DNA of 64,000 nucleotides from Thioalkalivibrio nitratireducens DSM 14787 (lineage in GTDB: Bacteria; Pseudomonadota; Gammaproteobacteria; Ectothiorhodospirales; Ectothiorhodospiraceae). A program made the translations under genes and the position numbers. Position 1 is the first letter of the stretch. Each line of letters starts with the position of its first letter. Positions 1 to 64,000 of the stretch are shown one piece after another. The stretch spans positions 1,488,001 through 1,552,000 of the forward strand of contig NC_019902.2 in the NCBI RefSeq assembly GCF_000321415.2, in the 5' to 3' direction. The notes under the pieces are model-generated. The model searched no databases, was not told the DNA's origin, and was given only the letters and a program-made list of their open reading frames with translations.

Positions 1-1
1 C

Positions 2-178
2 CCGGCCCTGGTGATCATCGGCTCCGAGGATGACGTGGTCGCCGACCTGCCCGAGCGCATGGCGGGCCTCGTGGACGACGCGAACATCGCTAGCGTGACG
101 ATCGACGGCGCCGATCACTTCTTCCGCGACTTCTTCGCCGATGACGTCGCGGACGCGGTCGTGGACTTCCTCGACTGA
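2..178 (+). CDS. alpha/beta hydrolase, C-terminal end only (cut by window edge)
   Basis: Only the last 58 residues are in the window; the 5' part lies before base 1. The reading frame is open from the edge to a TGA at 176-178. The fragment has the usual end of an alpha/beta-hydrolase fold. A strand-loop with acidic residues (VIIGSEDDVV) fits the position of the catalytic acid, and an IDGADHFF segment would carry the catalytic histidine before the last helix. The GADHFF pattern resembles the COG2945-type hydrolases. The substrate cannot be inferred from this piece. It is followed by the convergent fbp gene. Confidence 0.6.
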   Translation, partial: PALVIIGSEDDVVADLPERMAGLVDDANIASVTIDGADHFFRDFFADDVADAVVDFLD

Positions 179-310
179 GGTGGCAGGCCTCGATGCCGTC
201 AGGCACAACCCGCGCGGGTTGGTATCGGATTCGTTCGGCGCCGGTACCGCCCGCAGGCTGTGCCGATGCCGGTAGCAGCAAGCCGTTCTCGATTTGAGAA
301 ACTATACATA

Positions 311-1333
311 TCAGTGGTATGTGTTGAGAAACTCGTGTGCCTTATCCACCATGCTGCGCGAGCCGACGTAGAACGGCACCCGCTGGTGCAAGCCTTGCGG
401 GTGCAGTTCGACGGTGCGGGTGATGCCATTCGTGGCCGTGCCTCCGGCCTGCTCGGCGATGAACGCGATCGGGTTGCATTCGTAGATGAGCCGGAGTTTG
501 CCTCTCGGAGCGCTCTGGGTCTGGGGGTAGATGAAGATGCCGCCCTTTAGCAGGTTCCGGTGAAAATCGGACACCAGCGATCCGATATAGCGCGAGGTGT
601 AGGGGCGGCCACTGTTCGGGTCGATTTCCTGGCAGTACTTGATGTACTTTTTCACGCCTATGGGGAAATGAACGTAGTTGCCCTCGTTGATGCTGTAGAT
701 GCGACCGGTTTCCGGCGTTCGTATCCCTGAGTGTGACAGGCAGAATTCGCCGATGCCGGGGTCCAGCGTGAACCCATCGACGCCATTGCCGGTGGTATAC
801 ACGAGCGTGGTGGACGAACCGTAGATCACGTAGCCGGCCGCGACCTGGTGTTCCCCGGTCTGCAGGAAATCACTCAGTTCCGCAGGCTCGCCTTCGGGGC
901 TCAGGCGCCGGTAGATCGAGAAAATGGTGCCGACCGACACGTTCACCTCGATGTTCGAGGAGCCGTCGAGCGGGTCCATGCAGAATACATAGTGGCCGTC
1001 GCGCGACAGGCCTTCGTCGAAGGTGATGATCTCCTGATTCTCTTCCGAGGCGATCGCGCAGACCTCACCCGACGCCTGCAGCGCCGCGGTGAAGTGGTCG
1101 TTGGCGAAGACATCGAGTTTCTGCACGTCCTCGCCCTGGACATTCACGTCACCGGCCTCGCCGAGGATGTCCACCAGACCGGCCTTGTTGATCTTCTTGT
1201 TGACGATCTTGGCCGCGACCCCGATGTGGTGCAGCAGGCGGGACAGATCGCCTCGGGCCTCGGGATGCTCCGACTGCCGGTTGATGATGAACTCATTCAG
1301 GGTGATGATCGGGTACCCTGCGCTGGCTCTCAT
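311..1333 (-). CDS. fbp: fructose-1,6-bisphosphatase class I
   Basis: Hydrolyses fructose-1,6-bisphosphate to fructose-6-phosphate in gluconeogenesis and, in an autotroph, in the Calvin cycle; cytosolic. The 340-residue length is normal for class I. The metal-binding DPLDGSSN motif is present, as are the C-terminal [15 protein letters not shown] segment that holds substrate and metal ligands and a [16 protein letters not shown] segment. The ATG at 1333 was chosen because GAGGTG sits about 7 nt upstream; an ATG at 1348 would add five residues with poorer spacing. The gene is divergent from the membrane-protein gene at 1481, so the 147-bp gap should contain both promoters. Confidence 0.95.
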
Positions 1334-1480
1334 TCCCGCACCTCGCATGGACTGCGCACAGAAGTCCAGTATACGCCCGGTCCGTTCCCGCTCGGCGGGT
1401 GGCACGGCCGGTCTTGTCATCGCCCGGGCATGCTGGGACCATAGCGCGTCGCAACGCCCCCCCACCCAGGAGAACCCGGC

Positions 1481-2470
1481 ATGATGGACTTTCGTGTAGG
1501 TCGAACCTTGCAGCTGATGGGCAGGACGCTGCCGTTCATCCTGCTGCGGCTCGCGGTGTTCTTCGGGATTACGCTCGCCTACGTGATCGCAACCGGCGGC
1601 GGTGCCGGCATCGGTTATCTGGTCGGCCGCGTCGGCGATGAGCCGGCCGGCTACGCCTTCTTTGGCGGTTTCGTGGGATTCGCGGTCGTCTCGGGGGTCA
1701 TCTACTTCCTGCGCGAGTACCTGCTGTACCTGGTCAAGGCAGGGCACATCGCAGTGCTGGTGCACGCGATCGATGGCAAGCCGCTGCCCGAGGGCAAGGG
1801 GCAGATCGCGTACGCAACCAGCGAAGTGCGCAGCCGCTTCGTCGAAGCTTCGGTGCTGTTCGCGGTGGATCAGTTGATCAAGGGCGTGCTGAAGGTGATC
1901 AACCGGCTGCTGATGACGATCGGCAATCTGCTGCCGATCCCGGCGTTGCAGGGCGTGATGAAGTTCGTGACCACGGTGATCAACCTCTCGCTGACCTATG
2001 TCGACGAGGTGATCCTGGCGCACAACATCCGTACGCAGTCAACCAACCCCTGGGAGAGCAGCCGCGAGGCGCTGGTGCTGTACGCCCAGAACTACGGGAA
2101 GATGCTCAAGAACGCGCTGTTCCTGGCGGTGATCGTCTGGGTGCTGACCCTGCTGATTTTCCTGGTCACACTGGCGCCGTTCCTCGCGCTGGTCAGCTTC
2201 TTCCCGGAAGGCGCAGGGTTCTGGACCGTGGTGGTCGCGTTCGTGTTCGCGATCTCGCTGAAGGCCGCGATCATCGACCCGTTCGCGATGGCTGCGCTGA
2301 TCCAGGTCTACTTCAAGGTCACCGACGGCCAACAGCCGCGCGAGGACTGGGTGGCGCGTCTCGAGGGCGCGAGCAGCAAGTTCCGGGAGCTTGGCGAGAA
2401 GGCCGCGGGCCATGTCCCCGGGCTCGGCGCCAGCGCCAAGCCCGGCGAGTCGACCCCGCCGGCGGGTTAA
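1481..2470 (+). CDS. conserved polytopic membrane protein of unknown function
   Basis: 329 residues. The start at 1481 is preceded by AGGAG about 8 nt upstream. Hydrophobic segments lie near residues 18-40, 58-80, 205-235 and 243-275. Between them is a long amphipathic stretch (about residues 120-190) with [11 protein letters not shown] at its end. The C-terminal 40 residues are polar and rich in Gly, Ala and Ser, probably cytoplasmic. No enzymatic motif or named family is recognised. It stands alone between divergent fbp and a convergent TVP38-like gene, so the context gives no functional hint. Confidence 0.75.
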
Positions 2471-2582
2471 GGCGCGACACCTGGTTACAGTGGCAGCCGG
2501 CGCAACGGGGCGGTGGGCTTCGGCGTGCCGGCGCAGCGGCAGGCGACGACGGCGGTCGCGTGGGGCGCTGTGCGACGTGGCA

Positions 2583-2620
2583 CAACCTGCGTAGCGGCAC
2601 CGGTGACGCTACGCAGGTTG
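2583..2620. repeat. perfect 14-bp inverted repeat (hairpin) in a 318-bp intergenic gap
   Basis: The arms CAACCTGCGTAGCG (2583-2596) and its exact complement (2607-2620) enclose a 10-nt loop. The hairpin lies between two convergent genes (ends 2470 and 2789). It could act as a bidirectional transcription barrier, but there is no U-run on either side, so it is not a classical terminator. Apart from this and the repeat at 2683 I see nothing else in 2471-2788. Confidence 0.6.
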
Positions 2621-2682
2621 GGAGCATTACCGGATTGTTCTGGCTCATCCAGGCAGACCGATAAGCGCTGCCTTGGACCGCG

Positions 2683-2721
2683 TAGGAGCGAGCCTGCTCA
2701 CGAACGCGCCGCAGGCGCGCC
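2683..2721. repeat. REP-like dispersed repeat, copy 1
   Basis: Contains TAGGAGCGAGCCTGCTCACG followed by AACGCGCCGCAGGCGCGCC. The second half recurs exactly, and the first half approximately, at 35586-35626. The GGAGCGAGCCTGCTC core resembles the GTGGGAGCGAGC-type palindromic units common in pseudomonad-like genomes; that link is from general knowledge. It lies in the convergent intergenic region next to a hairpin, the usual location for REP elements. Confidence 0.55.
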
Positions 2722-2788
2722 GGGACCAGGGGGCGCCGAGCAGGTTCGTCACCTATTGGAACAAATCCGTAATGCTCCCGGCCGGTTT

Positions 2789-3484
2789 CTATGGGGGCGG
2801 TTTGTCGGAGCGGCGGTCGAGGCGCCGGCGGGCGAGGGCGCCGAGCAACAGCAATGCGGTCAGCGCGAACAGGGGCAGGACGGTCCCGAGTTGTACCGGT
2901 TCTCCGGTCTCGATCGCCTCGACGGCACCGTACACGGCGCTCGAGTACACGCCCCACTTGACCGCAAGGCCGACCAGCGCGGCCAGCAGAAAGGTGCCCA
3001 GCGGAAGGCGCAGGATGCCGCCCGCGACATTCACCACCGAGTGCGGAAAGCCCGGAAGGATGCGCAGCGCGGTCTGGGTCAGCAGATCTCCGCGGCGCTG
3101 CAGCAGCCCGAGCAGACGCTCGCCACCGCGTGGCGCGTGCTGGCGGCCGAGGCGACGCGACAAAAAATAGGCACCGACGGCGCCGGGCACGCTGCCGGCG
3201 ATCAGCATGGCCACCGATACCAGCGGCGGGTGAAACGGGGCGATCAGCCAGAACGCGAGGCTGCCGGGCAGCGCGAAGCTGAACAACACGGCCATCAGCA
3301 CCACCACGCCGACAATGGCCCAGGGCTGATCCGCGATCCGTTCGCCCCATTCCAGAAAGGCGGCGAGGTCGCGCGAGTACCACGACGCCAGGACCAGTCC
3401 GGTGACCACCAGCGCCAGCAGCACGAGTCTGCGCCAGTGCTGGCCGAGCCTGCGGATCATGCGCGTGACCAAGGGGCTGCTCAT
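2789..3484 (-). CDS. TVP38/TMEM64 (DedA-like, VTT domain) membrane protein
   Basis: About 231 residues from the ATG at 3484. It has an N-terminal membrane segment (residues ~17-35), a central block with FALPGSLAFWLIAPFHPP, and the family-typical R-x-L-P-G-F-P region (RILPGFPHSVVNVAGG) followed by GTFLLAALVGLAVKWGVYS. The protein ends with a last membrane helix and a basic tail. Members of this family are inner-membrane proteins linked to envelope lipid homeostasis; no specific substrate can be assigned. In-frame ATGs at 3595 and 3619 would add a low-complexity Ala/Pro/Gly leader. The shorter start fits the family length and has GGAG about 10 nt upstream. Confidence 0.8.
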   Translation of the reverse strand: MSSPLVTRMIRRLGQHWRRLVLLALVVTGLVLASWYSRDLAAFLEWGERIADQPWAIVGVVVLMAVLFSFALPGSLAFWLIAPFHPPLVSVAMLIAGSVPGAVGAYFLSRRLGRQHAPRGGERLLGLLQRRGDLLTQTALRILPGFPHSVVNVAGGILRLPLGTFLLAALVGLAVKWGVYSSAVYGAVEAIETGEPVQLGTVLPLFALTALLLLGALARRRLDRRSDKPPP

Positions 3485-3806
3485 CGCCTGCCACTCCGTT
3501 GCATCCGGCGGCACGGGCGGCCGACTCGGGGGTGCTCTGGCGCCGGCAGGCCCTCCGTCGGCCGCTGTCCCGGCCTTCTTGCTGGCTTCCTTCATCGCAG
3601 AATCGCGCGCGAAGCGCAAGGCAGCGAACGGCGGAGCGCGTGGGTCCGGTCGCTATCGCTCGGGGTCTCGCCGGTAAACCCCGCCCGATACCCGGGGGAG
3701 AGGTTCTCCTCGCCCGGCTTGCGGGAGGCGCGCGTGGGCCGGGGATCGCGCGTACACTGGTTCCTGCCTCGCAGGTATCCGCCCCACCCCAGCACAGGAA
3801 TCGCTC

Positions 3807-4829
3807 ATGTACCGGTTGATTCGCCCGCTGCTGTTTGCGATGTCTCCCGAAACCGCGCACCGGGTGAGCTTTGCGGCCCTGGACGCGGCGGCCTGGGTGC
3901 ATCTGGTTTGGGGTGGCGTCCTCAACGCGAATCCCGTGCGGGTGATGGGGCTGGAGTTTCCGAACCGCGTGGGGCTGGCTGCGGGGCTGGACAAGAACGG
4001 CGAGCATATCCGCGGGCTGGCCAGGTTCGGTTTCGGTCACCTCGAACTGGGCACCGTGACCCCGCGCGCGCAGCCCGGCAATCCGCGGCCGCGGCTCTAC
4101 CGTCTGCCGCAGGCGCAGGCGCTGATCAACCGCATGGGCTTCAACAACGAGGGTGCCGAACGGCTGGTCGAGAACGTCCGCGCGGCCGCGGCGCACTACC
4201 CGGGCATTCTGGGCATCAACATCGGCAAGAACAGGACGACCCCGAACGAACGGGCGGCAGACGACTATCTGTCTGCGTTCGAGACCGTCTATCCCTGGGC
4301 CGGCTACGTGGCGGTGAACATCTCCTCGCCCAACACCGAGAGCCTGCGTGAACTGCAGCAGGACGCGGCCCTGGACGGGTTGCTCGGCGCACTGAAGGCG
4401 CAGCAGGCCCGACTGGCCGACCGCCATGGCCGTTATGTGCCGCTAGCGTTGAAGATCGCCCCGGACCTGGACGAGGGCGCGATCGAGGCGATTGCCCGGC
4501 TGTTGGTCCGGCATCGCATTGACGGCGTGATCGCGACCAACACCACCACCGATCGTTCGGCCGTCGCCGGGTTGCCGCATGCCGACGAAGCCGGCGGCCT
4601 CTCGGGCGCCCCGGTGGCTGCGCCGTCGCTACGGGTGATCCGGACCTTGAGCAGGACCCTCGACGGAGCCGTGCCGATCATCGGCGTCGGCGGCATTCTG
4701 TCGGGACAGGACGCGGTCGACAAGATCCGCGCCGGGGCGAGCCTGGTACAGATCTACACTGGCCTGATCTACCGCGGTCCGGGCCTGGTGCGCGAATGCG
4801 TGCAGGCCCTTGCCCGGGAGCTCGGCTGA
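3807..4829 (+). CDS. pyrD: dihydroorotate dehydrogenase (quinone), class 2
   Basis: Oxidises dihydroorotate to orotate with FMN and passes electrons to the quinone pool; fourth step of pyrimidine synthesis, peripheral to the inner membrane. At 340 residues it matches class 2 enzymes. The N-terminal helix [19 protein letters not shown] is the membrane-association region. Recognisable motifs are [57 protein letters not shown] (active-site serine region of class 2 enzymes), [21 protein letters not shown] and the phosphate-binding [14 protein letters not shown]. It is monocistronic: upstream is a divergent TVP38 gene, downstream the convergent RND operon. Confidence 0.96.
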
Positions 4830-5023
4830 CGTGCGGGACGCAGCACTGTCCAGGGGGGCGTGCGGCACGGCATATCCGGGGCCGGCGCGGGCTCGGTGCG
4901 AGGCGTCTGTATGCCCCGGTGGCGGGCATGCGGGGAAGGTCCATCACCGGATCCCTTCGCCACGCACGCCGGCGCCGCGTTGGGCCAGTTTGAAGTGGGC
5001 TGGCCATTCCCGCACTTGCCAAC

Positions 5024-5070
5024 CTTGGTCCGGCGCGCTTGGCGGTGCTCCATGGGCACCCAACTTCCCG
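5024..5070. repeat. dispersed ~47-bp intergenic repeat, copy 1
   Basis: The block CTTGGTCCGGCGCGCTTGGC onward through ACTTCCCG recurs at 26029-26077 with a handful of substitutions and a 2-bp indel. It lies in the 250-bp gap between pyrD and the end of the RND permease gene. A short segment upstream (GTTTGAAGTGG) and the CCACTTCA next to copy 2 suggest related flanking sequence. The origin is unknown; a decayed insertion-sequence end is possible. The rest of 4830-5079 shows no gene. Confidence 0.5.
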
Positions 5071-5079
5071 AACGTCCCA

Positions 5080-8000
5080 CTAGCCGCCGGTTGCGCCGGC
5101 CAGGGCGCCCCGGTCGAAGCGGTTCTCGTACAGCCGGAGCAATGCCGGGATCACTAGCAGCACCAGCAGCGTTGCGACACCGAGACCGAACACGATCGAG
5201 ATCGCCATCGGAATCAGGAACTGGGCCTGGAGCGACCGCTCGAACAGCAGCGGCGTCAGCCCGGCAATGGTGGTGGCGGAGGTCAGGATCACCGCCCGCA
5301 GCCGCTGGCACGAGGCCTCGATGATGGCCTCGCGCAGAGCCAGGCCCTGGTCGCGCAGACCTTGGTAGAAGCTCACCAGGATGATCGAGTTGTTGACGAC
5401 GATGCCGGTCAGTCCGAAGAGGCCGAAGATCGACAGGATGGTCAGCTCGACTCCCATCATCCAGTGCCCGAGCATCGCGCCCAGAATACCGAAGGGGATG
5501 ATCGACATCACGATCAGCGGCCAGCCCCATGAGGCGAACACCCAAGCCAGGGTGAGGTACATCAGGCCCAGTGCCAGCACCAGTCCCACCCGCATGTCGG
5601 CGAAGGTATCGGCCTGGTCCGCCGCACGCCCCTCGAACGAGTAGTCCACGCCATAGCGCTGGGCGAGTGCGTCCAGCGGGCCGGCCTCGAGCGCGGCGCG
5701 GATTCGCGCGGCGTTGTTCACGGCGCGGTCGACTTCCGCGGAGACGTGGATCGCAAGCCGGGTGTCGGCGTGCCGCAGGGTTTCGAAGCCCTGCCGCGAT
5801 TCGAGGTCGACGACGGTGTCGAGCGGCGCGAGCGCCCCCGACGGCAGGCGGATCGACAGGCGTTCGAGGCTCTCGGTGTGGTGACGCTCGTGGTCCGGCA
5901 GGCGGACCCGGACTTCGACCTCCTCGAGGCCGTCCTGGAAGATCTGGGCCAGTCGCCCATCGAAAGCATCGCGCAACTGGGTGCCGACGGTCTCCGTGGT
6001 CAGGCCGACCGCGAGCCCCTCGGGACGGACTGAGTAGATCAGCTGTTCCCGGCCGAACGGGGTGTCGTCGTTGATGGCATAGGTTCCAGGGATGTCTGCG
6101 AAGACCTCCGCCAGCGCCAGCGCCGCGTCCTTCAGCCGCTCCGGGTCGTCTCCGGTCAGGCGGACGTCGAGATCGCGCCCCGGCGGCCCTCCCTGGCGCT
6201 CGCTGATGTTGAAGTTTTCCACGCCCGGCGTGAGCCGCACACGCTCCTGCCATGCCCGGATGATCTCGCGGTTCATCACGCTGCGGGCCTCGGGGGAGAC
6301 GAGTTCGACCTGGATGTTGCCGAACTGCTCGCCCTGGGGTGCATTGCCGTCACCCGGGTCGATGCCCAGTCCGCGCCGGACCACCGAAGCGAGGACCAGC
6401 TCACCGCCCAATGCACGCTCCGCCTCATACAGGGCCTCCTCAGTAGCGACAAGGAACTCGGTGACGCGCTCCGGCGGCGTTCCGGCGACAAAGTTCACAC
6501 CCGCGTTCAGCACGGTCCCTTCGGGCGCAGGGAAAAACGTGAAGCCGATGCGACCGCCGGCGGCAAGCCCGATGGCCAGGATCAGCGCGGCGACTGCCAG
6601 GGCCAGCGTCACCCCGGCATGATCGACCGCCTGCGACACCAGGCCGCGGAAGGGGCCGTTGCGCAGGCGTTCGAACCCGGCGTCGAACCGGGCCCGCACG
6701 CTGCCGGCGGGCGGCGGCTGCAGGCGGGTCAGCACGCCCTTCAGATGCGCCGGCAGAATCAGGAACGCGATCGCCAGTGTCGCGGTGATCACGCAGATCA
6801 CGACCAGCGGAATGTCGAACAGCACATTGCCGATGATCCCGCCGATCAGCATCAGCGGCAGGAATGCAGCGATGGTCGTCAGCGAGGCCGAGATCACCGG
6901 GGCCAGCATGCGCTGTGCCCCGTTGCCGGCAGCTTCGGCCGGCTCCTGACCCTGCTGGTGCAGCGTGTAGGCGTGTTCGGAGACGACGATTGCATTGTCG
7001 ACGATGATCCCCAGCGACATGATGAAGCCGAACAGCGAGATCATATTGATCGACCCGCCGACCAGCCAGAGCACGATCAGGGCCGCGGTGAATGCGATCG
7101 GGATGCCCAGTGCCACGCGCAGTGCGACGTGCCGGTTCAGAAACAGGAACAGGATCGCGAGCACCAGGACGAGTCCGCCCGCGCCGTTTTTCAGCAGCAG
7201 CAGGATGCGTTCGAGCAATAGCTCCCAAAACGCGTCGATCGCTTCCACCTGGACGCCGGGTGGCAGAATCGGGCGCGTCTCGGCCAGCCACTCCCCAAGG
7301 ATGCGCGCGGCCTCCAGCGAGTCCCCGGTCTCGGTACGCATCAGTTGCATCTCGAGCGCCGGGCGGCCCCCGACGCTCACACTGACCTGGCCGTCGCGAG
7401 GCACGCGCTCGATCTCGGCGACTTGCCCGAGGCGCAGCAACCCCAGTTCCGGATCGGCCCGCAGCGGGAGATTTTCGAACGCGATGATGTCGCGGCGCTG
7501 ATCGAGACTGCGGATCTGCCGCGCGGTATCCGCGCGGCCCGCGCTGCCCGCGGGAATGTCGCGGCTCAAGCCCGCGATCCGCTGGGCGATGTCGCCGATC
7601 GAAAGATCGGTGTTGTAGAGCTGGACCGCCGGCACCTGGATCGCCATCACGTCCTCGGGCAGGCCGGTGAACTCCACCCGGGCGATTCCCCGGTCGAGCA
7701 GCTCGCGTTCGAACTGCCGTCCCAGTGTGCGCAAGTCGTAGAGATCATCGAGACCGCTAACCAGCAGGCGCGCGACGGGTTCGTAGCGCACGATGCGCGT
7801 GACGACCGGAGTCTCCGCCTCCTCCGGCAGGTTGCGCTGCTGATCCACCCGGTCCTTCACCTGCTCAAGCGCCAGGGTCATGTCGGTACCGGCCTCGAAC
7901 TCCAGCGTGATCGCGGCAACGCCGAGGGCCGAGGTCGAGGTCAGGTTCCGCAGCCCGTCCACGGTCCGCAGATCCTGCTCCAACGGATCGGTAATCCCGC

Positions 8001-8235
8001 GTTCGACGTCCTCGGCGCTGGCCCCGGTCCAGACCACGCGTACCGACACGAAGTCCAGCTCGAAGTTCGGGAAGAATTGGGTATTGAGCTTCAGCAGTGC
8101 GAACGCACCGCCGAGAATCATCAGGGCGACGAGCAGGTTCGCCGCGAGCCGGTGGCGAAGAAAAAGTTGAATCAGCCCGCGGCCCCCCGGAATCGGAGCG
8201 CCCGTGGCAGCGGGGTGTCCGCCGTTCGGGTTCAC
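5080..8235 (-). CDS. RND efflux pump inner-membrane permease (AcrB/HAE1-like)
   Basis: 1051 residues, the length of hydrophobe/amphiphile exporters of the RND superfamily. It has the duplicated organisation of a first transmembrane helix (LFLRHRLAANLLVALMILGG), a large periplasmic loop, TM2-6, then TM7, a second loop and TM8-12 ending in VFGLGVATLLVLLVIPALL. The helix-4 proton-relay region reads GIIVDNAIVVSEH, with D-N where AcrB has D-D; this variant is common in non-AcrB subgroups. Expected role: proton-driven export across the envelope as a trimer with the adaptor encoded upstream. The start overlaps the adaptor stop by 4 nt, indicating translational coupling. No outer-membrane channel gene is adjacent. 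Confidence 0.92.
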   Translation of the reverse strand: MNPNGGHPAATGAPIPGGRGLIQLFLRHRLAANLLVALMILGGAFALLKLNTQFFPNFELDFVSVRVVWTGASAEDVERGITDPLEQDLRTVDGLRNLTSTSALGVAAITLEFEAGTDMTLALEQVKDRVDQQRNLPEEAETPVVTRIVRYEPVARLLVSGLDDLYDLRTLGRQFERELLDRGIARVEFTGLPEDVMAIQVPAVQLYNTDLSIGDIAQRIAGLSRDIPAGSAGRADTARQIRSLDQRRDIIAFENLPLRADPELGLLRLGQVAEIERVPRDGQVSVSVGGRPALEMQLMRTETGDSLEAARILGEWLAETRPILPPGVQVEAIDAFWELLLERILLLLKNGAGGLVLVLAILFLFLNRHVALRVALGIPIAFTAALIVLWLVGGSINMISLFGFIMSLGIIVDNAIVVSEHAYTLHQQGQEPAEAAGNGAQRMLAPVISASLTTIAAFLPLMLIGGIIGNVLFDIPLVVICVITATLAIAFLILPAHLKGVLTRLQPPPAGSVRARFDAGFERLRNGPFRGLVSQAVDHAGVTLALAVAALILAIGLAAGGRIGFTFFPAPEGTVLNAGVNFVAGTPPERVTEFLVATEEALYEAERALGGELVLASVVRRGLGIDPGDGNAPQGEQFGNIQVELVSPEARSVMNREIIRAWQERVRLTPGVENFNISERQGGPPGRDLDVRLTGDDPERLKDAALALAEVFADIPGTYAINDDTPFGREQLIYSVRPEGLAVGLTTETVGTQLRDAFDGRLAQIFQDGLEEVEVRVRLPDHERHHTESLERLSIRLPSGALAPLDTVVDLESRQGFETLRHADTRLAIHVSAEVDRAVNNAARIRAALEAGPLDALAQRYGVDYSFEGRAADQADTFADMRVGLVLALGLMYLTLAWVFASWGWPLIVMSIIPFGILGAMLGHWMMGVELTILSIFGLFGLTGIVVNNSIILVSFYQGLRDQGLALREAIIEASCQRLRAVILTSATTIAGLTPLLFERSLQAQFLIPMAISIVFGLGVATLLVLLVIPALLRLYENRFDRGALAGATGG

Positions 8236-9488
8236 TCGCCGGCACCTTCAATGTCGAGTGTAACTTCCACCGGCAGACCGTCGACCGCGTTGGGGAGGCG
8301 GGTGACCACCAGTACATCGCCGGCTCGCAGCTCGGGATGACGGATCAGTGCCAGGGTGCGGCCGTCTTCGCCCACCTGCTCGCCGAGCCGTTCGACCCGC
8401 AGGCCCTGCATGCGCTCGTCGACCACGCGGTAGACCCGGTCGCGGCCGTACAGCGCCTCGAACGGGACGGGTACGCTATCCGGCTGTGCGGGAAGTTCGA
8501 GCCGAAGATTCACGAAACGGTTCAGCGGCAGTGCGGCGCCGCCCTCGGTGACCCGGAACACCGCCCCGATTCCCGCCTCGCCCGGGCGGGTCTCGCCCGC
8601 GATGCGGACCAACTGTGCCCGAATCTGAGCGCCGTCGACCCGGGCGCGTGCGGGCAACGGACCATGCCGCTCCAGTAGCCCGGTGATCGTCGCAATCATC
8701 GCATCGGGCAGGCTCGCGCGAATCTCGACATCGTCGGTTGCGTACAGTCGCACGAGCGGGTCACCGATCCGCACCCGTTCCCCCATGCTCGTGTGGAGTT
8801 CAACCACGCGGGCGGCCACCGAAGCGGTGATCTCGGTACGCGACAAATCGAGCGCGGCACGATCCCGGGCGGCGCGGGTGCGTTCCTTGCGTGCCTCAGC
8901 CTGTTCGAGGCGGGCAGGTGCGTCGGCCACCGCCTGTTCGCGGGCAATGACCGCGAGCCGTGCCTGCTCCAACAGTCGCTGCGCTTCGTCTACGGACGCG
9001 TCCGAGCCGAGGTTGCGGGTGTGCAGATCCTGCGCCCGGTCGAGTCCGCGCTGGCTGATCTGCAGGAGCTGCCGTTCCCGGTTCAGCGTGCGCTCGTCGC
9101 TTTCGGCACGCAACTGTTCGCTGGAGATCATCGCTTGCGCTTCGCGCAGTTCCGCTTCGCGTTGGGTCAGCGTTAGCCGTGCCTCGGAGGGGTCAATCCG
9201 CAGCAGCACGTCGGCGGGCTTGACGATGTCGCCTTCGCGCACGGGCACGTGCGCGACGATACCCTCGATAGCGGCACGCAGTGTGGCCGTTTGCGGCGAC
9301 TGAACACGCCCGAAGAGTTCGGCGCTCGGGCGGTACACCCCCGGCTCCACGGGCATGCCCCGCACCGGCCAGATCCGCTCGCTGGTCACCGGCGTGGGCG
9401 CGGAAGGCCCCGTCATCCGCAGGGCGACGAATCCGGCGCCCGCCGCGGCGACGATCAGGAGCGGAAGCAGCCTTCTGGCGATCCTCAT
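8232..9488 (-). CDS. RND efflux periplasmic adaptor subunit (membrane fusion protein)
   Basis: 418 residues from the ATG at 9488. An N-terminal signal-anchor (RRLLPLLIVAAAGAGFVAL) is followed by a lipoyl/barrel-sandwich half with PVREGDIVKPADVLLRIDPSEA. A long alpha-helical hairpin (about residues 100-190) is rich in Leu, Glu, Arg and Ala heptads, then come the second lipoyl half (TASVAARVVELHTSMGERVRIGDPLVRLYA) and beta-barrel domains. Such proteins link the RND permease to an outer-membrane channel. The 4-nt overlap with the permease gene makes a two-gene operon. GAGG lies about 11 nt before the chosen start. The drug or metal substrate cannot be told from sequence. Confidence 0.88.
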   Translation of the reverse strand: MRIARRLLPLLIVAAAGAGFVALRMTGPSAPTPVTSERIWPVRGMPVEPGVYRPSAELFGRVQSPQTATLRAAIEGIVAHVPVREGDIVKPADVLLRIDPSEARLTLTQREAELREAQAMISSEQLRAESDERTLNRERQLLQISQRGLDRAQDLHTRNLGSDASVDEAQRLLEQARLAVIAREQAVADAPARLEQAEARKERTRAARDRAALDLSRTEITASVAARVVELHTSMGERVRIGDPLVRLYATDDVEIRASLPDAMIATITGLLERHGPLPARARVDGAQIRAQLVRIAGETRPGEAGIGAVFRVTEGGAALPLNRFVNLRLELPAQPDSVPVPFEALYGRDRVYRVVDERMQGLRVERLGEQVGEDGRTLALIRHPELRAGDVLVVTRLPNAVDGLPVEVTLDIEGAGE

Positions 9489-9762
9489 CACAGGTGTGGC
9501 CTCGATGCAACGAAGGTGGGAACGAACGCTTTGCTGCCAGCCGGATGCGCGGGCATCGGCACCCGCAAGACCCATGAGCTGGAAGCAGAGGCCATGATAG
9601 TAGATCCGGCGTGCATCCCGTGATCCACCATGGAACGCAGTGGCGTCGGGGGAGACGCGGGGCCAATGCGGCGGGACAACGCGGTTTGCTATCCTTTGCC
9701 GAATCACTGTTAAGCTCGACAGACGTGCGGCCCGTCGGCCGCGGCAACGGAGGAACTCCAAT

Positions 9763-10293
9763 ATGCGGTATCGGTACGGACTACAGGGTATGGTCGTTCT
9801 GGCGGCCACCGTTCTTGCACTCGTGTTCTCGGGTGCGGCGCTGGGGCAGCAACAGCCCGGTCCGCTGGAACGGGAATACATGGAGCTCCAGCAACGGCTG
9901 GCACAGGCCCAGCACGCTGCGATGGAGAACAACCCGGCGCTCCAGGAGCAGGCGGAGGCCATGGAGGAAATGGTCACGCAGAAGATGCGCGAGGCCGGCT
10001 ATGACCCGGGCGGTATCATGGAAACCCTGCTTGCCGCCCAAGGCCGCCTGCAGGATGAACAGCTGACGGATGCGCAGCGGCGCGAGATCGTGCAGTCTCC
10101 GGAAGTGATGGAGGCCCAGCGGGAATTGCGTGAAGCACAGGAAGCCGTGGCCCAGGATCCGGAGGTACTGGCGGCGCAGCAGGCGTACGAGGAGGATCTG
10201 CTCGCGGCCATGCGCAGTGAAGATCCCGAGGTCGACCGGATCATCGAGCGCCTGCAGCAGATCCAGCAGGAGGCCCAGCGCGGCGGGCGGTGA
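9763..10293 (+). CDS. small exported coiled-coil protein, unknown function
   Basis: 176 residues. The start at 9763 follows GGAGG at good spacing; a longer in-frame start at 9640 lacks this. Residues 1-27 form a signal peptide ending AALG-Q. The mature part is almost entirely helical and highly charged, rich in Gln, Glu, Ala, Met and Arg (EREYMELQQRLAQAQ, MEEMVTQKMRE, EAQRELREAQEAVAQDPEV), predicting a coiled coil in the periplasm. No named family recognised. It is divergent from the efflux adaptor gene and convergent with the SDR gene. A periplasmic chaperone or scaffold is possible, but nothing in the sequence shows it. Confidence 0.7.
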   Translation: MRYRYGLQGMVVLAATVLALVFSGAALGQQQPGPLEREYMELQQRLAQAQHAAMENNPALQEQAEAMEEMVTQKMREAGYDPGGIMETLLAAQGRLQDEQLTDAQRREIVQSPEVMEAQRELREAQEAVAQDPEVLAAQQAYEEDLLAAMRSEDPEVDRIIERLQQIQQEAQRGGR

Positions 10294-10368
10294 ACCGGAG
10301 GATGATCCCCGGACACGCGTAGGCCCTGGCCGGCCGGTGCGACCTCAGCCCGGTGCGGCCACCGCGCT

Positions 10369-11154
10369 CTAGAGAGAGATGTGCTGGCCGGTCGTACGGC
10401 CCGCGTCCGGCCCCAGAAGGAACAGGTACGGTCCAACCACCTGCTCGGGGGACGGCAGCGATGCCGGGTTCTCCCCGGGGTAATGCAATGCCCGAAAGCG
10501 TGTGCGGACCGGGCCGGTATCGACACCGTTCACGCGAATGAATCCCTGTTCTCCAGAGTGTTCGCGGGACAGGATATCGATCAGCGCATCCTGTCCCGCC
10601 TTGGCGACTCCGAAGGCGCCCCAGAAAGCCTTGCGTACGTTCTGCGCGGATACCACGATCGCGCCGTCACCGCTGACCTCGAGCATGGGCAGGACTGCCT
10701 GCGTCAGCAGCACGGGACCGTTCAGGTTGCTCTGGATCACCTGTGCCCAGAGTTCCGGGTCGTAGTACTTTAGGGGGGTCAGGGTGCCGGCCCAGCCGGC
10801 GTTCAGTACCAGCCCGTCGAGCCTTCCGAGCGACTCCAGCAGATTCTCCGCCAGATCGGCGTAGTCCTTGACCGTTGCCCCCTCCAGGTTGAGCGGGTAG
10901 ATCGCCGGCTGTGGGCTGCCCGCCGACTCGATCGTGTCGTAGGTCTTCTCGAGGCGCTTGATGTCCCGGTCGAGCAGGACGACGGTGGCCCCGGCGGCAG
11001 CCGCAGCCAGGCTCACCGCCCGGCCGATGCCGTCCGCAGCGCCGGTGACGAGGATCACGCGTCCGGCCAGAGTCTCCGGACCGGGGCGGTAGTCAAGCAA
11101 GGCGTGGACGTCCAGGTCGAGCAAGGCACTGTCTCCGGCAGAATGTGCGTTCAT
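10369..11154 (-). CDS. YciK-like short-chain dehydrogenase with Tyr-to-Phe at the catalytic site
   Basis: 261 residues, classical SDR fold. The cofactor motif TGAADGIGRA (TGxxxGIG) is near residue 37 and NAG (LNAGWAG) near 118. The catalytic serine is present (S169 in VVSAQNV) and the lysine too (K185), but the YxxxK tyrosine is phenylalanine: GAFGVAK, F181. Residues such as DYRPGPETLAGR at the N terminus and the WGA(Y)xVxK spacing match the YciK family, usually annotated as a putative oxidoreductase. With the tyrosine gone, normal SDR redox catalysis would be expected to be lost or altered. A terminal inverted repeat of a small element lies 4-23 nt upstream of the start, and no strong ribosome site is visible. 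Confidence 0.82.
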   Translation of the reverse strand: MNAHSAGDSALLDLDVHALLDYRPGPETLAGRVILVTGAADGIGRAVSLAAAAAGATVVLLDRDIKRLEKTYDTIESAGSPQPAIYPLNLEGATVKDYADLAENLLESLGRLDGLVLNAGWAGTLTPLKYYDPELWAQVIQSNLNGPVLLTQAVLPMLEVSGDGAIVVSAQNVRKAFWGAFGVAKAGQDALIDILSREHSGEQGFIRVNGVDTGPVRTRFRALHYPGENPASLPSPEQVVGPYLFLLGPDAGRTTGQHISL

Positions 11155-11157
11155 TCT

Positions 11158-11322
11158 AGCAGCCTGTCGGACCTGGGTGCCCGTAGCGAGGCCCGGGGGG
11201 AGAGCGAGGGCAGTTGTTCATGATTTCGAGGCGCATAGTGGTTCCGTGCAACGAGAGATCAGGAAAGAATGCACCGCTCCTCCGCGGGCGCAGTAGCAGC
11301 AGCCCAAGTCCGACAGGCTGCC
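11158..11322. mobile_element. candidate 165-bp MITE-like element with 20-bp terminal inverted repeats
   Basis: The left arm AGCAGCCTGTCGGACCTGGG (11158-11177) and the complement of the right arm (11303-11322) match at 18 of 20 positions. The enclosed ~125 bp carries no gene. The size and ends fit a non-autonomous miniature element. It abuts the start of the SDR gene. No clear target-site duplication is visible. The rest of the 389-bp gap (11323-11543) shows nothing else recognisable. Confidence 0.5.
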
Positions 11323-11543
11323 AGGCCAGACCGGCCCGGTGCTTCGAGGCACACGTCGGCAAACGCGGTGCCTGCGCACGGTGCCCGCTTGTTTCCTATG
11401 GCGTTTCTGTCTAGTGTCTATTTCCGGTGGCAGGCAATGCGGTACGGCGGCCATCCCGGCTCTTCGGGTGCAGGCCTGGCATGAACATGGATGGCGTTCG
11501 TTCGCTGGTGGGTGAAGCGCCGAGTGATATCTAGGGTGAAGGT

Positions 11544-13118
11544 ATGGCGCGACCGACCGGGACCGGCAAGGACAGGGATGCGACGGGTCTCGGCGTGCAA
11601 TCGGTGCAGGACCTGCTCTCGCTGCTGTTCGACCAAGCGCCGATGGGGTACATGGCGCTGAGCGAGGACGGCCGGGTACTGGAGATCAACGATGCGGCGG
11701 TCACGCTGTTCGGCGCACCGCGCGAGCAGCTGCTAGGGCAGTCCCTGGCCGAGCACGTCGCACCGTGGCACCAAGAGCGGCTGCACAGCTACCTACGCGA
11801 TGTCTGTGCCGCCGCCGGCGACGGCGAGTGGCTTCGACACGTGTTGGATTTGCGGCCCGAGGGGCCCGACGCCCTGCCTCGGCGCGTGCGGCTGTATTCC
11901 AGGCCCTACCCGTCCGCAGCCCATGGCTGGTGCCTGACAGTTCTGGTCGATTCGAGTGCCGAGGCCCGCGCGGAAACGGCGCGTCGGGAAAGCGAGTTCC
12001 TGCAGCAGGCGGTGCTGGACGCGTTATCCGCGCAGATTGCGGTGATCGATCCGGACGGGCGCATTACCGCGGTCAACGAGGCGTGGCGGCGCTTCGCGCG
12101 CGAGAACGGGGGATCCGCGGAACTCGAGGCCGGGGTCGGGCTGAACTACCTTCAGGTCTGCCGCGACGCGCTCGCGGAAGATGTCGACCAGCTGGCAGAC
12201 AAGGCGCGGGAGGGTATCCGCGCGGTGCTGGCGGGGGAGCGTTCGGAGTTCGTGCTCGAGTATCCCTGTCATTCGGCACTACGGCAGCGCTGGTTCCTGA
12301 TGACGATCACCCCGCTCGGTTCCGGTCGTGCCGGGGCCGTCGTGGCGCATGTGGATATCAGCGAACGCGTCCGCATGGAGCAGGAGGCCCGCGTTCGACG
12401 CGAGGAGGTGGCGCATGCGGCTCGGCTGAGTTCAGTCACGGTGCTGGCCGCATCGCTAGTGCACGAATTGTCACAGCCGCTCGCGGCGGTGAACCTGTAC
12501 GGCGAGTCGGTGGCAGCATTGGCGCGTAGCGAACCGTTGGATCAGGAACGCCTGTTGGCGACCGCCGATGAACTGCGCGAACAGGTCGCGCGCGCGGTGG
12601 GGATTCTCGATGGACTCCGCCGTTTCATGCGCCGGGGTGAATTGCAGACCGAACCCTGTGCGCTCGAGGAACGGATCCGGCAGGCGATGGGCCTGGTCGG
12701 TCCGCTCGCCCGGCGCAAGCGCGTGCGGATGTTCCTGGACCACGGCGATGCGTCCATCCCGGTCAAGGTGAACCCGCTGCAGATCGAACAGGTGATGGTC
12801 AACCTGCTTTGCAACGGCATCGAGGCGATCGATCGCGGCGATTGCAGAACGCGGAAGATCGACATACGGGCCGAGATCCTGGACGGAGAAGCGCGGGTCA
12901 CGGTGGCGGATACGGGCCCGGGGTTCTCGCCCGAATGGCTTGCAAGGGTTTTCGATGTATTCGAAACCGAGAAGGAGACAGGGATGGGAATGGGGCTGGC
13001 GGTCAGTCGCACGATCGTGGAGGCGCACGGCGGGCACCTGTGGGCCGAGTCTGGGCCGGACGGGGGTGCACTGCTCACCTTCACGCTGCCCGTGCATATG
13101 CCGGAAGACGAACGGTGA
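11544..13118 (+). CDS. PAS-domain sensor histidine kinase
   Basis: 524 residues, no membrane segment, so probably cytosolic. Two PAS-like modules are visible (about residues 25-140, with GYMALSEDGRVLEINDAAVTLFG, and 160-275, with IAVIDPDGRITAVNEAW). A HisKA helix carries the phospho-accepting H307 in SLVHELSQPLAAV. The C-terminal ATPase domain has the N box (VNLLCNGIEAI), the G1 box (VADTGPGFS), an F box and the G2 box (GMGMGLAVSRTIVEAHGG). The layout resembles FixL-type kinases, but no haem-binding motif is evident, so the signal is unknown. The stop overlaps the GTG start of the response regulator, so the two form a coupled pair. Confidence 0.9.
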   Translation: MARPTGTGKDRDATGLGVQSVQDLLSLLFDQAPMGYMALSEDGRVLEINDAAVTLFGAPREQLLGQSLAEHVAPWHQERLHSYLRDVCAAAGDGEWLRHVLDLRPEGPDALPRRVRLYSRPYPSAAHGWCLTVLVDSSAEARAETARRESEFLQQAVLDALSAQIAVIDPDGRITAVNEAWRRFARENGGSAELEAGVGLNYLQVCRDALAEDVDQLADKAREGIRAVLAGERSEFVLEYPCHSALRQRWFLMTITPLGSGRAGAVVAHVDISERVRMEQEARVRREEVAHAARLSSVTVLAASLVHELSQPLAAVNLYGESVAALARSEPLDQERLLATADELREQVARAVGILDGLRRFMRRGELQTEPCALEERIRQAMGLVGPLARRKRVRMFLDHGDASIPVKVNPLQIEQVMVNLLCNGIEAIDRGDCRTRKIDIRAEILDGEARVTVADTGPGFSPEWLARVFDVFETEKETGMGMGLAVSRTIVEAHGGHLWAESGPDGGALLTFTLPVHMPEDER

Positions 13119-13771
13119 CCGATGCGGGGGCAGTGGTTCTGGTCGACGACGACCCGGCAATGCGCCGTTCGCTGGCGCTGGCGCTCAGTCTGGCGGGCTA
13201 CGAGGTGAAGGCGTTCGCATGCGCCGGGGATCTGTTGCGTGATCTGGATCCGGAACAGGTCGGTTGCCTGCTGCTGGACCTGCGCATGCCCGACATGAGC
13301 GGTCTCGAACTCCAGCAGGAATTGTTGCAACGGGGCTGCGTGCTGCCGGTGATCTTCATGTCGGCTTTCGGCGATATCCCGACGACCGTGCGCGCGCTGA
13401 AGGGCGGAGCGCTGGATTTCCTGGAGAAGCCGTTTTCCACCGAGTCGCTGATCACCCGGGTCGAGGAAGCCTTCGCCATCGATGCGGCACTGCGTGCGGA
13501 CCGGGACTGGCGCCTGAGCATTGCCGAACGCGCCCGTCAGCTGACCAGGCGGGAACGCGAGGTCATGGCGCTGGTTACCGAGGGGTTGAGCAACAAGGAG
13601 ATCGCGCGGCGTTTCGAGATCAGCCCGCGCACGGTCGAGAAATACCGGGCGCGGGTCATGGAGAAGATGCAGGCCGCCAATCTGGCCGATCTCTGCCAGA
13701 TGGCCGGGGCCGTTCCGGTCACGCCCGACGGCCTTGATGTCCCACGGCTCCTGGAACCTAGACCCGGGTAG
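13115..13771 (+). CDS. FixJ/NarL-family response regulator
   Basis: 218 residues starting at a GTG that overlaps the kinase stop (GTGA), with GGAAG just upstream. The receiver domain (residues 1-120) has the acidic pocket VLVDDDPAMRR, phospho-acceptor D55 in LLLDLRMPDMSG, and the conserved K in EKPF. A LuxR-type helix-turn-helix follows: LTRREREVMALVTEGLSNKEIARRFEISPRTVEKYRARVMEKM. The partner is the PAS kinase encoded immediately upstream. No target promoter can be named. Its stop lies one base from the convergent hpnE stop. Confidence 0.93.
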   Translation: MTDAGAVVLVDDDPAMRRSLALALSLAGYEVKAFACAGDLLRDLDPEQVGCLLLDLRMPDMSGLELQQELLQRGCVLPVIFMSAFGDIPTTVRALKGGALDFLEKPFSTESLITRVEEAFAIDAALRADRDWRLSIAERARQLTRREREVMALVTEGLSNKEIARRFEISPRTVEKYRARVMEKMQAANLADLCQMAGAVPVTPDGLDVPRLLEPRPG

Positions 13772-13772
13772 T

Positions 13773-15098
13773 TCAGGCGTCCGGCTCGAGCGCGGCGCGG
13801 GCAGCCCGGAGGCCGCCGCGCACGGCGGCCTCCAGCGTGGCCGGAAGCCCCGGAACCACATAATCGCCGGCGAGATGGAGTCCCGGTCGGCCGCTGTCCG
13901 AACCCGGGCGCAGGGCGTCGATTCCCGGGCGGGCGTCGAACGTCGCGGCCCGCTCGCAGATGCTATGTGCGCGTTCGGGAAGACCCAATCCGGGGAACGT
14001 GGCCGCCAGTTCCTGTGCAACCCGGTGCCAGCGCCTGCCGGGCTCCGCTTCCGGAAAGTCCCCGGCGGACGAGATCACCACCGCGGCCCAGTGCGGTTCC
14101 CCGCTGACACCGCGCGGCAGCAGCCATTGACCGTGCTGTCCGAGCAGCCCGGTCAGCGCGGGCAGTGGGCCGAGCGGCTCCGGATAGCGCAGATACACGG
14201 TACAAATGGCCCGTTCGCCGAGTGCGGACAGGGCGGCCCGGGCAGGCTCCGGCAAGGCGGCGTCGGGCAGCAGGCGCCGGGCCGCACGCGGGGGTGTGGC
14301 CAGGATGACCTGTGTGCAGCGCAGGGTCTCGCTGCCGCGCAGGTGCAGTCGGTAGTCCCGGTCGCCGCGGGGTTCGATCGCGGTGACCCGGGTGGACATG
14401 CGCACCTTGGCACCGAGGCTGCGCAGCCGCGCGACGGCCGGTTCGGGAAACAGCGCCCCGAGGGGCATCCGGGGAATCATCAGCCGGGCATCCATGCTGC
14501 CATGGAGCAAGGTCAGGCGCAGCGTGTTCCGGAAGATCGCGGCGGAGGCTGCATGCGGAGGAGCGTTCATTACGGCCAGACAGAGCGGCTCCCACAGCGT
14601 GCGGATCAGCTTCTCGGGCTGGCGGTGGCGTTGCAGCCAACTGAACACGTCGACGTCCCGGCGCAACGGCGCATACAGCATCGCGGCCGCGCCGGCGACG
14701 ATGGCCAGGCGCCGGCTTCGCGCTGCGGGAGCCAGCGCGCGGTACAGCGCCGCCGGGAGGGACCAGGGCGTTGCCGCGTTCGGTGCCAGGTAAAACGGGC
14801 GCTCGGCGGTAGCACCGGCCGGTTCCCGCAGCGTCAGCTGGAACGGGAGGGTGAGCAGCGCCCGTTCGGGGTCGACGCCGACACCGCGTAGCTGCGCCAG
14901 CACCTCGCGGCAGGCGCCGACCAGGATGTGCTGGCCATTGTCGAGCAGGGCATCGCCGAGCCGGAGCGTGCGCGCGCGGCCGCCGGGGACGGCCGCCGCT
15001 TCCAGCAGGATTACGCGCCGTCCAGCCTGCGCCAGCACCAGTGCCGCGCTGAGGCCGGCCCAGCCGGCGCCCACCACGGCTACCGGCGCGGCCTTCAC
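13773..15098 (-). CDS. hpnE: hydroxysqualene dehydroxylase (squalene-associated FAD enzyme)
   Basis: 441 residues from a GTG at 15098 that overlaps the hpnD stop. An ATG at 15140 is possible but would overlap hpnD by 46 nt. The N-terminal FAD site is VAVVGAGWAGLSAALVLAQAG with the following PGGRARTL loop, typical of the amine-oxidase/phytoene-desaturase fold. The C-terminal FAD segment reads LHLAGDYVVPGLPATLEAAVRGG. HpnE reduces hydroxysqualene to squalene, completing the HpnC-HpnD-HpnE route from two farnesyl diphosphates. All three genes lie in order here; no squalene-hopene cyclase gene is in the window. Confidence 0.93.
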   Translation of the reverse strand: MKAAPVAVVGAGWAGLSAALVLAQAGRRVILLEAAAVPGGRARTLRLGDALLDNGQHILVGACREVLAQLRGVGVDPERALLTLPFQLTLREPAGATAERPFYLAPNAATPWSLPAALYRALAPAARSRRLAIVAGAAAMLYAPLRRDVDVFSWLQRHRQPEKLIRTLWEPLCLAVMNAPPHAASAAIFRNTLRLTLLHGSMDARLMIPRMPLGALFPEPAVARLRSLGAKVRMSTRVTAIEPRGDRDYRLHLRGSETLRCTQVILATPPRAARRLLPDAALPEPARAALSALGERAICTVYLRYPEPLGPLPALTGLLGQHGQWLLPRGVSGEPHWAAVVISSAGDFPEAEPGRRWHRVAQELAATFPGLGLPERAHSICERAATFDARPGIDALRPGSDSGRPGLHLAGDYVVPGLPATLEAAVRGGLRAARAALEPDA

Positions 15099-15940
15099 GG
15101 GCGTCTGCCGGCTGCGCGGGCCGTGCGCCAGGCGATCCACAGCTTGCGCAGCGGCGTGAGGCGGACACGGTATTCGAGCACGCGGAAACCGTCGCGTTCG
15201 ATTTCCTCCAGCAGCGCACGGTAGATCGCACCCATGATCAGGCCGGGGCGCTGGGCGTGGCGGTCGGCCGCCGGCAGTTGCTCCTCGGCCCTTGCGTAGA
15301 ACCTGCGCGCGCGCTGCGCCTGATGCGCGAACAGCGCCCGGTGCGAATCGCGGGTGATATTGTCGCGAAACTCGCGGGGATCGACGCCGAAACGCTCGAG
15401 TTCGTCGAGTGGAATGTACACGCGGCCCCGGACCGCATCCTCGTGCACGTCGCGCAGGATATTCGTCAGCTGCAGCGCCATGCCGAGATCGTGGGCGTAT
15501 TTCAGGGTGCGCCGGTCCGAGTACCCGAAGATCTCCGCCGAGAGCAGACCCACCACACCGGCGACCCGGTAGCAGTAGAGCGACAGCGCCGCGAAATCGG
15601 GGTAGGCGTCGTAGTCGAGATCCATCTGCATGCCGTCGACGATCTCGTCGAAGTATTCGCGGGCGAGGTTGCGCGTCTCGAGGTGGGGCTGGAGGGCACG
15701 CGTGATCGGGTGTCGCGGCTCACCGCGGAACAGGGCATCGAGTTCGTCGCGCCACCAGTCGAGTTTCGCGTGGGCGACCGCCGGTTCGCGGCAGTCGTCC
15801 ACGATATCGTCGACCTCGCGGCAGAAGGCATACAGCGCGGTGATCGCACGCCGGCGTTCCGGGTCGAGGAAGCGGAACGCATAGTAGAAGCTGGAACCGC
15901 TGCGGGCTGCCTTCTGCTGGCAGTACTCGTCGGGTGACAT
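15095..15940 (-). CDS. hpnD: presqualene diphosphate synthase
   Basis: 281 residues, trans-isoprenyl diphosphate synthase head-to-head class. The first aspartate-rich motif is FCREVDDIVDDC and the second is DLGMALQLTNILRDVHEDA, both as in squalene/phytoene synthases. The N-terminal MSPDEYCQQKAARSGSSFYY matches HpnD proteins. It condenses two farnesyl diphosphates to presqualene diphosphate, which HpnC then converts to hydroxysqualene. It is third from last in the minus-strand operon, 83 nt after hpnC and overlapping hpnE by 4 nt. Confidence 0.94.
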   Translation of the reverse strand: MSPDEYCQQKAARSGSSFYYAFRFLDPERRRAITALYAFCREVDDIVDDCREPAVAHAKLDWWRDELDALFRGEPRHPITRALQPHLETRNLAREYFDEIVDGMQMDLDYDAYPDFAALSLYCYRVAGVVGLLSAEIFGYSDRRTLKYAHDLGMALQLTNILRDVHEDAVRGRVYIPLDELERFGVDPREFRDNITRDSHRALFAHQAQRARRFYARAEEQLPAADRHAQRPGLIMGAIYRALLEEIERDGFRVLEYRVRLTPLRKLWIAWRTARAAGRRP

Positions 15941-16023
15941 GGGCGCTGGAGCGGGCTGGATTTCGGGGGGGCAACATACCACAGGCTCGCGCTCGGGATG
16001 CCGGATGGTCGTCCCCGCGAAGG

Positions 16024-16902
16024 TCAACGCGGCGCCGGGCGGCGCCGCGGAGGAAACAGGCTGTGGCGCAGGATCACCCACTGGTCGCGCCGGCGCAGGC
16101 GCGGCCTCGAGAAAACATCGTCCTGCTGCTCGAGCCGCCAGAGCACGCGCGCGCCCGCGTTGATGATCGCGCGGATCTCCAGGCCCAGGCGTCCCCGCAA
16201 AGCATGCCCGAGCGGCGCGCCCGAGCGCAGCAGGCGGTCCGCACGGCGGTACTGCCGCTGCATCAGCCGGCGTATCCGGATATCGCTGATTCCGTCGCGC
16301 AGGTGGTCCTCGGTCACCCCGTACTCGGCCATCTCGTCGGCGGGCAGATAGATGCGGCCGTGCTCGGCGTAGTCCTGGTGCAGATCCTGGCAGAAGTTGA
16401 TCAGCTGCAGCGCCGAGCAGACCGCATCCGAGCGGGCCAGGTTGGCAGGGGTCGCCGCGCCGGCCAGGTGCAGCAGCAGCCGGCCTACCGGGTTCGCCGA
16501 GCGCCGGCAATAGGCGATGACCTCGCCGAAGTCCGCGTAGCGGGTTTTCTCCAGGTCCTGCAGGAAGGCGTCGGCGAGGTCGAGGAACGGCTGCCGCGGC
16601 AGTTCGAAACGCTGCACGGCGTCTGCCAGCGCATGCCATTGCAGGTCGGTCTCGACCTCCGGCGCACCGAGCGTCAGGATCCGCTGCTGCAGTGATCGCA
16701 GCGCCTGCCGACGTTGCGCGGCGGGGCGGGGGTCCTCGTCTGCAAGGTCGTCGGCATCGCGGGCAAAACAGTAGATCGCCGCGATCGGGCCGCGCAGCCG
16801 GCCGGGCAGCAGGCGCGATGCGACCGGAAAATTCTCGTAGTGCGCGGCCGCCCGCTGCAGGCAGTGCCGGTAGGCCGCGTCGGTGGCCGAGTCACGGTGC
16901 AT
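16024..16902 (-). CDS. hpnC: hydroxysqualene synthase HpnC
   Basis: 292 residues from an ATG at 16902 lying inside the last codons of rmuC (11-nt overlap). It belongs to the squalene/phytoene synthase fold: CFARDADDLADED is the first aspartate-rich motif, and LQLINFCQDLHQDYAEHGRIYLP the second, weaker one. HpnC converts presqualene diphosphate to hydroxysqualene. The family typically pairs with HpnD and HpnE, as here. An in-frame ATG 54 nt upstream would give an Arg/Pro-rich leader and a larger overlap, and was not chosen. Confidence 0.93.
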   Translation of the reverse strand: MHRDSATDAAYRHCLQRAAAHYENFPVASRLLPGRLRGPIAAIYCFARDADDLADEDPRPAAQRRQALRSLQQRILTLGAPEVETDLQWHALADAVQRFELPRQPFLDLADAFLQDLEKTRYADFGEVIAYCRRSANPVGRLLLHLAGAATPANLARSDAVCSALQLINFCQDLHQDYAEHGRIYLPADEMAEYGVTEDHLRDGISDIRIRRLMQRQYRRADRLLRSGAPLGHALRGRLGLEIRAIINAGARVLWRLEQQDDVFSRPRLRRRDQWVILRHSLFPPRRRPAPR

Positions 16903-18220
16903 CGGGAGGGTTCGCCGGGGGCGGATCGGGTTTCGGGGCCGTATCACCGTCGACACTGCGCAGCGGCGTGTCGACCCGCGCGGGTGGTTGGGGCCGCTTG
17001 CGGGCCCGGATGCCCAGTTCCTCGAACCGGCGTGCGCTGGGCATCACCTGACGTTCCAGATTGCCCACCGTGGCGTTGAAGGCCTCGGCGCCCTGTTCCA
17101 GTGCCCGGCCAAGGCGGGTCAGGTGCTCGGTGAAGCTGCCGAGGCGGGTGGTGAGTTCGGCACCCAGGTCGCGGATCTCCAGCGCATGTGCGGTCAGCCG
17201 CGCCTGCTGCCAGCCATACTCCACGGCGCGCAGCAATGCGATCAGGGTGCTTGGGGTCGCGAGCAGGATCTGCCGCTCCAGGGCCTGTTCGAGCAGGCCC
17301 GGTTCCTGTTCCAACGCACTGGCCAGGAACTGGTCGCCGGGGAGAAACAGCACGCTGAATTCCGGCGTATGCTCCAGGCCGGCCCAGTAGCGCTTGTTCG
17401 AGAGCTCGACGATCCGGGCGCGGAGCTGCTGGGCGTGGCGTTTCAGCGCGGCGTTTCGCGCCTCGGGTTCGCTGGCATCGACGGCCGCCAGGTAGGCATC
17501 CAGCGGGGTTTTTGCGTCGACCACCAGCGCGCGTTGCCCGGGCATGTGCACGATCATGTCGGGCCGCTGCCGGCCCTGCTCGCCGGCCAGTGCGGCCTGC
17601 TCGGTGAAGTCACAGTGGGCGCTCATTCCGGCGAGTTCGACCGCGCGGCGCAGCGTCAGCTCGCCCCAGCGCCCGCGCACGCCGGGCCGCGACAGGGCCT
17701 GCACCAGGGCCCGGGTCTCCTTCTGCAGCTCGCCGTGATCGCTGCTCAGCCGGCGCAGCTGTTCGTTCAGCGCGGCAAAGGCCGACTCGCGTGTCTTCTC
17801 CATCGTCTGCAGTTCCGCCTCGGTCTTCGCGAGCGTTTCCTGGATCGGCCGGACCAGATCCTCGAAGCGGGTCTCACTGCGGCTGAGCTCGTGCTGACCG
17901 CGCAGCAGTTGCTGGTTCATCACCGATTGGGCGAGGCGCAGGAACTGCGTGTTGTTCGCCCGCAGCGCATTGTTCGCCAGTGCCGAGAAGGCGTTGCCGA
18001 GCTGCTCGCGCGCGGTGTCGAAGCTGGCGTGCAGGTCTTCCCGCCGCAGTTCCGCGTAATCGCGTTCCGCCTCGAGGCGCGCGTTCTCGGCCATCAGCAC
18101 CTGCACACGTGCGTTCAGCCGGCTGGTCGCCCAGGCGTGTCCGATTCCGATCCCGAGTACGAACAGTGCGGCCGCGAAGGCCCAGAACAGACCGGGCAGG
18201 GTGTTCAGCTCGCCAGCCAT
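16892..18220 (-). CDS. rmuC: DNA recombination protein RmuC
   Basis: 442 residues. A single N-terminal membrane helix (LPGLFWAFAAALFVLGIGIGHAW) leads into a long coiled coil (residues ~35-165), then the RmuC nuclease-like domain with RGRWGELTLRRAVELAGM, DMIVHMPGQRALVVDAKTPLDAYL, LSNKRYWAG and FLPGDQFLASAL. RmuC proteins limit recombination at inverted repeats; the fold is related to restriction endonucleases. The start at 18220 overlaps the end of gph by 16 nt. Its place inside the ubiG-gph/hpn operon looks positional rather than functional. Confidence 0.93.
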   Translation of the reverse strand: MAGELNTLPGLFWAFAAALFVLGIGIGHAWATSRLNARVQVLMAENARLEAERDYAELRREDLHASFDTAREQLGNAFSALANNALRANNTQFLRLAQSVMNQQLLRGQHELSRSETRFEDLVRPIQETLAKTEAELQTMEKTRESAFAALNEQLRRLSSDHGELQKETRALVQALSRPGVRGRWGELTLRRAVELAGMSAHCDFTEQAALAGEQGRQRPDMIVHMPGQRALVVDAKTPLDAYLAAVDASEPEARNAALKRHAQQLRARIVELSNKRYWAGLEHTPEFSVLFLPGDQFLASALEQEPGLLEQALERQILLATPSTLIALLRAVEYGWQQARLTAHALEIRDLGAELTTRLGSFTEHLTRLGRALEQGAEAFNATVGNLERQVMPSARRFEELGIRARKRPQPPARVDTPLRSVDGDTAPKPDPPPANPPDAP

Positions 18221-18894
18221 TCGCGCCCGGCCGCCAGCGCATCCACCCAGACCCAGAAATCCGCGGGTGCTGCCAGGCTGCCGTCGGCCTGCCAGCTCGC
18301 CGGATCCTCGGCCGGGTCGATGTAGCCCCAGCCCGCGATCAGGGTATGCATGCCGGCGGCGCGGCCGGCCGCGATGTCGCGTTCGGCGTCGCCGATATAG
18401 ACCACCTCGCCGGGCTCGGCACCACTTTGGCGCGCAGCCAGCCACATCGGTTCCGGGGCCGGTTTGCGTTCCGGCAGGGTATCGCCGCTGACGATGCTGG
18501 CCAGCCGTGCTGACAGACCCAGTGCTTCGAGCAGCGGCTCGGTCAGCCAGGCTGGCTTGTTGGTGACCACGCCGATGCGCAGGCCGAGCCGCTCGAGTTC
18601 GTCGAGCACCTCGGCCATTCCAGAGAACAGCGCCGTATCTCGGCAGAGGTTCTCGGCGTAGATCTCGAGGTAGCGCTGCTTGAGTCGCTCGCGGGTCACG
18701 CTGTCTGCGTCGGGGAAGCCCAGCTCCACCAGGGCCCTCGAACCGTGCGACACATGGCTGCGCACGGCTGGAAACGGCAGCGGCGGACGGCGTTCTTCCC
18801 GCAGCAGTCGGTCCAGTGCGGCGTGCATGTCCGGGGCGGTGTCGAGCAGGGTGCCATCCAGGTCGAACAGCACGCTGCGCAGCGGATATTTCAT
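18205..18894 (-). CDS. gph: phosphoglycolate phosphatase (HAD family)
   Basis: 229 residues. HAD motif I is FDLDGTLLDT (nucleophile and acid aspartates), motif II is VVTNKP, and motifs III/IV are ERKPAPEP and YIGDAERDIAAGRAAGM. It dephosphorylates 2-phosphoglycolate, produced by oxygenase activity of RuBisCO and by DNA repair. The start codon overlaps the ubiG stop in a TGATG arrangement, the well-known ubiG-gph pairing, so the substrate call rests on both sequence and neighbourhood. Confidence 0.9.
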   Translation of the reverse strand: MKYPLRSVLFDLDGTLLDTAPDMHAALDRLLREERRPPLPFPAVRSHVSHGSRALVELGFPDADSVTRERLKQRYLEIYAENLCRDTALFSGMAEVLDELERLGLRIGVVTNKPAWLTEPLLEALGLSARLASIVSGDTLPERKPAPEPMWLAARQSGAEPGEVVYIGDAERDIAAGRAAGMHTLIAGWGYIDPAEDPASWQADGSLAAPADFWVWVDALAAGREWLAS

Positions 18895-19634
18895 CAATCC
18901 GCGCCTCCGGGATCCGGGCGCTGCGCATGAAGCAGGTAGTTCACCGCGACCGACGGGGTGAGACGGTATTCGCGAGTGATCGGCGAGTAGGTGAGGCCGG
19001 TCAGGTCGCGGATCTCGAGGCCACCGGCGCGCAGTCGGGCTGCGAGTTCCGAGGGTCGGATGAAGCGCGCGTATTCGTGCGTCCCGGTCGGCAGCAGCCG
19101 CAGCAGGTATTCGGCACCGACGATGGCTTCGACGAAGGCGCGTGGCGTGCGGTTGATCGTCGACAGGAACAGGTGCCCGCCCGGTGCCACCAGCCGGCTC
19201 AGCGCGGCGAGGGCCGATTCGGGTTCGGGTACGTGCTCCAGCATTTCCATGCAGGTGACCACCGCGAAACGGCCCGCATGGTGCTCGGCAAAGGCCTCTG
19301 CGGTGGTGTGGTGGTAGGCGATCTCGAGTTCGCTTTCGACCGCGTGGGCGCGGGCGATTTCGAGATGCTCGGCGCCGGCGTCGATGCCAGTGACCCGGGC
19401 ACCGCGCAATGCCATGGCCTCGGTCAGAATCCCGGCACCGCAGCCGACGTCCAGCACCTCCTGGCCGTGCAAAGCGGCATGCTCGCCGATCCAGTTCAGA
19501 CGCAGGGGATTGATCGCATGCAGCGTGGCAAAGGGGCCGGTGGGATCCCACCAGTCGTCCGCACGCGACGTGAACTTGGCCAGTTCGGCCGGATCCACGT
19601 TCTGTGGCTCGCGCGGGGCTTCGGAGGAGGTCAT
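18894..19634 (-). CDS. ubiG: bifunctional ubiquinone O-methyltransferase UbiG
   Basis: 246 residues. The SAM-dependent methyltransferase fold has motif I EVLDVGCGAGILTEAMA, then GIDAG, and VTCMEMLEHVPEP as the post-II region. The N-terminal VDPAELAKFTSRADDWWDPTGPF and the STINRTPRAFVEAIVGAEYLLRLLP segment are typical of UbiG. It methylates two hydroxyl groups during ubiquinone synthesis at the inner membrane. It follows mtaD by 18 nt and is coupled to gph. Confidence 0.95.
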   Translation of the reverse strand: MTSSEAPREPQNVDPAELAKFTSRADDWWDPTGPFATLHAINPLRLNWIGEHAALHGQEVLDVGCGAGILTEAMALRGARVTGIDAGAEHLEIARAHAVESELEIAYHHTTAEAFAEHHAGRFAVVTCMEMLEHVPEPESALAALSRLVAPGGHLFLSTINRTPRAFVEAIVGAEYLLRLLPTGTHEYARFIRPSELAARLRAGGLEIRDLTGLTYSPITREYRLTPSVAVNYLLHAQRPDPGGAD

Positions 19635-19652
19635 CGGGTTCGGACTCCTTGA

Positions 19653-20975
19653 TCAGTGTGCGGCCTGCATGCGTTCCTGCCAGACCCGGGTCATCGCGCC
19701 CAGTTCGTCCAGGTCCAGCGTGCGCAGTTCGCGGCCCCGCAGCAGCGGCTGGCCGGCGACGAACACGTCGGTGACGGCCTCGCGGGTGGCAGCATAGACG
19801 ATCTGCGCATGGGGGTCGTGGGCCGGCTGGAACTCGAGCCCACCGAGATTGATCGCGATCAGGTCCGCGAGCTTGCCCGGTTCCAGCGACCCGATCTGTG
19901 CCTCCAGGCCCAGCGCGCGGGCGCCGTTCAGCGTCGCCATCTCGAGCGCCTGGCTGGCGGAAACTGCGGTCGCATCACCCGAAACCCCCTTGGCCAGCAG
20001 CGCTGCAGTGCGCATCTCGCCCAGCATGTCGAGGTCGTTGTTCGAGGCGACGCCATCGGTGCCCAGCGCGACGTTGATGCCGTCGCCCAGCAGCCGCGCC
20101 ACCGGGCAGAACCCGGAGGCCAGCTTGAGATTGGATTCGGGGCAGTGCACGACGGATGTGAACGATTCGGGGAGACGTTCGTGCTCGTGGTCGTCGATCT
20201 GGGTCATGTGCACCGCTGCCAGCGGCTGTTCCAGCAGGCCCAGCCGGGCCAGGCGCTGCAGCGGACGCTCGCCGTGCTCGGCCAGCGCGGTACTGACTTC
20301 GTGGGCCGTTTCGTGCACATGCATGTGCACCGCCACGCCGAGCGCTTCCGCCCGGGCACGAATCTTTCGCAGGCTGTCGTCGCCCACGGTGTACGGCGCA
20401 TGCGGCGCGACGGTGAAGCCGATCCGCGGGTGCCCCTGCCATGCCGCTACCAGCGCCGCGCCCTTGTCGAAATACTCCCCGGGCGTGCTCGCCCAGGGTG
20501 TCGGGAAATCGATCACGGTCAGGCCCAGCGCCGCGCGGATGCCGGAGGCGTCCACCACCCGGGCGGTCTCCTCGGGGAACAGGTACATGTCGCTGAAACA
20601 GGTGGTGCCGCCCCGAATCATCTCGGCAACCGCGAGCCGGCTGCCCGCATGGACAAACTCGCCCGATAGCAGACGCGCCTCCGCCGGCCAGACGTGCTTC
20701 TCCAGCCATTCCATCAGCGGGAGATCGCCGCCCACCCCGCGCAACAGGGTCATCGCGGCGTGCGTATGCGTGTTCACGAACCCGGGCAGCAGCGCATGCG
20801 ACGGGAATTCCAGGCGTTCCGCGTCCGGATGGCAGGCACTGGCCTGTGCATCGGGGAGGATTTCCACGATGCGCTCTCCGCGCACGACCACGCAGTGATC
20901 TTCCAGCACGGTGCCCCGGGGGACGACCGGGAGCACCCAGCGCGCACTCAGGATCCGTGTCTCGGCCATCGGCAT
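19653..20975 (-). CDS. mtaD: 5-methylthioadenosine/S-adenosylhomocysteine deaminase (amidohydrolase)
   Basis: 440 residues, metal-dependent amidohydrolase superfamily. Zinc ligands are visible as HTH (VNTHTHAAMTLLRG), H in VHMHVHETAHEV, H in VVHCPESNLKL and D in LGTDGVASNNDLDML. The N- and C-terminal beta-sandwich ends (LSARWVLPVVPRG; GKLADLIAINL) are present. By family it deaminates methylthioadenosine or S-adenosylhomocysteine to the inosine forms, which would serve turnover of SAM by-products; its position just before ubiG, a SAM methyltransferase, fits. A chlorohydrolase of broader specificity cannot be excluded. It is the first gene of the seven-gene minus-strand run. Confidence 0.88.
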   Translation of the reverse strand: MPMAETRILSARWVLPVVPRGTVLEDHCVVVRGERIVEILPDAQASACHPDAERLEFPSHALLPGFVNTHTHAAMTLLRGVGGDLPLMEWLEKHVWPAEARLLSGEFVHAGSRLAVAEMIRGGTTCFSDMYLFPEETARVVDASGIRAALGLTVIDFPTPWASTPGEYFDKGAALVAAWQGHPRIGFTVAPHAPYTVGDDSLRKIRARAEALGVAVHMHVHETAHEVSTALAEHGERPLQRLARLGLLEQPLAAVHMTQIDDHEHERLPESFTSVVHCPESNLKLASGFCPVARLLGDGINVALGTDGVASNNDLDMLGEMRTAALLAKGVSGDATAVSASQALEMATLNGARALGLEAQIGSLEPGKLADLIAINLGGLEFQPAHDPHAQIVYAATREAVTDVFVAGQPLLRGRELRTLDLDELGAMTRVWQERMQAAH

Positions 20976-21144
20976 TCCCCGGGTTCGTGATTCCCGGACG
21001 CCGCGTACGCCGGGAGGGCTACGCGGCGAATTCTACCCGCGAATCCCGGAAGCGTGAAACGCCGGGAGTCCGGACAGGTCAGAACGCCCGGCCCGGCAAA
21101 CCGACGCCCCGCCCCAGGTTAGAAACGGGGCGAGGCTGCAAACG

Positions 21145-21543
21145 TCAGCGTCCGTTGATGCTGAAACGTCCCGGTCCGCTCAGCGCGATCGCGATACTCG
21201 CCAGCAGGAACATCCCCTGCAGCTCGAGCTGCCAGCCGCCGTGTGCGGTGAGCTCGAGGAGCTCGTGCGAATGCGCGAGATGGAACGCGAATGCCATCGT
21301 GATCGCGGTCAGGACCGCGCCGATCCGCGCATGCCAGCCGATGATGATCAGGATGGGTGCCAACACCTCGCCAATGAAGATCCCGTAGGCCAGTTCCGCC
21401 GGCAGGCCGGCGTTCACCACCACCATCTGTTCGATGCCGTCGATGCCATGCATCACCTTGTGGATGCCATGCAGCAGGAACAGCACGCCGAATCCGAGGC
21501 GCAGGATCAGTTTGCCGGCATCGTCGAGTATTGGGGAATTCAT
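21145..21543 (-). CDS. DoxX-family membrane protein
   Basis: 132 residues with four hydrophobic helices: LILRLGFGVLFLLHGIHKV, YGIFIGEVLAPILIIIGW, IGAVLTAITMAFAF and LELQGMFLLASIAIALSG. The ATG at 21543 has GGGAG about 9 nt upstream; a TTG one codon earlier is less likely. DoxX-like proteins are small inner-membrane proteins. Some archaeal relatives are part of thiosulfate:quinone oxidoreductase, but this bacterial subgroup is broad and its function is unknown. A GC-rich inverted repeat downstream (about 21103-21133) could end transcription. Confidence 0.82.
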   Translation of the reverse strand: MNSPILDDAGKLILRLGFGVLFLLHGIHKVMHGIDGIEQMVVVNAGLPAELAYGIFIGEVLAPILIIIGWHARIGAVLTAITMAFAFHLAHSHELLELTAHGGWQLELQGMFLLASIAIALSGPGRFSINGR

Positions 21544-21738
21544 CAAGGGGTCTCCCTGTTGGTGTGTACTGTGAGGGCAAGCGCGGGCACAGGCGGCAAG
21601 TGTGCCGGGAAGAAGCCGTTGCCGCCAGCCGGCCGGTGGGTTGGGGCGGGCGGCCAGGCAACCCGGGTCGCCCGGAGACGAACGGAGACGTCCGCCTGCC
21701 TCTGGCCGCCAGGAGACATCGGTGCGGATCCGCGGGAC

Positions 21739-22218
21739 TCAGCCACGGGCGTAGGTGCCCACCAGGCGGTTCATGCCGATTACCCTGGGCTCGATGAGAT
21801 CAAGCAACTCCCAGAGGCTCAGGCCAGGCGGAAGCTCGGCTGCGTCGTTCAGCGCCAGAACCCAGAAGTAGTAGCGATGGTTGCCGTGTCCCGGAGGCGG
21901 CATCGGGCCTCCGTAGCGCGTGTTCCCGAAATCGTTGCGGCCGGCCGTGTGTCCGCGTGTGCCCTCCGCAAGCCCGGCCGCGGAGCCGGGGATGTTGTAC
22001 AGCACCCAGTGCGCGAAGCCATAGGTTCCGCCGGGTGCCACCAGAGGGGCGTCGGGATCGTGGCAGATGACCGCAAGGGCGCGGGTACCATCGGGCACGC
22101 GCGTCCAGGACAGCTCCGGGGAGAGGTCTTCACCTTCACCGGTATGGCGTGCCGGGATCGCCCCGCCATCGTGGAACGCGGAACTGGCGAGCTGCATGTC
22201 GGACAACGCAAAACCCAT
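21739..22218 (-). CDS. YbhB/YbcL-type phosphatidylethanolamine-binding (Raf kinase inhibitor-like) protein
   Basis: 159 residues. The PEBP core motifs are PELSWTRVPDGTRALAVICHDPDAP (DPDxP) and a GTYGFAHWVLYNIP stretch carrying the conserved His, then NRYGGPMPPPGHGNHRYYFWVLAL-type sequence with the GHxxHRYxF pattern. There is no signal peptide, so it is probably cytosolic. The cellular role of bacterial YbhB-like proteins is not settled. It is monocistronic and divergent from the cold-shock region. Confidence 0.88.
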   Translation of the reverse strand: MGFALSDMQLASSAFHDGGAIPARHTGEGEDLSPELSWTRVPDGTRALAVICHDPDAPLVAPGGTYGFAHWVLYNIPGSAAGLAEGTRGHTAGRNDFGNTRYGGPMPPPGHGNHRYYFWVLALNDAAELPPGLSLWELLDLIEPRVIGMNRLVGTYARG

Positions 22219-22733
22219 TCGTGCCTCCTGGATCGTTGGATAATGTTCCTGAGTCTAGCCAATCGGTGTGGGATTGCCGCGTGGGCGGTGGCGCCGGCAA
22301 TTCGAAGCGGGCGCGGTCGGTTGCCCACCAGCCGACCGCGCCGCACTCCGCGTCGACCCGTGGGTTCGAATCGGGCGTTGTTCAGTACGCGCAGCAGACG
22401 CCATGAGGGCCCCTTCCGGATTCTCTGGAAAGGCTGATGATCGGGATTGCGTGCAACCGGCCAAGGTGATGGTCGCAGGAATACTGCGAATTCACCCCGA
22501 TCGGCAGAAAAAGCTAACGGTTGAGGCCAAATACGGTCGATAATGTCCCCAGGCCGCTGTAACAGTCACTGCATCTCACGAGCTCCATGCTCGGGCGTGC
22601 ACGTGCTGATTCGTTCTTCCAGTTCATTTCAGGGCCTGCAGAGTTGGGGCGAAACCTCTTGTCTAGCTTGTAGGCTTCTGTTTCTACTCGAAATTCACTC
22701 AAAGCACCATCGAATACAGCAGAGATCATAGAC
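22219..22733. other. 515-bp intergenic region upstream of the cold-shock gene; holds an 18-bp tRNA T-arm-like repeat
   Basis: No gene is supported here. At 22358-22375 the sequence CCGTGGGTTCGAATCGGG recurs exactly at 23442-23459. Its first 15 bases match the T-arm of the tRNA-Ser at 23508-23597, but there is no tRNA around it. The last ~180 bp before the cold-shock start probably form the long 5' untranslated leader usual for cspA-type genes; no precise promoter could be fixed by eye. Confidence 0.4.
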
Positions 22734-22937
22734 ATGGCAACAGGTACAGTTAAGTGGTTCAGTGACGAAAAAGGCTTTGGCTTCATTACGCCTTCCGATG
22801 GCTCCAAGGATGTCTTCGTGCATCACAGCGCCATCCAGGGCAGCGGCTTCAAGTCGCTCGCCGAAGGTCAGAGCGTGACGTTCGACATCGAAAATGGTCC
22901 TAAGGGGCCCAGTGCGACCAACGTCAAGCCCGAGTAA
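22734..22937 (+). CDS. cold-shock protein, CspA family
   Basis: 67 residues, the standard single cold-shock domain (OB fold). RNP1 is KGFGFI and RNP2 is VFVHHS, with the aromatic surface W9 and F residues intact. It binds single-stranded RNA/DNA and melts mRNA structure in the cytoplasm. The A/T-richer start region differs from neighbouring genes, as is usual for highly expressed csp genes. A strong terminator follows at 22972. It could be any csp paralogue, so no letter is assigned. Confidence 0.95.
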
Positions 22938-22971
22938 GGCCCGAGTCTCAGGCGGCGATCGCCCGGGATGT

Positions 22972-23003
22972 AGAGTCCCGCCCCGTGCGGGACTCTCTGT
23001 TTT
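22972..23003 (+). terminator. rho-independent terminator of the cold-shock gene
   Basis: The stem GAGTCCCG / CGGGACTC with a 7-nt loop is followed by TCTGTTTT. It begins 35 bp after the cold-shock stop codon. Confidence 0.85.
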
Positions 23004-23154
23004 GCAGGGAGCCGGCTGGCAGTCTGCCGCCGGTCCCAGTGCAAGCGCAGGAGAATGAATCGTGAGCAAGGGAATGGACCAGAAGCGGGATGGTGGTCTG
23101 GTGCCGGTAGTCGAACCCCTCCAGCCGTTTGTCGCTGGGGAACCCATTTTCTGA

Positions 23155-23322
23155 TCAAGCTGCGCCTTAACCATCCGCCGTCTCTCATCCCGTGCCCATC
23201 GGCTGGATGAGACCTTTCTGGCCGAGCACCTGAAGGATGCGCGCAGCTACCGGCGGATCGCCGGGTACTTCACCAGCTCCCTGTTCGAGATCGCCCACGA
23301 GTGGCTGGAGACCGCGACAGTG
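23155..23322 (+). pseudogene. 5' fragment of a phospholipase-D-like nuclease/helicase-associated gene
   Basis: The frame is open from just after a stop at 23152. It encodes a short peptide with HRLDETFLAEHLKDARSY and RRIAGYFTSSLFEIAHEW. This pattern (L-D-x-x-F-L, then Y-x-R-I-A-G-Y-F-x-S-S-L) is, from memory, the N terminus of PLD-domain proteins encoded with helicases in restriction/defence islands. No start codon with a ribosome site is seen. Similarity stops at 23322, where a copy of the tRNA-Ser 3' end begins. This is a truncated remnant; the HKD catalytic motifs are absent. Confidence 0.5.
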
Positions 23323-23597
<275 letters not shown>

Positions 23598-23696
23598 ATG
23601 GGTCGATATCGCCGCTGCGCGTTCATCGCGCCACGACAGGAGGCGGATGATAGCAGAAGCGCCGCGCCCAAGGTACACGAGTGCGCGTGACCGGTT

Positions 23697-24341
23697 TCAG
23701 GGCATCAACCGGGTGATCGTCCAGCCGTCGGAGGTGCGGATGTACTGGAAGCGGTCGTGGAGGCGGTTTTCGCGGCCCTGCCAGAACTCGAACAGGTCGG
23801 GTTTCAGGCGGTAGCCGATCCAGCTGGGGGGGCGGGGCACGTCGCCGCTCGGGTGGTTCGTGTGGACTTCGGCCAACCGGCGTTCGAGCTCCTCGCGGCT
23901 GTCGATCGGCTGGCTCTGGTGGGACGTGGCCGCGGCGTAGCGGCTACCCTCCGGACGGCTGGCGAAGTACTCCTCGGCGAACTCCGTTGGCAGCGTTGCG
24001 ACCCGCCCGTCCACGCGCACCTGGCGTTCGAGTTCCGGCCAGAAGAACAGCACCGAGGCGCGCGGGTTGGCGGCAAGCTGCCGGCCCTTCAGACTGCGGG
24101 AATCGGTGTACCAGCTGAGTCCGTCTTCGTCGAGATGTTTCAGCAGCACCGCGCGGACCGAAGGCTGGCCGTCCGCTCCGGCGGTGGCGAGGACCATCGC
24201 GGTGGGGTCTGGATGGTCGACGCCCTGCGCATCGGCGATCCAGGCCGCGAGTTGTGCGACCGGGTCGGCCGCGAGGTCGTGGCGGTCGAGCGTGCCCTTG
24301 CGGTAATCGCGTCGGGTGTCGCGGTGATCGGTCCGGGCCAT
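23697..24341 (-). CDS. pdxH: pyridoxamine 5'-phosphate oxidase
   Basis: 214 residues from an ATG at 24341 with AGGAG about 10 nt upstream. It is an FMN flavoprotein that oxidises pyridoxamine- or pyridoxine-5'-phosphate to pyridoxal phosphate. Family landmarks are AMVLATAGADGQPSVRAVLLKHLDEDGLSWYTD, SLKGRQLAANPRASVLFFWPELERQVRVDG, SRPEGSRYAAATSHQSQPI and the C-terminal RLHDRFQYIR, with the conserved Arg residues that contact phosphate. It is a typical cytosolic homodimer enzyme and appears monocistronic. Confidence 0.95.
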   Translation of the reverse strand: MARTDHRDTRRDYRKGTLDRHDLAADPVAQLAAWIADAQGVDHPDPTAMVLATAGADGQPSVRAVLLKHLDEDGLSWYTDSRSLKGRQLAANPRASVLFFWPELERQVRVDGRVATLPTEFAEEYFASRPEGSRYAAATSHQSQPIDSREELERRLAEVHTNHPSGDVPRPPSWIGYRLKPDLFEFWQGRENRLHDRFQYIRTSDGWTITRLMP

Positions 24342-24441
24342 TGGCTGAATCTCCTGAGTTTGCGCTGATCGGAAGTTTATTCCACTTTTGGTGGTCGCAG
24401 GACGGATACTGGGAAATCCAATCGACAGGCGAGGAGGCATC

Positions 24442-26010
24442 ATGGCAAAGCCGATCGTGGCGGCAAACCAACCCAAAGCGGTCCATCTGGAACAGGGCAG
24501 GGAGTATTACTTCTGCCGCTGCGGGCGTTCGCGGGAACAGCCGTTTTGCGACGGCTCGCACGACGGCACCGGGATCGAACCGCTGGCTTTCAAGGCGCGC
24601 GAAGACGGCGAAGCCTGGTTGTGTCAGTGCAAGCAGTCGAAGGATTTTCCGTACTGCGATGGTAGCCACGGGCAGGTGCCGGACGGCGCGGTTGGGCAGG
24701 TTTTCGAGCCCGAATCCGCCGCGGTCGACGAGGACGGGGACGCAAGGGCAGCCTCTGAGCCGCAGAACACCGAGACCGAGCCCCACCTGGAATTCGTCCA
24801 TGCGCTGGCGCGCGGCGGACTGGGCGAGGTCGGGCGGTTCGGTCCTACCGTGGCGATGGGTGTGCCCCGGGCCCGGCTACCGTCGTGGGACGACATCCAG
24901 ATTCTGACCGCGCAGCTTGCGCACCGTCCGTTGGCCGACAATACGCCGGTGGATACGGGGCTGGTGATTGGACCGGAGGCGCGGCGGCCGTTGCGCCTGG
25001 AAATGCCGTTGCTGGTGACGGACATGAGTTTCGGTTCGCTGTCGCGCGAGGCGAAGGTGGCGCTGGCTCGGGGTGCGGAGCGTGCCGGGACCGGCATCTG
25101 TTCCGGAGAAGGAGGGATGTTGCCGGAGGAACAGGCGGAGAACTCGCGGTACCTGTTCGAATTGGGTCCGGCGCGCTTCGGTTACCACGACGGGATCCTG
25201 GACAAGGTGCAGGCGTTCCATTTCAAGGGCGGGCAGGCGGCGAAGACCGGGGTGGGCGGAGTCCTGCCGGGGGCCAAGGTTTCCGATGAGATCGCGAAGG
25301 TCCGGGGGATCGAACCGGGCAGAGACGCAGTCTCGCCGCCGGCGATTCCGGACCTGGAGACGCCGGAGGCATTCCGCCGCTTTGCGGGCGAGGTGCGCGA
25401 GCGTACCGGCGGGATCCCGGTCGGGTTCAAGCTTTCCGCGAACCATATCGAACAGGATCTCGGCTTTGCGCTGGAGGCCGGCGCGGATTACGTGATCCTG
25501 GATGGTCGTGGCGGAGGCACGGGCGCTTCCCCGGCGCTGCTACGCGACCACATCAGCGTGCCGACGATTCCGGCACTCGCGCGGGCGCGGCACTACCTGG
25601 ACCTGAGGGGAGTCAGCGGTAGGGTGACGCTGATCGTCACCGGCGGTCTGCGCACCCCGGCGGACTTCGTGAAGGCGCTGGCGCTGGGCGCGGACGGGAT
25701 CGCACTCGGAAACAGCGCGATCCATGCGATCGGCTGTGTGGGAGCGCGTATCTGCCATACCAACCGCTGTCCAAGCGGCGTGGCGACGCACGACCCGGAC
25801 CTGCGGCGGCGGCTTGATCCTGGGCAGGGAGCCGAGCGCCTGGAGCGGTTTCTGACCGCCTCGCTGGACTTGATGACGGTGCTGGCGCGCGCGATTGGGC
25901 GGCCCCGGCTGTCCGACCTGAGCCGTGACGACTTGATCACCTTCGATCGGGATCTCGTGCAGCTCGCGAACGTGCCCTTTGCAGGCGTACACAACCGGGA
26001 TCCGGATTAG
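24442..26010 (+). CDS. fusion of two CDGSH iron-sulfur motifs with a glutamate-synthase-type FMN domain
   Basis: 522 residues. The ATG at 24442 follows GAGGAGG. Residues ~25-80 hold two CDGSH-type [2Fe-2S] motifs: CRCGRSREQPFCDGSH and CQCKQSKDFPYCDGSH (three Cys plus one His each). Residues ~150-520 match the FMN-binding domain of glutamate synthase: DMSFGSLSREAKVALARGAERAGTG, SGEGGM, FGYHDG-type loop, and VTGGLRTPADFVKALALGADGIALGNSAIHAIGC. The 3Fe-4S-like region reads CVGARICHTNRCPSGVATHD, with three Cys. There is no glutaminase domain, so it is not a GltB. It probably moves electrons between the CDGSH clusters, the cluster near the FMN and FMN; the substrate is unknown. It stands alone, divergent from pdxH. 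Confidence 0.85.
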   Translation: MAKPIVAANQPKAVHLEQGREYYFCRCGRSREQPFCDGSHDGTGIEPLAFKAREDGEAWLCQCKQSKDFPYCDGSHGQVPDGAVGQVFEPESAAVDEDGDARAASEPQNTETEPHLEFVHALARGGLGEVGRFGPTVAMGVPRARLPSWDDIQILTAQLAHRPLADNTPVDTGLVIGPEARRPLRLEMPLLVTDMSFGSLSREAKVALARGAERAGTGICSGEGGMLPEEQAENSRYLFELGPARFGYHDGILDKVQAFHFKGGQAAKTGVGGVLPGAKVSDEIAKVRGIEPGRDAVSPPAIPDLETPEAFRRFAGEVRERTGGIPVGFKLSANHIEQDLGFALEAGADYVILDGRGGGTGASPALLRDHISVPTIPALARARHYLDLRGVSGRVTLIVTGGLRTPADFVKALALGADGIALGNSAIHAIGCVGARICHTNRCPSGVATHDPDLRRRLDPGQGAERLERFLTASLDLMTVLARAIGRPRLSDLSRDDLITFDRDLVQLANVPFAGVHNRDPD

Positions 26011-26028
26011 GGGGCCACTTCAGCCCGC

Positions 26029-26077
26029 CTTGCTCCGGCGCGCCTGGCTGTGCTCCATATGGGCACTGAACTTCCCG
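26029..26077. repeat. dispersed ~47-bp intergenic repeat, copy 2
   Basis: Partner of the block at 5024-5070: CTTGCTCCGGCGCGCCTGGC onward to ACTTCCCG. It sits 18 bp after the CDGSH fusion gene and before ygiQ. GGCCACTTCA directly precedes it. Confidence 0.5.
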
Positions 26078-26171
26078 CATAGCGCCGCGGTGGCCGCAGG
26101 CTCAACGGGACCGGGGAGCGCGGAGTGGAGATCCGCGGGGTCTTTTGAAAATACCGCGGGTCCGGCGTGTA

Positions 26172-28358
26172 ATGGCTGAAATCTTCGAGCTTCTGTCCAT
26201 GGATACTCCCAAGCCCCTGTTTTCCTATCGCAAGTACTGGGCCCAGCGTTTCGGTGTTGCGCCATTTCTGCCGATGAGCCGCGACGAGATGGATGCGCTG
26301 GGCTGGGATCGCTGCGACGTGATCCTAGTCACCGGCGATGCCTACGTGGACCACCCGAGCTTCGGGATGGCGATCATCGGGCGGCTGCTGGAGGCGCAGG
26401 GGTTTCGGGTCGGGATCATCAGCCAGCCGGACTGGCGCTCGGCCGATCCCTTCCGGACGCTGGGCCGGCCGAACCTGTTTTTTGGCATCACCGCCGGGAA
26501 CATGGATTCCATGGTGAATCGTTACACGGCCGATCGGCGGATCCGCCGCAACGACGCCTACACGCCGAACGACGAGGGCGGGCGCCGTCCGGATCGCGCG
26601 GTCATCGTCTACGCGCAGCGGGTGCGCGAGGCCTGGCCCGAGGCTCCGATCGTGATCGGCGGGATCGAGGCCAGCCTGCGCCGGATCGCGCACTACGACT
26701 ACTGGTCGGACAAGGTGCGCCGCTCCGTGCTGCTGGATTCACGTGCGGACCTGCTGCTGTTCGGCAACGCCGAGCGCGCGCTGGTCGAAGTCGCGCCTCG
26801 GGTCGCGGCAGGCGAACATCCCCGGGAGATCCGGGACGTGCGCGGCACCGCCTGGCTCTGCGACGGCGCACCGGCCGACTGGGTGGTGCTGGATTCCACG
26901 GAAGTCGATACCCCGGGCCCAGTGGCAGCCCACCCGGATCCCTATGCCGTGGCCCGTGCCGCAGGCTGCGCGCAGGACGTGGCCGCAGGCGCCCGGGTGG
27001 TGCAGCTCCCGCGCGAGATCCCGCGCGGGCACCCGCGGGAGCATACCGTGATCCGGCTGCCGGCCTTCGAGCAGGTGCGGTCCGACCCGGTGTTGTACGC
27101 GCATGCCTCGCGGGTGCTGCACCTGGAAACGAACCCGGGCAATGCCCGTGCGCTGGTGCAGAGGCACGGTGACAAGGATGTCTGGCTGAATCCGCCGCCG
27201 ATCCCGCTGACCACATCCGAGATGGACGCGCTGTTCGATCTTCCCTACGCGCGGGCCCCGCACCCGTCCTACGGCGGCGCGCGCATACCCGCCTGGGAGA
27301 TGATCCGGTTCTCGGTCAACATCATGCGCGGCTGCTTCGGCGGCTGCACCTTCTGTTCGATCACCGAGCATGAGGGCCGGATCATCCAGAGCCGATCCGA
27401 GGAATCGATCCTGCGCGAGGTCGAGGAGATCCGCGACAAGGTCGAGGGGTTTACCGGCGTGGTCTCGGACCTCGGCGGGCCGACCGCCAACATGTACCGC
27501 ATGACCTGCAAGGATCCGGAAATCGAGCGCAGTTGCCGGCGCCTGTCCTGCGTATACCCGGGCATCTGCAAGAACCTGAACACGGATCACTCGGCGCTGA
27601 TCGGCCTGTACCGCAAGGCGCGGGCGTTGCCGGGGGTGCGCAAGGTGCTGATCGCCTCCGGTCTGCGCTACGACCTGGCGGTCGAATCCCCCGAATACGT
27701 GCGCGAACTGGTCACGCATCATGTGGGAGGTTACCTGAAAATTGCTCCGGAACATACGGAAAACGGGCCATTATCGAAAATGATGAAGCCTGGGATCGGT
27801 ACCTATGACCGGTTCAAGGCGATGTTCGATCGCTTCTCGAAGGAAGCGGGCAAGGAGCAGTATCTGATCCCGTACTTCATCGCCGCGCATCCGGGAACGA
27901 CCGACGAGGACATGCTGCAACTCGCGCTATGGCTGAAGCGCAACGGTTTTCGAGCCGACCAGGTGCAGGCCTTCCTACCCGGTCCGATGGCGCTCGCCAC
28001 CGCGATGTGGCACACCGGGCGCAACCCACTGCGCGGCATCCACCGCAACGGGGGCGAACGCGTGCACGCTGCGCGAGGCCTGCGGGCGCGGCGCCTGCAC
28101 AAGGCGTTCCTGCGCTACCATGATCCGGAAAACTGGCCGCTATTGCGCGACGCGCTGCAGCGGATGGGGCGCGCCGACCTGATCGGCAACGGCAAGCGGC
28201 ATCTGGTGCCGCGGTATCAGCCCGCGGGCACGGGGCGGAACGGGCGGACCAGCACCCGCCCGGCAGGACGCATCCGCACCCAGCACACGGGGTTGAAAGC
28301 GGCCGGTCCTCCAGGCGGGCGCAGGGCACGGCGGCCAGGACCGAAGCGTCCAGGCTGA
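26172..28358 (+). CDS. ygiQ: YgiQ-family radical SAM protein
   Basis: 728 residues. The N-terminal domain (about 1-330) has [42 protein letters not shown], the cobalamin-domain-like UPF0313 signature. The radical SAM core carries the cluster motif CFGGCTFC (C-x3-C-x2-C) near residue 390. The following [10 protein letters not shown] and [17 protein letters not shown] segments are typical of YgiQ. The C terminus is basic and proline-rich. The reaction catalysed by YgiQ is not established. The start could also be the ATG 27 nt downstream, which matches the E. coli protein nearly as well. Confidence 0.9.
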
Positions 28359-28395
28359 ATCACACGGCTTGCCCTTTGGGTGACGGCGCGGGCCG

Positions 28396-28467
28396 GAAGA
28401 TGGCCCAAACCGTCATTCGCCGTCCTGATTATCACGGAAGCTCCGCAAGCTGGACTGGGCCATCTTC
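28396..28467. repeat. 12-bp perfect inverted repeat with 48-nt spacer
   Basis: GAAGATGGCCCA at 28396-28407 is complemented exactly at 28456-28467, shortly after the ygiQ stop. It may form a stem that ends or protects the ygiQ transcript. There is no U-tract. Confidence 0.5.
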
Positions 28468-28474
28468 GAAACCA

Positions 28475-28655
28475 GCGTCATCGCGAGGAGCGAAGCCTTT
28501 AGCCGCGAGCGCAGCGTGGCGGGACGTGGCGATCCAGAGGGCGATGGTCCCCCCCCCCGCGCCGCCTGGATTACTCGCTGCGCTCGCCCTTCGGGCCAGC
28601 CTGCGGCTGTTCAATGCGCTATGCGCATTAGTGCCGCGCTTCGCTCGCAATGACG
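28475..28655. repeat. composite inverted-repeat element of the GTCATTGCGAGCGAAGC type
   Basis: The left end CGTCATCGCGAGGAGCGAAG and right end GCGCTTCGCTCGCAATGACG are near-complementary. Inner arms GCGATCCAG and CTGGATTACTCGC pair around a run of ten C residues (28549-28558). The pattern is a common dispersed extragenic element in proteobacterial genomes (general knowledge). No gene is seen in 28359-28751. Confidence 0.65.
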
Positions 28656-28751
28656 ACCGACGCGGAGAGGTATCGCACTGGCTGAGGAGGTTTCGTGATA
28701 ATCAGGTTCGCCGTTGCGATATTGGATCCTGCGGTCGGGCGCCCGCGTGCA

Positions 28752-30578
28752 CTAGCTTTGGTTCTGCGCCGACGGAGCCGCTGGCTTTTCGGCGAAGCGG
28801 TCGGGCGCGAGCAGGCGGCTCAGGAATACAGGCAAGGGTTCCGGGAGCCCACAGATCCGATCCGCGAGGAGTGCACCGCACAACGGGGCGTAGAGCAGTC
28901 CGCGCGAGCCGTAACCGACGTTGATCGCGAGGGACGGATGTCCGCCACCGGCATTCGGCAACATGCCGACTGCTGGCAGTCGGTCCGGAAACACGGCGCG
29001 GGCGCCGAACCAGGCGCCGCTAACGGGCACGCGCTCGGGGTCGGCCAGTGCGGCATCCACCCAGGCCAGTCGTGCCAGATTCTCCCGGTTGTCTTCGTCG
29101 CGCACGCCGGCGATCTCGCCCCCATGCCGGTAGGTGGCGCCGAGCCAGTGTTGCCCCTCGTCTTCCGGAAGGCAGTAGCCTTGTCCGCTGAGAGCCGACT
29201 CGCGGACGCCCGCCAGCCGCGTCGCGATACGGGTCATCTGGCCGCCGACCACGGCCGGCACGGGCTGCCCCGGGCAGCAGATGCCGCGCACCGCGCCGGT
29301 CGCGACGATCGCGGCGTCGAAGCGGCGGGTTTCGTGGCCGATACGCAGCTTCGCATCCCCTGGCGTGCATTCGACTGCGCCGACGTTCAGCGGACGCAGG
29401 TCGAGGTCAGCGGCCAGGTGACGGCACAGCAGGCCCAGATCGAGCGCGAGGCCATCGGGATAGCGCAGCACCGGTCGTTCCGGCGCATTTGACTCGATAC
29501 AGTAGAGGTGACCCAGGGTCGCCGGGTCGAGCGCCACCAGTCTGCCGAGACGGCGCGCCGCGTGCCGGGTCACGCCATGGTGTTCGACGCCGCGCGCCAG
29601 GATCAGCCCGGGAACGGCGTCGCCCCCCAGGTCGTCCAGCAACGCGTGGGTGGCACGAACCCCGGCCAGCGCGATGGCATTGCGCTCCGGTTCTGCCGCG
29701 CTCAGATGGGGCGTGAGCAGCGCTGCCGGGTTGCCCGAGGCACGTCCGCCAGGCCCCATCGGGTCGAACACGGTGACTTCGATGCCGCGTTGCCGCAGGG
29801 CCCGGGCGGCGCTCAGGCCGGCGATGCCGGCGCCGACCACCGCGACGCGACGCGGTGGCGCTGCCGCCGGCACCGAGTCCCGCTGAAACGAGCCGAAACA
29901 GCGTTCCCGCTTGCCGGCGAACCCCGGGGCCTTCTGTACCGTGAAGCCCACTTCGGCGAGGTCGCGCCGCACCTGTCCGGCGGCGGTGAAGGTACCGAAG
30001 GTCGTGCCGCGGTGGGAAAGTCGCGCAATCTGCCGGAATACCGCCAGGTTCCACAGTGCCGGGTTGCGCGCAGGGGCGAATCCGTCCAGGAACCAGGCGT
30101 CGACGTGTCCCTGGATCTGAGCCAGCCAGGGGGCTGCGTCGCCCTGGAGGAGGGTGAGCACGACGCGGTCGTTCGGGAAGCGGATCCGGTAGACGCCCGA
30201 CAGTGGCGGTGGATACTGCCGGGACAGCGGCTCAATGTCCGCATCGGAGATGCCCTGGGTACGCAGCGCGCGCCGGAGATCCTCGTGCCGCAGCGGGTGT
30301 GCCTCGGTGCTCAGGTAACTCAGAAATCCGTCGGCGGGCGCATGTTCACGCCAGGTCTGCAGGGTCAGGAAGAAGTTGAGACCGGTGCCGAAACCCGTTT
30401 CGCCGAGTGCAAACCGCTGGGTTCTGCGAAACCGGTTCGGCAGGTCGTTGGCTTCGATGAAGACCGTGCGGACCTCACCACACGGGTCCCGCGCGCTGAA
30501 GTAGACGTCGTCGTACGCGAGAGCGCGGGGTCGGCCCTGCTCCCAGCCGAGTCGGGCCGGGACGAGAGGATCGAGCAT
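28752..30578 (-). CDS. mnmC: bifunctional tRNA mnm5s2U34 methyltransferase / FAD-dependent oxidoreductase
   Basis: 608 residues. The N-terminal methyltransferase half has AYDDVYFSARDP, the SAM loop GETGFGTGLNF and DGFAPARNPALWN. The C-terminal oxidase half starts with the dinucleotide site VAVVGAGIAGLSAARALRQRG and ends with YGSRGLLYAPLCGALLADRI. Together they remove the carboxymethyl group of cmnm5s2U34 in tRNA and methylate the product. The ATG at 30578 aligns with the E. coli start region; a GTG at 30596 is an alternative. It follows the M23 peptidase gene region but is separated from it by 54 nt. Confidence 0.94.
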   Translation of the reverse strand: MLDPLVPARLGWEQGRPRALAYDDVYFSARDPCGEVRTVFIEANDLPNRFRRTQRFALGETGFGTGLNFFLTLQTWREHAPADGFLSYLSTEAHPLRHEDLRRALRTQGISDADIEPLSRQYPPPLSGVYRIRFPNDRVVLTLLQGDAAPWLAQIQGHVDAWFLDGFAPARNPALWNLAVFRQIARLSHRGTTFGTFTAAGQVRRDLAEVGFTVQKAPGFAGKRERCFGSFQRDSVPAAAPPRRVAVVGAGIAGLSAARALRQRGIEVTVFDPMGPGGRASGNPAALLTPHLSAAEPERNAIALAGVRATHALLDDLGGDAVPGLILARGVEHHGVTRHAARRLGRLVALDPATLGHLYCIESNAPERPVLRYPDGLALDLGLLCRHLAADLDLRPLNVGAVECTPGDAKLRIGHETRRFDAAIVATGAVRGICCPGQPVPAVVGGQMTRIATRLAGVRESALSGQGYCLPEDEGQHWLGATYRHGGEIAGVRDEDNRENLARLAWVDAALADPERVPVSGAWFGARAVFPDRLPAVGMLPNAGGGHPSLAINVGYGSRGLLYAPLCGALLADRICGLPEPLPVFLSRLLAPDRFAEKPAAPSAQNQS

Positions 30579-30632
30579 GGACGGCGGTGGGGACACGACG
30601 CACGTGTCGGGGACGGCCCGAAAATCCGGTGA

Positions 30633-32153
30633 CTAAGGGCTGAGTTCGGCGAAGGGGCGCATCGCGATCTGTCGGCTGGGTGCCGCGTCACGCAGTTCGG
30701 CGATCAGCGGAGCGGCAATGCGCTGGAACCGTTCGAGTTCAGCGTCGGCCAGGGTTTCGTGGCTCGGCAGTTCGGCCCGGAGCACGTCCACCGGACGGCC
30801 GTCGACGTGCAGCTCGTAATGCAGATGCGGGCCGGTGGTGCGGCCCGAGTTACCCGAGAGCGCAATGCGTTCGCCACGCCGGACCTCGTCGCCCTTGGCC
30901 ACGAGGGCGCGCTGCAGGTGCAGGTAGCGGGTGCTGTGTCCCTGGCCGTGTTCGATCTCGATGTAGCGCCCGGCATACGGGTGCTGGTCCACGCGTGTGA
31001 CCATGCCGTCCGCCGGCGCGAGGATGGGCGTGCCCACCGGCATCGAGAAGTCGGTCCCGGGATGTGGCGCGATCCGTCCGGTCACCGGATGGCGGCGCCG
31101 CGGGTTGAAACCCGAACTGACCGGGTGGTTTCCGGCAAAGGGCTTGCGGTCGAACGGTGGCAGCAGGCTTTCGCCGTGGAGGGTGTAGAAGCGGCCATCG
31201 GTGTAGCGGGCGGCGCTGATGTCGACCTCCTTGCCGCGGTACTCGAACGCCAGCAGGCGGATCTCGTACGGGGTGTCGTCGCCCACGAGCGTTTCCTGCT
31301 CGAGCAGCAGTGTGAAGCGATCCCCGGTCTGGGCCTGCTTGCGCACGGGCAGGTGCCGGTCGAGCAGCACGCCCAGTGCCGCGGCGGCATCCGGAGAGAG
31401 CTCGTTGCGTGCGGACAGCGACGTCTCGATACTCCCGTTGACCTCCCCGCTGAGCACGATATGCGTGATTTCCCGAATGTTTCGGACCTCGCCCCGGGCA
31501 AAGCCGCCATCGTCGTTACGGACCCACTCATGCCCAAGGGCCTCGTCGGCCCACAGGCGCAGGTGCAGCAGCTCTCCGTCTTCGTCGATCCGCCACTCGA
31601 CTTCCTGGCCTGGATGCACCAAATTCAGGATGCGGGCATTCTCGGGATCGGCGAGCATGCCGTAGAGCGTCGTGAGCCTGAGGTCCCAGCCACTTTTCCA
31701 CAGCGCGCCGAGGCTCTCGCCCGCACGCAGCGTATGCCGGAACCACTGCGTGCGCGGCGGGGCAGCGGTGTCCAGGTCCAGCTCGACGGGTTCGTAGGAG
31801 GTCGCGGCACCCGGCTGCTCCACGTTCCAGGATTCGAATGCGGCGTGGTCGGACCGGTTGACCGGTTCCCAGGCATGCGGGTCTTGGAGCAGTTCGCCGA
31901 TGCCGAGGCGGACTCCGGCCGCGTGCCTGAGGGCCCCGGCCAGGTCATTCGAACTGGCGTCAGCGCCGGCCTTTGCGGGCGGAGATTCGGCCGCACGCGC
32001 GGGGTCGCCCGGGCGCGCGAATCCATGGGACGCAGCACCGGGCGTTGCAGTAACGCCCAGTTGCTCTTCCGGCAAAAAGCTGGAGGCCGTGATGGCCGTG
32101 ATTCCCAGCCCGCCGAAGATAATCCATGAAATGATCGCTTTGGTCGAGGGCAT
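30633..32153 (-). CDS. M23-family murein endopeptidase (MepM-like)
   Basis: 506 residues. An N-terminal membrane anchor (AIISWIIFGGLGITAITASSF) is followed by a low-complexity linker and an OapA/LysM-like domain around residues 130-200 (RHTLRAGESLGALWKSGWDLRLTTLYGM). A central beta-domain comes next, then the LytM peptidase domain with zinc ligands in HPGTDFSMPVGTPILAPADGMV and HLHYELHVDGRPVDV, plus HGQGHSTRYLHL. It is expected to cut peptidoglycan cross-links in the periplasm during growth. Its length and domain order fit MepM/YebA relatives. It is monocistronic; the C-terminal 60 residues are helical. Confidence 0.92.
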   Translation of the reverse strand: MPSTKAIISWIIFGGLGITAITASSFLPEEQLGVTATPGAASHGFARPGDPARAAESPPAKAGADASSNDLAGALRHAAGVRLGIGELLQDPHAWEPVNRSDHAAFESWNVEQPGAATSYEPVELDLDTAAPPRTQWFRHTLRAGESLGALWKSGWDLRLTTLYGMLADPENARILNLVHPGQEVEWRIDEDGELLHLRLWADEALGHEWVRNDDGGFARGEVRNIREITHIVLSGEVNGSIETSLSARNELSPDAAAALGVLLDRHLPVRKQAQTGDRFTLLLEQETLVGDDTPYEIRLLAFEYRGKEVDISAARYTDGRFYTLHGESLLPPFDRKPFAGNHPVSSGFNPRRRHPVTGRIAPHPGTDFSMPVGTPILAPADGMVTRVDQHPYAGRYIEIEHGQGHSTRYLHLQRALVAKGDEVRRGERIALSGNSGRTTGPHLHYELHVDGRPVDVLRAELPSHETLADAELERFQRIAAPLIAELRDAAPSRQIAMRPFAELSP

Positions 32154-32232
32154 ATGAACCTGCCGCGGTCAACGAGGCGGATTTATACCATCATTCGCCC
32201 GGGATTTAAAACGTGCCCGCGGTTGGCGGGCT

Positions 32233-33015
32233 TCAGGTCCGGATGCCGACCCCGCGGTTCAGGATGATCAGGGCGAACACGTAGAGCGCGACGATGAAGC
32301 CAATGATGATCGCGTAGGAGAGCGGTAGCGACAGGTCCGTCGTGCCCAGCAGGCCATAGCGGAACGCGTTCACCATGTACAGGATCGGGTTGAGCAGCGA
32401 CACGTCCTGCCAGAAACCGGGCAGCAGCGAGACCGAGTAGAACACCCCGCCGAGATAGGTCAAGGGCGTCAGCACGAAGGTGGGCATGATCGAGATGTCG
32501 TCGAAGGTTCGCGCGAACACGCCGTTGATCAGGCCCGCCAGCGAGAACAGGATCGAGGTCAGCACGACGATCGAGAGCGCGACGGCAAGATTGTGCACGC
32601 TCGGCGGGCTGAAGAAGAGCGACACGGCCGTGACTCCGACACCCACCGTCAGTCCGCGCGCCACGCCGCCGCCGATGAAACCGAGGATGATCAGGCTGTT
32701 GGGCACCGGCGAGACCAGCAGTTCCTCGATGTGGCGCTGGAACTTGGAACTGAAAAACGAGGAGACGACGTTCGAATAGCTGTTCGTGATCACCGCGAGC
32801 ATGATCAGGCCCGGCACGATGAAATCCATGTACCGGTAGCCGTCCATTTCCCCGATTCGAGCGCCGATCAGCCCGCCGAAGATGATGAAATAGAGCGCGG
32901 TGGTGATCATCGGGGGCAGCACCGTTTGCACCCAGATACGGCTGAAGCGCAGCACCTCCTTGATTACGATCGTGCGCAGCGCGGTCCACTGTTCGTGCAG
33001 GTGCAGCGGCCTCAT
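32233..33015 (-). CDS. ABC-2 type transporter permease
   Basis: 260 residues, six hydrophobic segments, ABC2 membrane domain with the conserved loop KFQRHIEELLVSPVPNSLIILGFIGGGVARG. The N-terminal TALRTIVIKEVLRFSRIWVQTVLPPMITTALYFIIFG matches YadH-like permeases. It pairs with the ATPase encoded just upstream (4-nt ATGA overlap). The exported substrate is unknown; polysaccharide or drug export are the usual guesses for the family. Confidence 0.9.
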   Translation of the reverse strand: MRPLHLHEQWTALRTIVIKEVLRFSRIWVQTVLPPMITTALYFIIFGGLIGARIGEMDGYRYMDFIVPGLIMLAVITNSYSNVVSSFFSSKFQRHIEELLVSPVPNSLIILGFIGGGVARGLTVGVGVTAVSLFFSPPSVHNLAVALSIVVLTSILFSLAGLINGVFARTFDDISIMPTFVLTPLTYLGGVFYSVSLLPGFWQDVSLLNPILYMVNAFRYGLLGTTDLSLPLSYAIIIGFIVALYVFALIILNRGVGIRT

Positions 33016-33962
33016 GGGGCGCTCCCCTCGGCATCCTGGAGCCGGCCGTTTCCCGCCTGGGTCATGCGAATGAACAGCTCTTCCAGGCGGTTGGACTTGT
33101 TGCGCATGCTCTGTACCTGGATTCCCTCTTGATCAAGCAATTGGAACAGGTTGTTCAGGCTTTCTCCACGGTGGATGTCGGCCTCCAGCGTCAGGGCGTC
33201 GATCGCCCGCAGCGGAATCCCCGAATGTCGGGGAAGGCGGTCGGCGGGCGCCTGCAGATCCAGAATCACCGTCTCGGTGTCGAGCTGCGCCAGCAGCGCC
33301 TTCATGGTCGTGTTCTCGACGATGCATCCGTGGTCGATGATCGCGATGCTGCGACACAGACGCTCGGCTTCTTCCAGGTAATGGGTCGTCAGGATGATGC
33401 TGCGGCCGTCACGGTTCACGTCCTGCAGGAACTCCCACATCGAACGCCGCAGTTCGATGTCGACGCCTGCCGTCGGTTCGTCCAGGATCAGCAACCGGGG
33501 TTCGTGTACCAGAGCCCGCGCGATCATCAGGCGCCGTTTCATCCCGCCGGACAGGGTCCGCGCCATGTCGCGGCGCTTGTCCCAGAGGCCGAGTTCGCCC
33601 AGGTAGTGCTGCGCGCGCCGCCAGGCGTCGCGGCGTGTGATTCCGTAATATCCGGCCTGGTTCACCACGATCTCGCCGACTGGCTCGAAGGTGTTGAAAT
33701 TGAACTCCTGAGGAACCACGCCGATGCTGCGCTTGATTTCCTGCAGTTCGCGGTCGAGGTCGTGACCGAATACCCGGACCGTGCCGGCCGTCTTGTTGAT
33801 CAGCGAGGTGATGATGCCGATCGTCGTCGACTTGCCCGCGCCGTTCGGGCCCAGCAGCGCGAAGAAGCTCCCGGGCGCAACGGTCAGGTCGATGCCCTTC
33901 AGAGCCTCGAAGCCGTTGCGATAGGTCTTGCGCAGGCCCCGGATCTCCAGTGCTGCCGTCAT
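33012..33962 (-). CDS. ABC transporter ATP-binding protein
   Basis: 316 residues. Walker A is GPNGAGKST, the Q-loop VVPQEF, the signature LSGGMKRRL, Walker B LLILDEP, and the H-loop HYLEEAE. The C-terminal extension (residues ~225-316) is typical for the partner of ABC-2 exporters such as YadG. It drives the permease encoded downstream. The ATG at 33962 begins the operon, 135 bp from the divergent M17 peptidase gene. Confidence 0.93.
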   Translation of the reverse strand: MTAALEIRGLRKTYRNGFEALKGIDLTVAPGSFFALLGPNGAGKSTTIGIITSLINKTAGTVRVFGHDLDRELQEIKRSIGVVPQEFNFNTFEPVGEIVVNQAGYYGITRRDAWRRAQHYLGELGLWDKRRDMARTLSGGMKRRLMIARALVHEPRLLILDEPTAGVDIELRRSMWEFLQDVNRDGRSIILTTHYLEEAERLCRSIAIIDHGCIVENTTMKALLAQLDTETVILDLQAPADRLPRHSGIPLRAIDALTLEADIHRGESLNNLFQLLDQEGIQVQSMRNKSNRLEELFIRMTQAGNGRLQDAEGSAP

Positions 33963-34097
33963 CTGCGTTCGCCCTCGTCCCTCGTCGTGTGGTGGCGCCC
34001 CTGTCACTGGGCGTGACAGTATCATGACACGCGCGGTGCCGGATGCAGGGAGACGCGGCCCCGCCCAGAATCCTTCCCCAAGAGGCGAGCACAGACC

Positions 34098-35504
34098 GTG
34101 GAATCCATTTTCGTATCCGCCGCGACAGCCGACGACGACGCCATCCCGCTGATCCCCGTCACCCGGGACGCACTCCCGGACCTGCTCGCCCGGAATCCCG
34201 AACGCTGGCGCAACTGGGTGGAGCAGAGCGATTTCAAGGCCGAGTCCGGCAGCCTGCTGCACGTCCCCGCCGACGACGGGCGGACCGCGGCGGTGCTGCT
34301 GGGACACGAACCCGAGCGGTCCCACTGGATGCTCGCACAGGCACTGAAACGCCTTTGGCCGGGGCTGTACCGGCTGGAATCGGCGGGAATCAAAGCGGAC
34401 GTGCTGATTACGTTGCTGGTGGGCTGGGGCCTGGCCGGGTATCGCTTCGAACGGTACCGGAAGGCAGAGAAACCGCTTCCCCGGCTGGTCTGGCCGGAAG
34501 GGGTCGACCGGGCCCGGGTCGAGGCTCTGGTGGCCGCCCACCGGCTGGCGCGGGACCTGATCAACACCCCGCCGGCGGACATGATGCCAGTGCACTTGGC
34601 GCTCGCAGCCCGGGAGCTTGCCGAGGAGTTCGGGGCAGGGCTGCGCGTGATCAGTGACGACGAGGCGCTGGAGGAGGGCTTCCCCTGCATCCACACGGTG
34701 GGTGCGGCCAGCGCCTTCAGCCCGCGCGTGATCGAACTGACCTGGGGCCGGCCCGATATGCCGCACGTGGTACTGGTGGGCAAGGGTGTCTGTTTCGATT
34801 CCGGTGGCCTGAATCTGAAACCCGGCAACAGCATGCGCCTGATGAAAAAGGACATGGGCGGGGCTGCGATTGTGCTGGGACTGGCCCGGGCGATCATGGC
34901 GCTGGGGCTTCCGGTACGCATTACTGCGCTGGTCGGGGCGGTCGAGAATGCGGTGGGGTCGCGTTCGTTCCGCCCCGGAGACGTGCTGAAGGCGCGCAAT
35001 GGCAAGACGATCGAGATCGACAATACCGATGCCGAGGGCCGGCTGGTGCTGGCCGATCTACTGGTGCGGGCGGGCGAATGCCATCCAGACCTGGTAATCG
35101 ATTTTGCCACGCTGACCGGTGCGGCCCGGGTCGCGGTGGGTACCGAGATCGCCGCCTTTTTCAGCGACGATGAGGTCCTTGCCGCCGATCTGCAGGCCCC
35201 GGCAGGGTACTGGGACGACCCAGTCTGGCGCCTGCCTCTGCACGAACCGTATCGCCACCTGCTCGACAGCCGGGTGGCGGACCTGGTCAACAGCAGCTCC
35301 GGCGGTTATGCGGGCGCGATTACCGCCGCCTTGTTCCTGAAGGAATTCGCGCCCGAGGGCGTGCCCTGGCTGCACTTCGATGTGATGGCCTGGAACACGC
35401 GCGCCCGACCCGGACGCCCGAAAGGCGGGGAGGCGATGGGGTTGCGCGCGGTGCTCGGGCTGCTCGAGGCCCGGCACGGGCAGGGCTCGTCCGGGCCGGC
35501 GTAA
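34098..35504 (+). CDS. leucyl aminopeptidase family protein (M17)
   Basis: 468 residues. The M17 signature NTDAEGRL is present, with the first metal/catalytic block VLVGKGVCFDSGGLNLKPGNSMRLMKKDMGGAA. The N-terminal domain is short compared with PepA. RDLINTPPADMMP is the usual domain-linker motif. A two-metal aminopeptidase that releases N-terminal residues, cytosolic. The specificity cannot be told; it falls in the shorter M17 group often annotated simply as leucyl aminopeptidase family. Confidence 0.92.
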   Translation: MESIFVSAATADDDAIPLIPVTRDALPDLLARNPERWRNWVEQSDFKAESGSLLHVPADDGRTAAVLLGHEPERSHWMLAQALKRLWPGLYRLESAGIKADVLITLLVGWGLAGYRFERYRKAEKPLPRLVWPEGVDRARVEALVAAHRLARDLINTPPADMMPVHLALAARELAEEFGAGLRVISDDEALEEGFPCIHTVGAASAFSPRVIELTWGRPDMPHVVLVGKGVCFDSGGLNLKPGNSMRLMKKDMGGAAIVLGLARAIMALGLPVRITALVGAVENAVGSRSFRPGDVLKARNGKTIEIDNTDAEGRLVLADLLVRAGECHPDLVIDFATLTGAARVAVGTEIAAFFSDDEVLAADLQAPAGYWDDPVWRLPLHEPYRHLLDSRVADLVNSSSGGYAGAITAALFLKEFAPEGVPWLHFDVMAWNTRARPGRPKGGEAMGLRAVLGLLEARHGQGSSGPA

Positions 35505-35581
35505 TCGGCAAGGATGCGGCGCCATGGGCCGTCCGTGGCACCGCGGCAGGACAGCGTGAAAGTCGCGACCATGCCCACGCA

Positions 35582-35683
35582 CCCCGTGGGAGCGTGCCAT
35601 GCACGCGAACGCGCCGCAGGCGCGCCCGGCGCTGGTGGCCACCCCAACGCCGTTTCGCGAGCGAGGCTCGCTCCCACACGGGG
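35582..35683. repeat. REP-like inverted-repeat element, copy 2
   Basis: CCCCGTGGGAGCG at 35582-35594 is answered by CGCTCCCACACGGGG at 35669-35683. The interior contains the AACGCGCCGCAGGCGCGCC block also found at 2703-2721. It lies in the 347-bp gap between convergent genes, and I see no gene there. Confidence 0.6.
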
Positions 35684-35851
35684 TAGATTCCAACGTAGCG
35701 GCCACCCCAAGCGCCTATGCGCCGACGGAAGCTCTGTGGTCGATTGCCTTTCATCATCGGGGGTGCCTCACCCCGAGGGCATGAGAGTTAGTTGGAGCCG
35801 TGAATGGCGGGTTCGGCTTGCGCGTGCCGAGCAACGGGGAACCCGATGCGT

Positions 35852-37279
35852 TCAGACCACGCCCAGGTCCATGCGCGCTCGCATGATCTTGCGCAGCGCG
35901 ATCAGGTAGGCCGCCGTCCGGTAGTCCAGTGCCTCGGAGTTGCTTTCGATCTCGCGGGTCTCGAAGATCTCCTGAAACGCCAGGCGCATGGTGTCGTCCA
36001 GCGCGGAGCGAACGAGATCGATCTCGTTGGTGCCCCGCGTCAGGGAGTCGTGCAGCCAGTCGGGCGCGGAGCGGTTGGTCAGCATCTCGATTGCGGAGAT
36101 CACATGCTGGCCGCGGATTGCGTCGTGCCTGCGTTGCAGACGCCCCAGCCGGATATGCCCGATGTTCCGGATCCACTCGAAGTACGAGACCACCACGCCG
36201 CCCGCGTTCACGAACAGGTCGGGGAGGATGGTGATGCCGCGCGCCCGCAGGATCTGGTCGGCCTCCCAGGTGCAGGGGCCGTTTGCGGCCTCGACGATGA
36301 GCCGCGCCTGAATGCGCTCGGCATTGTCCCGGTGGATCACCGCCTCGCGCGCGGCCGGAATGAGGATGTCACACTCCGCCTCGAGTATCCGCGCACCCTC
36401 GCGCTCGAACCGGGCTCCGGGAAAGCCCTCCACGCCCCCGGTGCGCTGCATGTATTCTTTCACTGCGGCGACATCCAGGCCGTTTTCGTCGAACAGGGCA
36501 CCGTCGCGCTCGATGATCGCGATGATCGGGACCTTGTCCTTCTGCTGCAGCAAGAGCCCGAGGTGATAGCCGACGTTTCCCAGCCCCTGCAGGACGATGC
36601 GCTGGTCGGCCAGCTTGCCCTGCAGCCCGGCCTGGCGCACCGCGTCCGGGTTGCTGAAGAACGCCTCCAGCGCATAATGGGTGCCGCGTCCGGTCGCCTC
36701 GAGCCGGCCGGGAACGCCTCCGAGTTCCACCGGCTTGCCGGTGACACAGGCGATGTGGTTCAGATCCTCGGGGTGGAGGTCGCGGTAGGTGTCTAGGATC
36801 CAGGCCATCTCGCGCTGCGTGGTCCCCATGTCCGGCGCCGGGACATTCTCTGCGGGGCTGATGTATCCGCGCCGGATGAGTTCGCGGGCAAAGCTGCGCG
36901 TGATCTTTTCCAGGCAGGGTTCGTCGTAGTGCCTGGGATCGAGGCGCAGCCCCCCCTTCGACCCACCGAAGGGCACGTCGACGACCGCGCACTTGTAGCT
37001 CATCAGCGCCGCGAGGGCTTCGGCGTGATCCTGGTTCATGTCGGGCGAGTAGCGCAGGCCCCCCTTGACCGGCAGACGGTGGGCGGAATGCACCGCACGC
37101 CAGCCGGTGAAGACCTCGATTCGCTCGCGAAAGCGCACCGGAAAGCTGACCTGGATTACCGATGCGCACGCCTTCAGCGCGTCCCCGGTGCCTTCGGGCA
37201 GCTGCAGGCGCGACAGCGCCTGGTCGACCATGCGGGCAACGCTGGCTGCAAATCCCTCCGGAACGTGTTCTTCGGTCAT
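35852..37279 (-). CDS. Glu/Leu/Phe/Val dehydrogenase family, probable glutamate dehydrogenase
   Basis: 475 residues from an ATG at 37279 with GGAG about 8 nt upstream; the open frame continues far upstream without support. The dimerisation/substrate domain contains HRLPVKGGLRYSPDMNQDHAEALAALMSYKCAVVDVPFGGSKGG with the catalytic-lysine region, and APDMGTTQREMAWILDTY. The nucleotide site is VLQGLGNVGYHLG. It interconverts glutamate and 2-oxoglutarate plus ammonia; the cofactor is uncertain. With gltBD in the window this gives two glutamate routes. No clear regulator is adjacent. Confidence 0.92.
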   Translation of the reverse strand: MTEEHVPEGFAASVARMVDQALSRLQLPEGTGDALKACASVIQVSFPVRFRERIEVFTGWRAVHSAHRLPVKGGLRYSPDMNQDHAEALAALMSYKCAVVDVPFGGSKGGLRLDPRHYDEPCLEKITRSFARELIRRGYISPAENVPAPDMGTTQREMAWILDTYRDLHPEDLNHIACVTGKPVELGGVPGRLEATGRGTHYALEAFFSNPDAVRQAGLQGKLADQRIVLQGLGNVGYHLGLLLQQKDKVPIIAIIERDGALFDENGLDVAAVKEYMQRTGGVEGFPGARFEREGARILEAECDILIPAAREAVIHRDNAERIQARLIVEAANGPCTWEADQILRARGITILPDLFVNAGGVVVSYFEWIRNIGHIRLGRLQRRHDAIRGQHVISAIEMLTNRSAPDWLHDSLTRGTNEIDLVRSALDDTMRLAFQEIFETREIESNSEALDYRTAAYLIALRKIMRARMDLGVV

Positions 37280-37410
37280 CGTCGGGTCTCCATCGCTGCT
37301 GCCGGGATCCCGCTGAGCCCGGCGTGGGGGCGGTCGGGGCCTTGCGATGCCACAGTGCAGGGCTGCGGCATCGCGGATCATCGGCCGGCGCGACCATGCG
37401 GCGCCGTCCG

Positions 37411-37740
37411 CTACCCCCCGAGGCCGGTGATCGCGGCGTGCATCTGAAAATAGGCAAGCATGAACTCGAACATCATGCGCCAGGCCAGTTCGGCGAGCAG
37501 AAAGGCGACGACCGCATACCCGGCCGCCCATGCCACGGGGGCGCGCAGACGCCCGGGCAACACGCCTTCCGCGGTCAGTCGGGCCTGTACGCGCCTCCGA
37601 AAACGCCGCGCAAGGTCGAACACGACGACCGGAATCAGCAGGGCGCCGGTGTAATAGGCCGCGAACAGCACTCCCGGTGTCACAAGTTCCCGGAAGAACA
37701 GAAAATCCCGTACCCAGAGGACGGCAGCGGTGTCGGCCAT
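37411..37740 (-). CDS. small membrane protein, DUF4282-like
   Basis: 109 residues from an ATG at 37740. Two hydrophobic helices (VTPGVLFAAYYTGALLIPVVVF and VAWAAGYAVVAFLLAELAWRMMFEFMLAYFQMH) are separated by a basic loop with RRFRRRV. The FRELVTPGV start and RMMFEFMLAYFQMH end resemble DUF4282 proteins; function unknown. It is divergent from the sigma-54 activator gene, with 337 bp between them that must hold both promoters. No other gene is seen in that gap. Confidence 0.65.
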   Translation of the reverse strand: MADTAAVLWVRDFLFFRELVTPGVLFAAYYTGALLIPVVVFDLARRFRRRVQARLTAEGVLPGRLRAPVAWAAGYAVVAFLLAELAWRMMFEFMLAYFQMHAAITGLGG

Positions 37741-38077
37741 GATGGTCCACGAACTGGATTCGGGGCAGAGGATAGCCGCCCGAGCCGGACTGCAGCCAGC
37801 CCGGGCCGAAGGTTCCACCTCCACCCGCAAGGCCCAGTCGCTCCGGTGGGGATGCCCGCGCCGAACCGGCGATCGGTATCCGCTCCAGGCTGGAGGATCG
37901 GACAGTTTGCAGTCGACGACACGATCCGTTTGCTCCGGTGGCAGCAGCGGGACCGCGGACCGGACGAAAATCCCCATATCGTGTCGGGAGAAACGGGTCC
38001 GCCCCGACCGGACCCATAGACTCGGCGGCCCCTTGTTCAGGTTTCCGACGGTTATCAACAATCGAGATCTCATCGCG

Positions 38078-39415
38078 ATGGGCAAGACACACAAAGACGA
38101 CCATGCATTGTTGCAAAGCCTGGTGGAGGCGCACCCGGAGCCCTTTGCACTGATCGACGAACATTTCACGATCGTCGCGTGCAACAAAAAGTACGCGGAC
38201 GCCTACACCGACCTGACTCCCGACGATATCGTCGGAATGAAATGCCACGAGGTCTCGCACAAGAGCACCGACCGCTGTGACCTGAACGGGGAGGAGTGCC
38301 CGCTGGAGCGGGTGTTCGAATCCCGCCATCCGGTGCAGGTCGTGCACCAGCATTTCGATCGGAATCGGGCCCCGTACTACGTGAACGTGCATGGAAGCCC
38401 GATTCGGGCGCAGAGCGGGGGCGTGCGCTACTTTGGCGAGGCCATGGCTCCGATCAGCCGGGTGGACGATCTGGACTTCGACGACGAGCGGCTGATCGGC
38501 TGCTGCCCGTCGTTCGTAAACATGCTCGACAACCTGAGCCTGGTCGCGCAGACCGATCTCCCGGTGCTGATTCACGGCGAGACCGGGACCGGCAAGGAAC
38601 TGGCGGCGCTGTTTCTGCATCGCAAGTCCCGGCGGGCCGACCGGGAGTTCGTGACCATCGATTGCACCACCCTGTCCGACGCGATGTTCGTCGCGGAACT
38701 GTTCGGGCACGAGGCCGGTGCGTTTACCGGTGCGGCGGCGACACGCAAGGGGCTGGTCGAGGTCGCGGACGGCGGCACGCTGTTCCTGGACGAGTTCGGC
38801 GAAATCTCCCCCGAGATCCAGACGAAGCTGCTGCGGGTACTCGACCGGGGAACCTTCCGGCGGCTGGGCAGCAACCGCGAGCGCAAGGCCAATTTCCGGC
38901 TGATCTGCGCGACCAACCGCAATCTCGCGCAGCGCGTGGAGGCCGGCGCATTCCGGGCCGACCTGTTTTACCGGGTCAACAGCATGCAGATCACGCTGCC
39001 CGCGCTGCGCCACCGGAAGGAGGACATCCCGCAGCTCGTCGATTTCTTCCTGCGCAAACTGATGCCGGCGAACCTCGCCCCGCTGATCAGCGACGCGGCG
39101 CTGGAGGCTCTGCTGCGCTACGACTTCCCGGGCAATGTCCGCGAGCTGAAGAACACCCTGGAACGTGCGGTCGTGGTCGCGCGTGGCGGCACGCTGGAGC
39201 CGCAGCATCTGCCCGCCGAGTTGCGGCACCCACAGCCTTCGGCAAAGTGCGACGACGGCGCGGACTGCGGCTACCACGATGCCTGCGCCGACGATCCGGG
39301 AATCATTCGCGCCGCCCTGGCGCGCTTCGGCGGCAACCGCCGCAAGACGGCCGCCTTTCTGAAAGTCAGCGAGCGCACGCTCTACCGGCGGCTGAAGGCT
39401 CTCGGCCTGACCTGA
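38078..39415 (+). CDS. sigma-54-dependent transcriptional activator with Cys/His-containing PAS domain
   Basis: 445 residues. N-terminal PAS domain (about 10-125) with an unusual cluster C56, H57, H61, C67 and C74 that could bind metal or sense redox state. The AAA+ domain has Walker A GETGTGKE (from residue 167), the sigma-54 contact loop GAFTGA (from residue 214) and Walker B GGTLFLDEF. The C-terminal Fis-type helix-turn-helix is NRRKTAAFLKVSERTLYRRLKALGL. The stop is 5 bp before a phased repeat array and about 150 bp before a sigma-54 promoter feeding the cytochrome/fcc operon, so that operon is the likely target. A longer in-frame extension upstream is not supported. Confidence 0.92.
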   Translation: MGKTHKDDHALLQSLVEAHPEPFALIDEHFTIVACNKKYADAYTDLTPDDIVGMKCHEVSHKSTDRCDLNGEECPLERVFESRHPVQVVHQHFDRNRAPYYVNVHGSPIRAQSGGVRYFGEAMAPISRVDDLDFDDERLIGCCPSFVNMLDNLSLVAQTDLPVLIHGETGTGKELAALFLHRKSRRADREFVTIDCTTLSDAMFVAELFGHEAGAFTGAAATRKGLVEVADGGTLFLDEFGEISPEIQTKLLRVLDRGTFRRLGSNRERKANFRLICATNRNLAQRVEAGAFRADLFYRVNSMQITLPALRHRKEDIPQLVDFFLRKLMPANLAPLISDAALEALLRYDFPGNVRELKNTLERAVVVARGGTLEPQHLPAELRHPQPSAKCDDGADCGYHDACADDPGIIRAALARFGGNRRKTAAFLKVSERTLYRRLKALGLT

Positions 39416-39420
39416 CCCCG

Positions 39421-39490
39421 TTCTGCCATCCTCGGCGGTGGCAGAAACCTGGCAGAACTCTGGCAGCGATCTGGCAGAAATCTGGCAGAA
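39421..39490. promoter_or_regulatory. phased activator-site array: five TGGCAGAA units at 11-bp period plus one inverted unit
   Basis: TGGCAGAA (one copy TGGCAGCG) begins at 39439, 39450, 39461, 39472 and 39483, exactly 11 bp apart, so all copies face the same side of the helix. An inverted copy TTCTGCCA is at 39421-39428. The array lies about 77-146 bp upstream of a -24/-12 promoter, the usual distance for an upstream activating sequence. The activator gene ends immediately before it. Confidence 0.75.
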
Positions 39491-39566
39491 CCCGCGGCGT
39501 TTCCCGTGGCGGGCCCATGGTGTCGATTCCCTTCCAAATCAAATACCTGCTCCCTGATTCCCCTGT

Positions 39567-39582
39567 TGGCACTATAGATGCC
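39567..39582 (+). promoter_or_regulatory. sigma-54 (-24/-12) promoter
   Basis: TGGCACTATAGATGCC matches the consensus TGGCACGNNNNTTGCW with the GG and GC doublets at exact spacing; one mismatch falls in the TT before GC. The predicted start of transcription is near 39593, leaving a leader of about 70 nt before the cytochrome start codon at 39662. Confidence 0.75.
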
Positions 39583-39661
39583 TGTGACCTGGATGCGGCT
39601 GGCGGCGATGGGCCGCGTCGCCAACGGAAGCATTCAAGAAAACATCAGCAGGAGGAGTGAG

Positions 39662-41161
39662 ATGAACGCTGCAAGACGCAGGGTGGGGTTATGGTTAGGG
39701 TTTGGGGTCGGTCTAATGGGGATACTGCTGACCGGGGGGCTCCTGTCAGCAACCCCGGCACACGCGGTCGAGGAGGGGGTGACGTTCCCCTTCTACCCGA
39801 GCTTCCTGCAACTCGAGGACGGTAAGACCACCTCGCTGGAAGACTGGTCCGACCCGATGGTCTGCGGGGGCTGCCATCCGCGGCAGTACGAGGGGTGGAA
39901 GAGTTCGATGCATGCGAACGCCTTCATCGACCCGGTGTTCCAGGCCGAATGGGCCAAGGGCTACCAGGACACGGACGGGGAGGTGCTGAACCTCTGCGGC
40001 GGCTGCCATACGCCGATCGGCGTGATGACCGGCACCGTGAAGTACGATCCGGATGTTGGCAAGTACGGTGGCTTCACGGCACCCGGCGTGGCGGCGATGG
40101 GGGTGTCGTGTGACGTTTGCCACAGCGTGACGGACACCAACGCCCGGCACACGACGACCGGCAACCCGGGCAACGCGTCGCTGGTACTGGCCCCCGGCGA
40201 TGTCAAGCGGGCGACGCTGAAGGACGCGGTTTCGCCGTTCCATGCCACCGAGTACTCGGAACTTCACGGCCGGGCCGAGCTGTGCGCCAACTGCCACAAC
40301 ATCTTCCACCCCAACAACAACTTCCCAATCGAGCACACCTACGACGAGTGGAGGATGTCGGCCTACGCGCAAAACGACATCCAGTGTCAGGACTGCCACA
40401 TGGTTCCGGTCGAGACGGCGATCCGTGTCGCCGACACGATGACCCGGCCGCACGATCTTCCCGATCACGGTCTAGAGGGAATGGCCGGCGTGGGTGCTGC
40501 CGGTCCGCGGGAACTGGTGCACGATCACGGCTTCGTTGGCGGCAACACCGTGATCGCCGGGGTGCTGGGTGTTCCCGGTGCCGAGGATAACCGGGCCGAA
40601 GCGATCAAGCGCCTGCAGAATGTCGCCGATCTCGATATCGAGATCATCCCGGGCATGCAGGGTGCCAACCTGCTGCGTGTGAAGGTCAGCAATGCCCGGG
40701 CCGGGCATCATCTGCCGACCAGCCTGACCTTCATCCGCCAGGTCTGGCTCGAAGTCGAGGTCCGGGACGACCAGGGCCGGTTGCTGCTGTCGTCCGGGGC
40801 ACTGGAAGACAACCGCGTGCCCGAGGATGCGGTGATGTTCACCAACAAGTCGGTCGACCAGGACGGCAACCTGACCGTCGACCCGTGGCGGATCGCCGGC
40901 TTCGTGCACATGAACACGATCCCGCCCAAGGGGTATCGCTACGGCACCTACTCGTTCCGGCTGCCCGAGGATGCTTCGAGCTTCACCGTCGATGCCAAGC
41001 TCAATTACCAGTCCTATCACCAGGATCTGGCGGACGATCTGCTCGGCGAAGGGGCCATCGAGGTCCCGGTGGTGACGATGCGCGAACTGACTCGCCGCTA
41101 CAACGCCGCCGACCTGGAGCGGGCCGACGCCGGCCGGGATTCCGCGGTCGCCCACCGCTGA
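39662..41161 (+). CDS. periplasmic pentahaem cytochrome c (cytochrome c554-like)
   Basis: 499 residues; the ATG at 39662 has AGGAGGAG about 7 nt upstream. Residues 1-36 are a signal peptide ending AHA. Five CXXCH haem sites occur at C68, C112, C150, C208 and C242, with further His residues (SSMHANAF, ELHGRAEL, HDHGF) available as distal ligands. The N-terminal half resembles the cytochrome c554 family. The C-terminal ~220 residues are a haem-free beta-rich domain. Electron transfer in the periplasm is expected; the substrate is unknown, but an oxidised sulfur compound is plausible from the fccAB context. It is first gene after the sigma-54 promoter. Confidence 0.88.
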   Translation: MNAARRRVGLWLGFGVGLMGILLTGGLLSATPAHAVEEGVTFPFYPSFLQLEDGKTTSLEDWSDPMVCGGCHPRQYEGWKSSMHANAFIDPVFQAEWAKGYQDTDGEVLNLCGGCHTPIGVMTGTVKYDPDVGKYGGFTAPGVAAMGVSCDVCHSVTDTNARHTTTGNPGNASLVLAPGDVKRATLKDAVSPFHATEYSELHGRAELCANCHNIFHPNNNFPIEHTYDEWRMSAYAQNDIQCQDCHMVPVETAIRVADTMTRPHDLPDHGLEGMAGVGAAGPRELVHDHGFVGGNTVIAGVLGVPGAEDNRAEAIKRLQNVADLDIEIIPGMQGANLLRVKVSNARAGHHLPTSLTFIRQVWLEVEVRDDQGRLLLSSGALEDNRVPEDAVMFTNKSVDQDGNLTVDPWRIAGFVHMNTIPPKGYRYGTYSFRLPEDASSFTVDAKLNYQSYHQDLADDLLGEGAIEVPVVTMRELTRRYNAADLERADAGRDSAVAHR

Positions 41162-41250
41162 TACGACCTGGGTCGGGCCCCGCAACAGCGGGGTTCGGCC
41201 CGGCCGTGCCCGGTGCAGGCGTATGCAGGCACTCCTGCCCGGGCATTCGT

Positions 41251-41276
41251 TCCGCGCCACCGGCCGGTGGCGCGGA
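41251..41276. repeat. perfect 26-bp palindrome between cytochrome genes
   Basis: TCCGCGCCACCGG is followed directly by its complement with no loop bases. It lies 49 bp upstream of the small cytochrome gene, inside the operon. Together with a smaller GC hairpin near 41175-41200 it could form an mRNA processing or stability element; there is no U-run for termination. Confidence 0.6.
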
Positions 41277-41324
41277 GTTGCGCAAACCATCGACTTATCA
41301 ACGCATGAGAGGAGTTCAGAACGA

Positions 41325-41636
41325 ATGAAGCCACTACTGATGAGCATCGTGACCGGAGTGATCCTGACGGCTGGCATGACCGCGGCACAGGCCGCCGACG
41401 TGGAGGCCGGCCAGGCGAAGTACATGGCCTGTCAGGGGTGCCATGGTCCCCAAGGGCAGGGCCAGGCGATGTTTCCGCCGGTCGCCGGCAAGGATGCCGA
41501 GTACCTGGCAGACGTGATGAAGAAGTACCGCGCCGGGGAACAGGTGGGTCCGAACAGCATGATGATGATGCCCCACATGGTGAACCTGAGCGACGAGGAC
41601 ATTGCCAATCTCGCGGCCTATATGGCGTCGCTGTAA
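41325..41636 (+). CDS. small monohaem cytochrome c (class I)
   Basis: 103 residues. Signal peptide of about 23 residues (ending AQAA-D). One CXXCH site (ACQGCHGPQGQG) and a Met-rich loop GPNSMMMMPHMVNLSDEDI that supplies the axial methionine. Periplasmic electron carrier of the c553/c5-like type. GGAG lies 11 nt upstream. It follows the pentahaem cytochrome after a 163-bp gap with a palindrome. It may be the electron acceptor of flavocytochrome c or of the pentahaem protein. Confidence 0.88.
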   Translation: MKPLLMSIVTGVILTAGMTAAQAADVEAGQAKYMACQGCHGPQGQGQAMFPPVAGKDAEYLADVMKKYRAGEQVGPNSMMMMPHMVNLSDEDIANLAAYMASL

Positions 41637-41765
41637 TCGACCAGGCGCCCGGGGACGATTCCCGTCTTCGGGTGTGCCGATGCGGCGACGCTGGCACCGC
41701 GGCGTCCGGCTGGGCAATGAGCGATCGGCTGTTCACGTTGACAGGGTCTGGAGGGAGAGCAAGCA

Positions 41766-42287
41766 ATGTCGGAGCAAAACTCCGGGACGGTTCCCGGCAG
41801 GCCTGCGGTTTCGGCGGCCCGACTGAGCGGGTTGGCGGTACTGGTGATCGTGATGGCACTGGCCTTCGCCGGCATGGGGCTGTTCATGTTCAACATGGGC
41901 CGCGACATGAGCACGATGACCCGGGCGGTCACGCAGATGGGCCTCGACGTCTCGGCGATGGCCGACGACATGACGTTCATGAGCGGGCGCATGGCGGTGA
42001 TGGCCGACAGCATGGTCGAGGGTCAGGCGGGGATGTCGCAGGATCTGACCGGGGTGCGGTCCGGAATGGAGCTGATGGCGCGCGATGTGCGCAGCATGGC
42101 CGAAAACATGGACGACCTGGCACGCAATATCCGCGGCATGGCCGGGAATATCGGAACGATGAACCGTTCGATGTCGCAGATGAACCAGTCGATGGGGCAG
42201 ATGACCGGCACGATGGGCCGGATGTCGGTGGATATCAACAAGTTTACCCGGCCAGAGAGTCTCGCGCCGATGTCACCGTTTCGGTGA
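41766..42287 (+). CDS. methionine-rich membrane-anchored coiled-coil protein
   Basis: 173 residues. One transmembrane helix near residues 23-46 (LSGLAVLVIVMALAFAGMGLFMF) is followed by a ~115-residue helical region with Met at a and d-type spacing (MSTMTRAVTQM, MAENMDDLARNIRGM, MNRSMSQMNQSM). There are 28 Met in total. The layout predicts a periplasmic coiled-coil stalk anchored in the inner membrane. No family recognised. It sits between a cytochrome and fccA in the same direction, so a scaffold for the cytochrome complex or a soft-metal (Cu) binding role are both possible; neither is shown. Confidence 0.75.
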   Translation: MSEQNSGTVPGRPAVSAARLSGLAVLVIVMALAFAGMGLFMFNMGRDMSTMTRAVTQMGLDVSAMADDMTFMSGRMAVMADSMVEGQAGMSQDLTGVRSGMELMARDVRSMAENMDDLARNIRGMAGNIGTMNRSMSQMNQSMGQMTGTMGRMSVDINKFTRPESLAPMSPFR

Positions 42288-42429
42288 TTCCGGAAACTCG
42301 CCTGTCGCGGGATTCGCATGCAACCGGTTCGGTCCGGGGCGTACGCATTCGCGCATAGGGGCGGGGCACGACCACGGCATCGTTCCCGCGCGGACGGAGC
42401 CGCAACAACCAAATATATAGGAGGAGTAG

Positions 42430-42741
42430 ATGATGAAACCCGTGTTTCGAATCGCAGCAGGGGGCGCGATGGTGCTGGCTTGCGGCCTCGTAGGGTCGCA
42501 GGCGATGGCCGACGCCGGTCGCGAGGCGATGATCACCAGTTCGTGCTTCAGCTGTCACAGCATCGACGCGACGGGCAACATGCCGAATCTTGTGGGTTAC
42601 CCGCGCGACCTGATGATTTCCCAGATGCAGATGTTCAGCAACGGGTCGCGTCCTTCCACCATCATGGACCGGATCGCAAGGGGGTACAGCGAGGCGGACT
42701 ACGTCGTGATGGCCGACTACTTTGCGACCATCGAACAATAA
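42430..42741 (+). CDS. fccA: sulfide dehydrogenase cytochrome subunit FccA (monohaem)
   Basis: 103 residues with a signal peptide (cleavage near AMA-D). One CXXCH site, SSCFSCHSIDATGNMPNLVGY, with a methionine further on in QMQMFSNGSRPSTIM as axial ligand. It is the short monohaem form of FccA. The start is an ATGATG pair just after AGGAGG. The partner FccB is encoded 20 bp downstream; together they oxidise sulfide in the periplasm and pass electrons to cytochrome c. Confidence 0.9.
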   Translation: MMKPVFRIAAGGAMVLACGLVGSQAMADAGREAMITSSCFSCHSIDATGNMPNLVGYPRDLMISQMQMFSNGSRPSTIMDRIARGYSEADYVVMADYFATIEQ

Positions 42742-42761
42742 ACCACAGGGGAGGTGACAAC

Positions 42762-44048
42762 ATGACGGATCTGACTCGTCGCAGTTTCTTGAAGGCCGCC
42801 GGCATCGGCGGCATGACACTGGCGGCCGGGTGGACGGCCGCCGCCCGCTCGTCGGAAAAGGCACATGTCGTGGTCGTGGGTGGCGGTTCGGGCGGCGCCA
42901 CCGCAGCCAAGTACGTAAAACGTTTCGCGCCCGAAATGCAGGTGACGCTGATCGAACCGAAAGCCACCTATCACACCTGCTATGGCAGCAACTGGGTGCT
43001 CGGCGGCCATGCCACGATGGACGACATCGAGCAGACCTACGGCGCGCTGAAGGAGCGCCACGGCGTGAACGTGGTGCAGGACACGGTGACCGAAGTCGAC
43101 CCCGAGCGCCGGACCGTGACGACCGCGGGCGGCGCGACGATGAACTACGACCGCCTGATCATGTCGCCGGGAATCGACTTCCGATACGGCGCGGTGCCGG
43201 GCATTACCGAGGCCGATGCGGAGCGGGTTCCACATGCCTGGAAGGCCGGCGAGCAGACGGTGCTGCTGCGCCGTCAGCTCGAGGCGATGCCCGACGGCGG
43301 CGTGTTCGTGATCGTGGCGCCCGGCAACCCGTTCCGCTGCCCGCCGGGGCCGTACGAGCGGGCGTCGATGGCCGCACACTATTTCAAGCAGGCGAAGCCG
43401 CGCTCGAAGATCCTCATCCTCGACAACAAGGAGAACTTCTCCAAGCAGGGGCTGTTCATGGCCGGCTGGGACGAGCACTACGGCGACATGATCGAGTGGC
43501 TGCCAAGCTCCGAGGGTGGCCAGGTCGAGGAAATCGACGTGGCCACCCTGACCGCGTACTCCGACGGCGGATTCGGCGAGTTCAAGGCCGACGTGCTGAA
43601 CTACATCCCGCCCCAGCAGGCAGGCGTGATTGCACAGCGTTCGGGCCTGACCGGCGACGGCTTGTGGTGCCCGGTCGATGGCAAGACCTTCGAGTCGACC
43701 ATTCATGCCGGCATCTACGTGATCGGCGATTCCTGCGTGGCCGGGGCGATGCCCAAATCGGGGCATTCGGCCAACAACCAGGGCAAGGTCGCCGCCGTTG
43801 CGGTGATCCGTGACCTTGCCGGGCTCGAGCCCGAGACGGCGTCGACCGCGAACACCTGCTATAGCCTGATCACGCCCGATCATGCGATCAGCGTGGCGGG
43901 CGTCTACGCTTACCAGGACGGGGACATCGTCTCGGTCGAAGGGGCAGGGGGCGTCAGTCCCGCGCACGCACCGGCACCGATTCGGAGGATGGAAGCCATC
44001 TACACCAAGGGCTGGTACACCGGCATCGTGGGCGACATCTGGGGCTGA
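42762..44048 (+). CDS. fccB: sulfide dehydrogenase flavoprotein subunit FccB
   Basis: 428 residues. A Tat signal peptide (TRRSFLKAAGIGGM) is followed by a FAD fold beginning VVVVGGGSGGATAAKYVKRF. C73 in TYHTCYGSN matches the cysteine that binds FAD covalently in flavocytochrome c. C193 (FRCPPGP) and C303 (LWCPVDG) correspond to the redox disulfide pair of the SQR/FCSD family. Catalyses oxidation of sulfide to sulfur with FccA as electron acceptor. It is followed by a strong terminator, which closes the operon. Confidence 0.95.
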   Translation: MTDLTRRSFLKAAGIGGMTLAAGWTAAARSSEKAHVVVVGGGSGGATAAKYVKRFAPEMQVTLIEPKATYHTCYGSNWVLGGHATMDDIEQTYGALKERHGVNVVQDTVTEVDPERRTVTTAGGATMNYDRLIMSPGIDFRYGAVPGITEADAERVPHAWKAGEQTVLLRRQLEAMPDGGVFVIVAPGNPFRCPPGPYERASMAAHYFKQAKPRSKILILDNKENFSKQGLFMAGWDEHYGDMIEWLPSSEGGQVEEIDVATLTAYSDGGFGEFKADVLNYIPPQQAGVIAQRSGLTGDGLWCPVDGKTFESTIHAGIYVIGDSCVAGAMPKSGHSANNQGKVAAVAVIRDLAGLEPETASTANTCYSLITPDHAISVAGVYAYQDGDIVSVEGAGGVSPAHAPAPIRRMEAIYTKGWYTGIVGDIWG

Positions 44049-44072
44049 GGCCTCGCCCGACGATACCTGTCT

Positions 44073-44106
44073 GGCGCCCCGGATCCGTCCGGGGCGCCTT
44101 CCTTTT
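44073..44106 (+). terminator. rho-independent terminator after fccB
   Basis: The 11-bp stem GGCGCCCCGGA / TCCGGGGCGCC with loop TCCG is followed by TTCCTTTT. It lies 25 bp after the fccB stop. Confidence 0.88.
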
Positions 44107-44163
44107 CGCCGGGGTTCGCCATGCCAAGGATGCCTGCGGTACCCTGGCTTGGGAGGTCCGACG

Positions 44164-44823
44164 ATGATACAGCAGCGAAAACCCGGTCTGGCGACCCTGA
44201 TCGCACTGGCCGCACTGACGACCGCCGCGGCGAGCGCGGACGACTTCGATACCCTGGAGGTGGGGATCACCCCGGAACTGGACTTCTTTGCGGTCCAGCA
44301 CCAGGGTGAGACGGTCTGGGTGCAGCGCAACCAGAATACCGGCAACACCGTCGATCCCGAATATGCGCTGACTTCGCGACCCTGCCCGCCGTTGTGCATA
44401 CAACCGATGCAGCTTGCGCCTGGGGTCGAAACCCTGGGTGAGCTCGAGTTCATCGCGTATCTGGAACGCGTCGGACGCGATCCGGATGTGCTGGTCATCG
44501 ATTCCCGCACCGCCGACGAGTTTGCGGCCGGCGCCATTCCCGGTGCCGTGAACGTCCCGTGGAACGACCTGGTCGGTACCGCGGGTGCGGTCGATTTCGT
44601 CGTCGAGGTGCGCATGGAGGAGTTCGGCGTACGGCGCAGCGCAGATGGCTGGGACTTCTCCGATGCCAGAACGCTGGTGCTCTACTGCAACGGGCCGTGG
44701 TGTGGCCAGACCCCGTCGAACATCCGGGCGCTGCTGGATCTCGGCTACCCGCCCGAACGGCTGAAATGGTATCGCGGCGGAATGCAGGCCTGGCACAACC
44801 TGGGCTTCACCGTGGTGGACTGA
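44164..44823 (+). CDS. periplasmic rhodanese-like protein
   Basis: 219 residues. Signal peptide of ~25 residues ending ASA-D. The rhodanese domain (about 95-219) has VLVIDSRTADEFAAGAIPGAVNVPW and the active-site loop CNGPWCGQTPS with the nucleophilic cysteine and a second Cys five residues on, then KWYRGGMQAWHNLGF. It probably moves sulfane sulfur in the periplasm, which would fit processing of the sulfur product of FccAB. The N-terminal 90 residues are unassigned. It lies after the fccB terminator, so it may have its own promoter, and runs into dusA 8 nt later. Confidence 0.85.
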   Translation: MIQQRKPGLATLIALAALTTAAASADDFDTLEVGITPELDFFAVQHQGETVWVQRNQNTGNTVDPEYALTSRPCPPLCIQPMQLAPGVETLGELEFIAYLERVGRDPDVLVIDSRTADEFAAGAIPGAVNVPWNDLVGTAGAVDFVVEVRMEEFGVRRSADGWDFSDARTLVLYCNGPWCGQTPSNIRALLDLGYPPERLKWYRGGMQAWHNLGFTVVD

Positions 44824-44831
44824 CCCCCCGC

Positions 44832-45851
44832 ATGAACCAGGCAACGCGCGGCTCGAGGCCTTCCCATCGCTTCTGCGTGGCGCCGATGATGGACTGGACC
44901 GACCGCTGGTGTCGGCGCTTTCATCGGCTGCTCACCCGGCGGGCGTTGCTGTACACCGAGATGCTGCATGCGAATGCGGTCGTTCACGGCGATCGCGAGC
45001 ATCTGCTCGGTTTCGATCCTGCGGAACGGCCGCTGGCGGTGCAGTTGGGCGGATCCGACCCTGCAGTGCTGGCGGAAGCGGCGCGGATTTGTGCCGACCT
45101 GGGCTACGACGAGATCAACCTGAACGTGGGCTGTCCCTCCGACCGGGTCCAGTCCGGGGCCTTCGGCGCGTGCCTGATGGCGACGCCGAAAACGGTGGCG
45201 GCCTGCGTGGGGGCGATGGCACGCGCGGTTCCGGTGCCGGTCACGGTCAAGCACCGGATCGGGATCGATGACCAGGACTCGGAGGCCGATCTGCACCGCT
45301 TCGTCCGCGAGGTCGAGGACGCCGGCTGCCACAGCTTCGTCGTCCATGCGCGCAAGGCCTGGCTGCAGGGCCTGAGTCCGGCCGAGAATCGGGAGGTGCC
45401 TCCGCTCGACTACCCGCGCGTGTACCGCCTGAAGCAAGAGTTTCCGATGCTGGAGATCGTGGTGAACGGCGGGATCGACGGACCCGAACAGGGCCTGCCG
45501 CATCTCGCGCACGTGGACGGGGTGATGGTCGGTCGTGCCGCCTACCACCGGCCGTTCGAACTCGCCTGCGTCGACCGGCTCTATTATGGGGACAGTCGCG
45601 ACCCTACGATCGTCGAGGTGGTCGATGGCCTGGTGGCATTGGCCGAGGAGATGCGTGGTCGGGGATTCCCGCTGGCGCGCCTGACCCGTCACGTGTTGGG
45701 TCTGTTCCACGGGGCGCCGGGCGCCCGGCAATGGCGGCGTATCCTGACCGAGGAGGCACGGGACCGGGACGCCGGTCCGGAGCTGATCGCGCGTGCCGCG
45801 ATGCCCTGCCTCGGGGACGGGCACACGGCAGGGGAATCCGCGGGCGGCTGA
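44832..45851 (+). CDS. dusA: tRNA-dihydrouridine(20/20a) synthase
   Basis: 339 residues. TIM-barrel flavoenzyme of the Dus family: FCVAPMMDWTDRWCRRFHRLL at the N terminus, LNVGCPSDRVQSGAFGACLM with the catalytic cysteine, HARKAWLQGLSPAENREVPPLDY and VNGGIDG, typical of the DusA subgroup. Reduces U20/U20a in tRNA with NADPH and FMN. The start is 8 nt after the rhodanese stop. Confidence 0.94.
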   Translation: MNQATRGSRPSHRFCVAPMMDWTDRWCRRFHRLLTRRALLYTEMLHANAVVHGDREHLLGFDPAERPLAVQLGGSDPAVLAEAARICADLGYDEINLNVGCPSDRVQSGAFGACLMATPKTVAACVGAMARAVPVPVTVKHRIGIDDQDSEADLHRFVREVEDAGCHSFVVHARKAWLQGLSPAENREVPPLDYPRVYRLKQEFPMLEIVVNGGIDGPEQGLPHLAHVDGVMVGRAAYHRPFELACVDRLYYGDSRDPTIVEVVDGLVALAEEMRGRGFPLARLTRHVLGLFHGAPGARQWRRILTEEARDRDAGPELIARAAMPCLGDGHTAGESAGG

Positions 45852-45906
45852 AGCCCGCCCTTGGTGCTGCCTGGCCGAACGGATCCCGGGTTGCATGCGG
45901 TAACCG

Positions 45907-47040
45907 ATGAAGCGCGAAGGCATATCTAGCGTCGAGCAGGAGGAGCGGCGATTTCGCGCGGTGAAGCGGCGTGTCTACCGTGTGGCGCTGATCGTGGGCG
46001 CGCTGATCCTGTTGCTGAGCTGGTTCCTGCGAGCGCCGGGCGACATGTTCATTGCCTATGCCTATCCACCGCTGGCGATGGTACTCGCCGGCCTCGGGGT
46101 TCTCTCCGGCACCCGGGCGGGACCGCTGGAGAAAGTGGAGTCGGCGATGTTCGTGATCATCGCGGCCCTGGTACTGGCACGGCTCTTCTGGCATTTCCAC
46201 CTGGCCGGGCCGCTGGCCGATCAGATCATGCCACTGGCGGCTGGCCATTACTGGGCCGTGGCCGCTCTGCTCGTCGGCTGTTTCGTGTTGTTCGACCGCT
46301 TTCGGGGCCTTGCCTGGGCGCTGGTGGTGCTGGCAGTGGCGGTACTGATCGCGTTTTCCGGGATCGCGCGGGATCTTGTCGACGGCAGGGTTCCAGCGGA
46401 GGTGCTCGGATATCTCCTGCGCGTGCACCTGTTTCTGGTCGTGCTCGTCGCGCTCGCGAGTGCGGCAACGGTGATGCGCGACCGTCATCGCCGAATCCTG
46501 ATTCGGGCGGAGGTGCTCGACCAGTGGGCCAATACCGATGCGCTCACCGGGTTGCCGAACCGCCGGGCAGCGGAGCGTGTCCTGCACAGGCGCCTGCTGG
46601 AAGCGCAACGCCACGGGCGGCCGTTGTCATTGATCCTGTTCGATCTCGATCGTTTCAAGAGTGTCAACGATACGCACGGACACGCGACCGGAGACCACGT
46701 GCTCGAGGGCCTCGGCCGGCGTCTGAACGGATTGCTGCGCGAGTCGGACCTTCTGGCGCGTTGGGGCGGTGAGGAGTTTCTGATCGTGGCACCGGAGACC
46801 GGTGCCCGGGAGGCAGCGATGCTCGCGGAGCGCTGCCGAATCGCGATCGCAGACGAGCCGATCGCAGGAGTCGGCATTACGGGTACGTTCGGTGTGGCCG
46901 AGCTGGTATCCGACGACGACGTCGTCGACACCTTGCTTGCCCGTGCCGACGCGATGCTCTACGAGGGCAAGGAGGGTGGACGCAACCGGGTGGTCACGGC
47001 CGCCGAGTGGTCCCGCCGAGGGTCTCGGGACGGGGGCTGA
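45907..47040 (+). CDS. membrane-bound diguanylate cyclase (GGDEF)
   Basis: 377 residues. Five or six hydrophobic helices in residues 25-195 form an unclassified membrane sensor. The GGDEF domain (about 205-365) begins TDALTGLPNRRAAERVL, has the metal-binding FDLDRFKSVNDTHGHATGDHVL and the active-site GGEEF (residues 287-291, RWGGEEFLIV). It makes cyclic di-GMP. No inhibitory RxxD is evident five residues before GGEEF. Monocistronic after dusA. Confidence 0.92.
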   Translation: MKREGISSVEQEERRFRAVKRRVYRVALIVGALILLLSWFLRAPGDMFIAYAYPPLAMVLAGLGVLSGTRAGPLEKVESAMFVIIAALVLARLFWHFHLAGPLADQIMPLAAGHYWAVAALLVGCFVLFDRFRGLAWALVVLAVAVLIAFSGIARDLVDGRVPAEVLGYLLRVHLFLVVLVALASAATVMRDRHRRILIRAEVLDQWANTDALTGLPNRRAAERVLHRRLLEAQRHGRPLSLILFDLDRFKSVNDTHGHATGDHVLEGLGRRLNGLLRESDLLARWGGEEFLIVAPETGAREAAMLAERCRIAIADEPIAGVGITGTFGVAELVSDDDVVDTLLARADAMLYEGKEGGRNRVVTAAEWSRRGSRDGG

Positions 47041-47135
47041 CCCTCCCGCGCCGGCCTCTGCTGGGCGACGCGTCGCCCCCCAGGCACGGGCGGATACGGC
47101 GGTTGGTGGGGCAGGGGGAACGGTTCCGGTCCGGG

Positions 47136-47540
47136 TCAATCCGCACCAGGCAGGCAGCCGGCGATGTCCGCGGCACTTACAGGTTGCACCAGCACGGCGT
47201 GCAGCGGGTAGCGCTCGGCCAGTCGGTCCGCATGCTGGCGTTCCTGGCGCTCGACCATCACGATCACGCGCGCATCGGGGGCGTATTTCTGCAGGCTGGC
47301 CAGGAAGACGTCGAGGTTGCCCAGGTTCGCGCCGGCGTAGTTGTTGCCGTATCCGTAGAAAAACTCGGCCACGACGTAATCGGGGCATTGGTACTGCAGT
47401 GCCTGGATGGCCTTGCGTATCGACCGCAGACGGACTTCGCGGATTCCGCGGCGCTGGTAGACATCGCCGAGATCGGGGTGACCGGGCGATTCGACGATCG
47501 AGAAAAGCAGGGTTTCGGACACGGCGGTGCGGGGCCTCAT
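47136..47540 (-). CDS. conserved hypothetical protein
   Basis: 134 residues, no signal or membrane segment. Alternating hydrophobic strands and helices (YVVAEFFYGYGNNYAGANLGNLDVFLASLQKYAPDARVIVMVERQ, YPLHAVLVQPVSAADIAGCL) suggest an alpha/beta fold, somewhat like a receiver domain without the phospho-acceptor motifs. No family recognised. It lies 128 bp downstream of gltD on the same strand and may be read with it. Codon use looks normal for the window. Confidence 0.65.
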   Translation of the reverse strand: MRPRTAVSETLLFSIVESPGHPDLGDVYQRRGIREVRLRSIRKAIQALQYQCPDYVVAEFFYGYGNNYAGANLGNLDVFLASLQKYAPDARVIVMVERQERQHADRLAERYPLHAVLVQPVSAADIAGCLPGAD

Positions 47541-47668
47541 CGGGTGGCAGAGACTGGGCGCTGAAGCGGGGAGGCACGCGCCTGCGGATCAGGCGCGCGC
47601 GTCGTCGCTGTCGCGGGGCGGGGCAAGCATCGGAATGCCCCCCCACCGCCACGGAGCGCAGCGAGACG

Positions 47669-49135
47669 TCAGCGGGGCAGGTCGGACCCCCCCATCAGCC
47701 ATTCGTCGACCGCGCGGGCGCACTGGCGGCCTTCGCGGATTGCCCAGACCACCAGCGACTGGCCGCGGCGCATGTCGCCGGCGGCGAACAGGCCGTCCAC
47801 GTTGGTGGAGTACGCCTTCGGTCCCTCGGTCGCACCCTGCACGTTGCCGCGCGCGTCGAGTTCGAGCCCGGAGGAACTCTTCAGCTCGTCGAGCATGCCT
47901 TCGTGCACCGGGTGCACGAAGCCCATCGCGAGCAACACCAGGTCGGCCCGGAGTTCGCCCTCGCTGCCTGGAACCTCGGACATCTGCCAGCGCCCGTCGG
48001 CGTCCCGGTCCCAGCGCACCAGCACATAACGCAATGCGCGCAGGTTGCCGTTGCCATCGTCGACGAAGCCCTTGGTCGCGACGTTCCACATGCGCTCGCA
48101 GCCTTCTTCCTGGGAGCTGGAGGTGCGCAGGCGGTTGGGCCAGTCGGGCCAGGTCAGGCCCTTGTCCTCCTGCGCCGGGGGCTTGTCGAGGATCTCGATC
48201 TGGGTGACCGAACGCGCGCCATGGCGGTTCGAGGTGCCGATGCAGTCGGAGCCGGTGTCGCCGCCGCCAATCACGATCACGTGTTTGCCCTGGGCGCTGA
48301 TGAACTCCTCGTCGGGGACGAACACGCCCTGTACGCGCCGGCTATTGCGGGTCAGAAAGTCCATCGCGAAGTGGATGCCGTTCAGTTCGCGCCCGGGCAC
48401 CGGTAGATCGCGTGGCTGCTCGGCGCCCCCGGCCAGCACCACCGCGTCGTATTCCTCGCGCAACCGCGCGATCGGGATGTCGACACCGATATGGGAATTG
48501 GTGTGGAATTCGACGCCCTCGGTACGCATCTGCGCCATGCGCCGGTCGATCAGCTTCTTGCTGAGCTTGAAGTCGGGGATGCCGTAGCGGAGCAGGCCGC
48601 CGATGCGGTCGGCTTTTTCGAAAATCGCGACCTGGTGACCGGCGCGCGCGATCTGCTGAGCGCAGGCCAGCCCGGCCGGCCCGGAGCCGACGATTGCCAC
48701 GCGCCGGCCGGTGCGGCGCTGTGCGACCTGCGGCTTGATCCAGCCTTCGGCCCAGGCCTTGTCGACGATCGTGCATTCGATGGTCTTGATCGTCACGGGC
48801 ACGTCGTCGATGTTCAGCGTGCACGACGCTTCGCACGGCGCCGGGCAGATGCGCCCGGTAAACTCGGGGAAATTGTTGGTCGAGTGCAGGGTGTCGATCG
48901 CCTGGCGCCAATCGCCGTGGTAGACGAGGTCGTTCCAGTCCGGGATCAGGTTGTCGACCGGGCAGCCCTGGTGGCAGTAGGGGATGCCGCAGTCCATGCA
49001 GCGTGCGCCCTGTTCCGAGACCTCGGCATCGGACAGCGGGATCACGAATTCGCGGTAATGGACGACCCGGTCCGCGGCGGGCTCGTAGCGCCGGTCGCGG
49101 CGCGCGTACTCCATGAATCCGGTCGGCTTACCCAT
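47669..49135 (-). CDS. gltD: glutamate synthase (NADPH) small subunit
   Basis: 488 residues. The N-terminal iron-sulfur region has [25 protein letters not shown] and [16 protein letters not shown]. The FAD site is [22 protein letters not shown], and the NADPH site [16 protein letters not shown]. It delivers electrons from NADPH to the large subunit. The start overlaps the gltB stop by 8 nt, so the two are coupled. Confidence 0.96.
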
Positions 49136-52100
49136 GGGCGACGGTCTCCTTCAGAACCTGGCTGGCGACCAGCGGCGGTTCGGTGACGGGGGGGCGGCTC
49201 TGCTGCGCCTGCATCTTCTCCAGTGCCTTTCGGTAGTCCACCGGCATCACCTTCACGAATTGGTTCGCGTAGCGATCCCAGTCCGCCAGGATGCGCTGCG
49301 CGACCTCGGAACCGGTGTAGTGCAGGTGCCGCTCGATCAGCAGGCGCAGGCGCGCGCGGTCGTGCCGGGTCATGTCGCGGCGGATGTCGACCAGTCCATG
49401 CGCCTCCATGTCGCCGCCCTGGTGGTCCAGGGCCTCGAGCGCATCGTCCTCGGCGGCGATCGGTTGCAGCTCGACCATGGCCAGGTTGCACCGCTGTTCA
49501 AAGCCGCCTTCCTCGTCGAGCACGTAGGCGATCCCGCCGGACATGCCCGCGGCGAAGTTCCGGCCGGTCGGGCCCAGGCAGACCATGATGCCGCCGGTCA
49601 TGTACTCGCAACCGTGGTCGCCGACACCCTCGGCCACCGCGATCGCCCCGGAGTTGCGCACGCAGAAGCGTTCGCCGGCCACTCCGCGGAAGAAGCATTC
49701 GCCGCTGATCGCGCCGTACAGCACGGTGTTGCCGACGATGATGTTGTCCTCGGCTCGGGCGATGCCCGAGTTCTTCGGCGGGTAGAGGATCAGGCGCCCG
49801 CCCGATAGACCCTTGCCGACATAGTCGTTGCCCTCGCCCTCGAGTTCGATGGTCACGCCCTTCGCGAGCCAGGCACCGAGCGACTGGCCGCCGGTGCCGC
49901 TGGCGCGGATGTGGATGGTGTCGTCCGGCAATCCGTTGTGCCCGTAGCGCTCGGCGATGCGGCCCGAGAGCATGGTCCCGACGGTGCGGTTGTAGTTCCT
50001 GATCACGGTCTCGATCATCACGGGTTCGCCGCGTTCCAGCGCCGGTTGCGCCTGGCGGATCAGTTCGTGGTCAAGTGCCTGGTCCAGGCCGTGGTCCTGG
50101 ACCTCGGAGTTGTAGCGCGCAACCTCCGGACCCACGTCCGGCTTTGCGAGCAGCCGCGAGAGGTCGATGCCATGGGCCTTCCAGTGGTCGATCGCCCGGT
50201 GCATTTCCAGGCGGTCGGACTGACCGATCATCTCGTTCACCGTGCGGAAACCCAGCCGCGCCATCAGCTGCCGCACTTCCTCGGCCACGAAGAAGAAATA
50301 GTTGATCACATGCTCGGGCTTGCCGGTGAAGCGCTTGCGCAGTTCCGGATCCTGCGTCGCGACGCCGACCGGGCAGGTGTTCAGATGGCATTTGCGCATC
50401 ATGATGCAGCCCTCGACGATCAGCGGCGCGGTCGCGAAACCGAACTCGTCGGCACCGAGCAGCGCGCCGATCACCACGTCGCGGCCGGTACGCATGCCGC
50501 CGTCGACCTGCACCGCGATGCGCCCGCGCAGACGGTTCAGCACCAGCGTCTGGTGGGTTTCGGCAAGGCCGATCTCCCAGGGGCTGCCGGCGTGCTTGAT
50601 CGAGGTCAGCGGACTGGCGCCGGTGCCGCCTTCGTAGCCGGAGATGGTCACGTGGTCCGCATGCGCCTTCGCGACTCCGGCCGCGACCGTGCCGACGCCG
50701 ATCTCGGAGACGAGTTTCACCGAGATCCGCGCGCGCGGGTTCGCGTTCTTCAGGTCGTGGATCAGCTGCGCGAGATCCTCGATCGAATAGATGTCGTGGT
50801 GCGGGGGCGGCGAGATCAGGCCCACGCCTGGCGTCGAGTGGCGCACCCGTGCGATCTGCGCGTTGACCTTGTGACCCGGAAGCTGGCCGCCTTCGCCGGG
50901 CTTGGCGCCCTGCGCGATCTTGATCTGGATGTCGTCGGCGTTGACCAGGTACTCGGTGGTCACGCCGAAACGGCCCGAAGCGACCTGCTTGATTGCGGAC
51001 CGTTCCGGGTTTCCGGATCCGTCGGACAGCGGCAGGAAACGCTCGGCCTCTTCGCCACCCTCGCCGGTGTTGGACTTGCCGCCGATCGCATTCATCGCCT
51101 TCGCGAGTGTCGAGTGCGCTTCGTAGGAAATCGACCCGAACGACATCGCGCCGGTCGCAAAGCGCTTCACGATCTCGGAGGCCGGCTCGACCTCGTCGAC
51201 CGGGATGGGGTTCTCGGCGAAGCGGAAGTCGAGCAGGCCGCGGAAGGTCAGCAGGCGCTCGTTCTGTTCATTCATCAGGCGCGAGTACTCCGCGAAGGTC
51301 TTCGCGTCGTTCGCGCGCGTTGCATGCTGCAGCGTGGAGATCGTCTCCGGCGTCCAGGCGTGATCCTCGCCGCGCAGGCGGTACGCGTAGTCGCCGCCGA
51401 CGTCGAGCTGGCGCTGGTAGATATGCCCGCCGCCGTAGGCGATACCGTGCCAGCGTACCGTCTCTTGCGCGACCTCGTGCAGGCCGACACCCTCGACCCG
51501 GCTCTGGGTGCCGGTGAAATACTGCTTCAGGAATGCACCGTTCAGGCCCACCGCGTCGAAGATCTGCGCTCCGCAGTACGACTCCAATGTCGAGATGCCC
51601 ATCTTCGACATCACCTTCAGCATGCCCTTGCCGACCGCCTTGATGTAGCGCTTCTGCGCTTCCTCGAAGCTCAGCCGCTCTGGCAGCCGCGGCAGCATCG
51701 ACTGGATCGTGTCGAAGGCGAGGTAGGGGTTGATCGCCTCCGCGCCGTAGCCCGACAGTGTCGCGTAGTGGTGCACTTCCAGCGCGGCACCGGTCTCGAC
51801 GACGATTCCCGAGCTGGTTCGCAGGCCCTGGCGGATCAGGTGGTGGTGCACCGCCGACGTCGCGAGCAGCATCGGGATCGGGATGTGATCGCGGTTGGTG
51901 TTGCGGTCGGACAGGATCAGGATGTTGTAGCCATCGAGCACGGCTCGTTCCGCGTCCGCGCAGAGGCGGTCGAGCGCGGCCGGCATGCCCTCGACCCCTT
52001 CTTCGCTCGGGTATACCGTGTCGAGCGTCCGGGTGCGGAACGCGCCGGCCGAGTTGTACTCGATGTTGCGGATGCGCTCGAGGTCCTGATTCGTGAGTAC

Positions 52101-53801
52101 CGGTTGTGGCGTCTCCAGCCGCCAGTGTTTGCCCGCCTCGTTGATGCCGAGCAGATTCGGGCGCGGACCGATGATGCAGACCAGCGACATCACCAGTTCC
52201 TCGCGGATCGGGTCGATCGGCGGATTGGTGACCTGTGCGAAATTCTGCTTGAAGTAGCTGGATAGGTGCTTCGGGCGGCCGGACAGTACCGACACCGGAT
52301 TGTCCGCGCCCATCGAGCCGACGGCCTCCTGGCCGGTCACCGCCATCGGTGTCAGCAGGAACTTCAGGTCCTCCTGCGTGTAGCCGAAGGCCTGCTGCAG
52401 GTCGAGCAGGGTGGCATCGTCCGGGGCCATTGGCCCAACGTTGGTCGGCAGCTCTTCCAGGCGGATCTGGGTTTTCTTCAGCCACTCGCCGTAGGGCTTC
52501 GCCTTGGCGAGATCGGTCTTGACCTCGTCATCGCTGATGATCCGCGCCTGTTCGAGGTCGATCAGCAGCATTTTGCCGGGCTGCAGGCGCCACTTCTTGA
52601 CGATGCGCTCCTCGGGGATGTCGAGCACACCCATCTCCGAGGCCATGATCACCATGTCGTCGCTGGTGACCAGGTAGCGCGCCGGGCGCAAGCCGTTGCG
52701 GTCAAGCGTCGCGCCGATCTGGCGGCCGTCGGTAAAGGCCATGGCCGCCGGTCCGTCCCAGGGTTCCATCAGCGCCATGTGGTATTCGTAGAACGCGCGG
52801 CGCTTCTCGTCCATCAGCGGGTTGTCGGCCCAGGCCTCGGGAATCAGGATCATCATTGCGTGGGCGAGCGAGTAGCCGCCCATCACCAGCAGTTCCAGCG
52901 CGTTGTCGAAGCAGGCAGAGTCCGACTGCCCCTCCGGGATCAGCGGCCAGATGGTCGCAAGGTCGTCGCCGAGCACTTCCGAGCGCATCGTGTGCCGGCG
53001 CGCCGCCATCCAGTTCAGGTTGCCGCGCAGGGTGTTGATCTCGCCATTGTGGCAGACCATCCGGAACGGCTGGGCCAGATCCCAGGTGGGGAAGGTGTTG
53101 GTCGAAAAGCGCTGGTGCACCAGCGCGAGTGCGCTGACGAAGCGCTCGTCGCGCAGGTCGAGATAGTAGTTGCCGACCTGGTAGGCGAGCAGCATGCCCT
53201 TGTAGTTCAGCGTGCGGGAGGACATCGAGCAGACGTAGTACGCGGTCTTGTCGAACCCGGCCGCGCGGATCTCGTTGTCCATGCGCTTGCGGATCACGAA
53301 TAGCTTGCGCTCGAAGCTGTCCCGGTCCGGGCAGTTCGCGCCGCGGCCGATGAAGATCTGGCGCACGACGGGTTCCGAGGGCAGCACGCTCTCGCCGAGG
53401 TCGCTGTGGTCGACGGGAACGTCGCGCCAGCCGAGCACGGTCTGTCCACCTTCTTCCACGTGGCGCGTGATGATCGCCTCCATCTCCCGCCGTGGCTCTT
53501 CTTCCTGAGGCAGGAACACCATGCCGACCGCGTAGTGGCCGACGGCAGGAAGCTCGAAGCCGACTTGCGCACGCAGGAATGCGTCCGGGATCTGGACCAG
53601 GATGCCGGCACCGTCGCCGGCCTTCGGGTCCGCGCCGACCGCGCCGCGGTGATGCAGGCGCTCGAGCAGCTCGAGCCCCTGCGCGACGATCCGGTGGCTC
53701 GTCTCGTTCCGTATGTGGCAGACAAACCCGACGCCGCAGGAATCTCGCTCGAGTTCAGGGTCGTACATGCCCTGCGCAGGGGGTAAGGCGCGGATGCTCA
53801 T
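49128..53801 (-). CDS. gltB: glutamate synthase large subunit
   Basis: 1557 residues, full length. The class II glutaminase domain has a short propeptide before the catalytic cysteine in [16 protein letters not shown] central domain and the FMN-binding synthase domain follow, with [26 protein letters not shown]. The 3Fe-4S ligands are in [20 protein letters not shown], and the C-terminal GXGXG beta-helix is present. Transfers the glutamine amide to 2-oxoglutarate to make two glutamates. It is first gene of the gltBD unit; GAGG precedes the start. Confidence 0.97.
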
Positions 53802-54171
53802 CGGTGGACCTCTTGGCTGCCAGGTTATTCGGAACGCAGGCGGCTGCCGGCACCACGGAGCGGGCAGCCGAAAGCCTCCCTGGGGGATGCAAGAGTATGC
53901 AACACGCAGCTATCGTGCCATTTCCGCGGCGCGCACTGGGGCGAAAACACACCGGCTGTCGTGCCTGAGCTGCACGCGATCGGTGCAATGCGGTGGCGGT
54001 GTGCACCGAAACCGTGATTCAGGCGCGGCAGTGGCGGTGGGAAAGGGATCGGAACCACCAGCCCCCAAGGGGGCGAGAAATTAACCCGCCCGGGGAATGC
54101 GGTCAAGCGATTCGGGAACGGTGACGCGATTGGGGAAAACGAGGGCGGGGGGACAGCCCCTGGCCGATGCG
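53802..54171. other. 370-bp intergenic region upstream of gltB
   Basis: No convincing gene, repeat or terminator seen. It should contain the gltB promoter on the minus strand, but no hexamer pair stood out. Confidence 0.4.
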
Positions 54172-54630
54172 TCATTCGATCCCGGCGGCGCGCTGCTGTT
54201 GGCGGATCCAGGCGATGATGTGTGCGGCGTCCTCGCCGGAAACCGCCGGCACCGGGGGCATGTCGCCGAACTCCCAGTGGTGCTGGTGCACGCCTAGCGC
54301 GATGGCACGGTAGAACGCGAGATCCGAGTGGTGGGAGGGTTCGTAGATCCGATGGATCAGCGGCGGACCCTGGTCGGTCCCCAGCGCCTCGGCGCCGTGA
54401 CACGCGGCGCAGTGGGCGACGAACAGTTCCTGGCCCTCGGCGATGTTGATCTCGAAGCCCTCGGCCGGGATTCGGAACTCCGTGCGTGGGGTGGGCGGCG
54501 GCTCGGTCTGTGCACGAGGTTCCGCTGTCGGCGGCGTGTCGGTATCGGTCGCAGGATCGCTGCAGCCGGTCAGCCAGAGTATGCCGACCAGTGCCCCGAG
54601 GGCGGTGGGAACGATGCTACGTGTAGTCAT
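54172..54630 (-). CDS. lipoprotein cytochrome c (monohaem)
   Basis: 152 residues from an ATG at 54630. Lipoprotein signal with lipobox LTGC (LWLTGCSDP), then a Pro/Thr/Glu-rich linker (about 24-50). One CXXCH site, FVAHCAACHGAEALG, with a conserved GPPL segment and a candidate axial Met in FGDMPPVPAVSGEDAAHIIAWIR. Expected to be anchored to a membrane and to carry electrons in the periplasm. Its start overlaps the end of the histidine kinase fragment by 4 nt, so it may once have been the gene after that kinase. Confidence 0.85.
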   Translation of the reverse strand: MTTRSIVPTALGALVGILWLTGCSDPATDTDTPPTAEPRAQTEPPPTPRTEFRIPAEGFEINIAEGQELFVAHCAACHGAEALGTDQGPPLIHRIYEPSHHSDLAFYRAIALGVHQHHWEFGDMPPVPAVSGEDAAHIIAWIRQQQRAAGIE

Positions 54631-54881
54631 GGTGGTGTCCTTGTGTCTTGAGAGGGTAATGGTGGTCGGTTTTCGCGCGGAAGGTCGACCGAGAAGATCG
54701 TGATGCCGTCGCCCGACTCGGCATGCACGCGACCGCCGTGGGCCTCGGCGATCGAGCGCGTGATCGCAAGGCCCAGTCCCGCACCCTCGCCGTGGCCGGC
54801 CCGGCGTGCATTGATGCGGTGAAAGCGGTCGAACAGCAGCGAGAGCCGGTCCGGCGGAATGGTGGGCCCGGGATTCCGTAC
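54627..54881 (-). pseudogene. C-terminal fragment of a sensor histidine kinase
   Basis: Encodes the end of an HATPase domain: NPGPTIPPDRLSLLFDRFHR, then GEGAGLGLAITRSIAEAHGG (G2 box) and the final beta strand. The pattern resembles heavy-metal (CusS-like) kinases. Upstream of about 54881 the similarity stops: there is no dimerisation helix, membrane part or ATP-binding N box. This is a 3' remnant left by a rearrangement; the opposite strand upstream holds another gene fragment. Confidence 0.7.
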
Positions 54882-54882
54882 G

Positions 54883-55155
54883 GAGCTGATGGCGGATCTG
54901 CGCAAGAAACTGCACGTGGTGCGAGATGTCGATGGCCACCAGCACATGAAGCTCCTGGGGCTGCGGGAGTGATGCCCTGAAGGTTTGCCGACGGGCGATG
55001 TAATCGATTCAGTTCGGACGCGGTGGGCGCATGGTGCGCCTGCGTCCCGGGAAATGGACATCACCTTCCACAGGCCGGGCCGGTACCTGGTCTACTGCAC
55101 CGTCTATTGCGGTCCGGCGCACGACGTGATGCACGCCGCGATCGAGGTGGTCTGA
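54883..55155 (+). pseudogene. remnant with CuA-type copper site (oxidase subunit II-like C terminus)
   Basis: The last ~30 residues before the TGA at 55153 read YLVYCTVYCGPAHDVMHAAI, containing the full CuA ligand set C-x3-C-x3-H-x2-M. One frame runs from about 54883 but is broken by an in-frame TGA at 54970, and there is no credible start or N-terminal membrane helix. It is either one gene with a premature stop and lost 5' end or two joined fragments. It directly precedes the oxidase-like gene at 55157, as subunit II normally does. Confidence 0.65.
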
Positions 55156-55156
55156 G

Positions 55157-56817
55157 ATGGGCGCCACGTACAAGGAACGCTTCGCGGCCCTTCCCGCGCA
55201 GGACCGCCGCCTGCTGGTTGCAATGAGCGCCGCGGCGCTGGGGATGCTTCTCATCGGGATCGTCGGAGGGCTGCTGACTGCGCTGGCCCGCGGGGGACTC
55301 CTCGACATCCTGCCGAACACCGGCTGCCGAACACCGGCTATCGGCTGCTCACGCTGCACGGCGTGAGCATCTTCTTCTACTGGCTGCTCATTGCCCAGGC
55401 CGCGCTGCTGCTCGGCTTCGCAGCGGCGGAGCAGGGCCGGGGGCTGATCGGTCGGCGGCTGGCCTGGCTGAGCTTCGCGCTGATACTGGCCGGGTTCGGC
55501 GCCTGCATGGCGGGGGCGCACATCGGCGTACCGCTGCTGTACGACGGCGCACCCGGCCTGGGAGCACTGACACCCTCGGGACTGCTGGTGTTCAACCTCG
55601 GTTACCTGCTGCTCGGCACGGGCCTGATGGTCCTGCCGGCTGCGGCGATCGTCACCTTGCTGACACCCCGCTGGGAAGGCCGGCAGGACCGCTTGAGCGC
55701 GGTCGGCTTCGCGCTGTTCGCCTGGGCCGGTTCCCTGATCGTGAGCGGCTTCGCGGCGCTGTACACCTTCCTGCCCGGCACGCGGTGGGCGCTGGGGCTC
55801 GGAGTGTTTCCCGAGAACCACGGCACCAACTGGCACATCGTGTTCCACAACATGCATTACCTGCCGCTGATGGCGACCGTGATCCTCTGGTACGTGCTGG
55901 TGCAGGCGCTGACCGGGGTCAAGTCCGTGTTCGGCCATCGCTTCTCCAAGATCGTGTTCGCGATGTACCTGGTGTTCGTGCCTCCGACCTCGCTCTACCA
56001 CATGTTCCTGGAGCCCGATCTCCCCGGAGCGGTGCGCGTGACCGGCTCGCTGCTGTCGCTGTTCGTGAGCGTGCCCACCCTGACCGCGTTTCTGATCATC
56101 ATCGCGTCGCTGGAGATGTACGCGCGCGGGCAGGGCGGCCGGGGCTTGTTCGGATGGCTGCGCCTGCTGCCCTGGCGGCATCCGGCGATGTCGGCCCTCG
56201 GGGTCGGCGTGCTCAGCATGGGGCTCGGGATCGTGTTCGCCTTCGTGCTGATCCAGGAGCGGCTGGCGCCATTGCTGTCGGACACGTTCTTCGTGCCCGG
56301 TTATTTCCATTTCTTCACCGTGGGCACCGTGACCCTGACCCTGCTGGCCGCCCTGACGGTGATGCTGCCCGCCCTCGGCGAGCGGCCGCTGTGGCGCCCG
56401 GGACTGCTGCGTTGGATGCCGTGGCTGGTCTTCGCCGGGTTGCTGGTGTTCGGGGCGGACGGAGCCGTCGCCGGTTACCTCGGCGTGCCGCGCCGGGTGA
56501 TCGATGTGGCCTACCAGAGTGAGGCGCCCATGTTGTGGCAGGGGCTGATGCTCGTGATCGCGGTGGGGGGCGCGGTGATGGCATCGGCGCTGGCCGTGTT
56601 CGCCGCCGGCGTCGGGGCGTCCCTGTGGCGCGCGGGGGCGTCTGCACCGGCAGCCGCGGGCCTGACCGTGAACTGGGCCGGCGGTCCGGCGGCACCCGGC
56701 GCAGCGGCCTGGATCGGCCCGCTCTCGGTGCTGGTCATCGTCGCGGCGATGTACCTGTTCACTGCGATCGGGTTCGAACTCATGCCGCGCATTTGGTGCA
56801 TGTCGTGGTCCCCGTGA
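55157..56817 (+). pseudogene. haem-copper oxidase subunit I-like gene (NorY/cbb3-I-like), frameshifted
   Basis: The 5' part (55157-55324) encodes the first helix and LLDILPNTG. A 14-bp tandem duplication, TGCCGAACACCGGC at 55311-55324 and 55325-55338, then shifts the frame to a stop at 55366. Removing one copy restores NTGYRLLTLHGVSIFFYWL and a ~548-residue, ~12-helix protein. The low-spin haem histidines (TLHG; H in GYFHFF) are present. By eye, the helix VII His-His of CuB reads Thr-Ser (VPPTSLYHMF) and the helix X HxH reads YxH. The nearest known group may be the CuA-linked NO reductases (sNOR) of nitrifiers, but this is uncertain. A GTG at 55363 overlapping the new stop could allow reinitiation. 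Confidence 0.7.
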
Positions 56818-56843
56818 TCGCGCGCGGACTGGGCAAGGACGGG

Positions 56844-56946
56844 GGAGCGAGGCGCTCGAGACCGCCAGGCCGCCCATGGCGAGGCCCGTGCGCAGGAATC
56901 GGCGTCGGTCGGTGTTCTGCGGGGTACGTGTACGCTTGTCTCTCAT
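56844..56946 (-). pseudogene. orphan Tat signal peptide, 5' end of a lost gene
   Basis: From the ATG at 56946 the peptide begins MRDKRTRTPQNTDRRRFLRT and continues with a hydrophobic GLAMGGLAVSSASLP: a textbook twin-arginine signal. The frame continues only as antisense of the oxidase-like gene, so the mature domain is missing. A purine-rich GGGGACAG lies upstream of the start. The original product cannot be named. Confidence 0.5.
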
Positions 56947-57110
56947 GGTTCTGTCCCCGATTGGAAATCATTACCGCTCTTCGAGGGTAGGCTCGGGCGG
57001 GGGGAAACGCTTGTCTGTGGCGGTCCTGAGAGGACAGGGATCAAGCGGACGGGACAACACGCCCACGGGAATCCACGACGTGAGCATGTGCGCCGCCACG
57101 TCATTGGTCA

Positions 57111-57629
57111 TCACCGAGCCTCGCGCTTGAGGACCTCGACCAGCGACGCCGCCGATGTGCGGCCATAGAGCACTTGCCCTGCGGGAGTGACGATCGCGGG
57201 CGTGCCAAAGAACCCGGCCGACAAAGCCAGATCGAGGTGATCCGCCACCGGGTTTTCGCACGCCGGCGCCTCCACGATTTCTCCACGCTTGGCTCGCGTC
57301 ATCGCGTCATGGTGATTCTCGCTGCACCACACCGCCTCCATCTGCTCGAGCGCGTTGCCGATCGTCGGAAAGGCAGCATAGCGAATCCTGATGTCCCAGA
57401 TCATGAAGTCCTCGATGTGGCGGTGCAGTTCTCGGCAGAAGGGGCAGTTGACGTCGGTAAACACCGTGACCTCGAAGCGAGGCTGCTCGGGCGAGAAGAT
57501 GATCAGCTCCTCCTCGGGCAACGACCACACGCGCTCCTGCAGTGCCTCCTGGGCACTGGGAGAGGCCCAGACCAGCGGTCCCGGGCTCAGCAAGGCCATG
57601 GAGAGCATCAGAGAGATCAGTGAGCGCAT
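57111..57629 (-). CDS. DsbC-like periplasmic thiol:disulfide protein
   Basis: 172 residues from an ATG at 57629 with GGAG upstream. Signal peptide (about 23 residues ending VWA-S). Thioredoxin fold with active site CPFC in VTVFTDVNCPFCRELHRHI, a second Cys pair (VWCSEN, EAPACEN) as in DsbC/G, and the cis-proline loop FFGTPAIV. The N-terminal dimerisation domain of DsbC is reduced to ~30 residues. Likely a disulfide isomerase or reductase for periplasmic metalloproteins, given the metal-related genes downstream. The 315-bp gap beyond its start (57630-57944) shows nothing recognisable. Confidence 0.82.
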   Translation of the reverse strand: MRSLISLMLSMALLSPGPLVWASPSAQEALQERVWSLPEEELIIFSPEQPRFEVTVFTDVNCPFCRELHRHIEDFMIWDIRIRYAAFPTIGNALEQMEAVWCSENHHDAMTRAKRGEIVEAPACENPVADHLDLALSAGFFGTPAIVTPAGQVLYGRTSAASLVEVLKREAR

Positions 57630-57944
57630 GTGGTGTCTCCTTCGTCCATTCGCTTTGGCCGGGTCGCGCGGCGGCCGATGGAATGGAGCGCTGTCGTCAG
57701 GTCTCACAGCGGGGCTGGACTGTCGGGCGGCGTGACTGGCTGCCCCGCGCCGCATCGCTCCACTTCAGACACGCCCTGAACGTCCGAATGTTCCCTGCTG
57801 GCACGCGGGCTCGGAGTTCGGTTCCGCCGGTTTCAGGTGCGGATCCACCCCGGCGGATATCCCGGTACGGCCTGGCCGCCACCGAGCTTCTGCATCGTTC
57901 GCCTCCGCTGGGCCTTCGAGCGAGCCCCGCTGCACCTTACCCGG

Positions 57945-58364
57945 TCACATGCCGTGGCCCATGCCCTCCATCATGTGCCCTTCCCGCATGCGCTCGTGCA
58001 TCCGCTCCATCATTTTCATTCGCTCCTCCATCATCTGCATGCGTGCCTCGGGATCGTCGGTTTCGCGCATCTGTTGCATGCGCTCCCGCATTTTCGCCTG
58101 CATGCCCTCCATCATGGCCTCCATGGCGTCCATCTGCTCCTCCATGATCTCCATGCGTGCCTTGGGATCGGGCGCCTCGCGTATGCGCTCCATCCGTTCC
58201 TGCATGGCCTGGAACTGTTGCTCGGAAGCGGGGGAGGCCGCGACCGCTTCATCCTGCTCCGGGTGATGAGCGTCATGTTCGTCGGTGGTGGCCCACCCGG
58301 AAGTGGACAGCAGCACCATGGCCAGAAGGCCGATCGGCAACTTCACGGTGGTCGAGATTCTCAT
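57945..58364 (-). CDS. methionine/histidine-rich exported protein, probable metal binder
   Basis: 139 residues with AAGGAG upstream of the ATG at 58364. Signal peptide ending GWA-T, then a His/Glu segment (DEHDAHHPEQDE) and a long helix with about 26 Met. The helix holds two related repeats beginning DPKARMEIMEEQMDAMEAMM and DPEARMQMMEERMKMMERMH. The C terminus is GHMMEGMGHGM. Such Met/His-rich periplasmic proteins often bind copper or silver; the P-type ATPase nearby fits. No named family. Confidence 0.75.
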   Translation of the reverse strand: MRISTTVKLPIGLLAMVLLSTSGWATTDEHDAHHPEQDEAVAASPASEQQFQAMQERMERIREAPDPKARMEIMEEQMDAMEAMMEGMQAKMRERMQQMRETDDPEARMQMMEERMKMMERMHERMREGHMMEGMGHGM

Positions 58365-58424
58365 GATTGACTCCTTCAAGGGTCCACGTCGCTGAGCGAC
58401 TCTTGCAACAACGCCGGTCGGCCG

Positions 58425-58642
58425 CGCGGGTGCGGCTCCGACACTGGCCATGATGCCGGCGGTGGCCCGACGGGAACCTGACGCCCGGATTACATTCGCG
58501 TCATCCTGCCGCACCGCACCCTGCATGGTGTCTAACTCCACAAATGTTGGGTGAGGATCACGCCCGGAGAAGGCAGGTCCGATCCGGACATCCAACAGCC
58601 GCAACCTTGAGCCTCCGCGTGGATGCCGATGCGAGAATCGAG
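58425..58642 (+). repeat. upstream-region duplication (partner near 60855-61069)
   Basis: The sequence before the collapsed ATPase copy matches that before the intact ATPase at 61070 over about 200 bp, with scattered substitutions, e.g. GAGGATCACGCCCGGAGAA and GATGCCGATGCGAGAATCGA in both. It shows that promoter region and gene start were duplicated together. Confidence 0.8.
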
Positions 58643-59114
58643 ATGAAGACTTCCGCCAACATGACCTCTGACGAGGGTCAGGCGGCCGAGCGCACCGCAC
58701 GGGTCGAATTGACCGTGCCCGGGATGGGCTCCGACCGCTGCGCGGGCTTGGTCCAGGATTCCCTGCGGCGTCTCCCCGATGTCGGGGGGAAGCGACGTCC
58801 GGACATTGAAACCGGCCAACATGGGGATCGCCATAGGCGCCGGAGCCGACGCGGCCATCGAGGCAGCGGATGGGACGCTGGTGTCCGGGGAACTCACCAA
58901 GGTGGCGGAGGCCATCCGGCTCTCGCAGCTGACGTTTCGCAAGATCGTGCAGAACCTGTTCTGGGCCTGGTTCTACAACGGCGCAGCCGTTCACACCACC
59001 GCCGTCGCCCTGCTGCACCCCATGAACGGCGTGATGGTCATGACCGCCAGTTCGCTGTCGGTGGTCGGCAACTCGATGTTGTTCAAGCGCCCGAGGCTGT
59101 CGACAGGGCGATAG
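58643..59114 (+). pseudogene. internally deleted copy of the P-type ATPase at 61070
   Basis: The first ~48 codons match the intact ATPase (first residues through GMGSDRCAGLVQDSLRRLP; the metal-site His is Arg here). The sequence then jumps, at about 58785-58825, to the ATPase C terminus (NMGIAIGAGADAAIEAAD to VVGNSMLFKRPRL) in a different frame. About 2 kb encoding the membrane and catalytic domains is missing: no DKTGT, no CPC. It cannot pump ions. The C-terminal part has its own ATG at 58779 and may be translated as a ~110-residue membrane hairpin. Confidence 0.85.
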
Positions 59115-59116
59115 CC

Positions 59117-59380
59117 ATGCCTTCGATGCATACCGTCAACAGCGCCGTCTGTCTTGTGCTGATGCCCGGTACCGCCGGTCTGGTGGTGTGGTGGTGGGGT
59201 TGGTCGATGTGGACCCTGCGCCTGTTCGCCGTGATGCGCTCATGCCCGGCGGTACTGCTGCACCTATGGTACGTGTCGCGTCGTTCTGACACCGTCGTGC
59301 GCGCGGCCGTGAGTTCGCAACGCGATGCAGGAGCCCCGGACAAGCGAACTGGTCCCGGGGAACCGAGGAGGACGTCATGA
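59117..59380 (+). CDS. small hydrophobic ORF, doubtful
   Basis: 87 residues; a membrane segment (CLVLMPGTAGLVVWWWGWSMW) is followed by a Cys-Pro segment (VMRSCPAVLLHLWYV) and a basic tail. This faintly recalls DUF2933 proteins found in metal-resistance islands, but many positions are off and no ribosome site is seen. It overlaps the next gene by 4 nt. It may be a decayed gene. Confidence 0.3.
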   Translation: MPSMHTVNSAVCLVLMPGTAGLVVWWWGWSMWTLRLFAVMRSCPAVLLHLWYVSRRSDTVVRAAVSSQRDAGAPDKRTGPGEPRRTS

Positions 59381-59853
59381 ATCATCGGCCTATCATGTTC
59401 AAAATCATTGCCCTGTTCTTCGGGGTCGTACTGCTGGCGAGCAACGCGGCGGCCGCGGATTCCCCATACCGGCAGGTCGCGGACGGGGTTGTCGTGTACC
59501 TGGGTGTGCTCCCGGCCGCGATGGTTCAGGGCCGCCACGAGGGCGACCCCGAGGCGGTGATGCATGACGGCATCCCGCGCGGCCGGCACGCCTTTCATGT
59601 GACGGTGTCCGTGTTCGATGCCGGCAGCGGAAACCAGATCAAGGATGCGCAAGTCACGGCGCGGGTCGCACCTCTGGGTCTGGCCGGCGTTACCCGCCCG
59701 CTCGAAACCATGCGTATCGACGACACCGTCAGCTACGGCCACTACTTCACCCTGCGCGGCGAAGCCCGTTACGACATCGAGATCACGATCGCGAGACCCG
59801 GTGCCGATGCACCGGTGACCGTCTCGTTTACCTATGCTCGTCCCCCGAGATGA
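59377..59853 (+). CDS. exported conserved protein of unknown function
   Basis: 158 residues; the ATG at 59377 follows GAGGAGG. Signal peptide (about 27 residues ending AAA-D). The mature part has alternating short strands and reads like a beta-sandwich: GVVVYLGVLPAAMVQGRHE, GRHAFHVTVSVFDAGSGNQIKDAQVTARV, YGHYFTLRGEARYDIEITI. I recall similar proteins near copper and cytochrome genes but cannot name a family. It probably acts in the periplasm. Codon use is normal. Confidence 0.7.
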   Translation: MNHRPIMFKIIALFFGVVLLASNAAAADSPYRQVADGVVVYLGVLPAAMVQGRHEGDPEAVMHDGIPRGRHAFHVTVSVFDAGSGNQIKDAQVTARVAPLGLAGVTRPLETMRIDDTVSYGHYFTLRGEARYDIEITIARPGADAPVTVSFTYARPPR

Positions 59854-60042
59854 GTAACCTGATTGCCGGTGGCGGCGCCAACAACGTTCCCTGACAGCAA
59901 CGGCGGCAGGACGGTGACAAGGCTGATGAGTAACCGGACGGTAGCAGAGTCTCTCATGTCGATCTCCTCTTCATTTGGTATGAGTGAACCGCCGAAGCGC
60001 GGGGACGGGTCAATGGCCACACGGATGGTCCCGGCGCCGGGC

Positions 60043-60711
60043 TTACTCCTCCCGAGCGGGCAGCGAGGCGAAGTAGGCGGAGACTGCGGCCATCTCCTCT
60101 TCCTCCAGCGCCTGGGCAATTCCCTGCATCAGTCCGGCCAGAGAGGTCTGGCGGGAACCTTCGGCGTACTCCCGCAACTGGTTCATCAGATAGCGCGGCG
60201 GCTGGCCCGCCAGGGGCGGCAGGGCGGGGCTTTGTTTGCGTCCCTGTTCCCCGTGGCAGGAGGCACAGGACTGGATATTGCGGTCCGGTAACCCTTCCAG
60301 GGCGATCCCGCGCCCCCTCTCCAGCAGTCCTGCGGGTACCCGGTGCGGGCCGCCGGCAGGTTCCATCCCGGCGTAGTAGTGGCTGACCGCTTCGATCTCG
60401 TCATCCGCGAGATGCCGGGCGATCGGCGCCATGGTCGCGTTCCGGCGCTGACCTTGGCGGTAGGCATGCATCTGTTCGATCAGGTAGTCCTCCGGCAGAC
60501 CCGCGAGGCGCGGAAACGGGGGCTGTGCCTGCCCCTGGCCCTGTTCGCCGTGGCACTGGATGCAGGCGATCGCACCGCGGTCGTTGCCTTCGTGCGCAAT
60601 GCGCGCGCCGGGGTCGTCCTCTGCGGTGGCGGTTGTGCCCAGCAGCCACAGGCCGGCCAGGCCGAGCAGCGGCCCGAAGCGGTTTCGGTGGCGAACGGGT
60701 GCGTGTGTCAT
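60043..60711 (-). CDS. diheme cytochrome c4-like protein
   Basis: 222 residues. Signal peptide ending ATA-E. Two tandem class I cytochrome domains: CIQCHGEQGQGQ with candidate axial Met in NATMAPIARHL, and CASCHGEQGRKQ with a Met in GLMQGIAQAL. Each has the LAGxPxxYLxxQ motif (LAGLPEDYLIEQM, LAGQPPRYLMNQL) typical of c4. Periplasmic electron carrier, usually serving terminal oxidases. Divergent from the intact P-type ATPase. Confidence 0.9.
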   Translation of the reverse strand: MTHAPVRHRNRFGPLLGLAGLWLLGTTATAEDDPGARIAHEGNDRGAIACIQCHGEQGQGQAQPPFPRLAGLPEDYLIEQMHAYRQGQRRNATMAPIARHLADDEIEAVSHYYAGMEPAGGPHRVPAGLLERGRGIALEGLPDRNIQSCASCHGEQGRKQSPALPPLAGQPPRYLMNQLREYAEGSRQTSLAGLMQGIAQALEEEEMAAVSAYFASLPAREE

Positions 60712-61069
60712 CGAGTCACCATCATTACGGAGCGCCTGTCGGGACGGTAAGGCGGATCCGGAGGTAGTGCAATTGCAGGGCACGCTTCGGAGCCGCCAGA
60801 ACGCTCGGCCGAATGGCCCCGCAGCAGGGGCTGCGGGGCTGGCTGACCTGCGCGGGTGCGCCCCCGCCATGAGCCATGATGCCCGTGGCGGCCCGACAGG
60901 AACCTGACGCCGGAATTACATTTGCGTCATCTTGCCGCAGCGCGTGCCGAGTGTTGTCAAACTGCACAAGTGTCGGGTGAGGATCACGCCCGGAGAAAGG
61001 CAGTTCCGATCCGGGCATCCAACAGCCGCAACGTTGAGCCTCCGCGCGGATGCCGATGCGAGAATCGAG

Positions 61070-63589
61070 ATGAAGACTCCCGCCAACATGACCTCTGATG
61101 CGGCTCTGGCGGCCGAACGCCCGGCATGGGTCGAACTGACCGTGCCCGGCATGGGCTCCGACCACTGTGCCGGCATCGTCTCCGCCTCGTTGCGACGTCT
61201 GCCGGGCGTGGCCGACGTGCGCACCAACATCGCCAATCACCTTGTGCAGGTCGACTTTGATCCAGCCCTCGTCGACAGTGGCAAGCTGCGCAGGGCGGTG
61301 GAACGGGCCGGTTACGAAGTCGCCGCGGTTTCCGATTCGGGCCGCGCCGCATCCTCCGGCGCAGAAGTCCGGCTGGTCGTGCCCGGGATGGGCTCCGACC
61401 ACTGCGCGGGCCTGGTCCAGGATTCCCTGCGGCGCCTCCCCAGTGTGGGTGAGATCCGTACCAACATCTCCAGTCACCAGGTCATCGTGCAGCCGAGCGC
61501 CGGCGGCCCCACGCCCGAGGCGCTCAGGGCTGCCGTGGAGCGGGCCGGCTACGAGGTGGCCTCGGTCTCCGCCGAAGCGCCGTCCGAAGACACGGAGGTG
61601 GAGTTTACCTATCGGGCGCGCGCCTGGCGGCGCTTCGTGATCGCCGCGGTGCCCACGACGCTGATCATGGTGCTGATGATGGTGCACATGTTCGTCGCAC
61701 CCGTACCTGCCTATCTGGCGGTGATCGCGATTCTGGCCTGCCCGGTGGTGTTCCTCTACGGCGGCTGGGCCACCCATGTTTCCGCCTGGCGTTCGCTCAC
61801 GAACCGCACCGCGAACATGGACGTGCTCATTTCCATGGGCAGCCTCCCGCCGTATCTGATCGGGCTGGTGGGCTTCATCTACCCCATGACTTCGTTCATC
61901 GAGATGGCCGCGACCATCATGACCTTTCACCTGCTGGGGCGGTACCTGGAGAACCGCGCCAAGGGCCGCGCCTCGGAGGCGATCCGGAAGCTGTTGACGC
62001 TGGGGGCCAAGACGGCGCGCGTGGAGCGCGACGGCGATGAAGTGGAAGTCCCGGTGAAGGCGCTGAGCATCGGCGACGTGATGATCGTGCGCCCGGGCGA
62101 AAAGGTCCCCACCGACGGCGAAGTGGTCGAGGGCGAGAGTCATCTGGACGAATCGATCGCGACCGGGGAGTCCATTGCGGTTGCCAAGTCGCGCGGCGAC
62201 CCGGTGCTGGGCGCGACCATCAACAAGGAGGGCCGCCTGAAGATCCGGGCCACCCGGGTGGGCGCCGACACCTTTCTCTCCCAGGTCATCCGGCTGGTTG
62301 AACAGGCCCAGTCGTCGAAGGTGCCGATCCAGGAATTTGCCGACCGGATCACGGCGCGGTTCGTGCCGGTGGTGATCGTGATCGCGCTGGGCAGTCTCGC
62401 GGCCTGGATGATTTTCCCCGAAACGCTGCGCCCGATTCTGGACTGGGGCGCGGGCTTCCTGCCGTGGGTCAACCCGGACGCCACCCCGGTGATCCTGGCG
62501 ATCCTCGCCGCGATCGCGGTGCTGGTCATCGCCTGTCCCTGCGCCCTGGGGCTCGCTACACCCACGGCCCTGATGGTTGGCTCGGGCATGGGCGCCGAGC
62601 GGGGCGTGCTGATCCGCTCCGGCGAGGCGATCCAGACGCTGAAGGACATCCGCATGGTGGTGCTCGACAAGACCGGCACCATCACCCGAGGCGAGCCGGA
62701 GCTCACCGATGTGGTGGCCGCCGACGGCGACGATCCGGCGGTGCTGCGGCTCGCCGCCGCCGTGGAGAATGCCTCCGAGCATCCCCTGGCCCGCGCCGTG
62801 GTGGAGGGCGCCAGGGCCCGTGGCGTGGAGATTCCCCCTGTGCAGGACTTCCAATCGGTCACGGCCCGCGGTGTCCAGGGCGCGGTGGACGGCCAAAGGA
62901 TTCTGATCGGCAACCGGCGCCTGCTGGAGGAGTCCGGCATTGAGGGCCTGGACGCGCTGGACGATGATCTGGCCCGCCTGGAAGCCCGAGGTCGCACCGT
63001 TGTGCTGGTGGCCCGGGACGGGCATGCCGTCGGCATCGTGGCGGTGGCCGATGCGATCAAGCCCGACTCGAAGGCGGCGGTCGCGGCCATGCACGCGCTG
63101 GGTCTCAAGGTGGCCATGGTCACCGGCGACAACGAGCGGGCGGCGCGGGCGGTGGCCGACGAGGTGGGGATCGACGAGGTCCTCGCCGGGGTGCTGCCGG
63201 ACGGCAAGGTGGATGAGATCCGCGAGCTGCAGGCCCGGTTGGGCCCCCGCGTCGCCATGGTGGGCGACGGCATCAACGACGCTCCGGCCCTGAAGCAGGC
63301 CAACGTGGGCATCGCGATTGGTGCCGGCGCCGACGTGGCCATCGAGGCGGCCGACGTGACTCTGGTCTCCGGCGAACTCACGAAAGTGGTGGAGGCCATC
63401 CGCCTGTCCCGGGCCACCTTCGGCAAGATCGTTCAGAACCTGTTCTGGGCTTTTCTCTACAACGTTGCAGCCATTCCGATCGCGGCGATCGGGTTGCTGC
63501 ACCCGATGATCGGTGTGATCGCGATGGTCACGAGTTCGCTCTCGGTCATCGGCAACTCGGTGCTGCTGAAGCGTGCGCGGCTCCGGTAG
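61070..63589 (+). CDS. heavy-metal (probably Cu) P1B-type ATPase with atypical HMA motifs
   Basis: 839 residues. Two N-terminal HMA-like domains (about 20-90 and 100-170) both carry GMGSDHCAG in place of GMTCxxC, so the first metal Cys is Ser and only the second Cys, preceded by His, remains (C33 in domain 1). Eight membrane helices are predicted; the translocation motif CPC is at 489-491, the phosphorylation site DKTGT at 533-537, SEHPLARA is the HP locus, and MVGDGINDAPAL the hinge. CPC plus HMA domains indicate Cu+/Ag+ export class. The start at 61070 is matched by the duplicated copy at 58643; an ATG six codons later is possible. Confidence 0.93.
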   Translation: MKTPANMTSDAALAAERPAWVELTVPGMGSDHCAGIVSASLRRLPGVADVRTNIANHLVQVDFDPALVDSGKLRRAVERAGYEVAAVSDSGRAASSGAEVRLVVPGMGSDHCAGLVQDSLRRLPSVGEIRTNISSHQVIVQPSAGGPTPEALRAAVERAGYEVASVSAEAPSEDTEVEFTYRARAWRRFVIAAVPTTLIMVLMMVHMFVAPVPAYLAVIAILACPVVFLYGGWATHVSAWRSLTNRTANMDVLISMGSLPPYLIGLVGFIYPMTSFIEMAATIMTFHLLGRYLENRAKGRASEAIRKLLTLGAKTARVERDGDEVEVPVKALSIGDVMIVRPGEKVPTDGEVVEGESHLDESIATGESIAVAKSRGDPVLGATINKEGRLKIRATRVGADTFLSQVIRLVEQAQSSKVPIQEFADRITARFVPVVIVIALGSLAAWMIFPETLRPILDWGAGFLPWVNPDATPVILAILAAIAVLVIACPCALGLATPTALMVGSGMGAERGVLIRSGEAIQTLKDIRMVVLDKTGTITRGEPELTDVVAADGDDPAVLRLAAAVENASEHPLARAVVEGARARGVEIPPVQDFQSVTARGVQGAVDGQRILIGNRRLLEESGIEGLDALDDDLARLEARGRTVVLVARDGHAVGIVAVADAIKPDSKAAVAAMHALGLKVAMVTGDNERAARAVADEVGIDEVLAGVLPDGKVDEIRELQARLGPRVAMVGDGINDAPALKQANVGIAIGAGADVAIEAADVTLVSGELTKVVEAIRLSRATFGKIVQNLFWAFLYNVAAIPIAAIGLLHPMIGVIAMVTSSLSVIGNSVLLKRARLR

Positions 63590-63636
63590 GCGTTACACAC
63601 GGGGTGGAGCCCCGAAGAATTCCGAGGAGGCAATGC

Positions 63637-63867
63637 ATGGGAGACGGTTTCGGGCATGGTTTCGGGGGCGGAGGCCTGTGGATGATTCTCGTCTGGCTGA
63701 TCCCCATTCTGCTGCTGGTCTGGGGTGTTGCGGCCTTCCGGGGCGGCTGGCGGGGCGGGGGTGACGGCGGAAACAGGAGCGCGCGCGAACTCCTCGACGA
63801 GGAGTACGCGAAGGGCCGGATCGACCGCGAGGAGTATCTCCGGCGCAAACGCGATCTTTCGGGATAA
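63637..63867 (+). CDS. SHOCT-domain small membrane protein
   Basis: 76 residues with GAGGAGG 7 nt before the ATG. Gly-rich start, one membrane helix (LWMILVWLIPILLLVWGVAAF), a short Gly/Arg linker and a C-terminal SHOCT motif (ARELLDEEYAKGRIDREEYLRRKRDL). Proteins of this layout are frequent beside copper/silver resistance genes; their exact role is not known. It is 47 bp after the P-type ATPase and probably in the same transcript. Confidence 0.88.
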   Translation: MGDGFGHGFGGGGLWMILVWLIPILLLVWGVAAFRGGWRGGGDGGNRSARELLDEEYAKGRIDREEYLRRKRDLSG

Positions 63868-64000
63868 CGGGTAACCGGCTGGAACAATCCACGAATACAC
63901 GCGATCCACAGGCGCAGGTACTGGGTCAGGAGAAGCGATTCCCGGTGATCCTTCTCCGTATCGACTTCGGCGTGCGTGCGCAGGCCGAGGGTGCGCGCCA
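63868..64000. other. window end, no assignable feature
   Basis: A minus-strand frame is open into the edge, encoding a Leu/Arg-rich stretch (ESLLLTQYLRLWIACIRG), but I could not recognise it or find its end with confidence. Confidence 0.25.

Follow-up and report, generated by a model that had tools for sequence, protein, structure and literature searches.

A cluster of TGGCAG half-sites at 39421-39488 is, with a probability of roughly three in four, the upstream activating sequence (UAS) of the adjacent FisR-type sigma-54 activator and would switch on a cytochrome, flavocytochrome c and rhodanese operon. The cluster was found in a 64,000-nt stretch of the Thioalkalivibrio nitratireducens DSM 14787 genome, referred to here as the window. 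Our reading is based on sequence, conservation, enrichment and spacing, from which we infer binding, the signal, ring assembly, looping and the transcription of the genes as one operon.

The array lies between the stop codon of the activator gene (39413-39415) and the start of a cytochrome gene (39662). Five TGGCAG half-sites on the plus strand, at 39439-39444, 39450-39455, 39461-39466, 39472-39477 and 39483-39488, follow each other at exact 11-bp steps. They are preceded by an inverted half-site on the minus strand, TTCTGCCA at 39421-39428 with its CTGCCA core at 39423-39428, and 5 bp separate this unit from the activator stop codon. The original prediction had described the five 11-bp steps, the inverted sixth unit and the 5-bp distance, all of which the sequence bears out. 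It had also taken the repeat unit to be an 8-mer, which needs correcting: the 8-mer TGGCAGAA is present in four of the five units, the third direct unit reads TGGCAGCG in its place, and the unit common to all is a 6-bp TGRCAG half-site. Tandem Repeats Finder, applied independently, places the array at 39439-39490 (period 11, 4.7 copies, score 76). When the background rate is taken from the remaining 30 TGGCAG on the plus strand of the window, chains of at least five at a fixed step are expected about 7e-11 times by chance (23 steps, both strands). The arrangement is not that of a classical dyad UAS, with inverted repeats at fixed spacing; it comprises one inverted and five direct half-sites, and the gap of its inverted pair is 10 bp, compared with 4 bp in the common dyad of FisR-like loci.

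The adjacent activator gene (38078-39415, plus strand) has Pfam matches to PAS_4, Sigma54_activat and HTH_8, and its translation contains GAFTGA. It thus combines the sensor domain, the AAA+ domain with GAFTGA and the C-terminal Fis-type helix-turn-helix (HTH) of FisR-type activators. Its PAS region carries C56, C67 and C74, which are invariant in a 13-row alignment (A1), and the C-X10-C-X6-C triad is common to all 31 aligned sequences, the window's included. The spacing of 11 and 7 is also that of the Cupriavidus FisR cysteines, C53/C64/C71. Judged by these sequence features, the activator is of the FisR type; among the 25 NCBIfam models listed of 27 matched, none reached its cut-off. FisR answers sulfane sulfur. 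The genome of the window (4,002,350 bases) contains rpoN, and the activator of a sister genome, G011, is 97% identical to the window's. Upstream of the activator gene (37500-38078), no dyad was found within two mismatches; 12 of 32 comparison loci have an exact dyad there. In many FisR-like proteins (L007, L205 and others), the sigma-54 contact loop reads GAFTGC, GAYTGC or GAFTGS and not GAFTGA.

Downstream of the array, six genes follow on the plus strand. Pfam matches and motif counts identify a c554-type multiheme cytochrome c with five CXXCH motifs (39662-41161), a monoheme cytochrome c (41325-41636) and a small monoheme cytochrome that is fccA-like by position (42430-42741). Between the latter two lies a gene with a sub-threshold DUF1664 match and no assigned function (41766-42287). 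The series ends with fccB, encoding the flavoprotein of flavocytochrome c sulfide dehydrogenase (42762-44048; Pfam FCSD, best solved relative 5n1t_A), and a gene for a rhodanese-domain protein (44164-44823). The neighbours of the activator include flavocytochrome c and rhodanese genes, which it may control.

Homologues of the multiheme cytochrome were found among 96 relatives in G011 (96% identity), G019 (62%) and G013 (52%, cut by a contig end), with two more distant copies in G061 (49 and 50%); a wider genome draw added one in G179 (52%). T. nitratireducens and T. paradoxus form a cluster of their own (PMC5328954). The activator adjoins the cytochrome in G011, G013 and G019, the contig of the last holding only the 3' end of the activator gene. 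In G011 the array is that of the window minus one 11-bp unit, with four direct units. G013 has the layout CTGCCA-N5-CTGCCA-TGGCAG-N4-TGGCAG-A-CTGCCA, and in G019 four half-sites form a perfect palindrome, CTGCCA-N4-CTGCCA-TGGCAG-N4-TGGCAG. In all four loci, the window's included, half-sites stand directly past the activator stop codon and a GG-N10-GC element occupies the equal aligned place, 70-80 bp past the last half-site. The 600 bp upstream of the two G061 homologues and the G179 homologue contain no TGRCAG. The expected conservation of the array in relatives therefore stands for its half-site content, which is kept in G011, G013 and G019, and fails for the exact five-unit form, which was seen only here.

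The difference of exactly one 11-bp unit between the sister genomes is what would be seen if the array were a functionless tandem repeat born of slippage, with only the dyad 39423/39439, or nothing, bound. Against this, the 6-bp cores are intact at all 30 positions, whereas the 5-bp spacers are intact at 19 of 25 (0 versus 6 mismatches; Fisher p 0.006), and at two further loci where this activator occurs the half-sites persist in layouts that are not repeats. These observations, together with the enrichment and the tree described below, make a functionless array of this kind improbable.

The element at 39567-39582 (plus strand) was originally described as a correctly spaced -24/-12 promoter. 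Its sequence, TGGCACTATAGATGCC, does have the GG-N10-GC form and would place the transcript start near 39593. It matches 9 of the 12 positions of the sigma-54 consensus and is weaker evidence than the array. Because the window contains 47 GG-N10-GC sites of at least 9/12 on its two strands, including 4 that arise within the array, the weight of the promoter lies in its conservation and not in its match score; the match by itself is unremarkable. Across the four loci, the promoter-like scores are 9/12 in the window, 10 in G011, 9 in G013 and 9 in G019. Between array and promoter, an IHF-like site, AATCAAATACCTG at 39537-39549 (plus strand), has one mismatch to WATCAANNNNTTR, the IHF consensus. 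The corresponding site has one mismatch in G011 and two in G013, and G019 has none within two mismatches; the whole window contains 5 sites within one mismatch.

All four neighbouring pairs of units within 39439-39488 read as GG-N10-GC at 9/12, equal to the nominal promoter. The array resembles sigma-54 sites because TGGCA is common to both motifs and the units step by 11 bp. It might thus consist of overlapping sigma-54 sites at which polymerase docks, serving as decoys, reserve or extra promoters. This is very improbable given that the arrays of G013, G019 and a paralogous locus described below step by 10 bp or unevenly, or contain units that face the other way, with no such site formed within the arrays of G013 and G019, the two that were scored. 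Tandem sigma-54 promoters were ruled out as the main reading, since the related arrays break the 11-bp step.

We counted TGRCAG in 350 bp upstream and 300 bp downstream of the activator genes with the cysteine triad in the loci collected for comparison. A first filter for exact GAFTGA or GAFSGA (50 loci) missed members with GAFTGC or GAYTGC, G013 among them; widening the loop motif gave 66 FisR-like genes, with the G019 activator left out for its incomplete gene. Beside these 66 genes there were 179 sites, or 4.33/kb, versus 0.78/kb for 66 other sigma-54 activators drawn from the same set of loci, and a reversed-motif control gave 1.33/kb and 0.91/kb, respectively. Pairs of TGRCAG no more than 34 bp apart were present in 29 of 66 FisR-like loci versus 1 of 66 others (reversed motif, 5 and 2), and runs of at least three head-to-tail half-sites at 8-13 bp in 7 of 66 versus 0 of 66. 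Four of these seven are two paralogous loci each of the window's genome (G000) and G011; the others are L128, L130 and L218. A hexamer count that presupposed no motif, made on the first 50 loci, placed CTGTCA/TGACAG and CTGCCA/TGGCAG in the top 15 enriched on either side of the gene. Such enrichment, confined to FisR-like loci, speaks against a functionless repeat.

The distances between half-sites are also far from random. In a set from which repeated layouts and the G011 copy were dropped and to which four loci were added, the distance is 8-13 bp for 47 of 72 adjacent pairs, or for 43 of 67 when the window is left out, whereas 2,000 random placements gave a mean of 7.8 such pairs, out of 33.4 pairs on average, and a maximum of 20. 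Split by orientation, the fractions at 8-13 bp are 14/23, 13/17, 12/20 and 8/12, and a smaller rise appears at 20-22 bp. From these sequences, half-site spacing looks constrained and orientation does not. Mapped on a tree of the 66 activators, the head-to-tail arrays require no fewer than four gains or losses. This argues against such arrays having been gained once and, again, against a functionless repeat. We read the TGRCAG half-site as belonging to the FisR-like activator family, whose operators would be built from half-sites and not only from dyads.

Clusters are not universal: 39 of 70 FisR-like loci lack any cluster of at least two exact half-sites in the 350 bp upstream and the 300 bp downstream of the gene, and two Pseudoalteromonas FisR-like loci (H3 and H4) have no half-site clusters. 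Six genomes of the same genus (G002, G004, G009, G021, G025 and G026) have exact dyads 2.7-3.0 kb upstream of the FisR-like gene, two of which, in G025, stand just before an ORF that by eye is cytochrome-bd-like. Distance may thus explain part of the FisR-like loci without an adjacent cluster.

Arrays of this type recur at other loci. The window's genome has a second FisR-like gene (G000:C1:2978374-2979639), whose product is 40% identical to the window's activator and far from it in the activator tree. Past this gene lie five direct half-sites and an inverted one (steps 10, 10, 12, 9 and 10) and then a 9/12 promoter-like site; G011 has an equal layout. About 260 nt past that promoter-like site lies a GC stem with a T-run (L072, G000:C1:2971000-2987000, reverse strand, approximately 8938-9225), before the next oxidoreductase-like ORF, possibly a leader RNA or a small RNA. 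Burkholderia latens carries an inverted half-site and four direct ones (steps 10, 11, 9 and 12) between its FisR-like gene and divergent genes for a metallo-beta-lactamase-fold protein, an FAD-oxidoreductase and TauE, which we take from gene order to be PDO, SQR and TauE. Cupriavidus metallidurans CH34 has five half-sites on either side of its FisR-like gene, one array facing a PDO-like/SQR-like pair as in B. latens, the other facing a cytochrome gene and TauE. The CH34 promoter-like sites score 10/12 and 11/12 but have GA or GT for GC at -12, as does the B. latens site (11/12). A search with the Burkholderia protein in the order of G190 gave a match in 1 of 48 genomes, G190 itself. The array is thus not without parallel: comparable ones occur at the paralogous locus of the same genome and in Cupriavidus and Burkholderia.

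Exact CTGYCA-N4-TGRCAG dyads number three in G000, one within the paralogue array and one inside a predicted ORF; they are not enriched across this genome (3 versus 2 for the reversed control). The third is 223 bp before an operon with a 10/12 promoter-like site between. The first gene of this operon has a sub-threshold match to cytochrome bd subunit I, and a flavocytochrome c flavoprotein gene comes later. G031 and G034 have a similar ORF set, judged by eye from first residues, beside a FisR-like gene with an equal dyad type.

Half-sites before this operon and upstream of activator genes also bear on another suggestion, in which the dyad and repeats would work at the RNA level to terminate or attenuate the activator transcript, since these sites lie outside that RNA. 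In its favor, RNA 39416-39500 folds better than shuffled sequences (z -2.81, with 2 of 200 shuffles equally good). Complementary and repeated units fold well in any case, and the good fold is probably a by-product of the repeats. With no T-run after the array, a terminator was ruled out, and we give an RNA role very little credence.

As a genome-wide marker, the repeat is unspecific. Among 369 genomes of the class, 19 have TGGCAG triplets with gaps of 3-6 bp and 14 have the reversed control; that such repeats arise apart from these activators, about as often as the control, speaks for a functionless repeat. Inspection of 19 triplet loci, one per genome (leaving out the paralogue array, G347:C286 and G399:C13), found a FisR-like gene adjoining only the window's; the other 18 had no FisR-like ORF (0/18), and 8 of them lie inside coding-like ORFs. 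Because triplets are near the control rate and only the window's locus has a FisR-like neighbor, the repeat alone proves nothing, and its place beside a FisR-like activator carries the argument. Elsewhere in the sister genome, at G011:C1:504495-504590, about ten copies of a 10-bp unit, TGGCAGCCCC, form a tandem repeat that resembles the half-site array. The overall claim of the original prediction, an activator array and a sigma-54 promoter serving a sulfur-oxidation operon, gains support in part, by comparison, from the half-site enrichment beside FisR-like genes and the layout kept in four loci.

Sigma-54 activators are usually described as dimers binding dyads. Five half-sites standing head-to-tail do not all fit symmetric dimers, so that single HTHs would bind at least partly, each TGRCAG being one HTH half-site. 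In the mechanism we propose, the PAS cysteine triad would sense sulfane sulfur (polysulfide or persulfide), and the activator would assemble on several half-sites, spaced by one helix turn and lying on roughly the same side of the DNA, with the AAA+ ring built on the array. From this UAS, about 105-170 bp before the expected transcript start, the activator could then be brought by looping, perhaps helped by IHF, to the sigma-54 polymerase at 39567-39582, and would open the promoter of the operon for the multiheme cytochrome, flavocytochrome c and rhodanese.

The FisR proteins of Cupriavidus pinatubonensis and Acinetobacter baumannii, sigma-54 activators of PDO/SQR genes, share with this activator the N-terminal sensor, AAA+ domain, Fis HTH and, putatively, sulfide-oxidation targets, and TGRCAG arrays stand beside the C. 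metallidurans relative. NorR of Escherichia coli differs in that its sites are dyads, whereas the half-sites here are in free orientation. The three NorR enhancer sites scaffold a hexamer (PMC2941729). FisR drives a PDO/SQR operon in A. baumannii, where it is without the conserved triad cysteines (PMC7315123), and a review describes activation via sulfur bridges between cysteines (PMC12170894). In contrast to these PDO/SQR genes, the target here would be a multiheme cytochrome/flavocytochrome c operon. CbrB of Pseudomonas putida also uses several short non-palindromic subsites on one helix face with IHF and sigma-54, and first binding as monomers has been proposed (PMC6296734); however, it has three subsites of another motif with centers 20-25 bp apart, compared with up to five head-to-tail at one turn here. 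The gene of AnfA in Rhodobacter capsulatus is directly upstream of its target, as here, with two sites and then an RpoN site, but these are two TAC-N6-GTA dyads (PMC7294313). In the same genus, the Thioalkalivibrio thiocyanate dehydrogenase cluster has a sigma-54 activator near fccAB, but it is described as pairing with a histidine kinase in a two-component system and lies beside thiocyanate dehydrogenase; the excerpt of that paper describes no operator for it (PMC5744179).

The titles and abstract openings listed in the literature searches describe no TGRCAG operator, and a search for FisR with Thioalkalivibrio found no paper; a 2017 FisR paper may already describe such sites. The sigma-54 promoter, the FisR-type activator and the UAS are already known as parts. 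As far as this literature search reaches, what is new is the TGRCAG half-site, together with its arrays at one-turn spacing and in free orientation.

More tentatively, and at clearly less than even odds, FisR-type activators may read a spacing code instead of a dyad code: several half-sites (up to seven were seen), about one turn apart whatever their orientation, with a single HTH of the future AAA+ ring on each. Operators could then evolve by duplication, deletion or flipping of single units, and the number of units would set the threshold and steepness of the response to sulfur. With a five-plus-one array at each of its two paralogous loci, this genome would then allow its two FisR proteins to use common operators. 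The natural series of 4, 5 and 6 half-sites in direct, inverted and symmetric layouts makes the stoichiometry directly testable. If our reading is true, an orientation-free half-site family would show the HTHs of an AAA+ ring engaging DNA singly, and would provide a searchable operator for sulfane-sulfur regulation in sulfur-oxidizing and heterotrophic proteobacteria.
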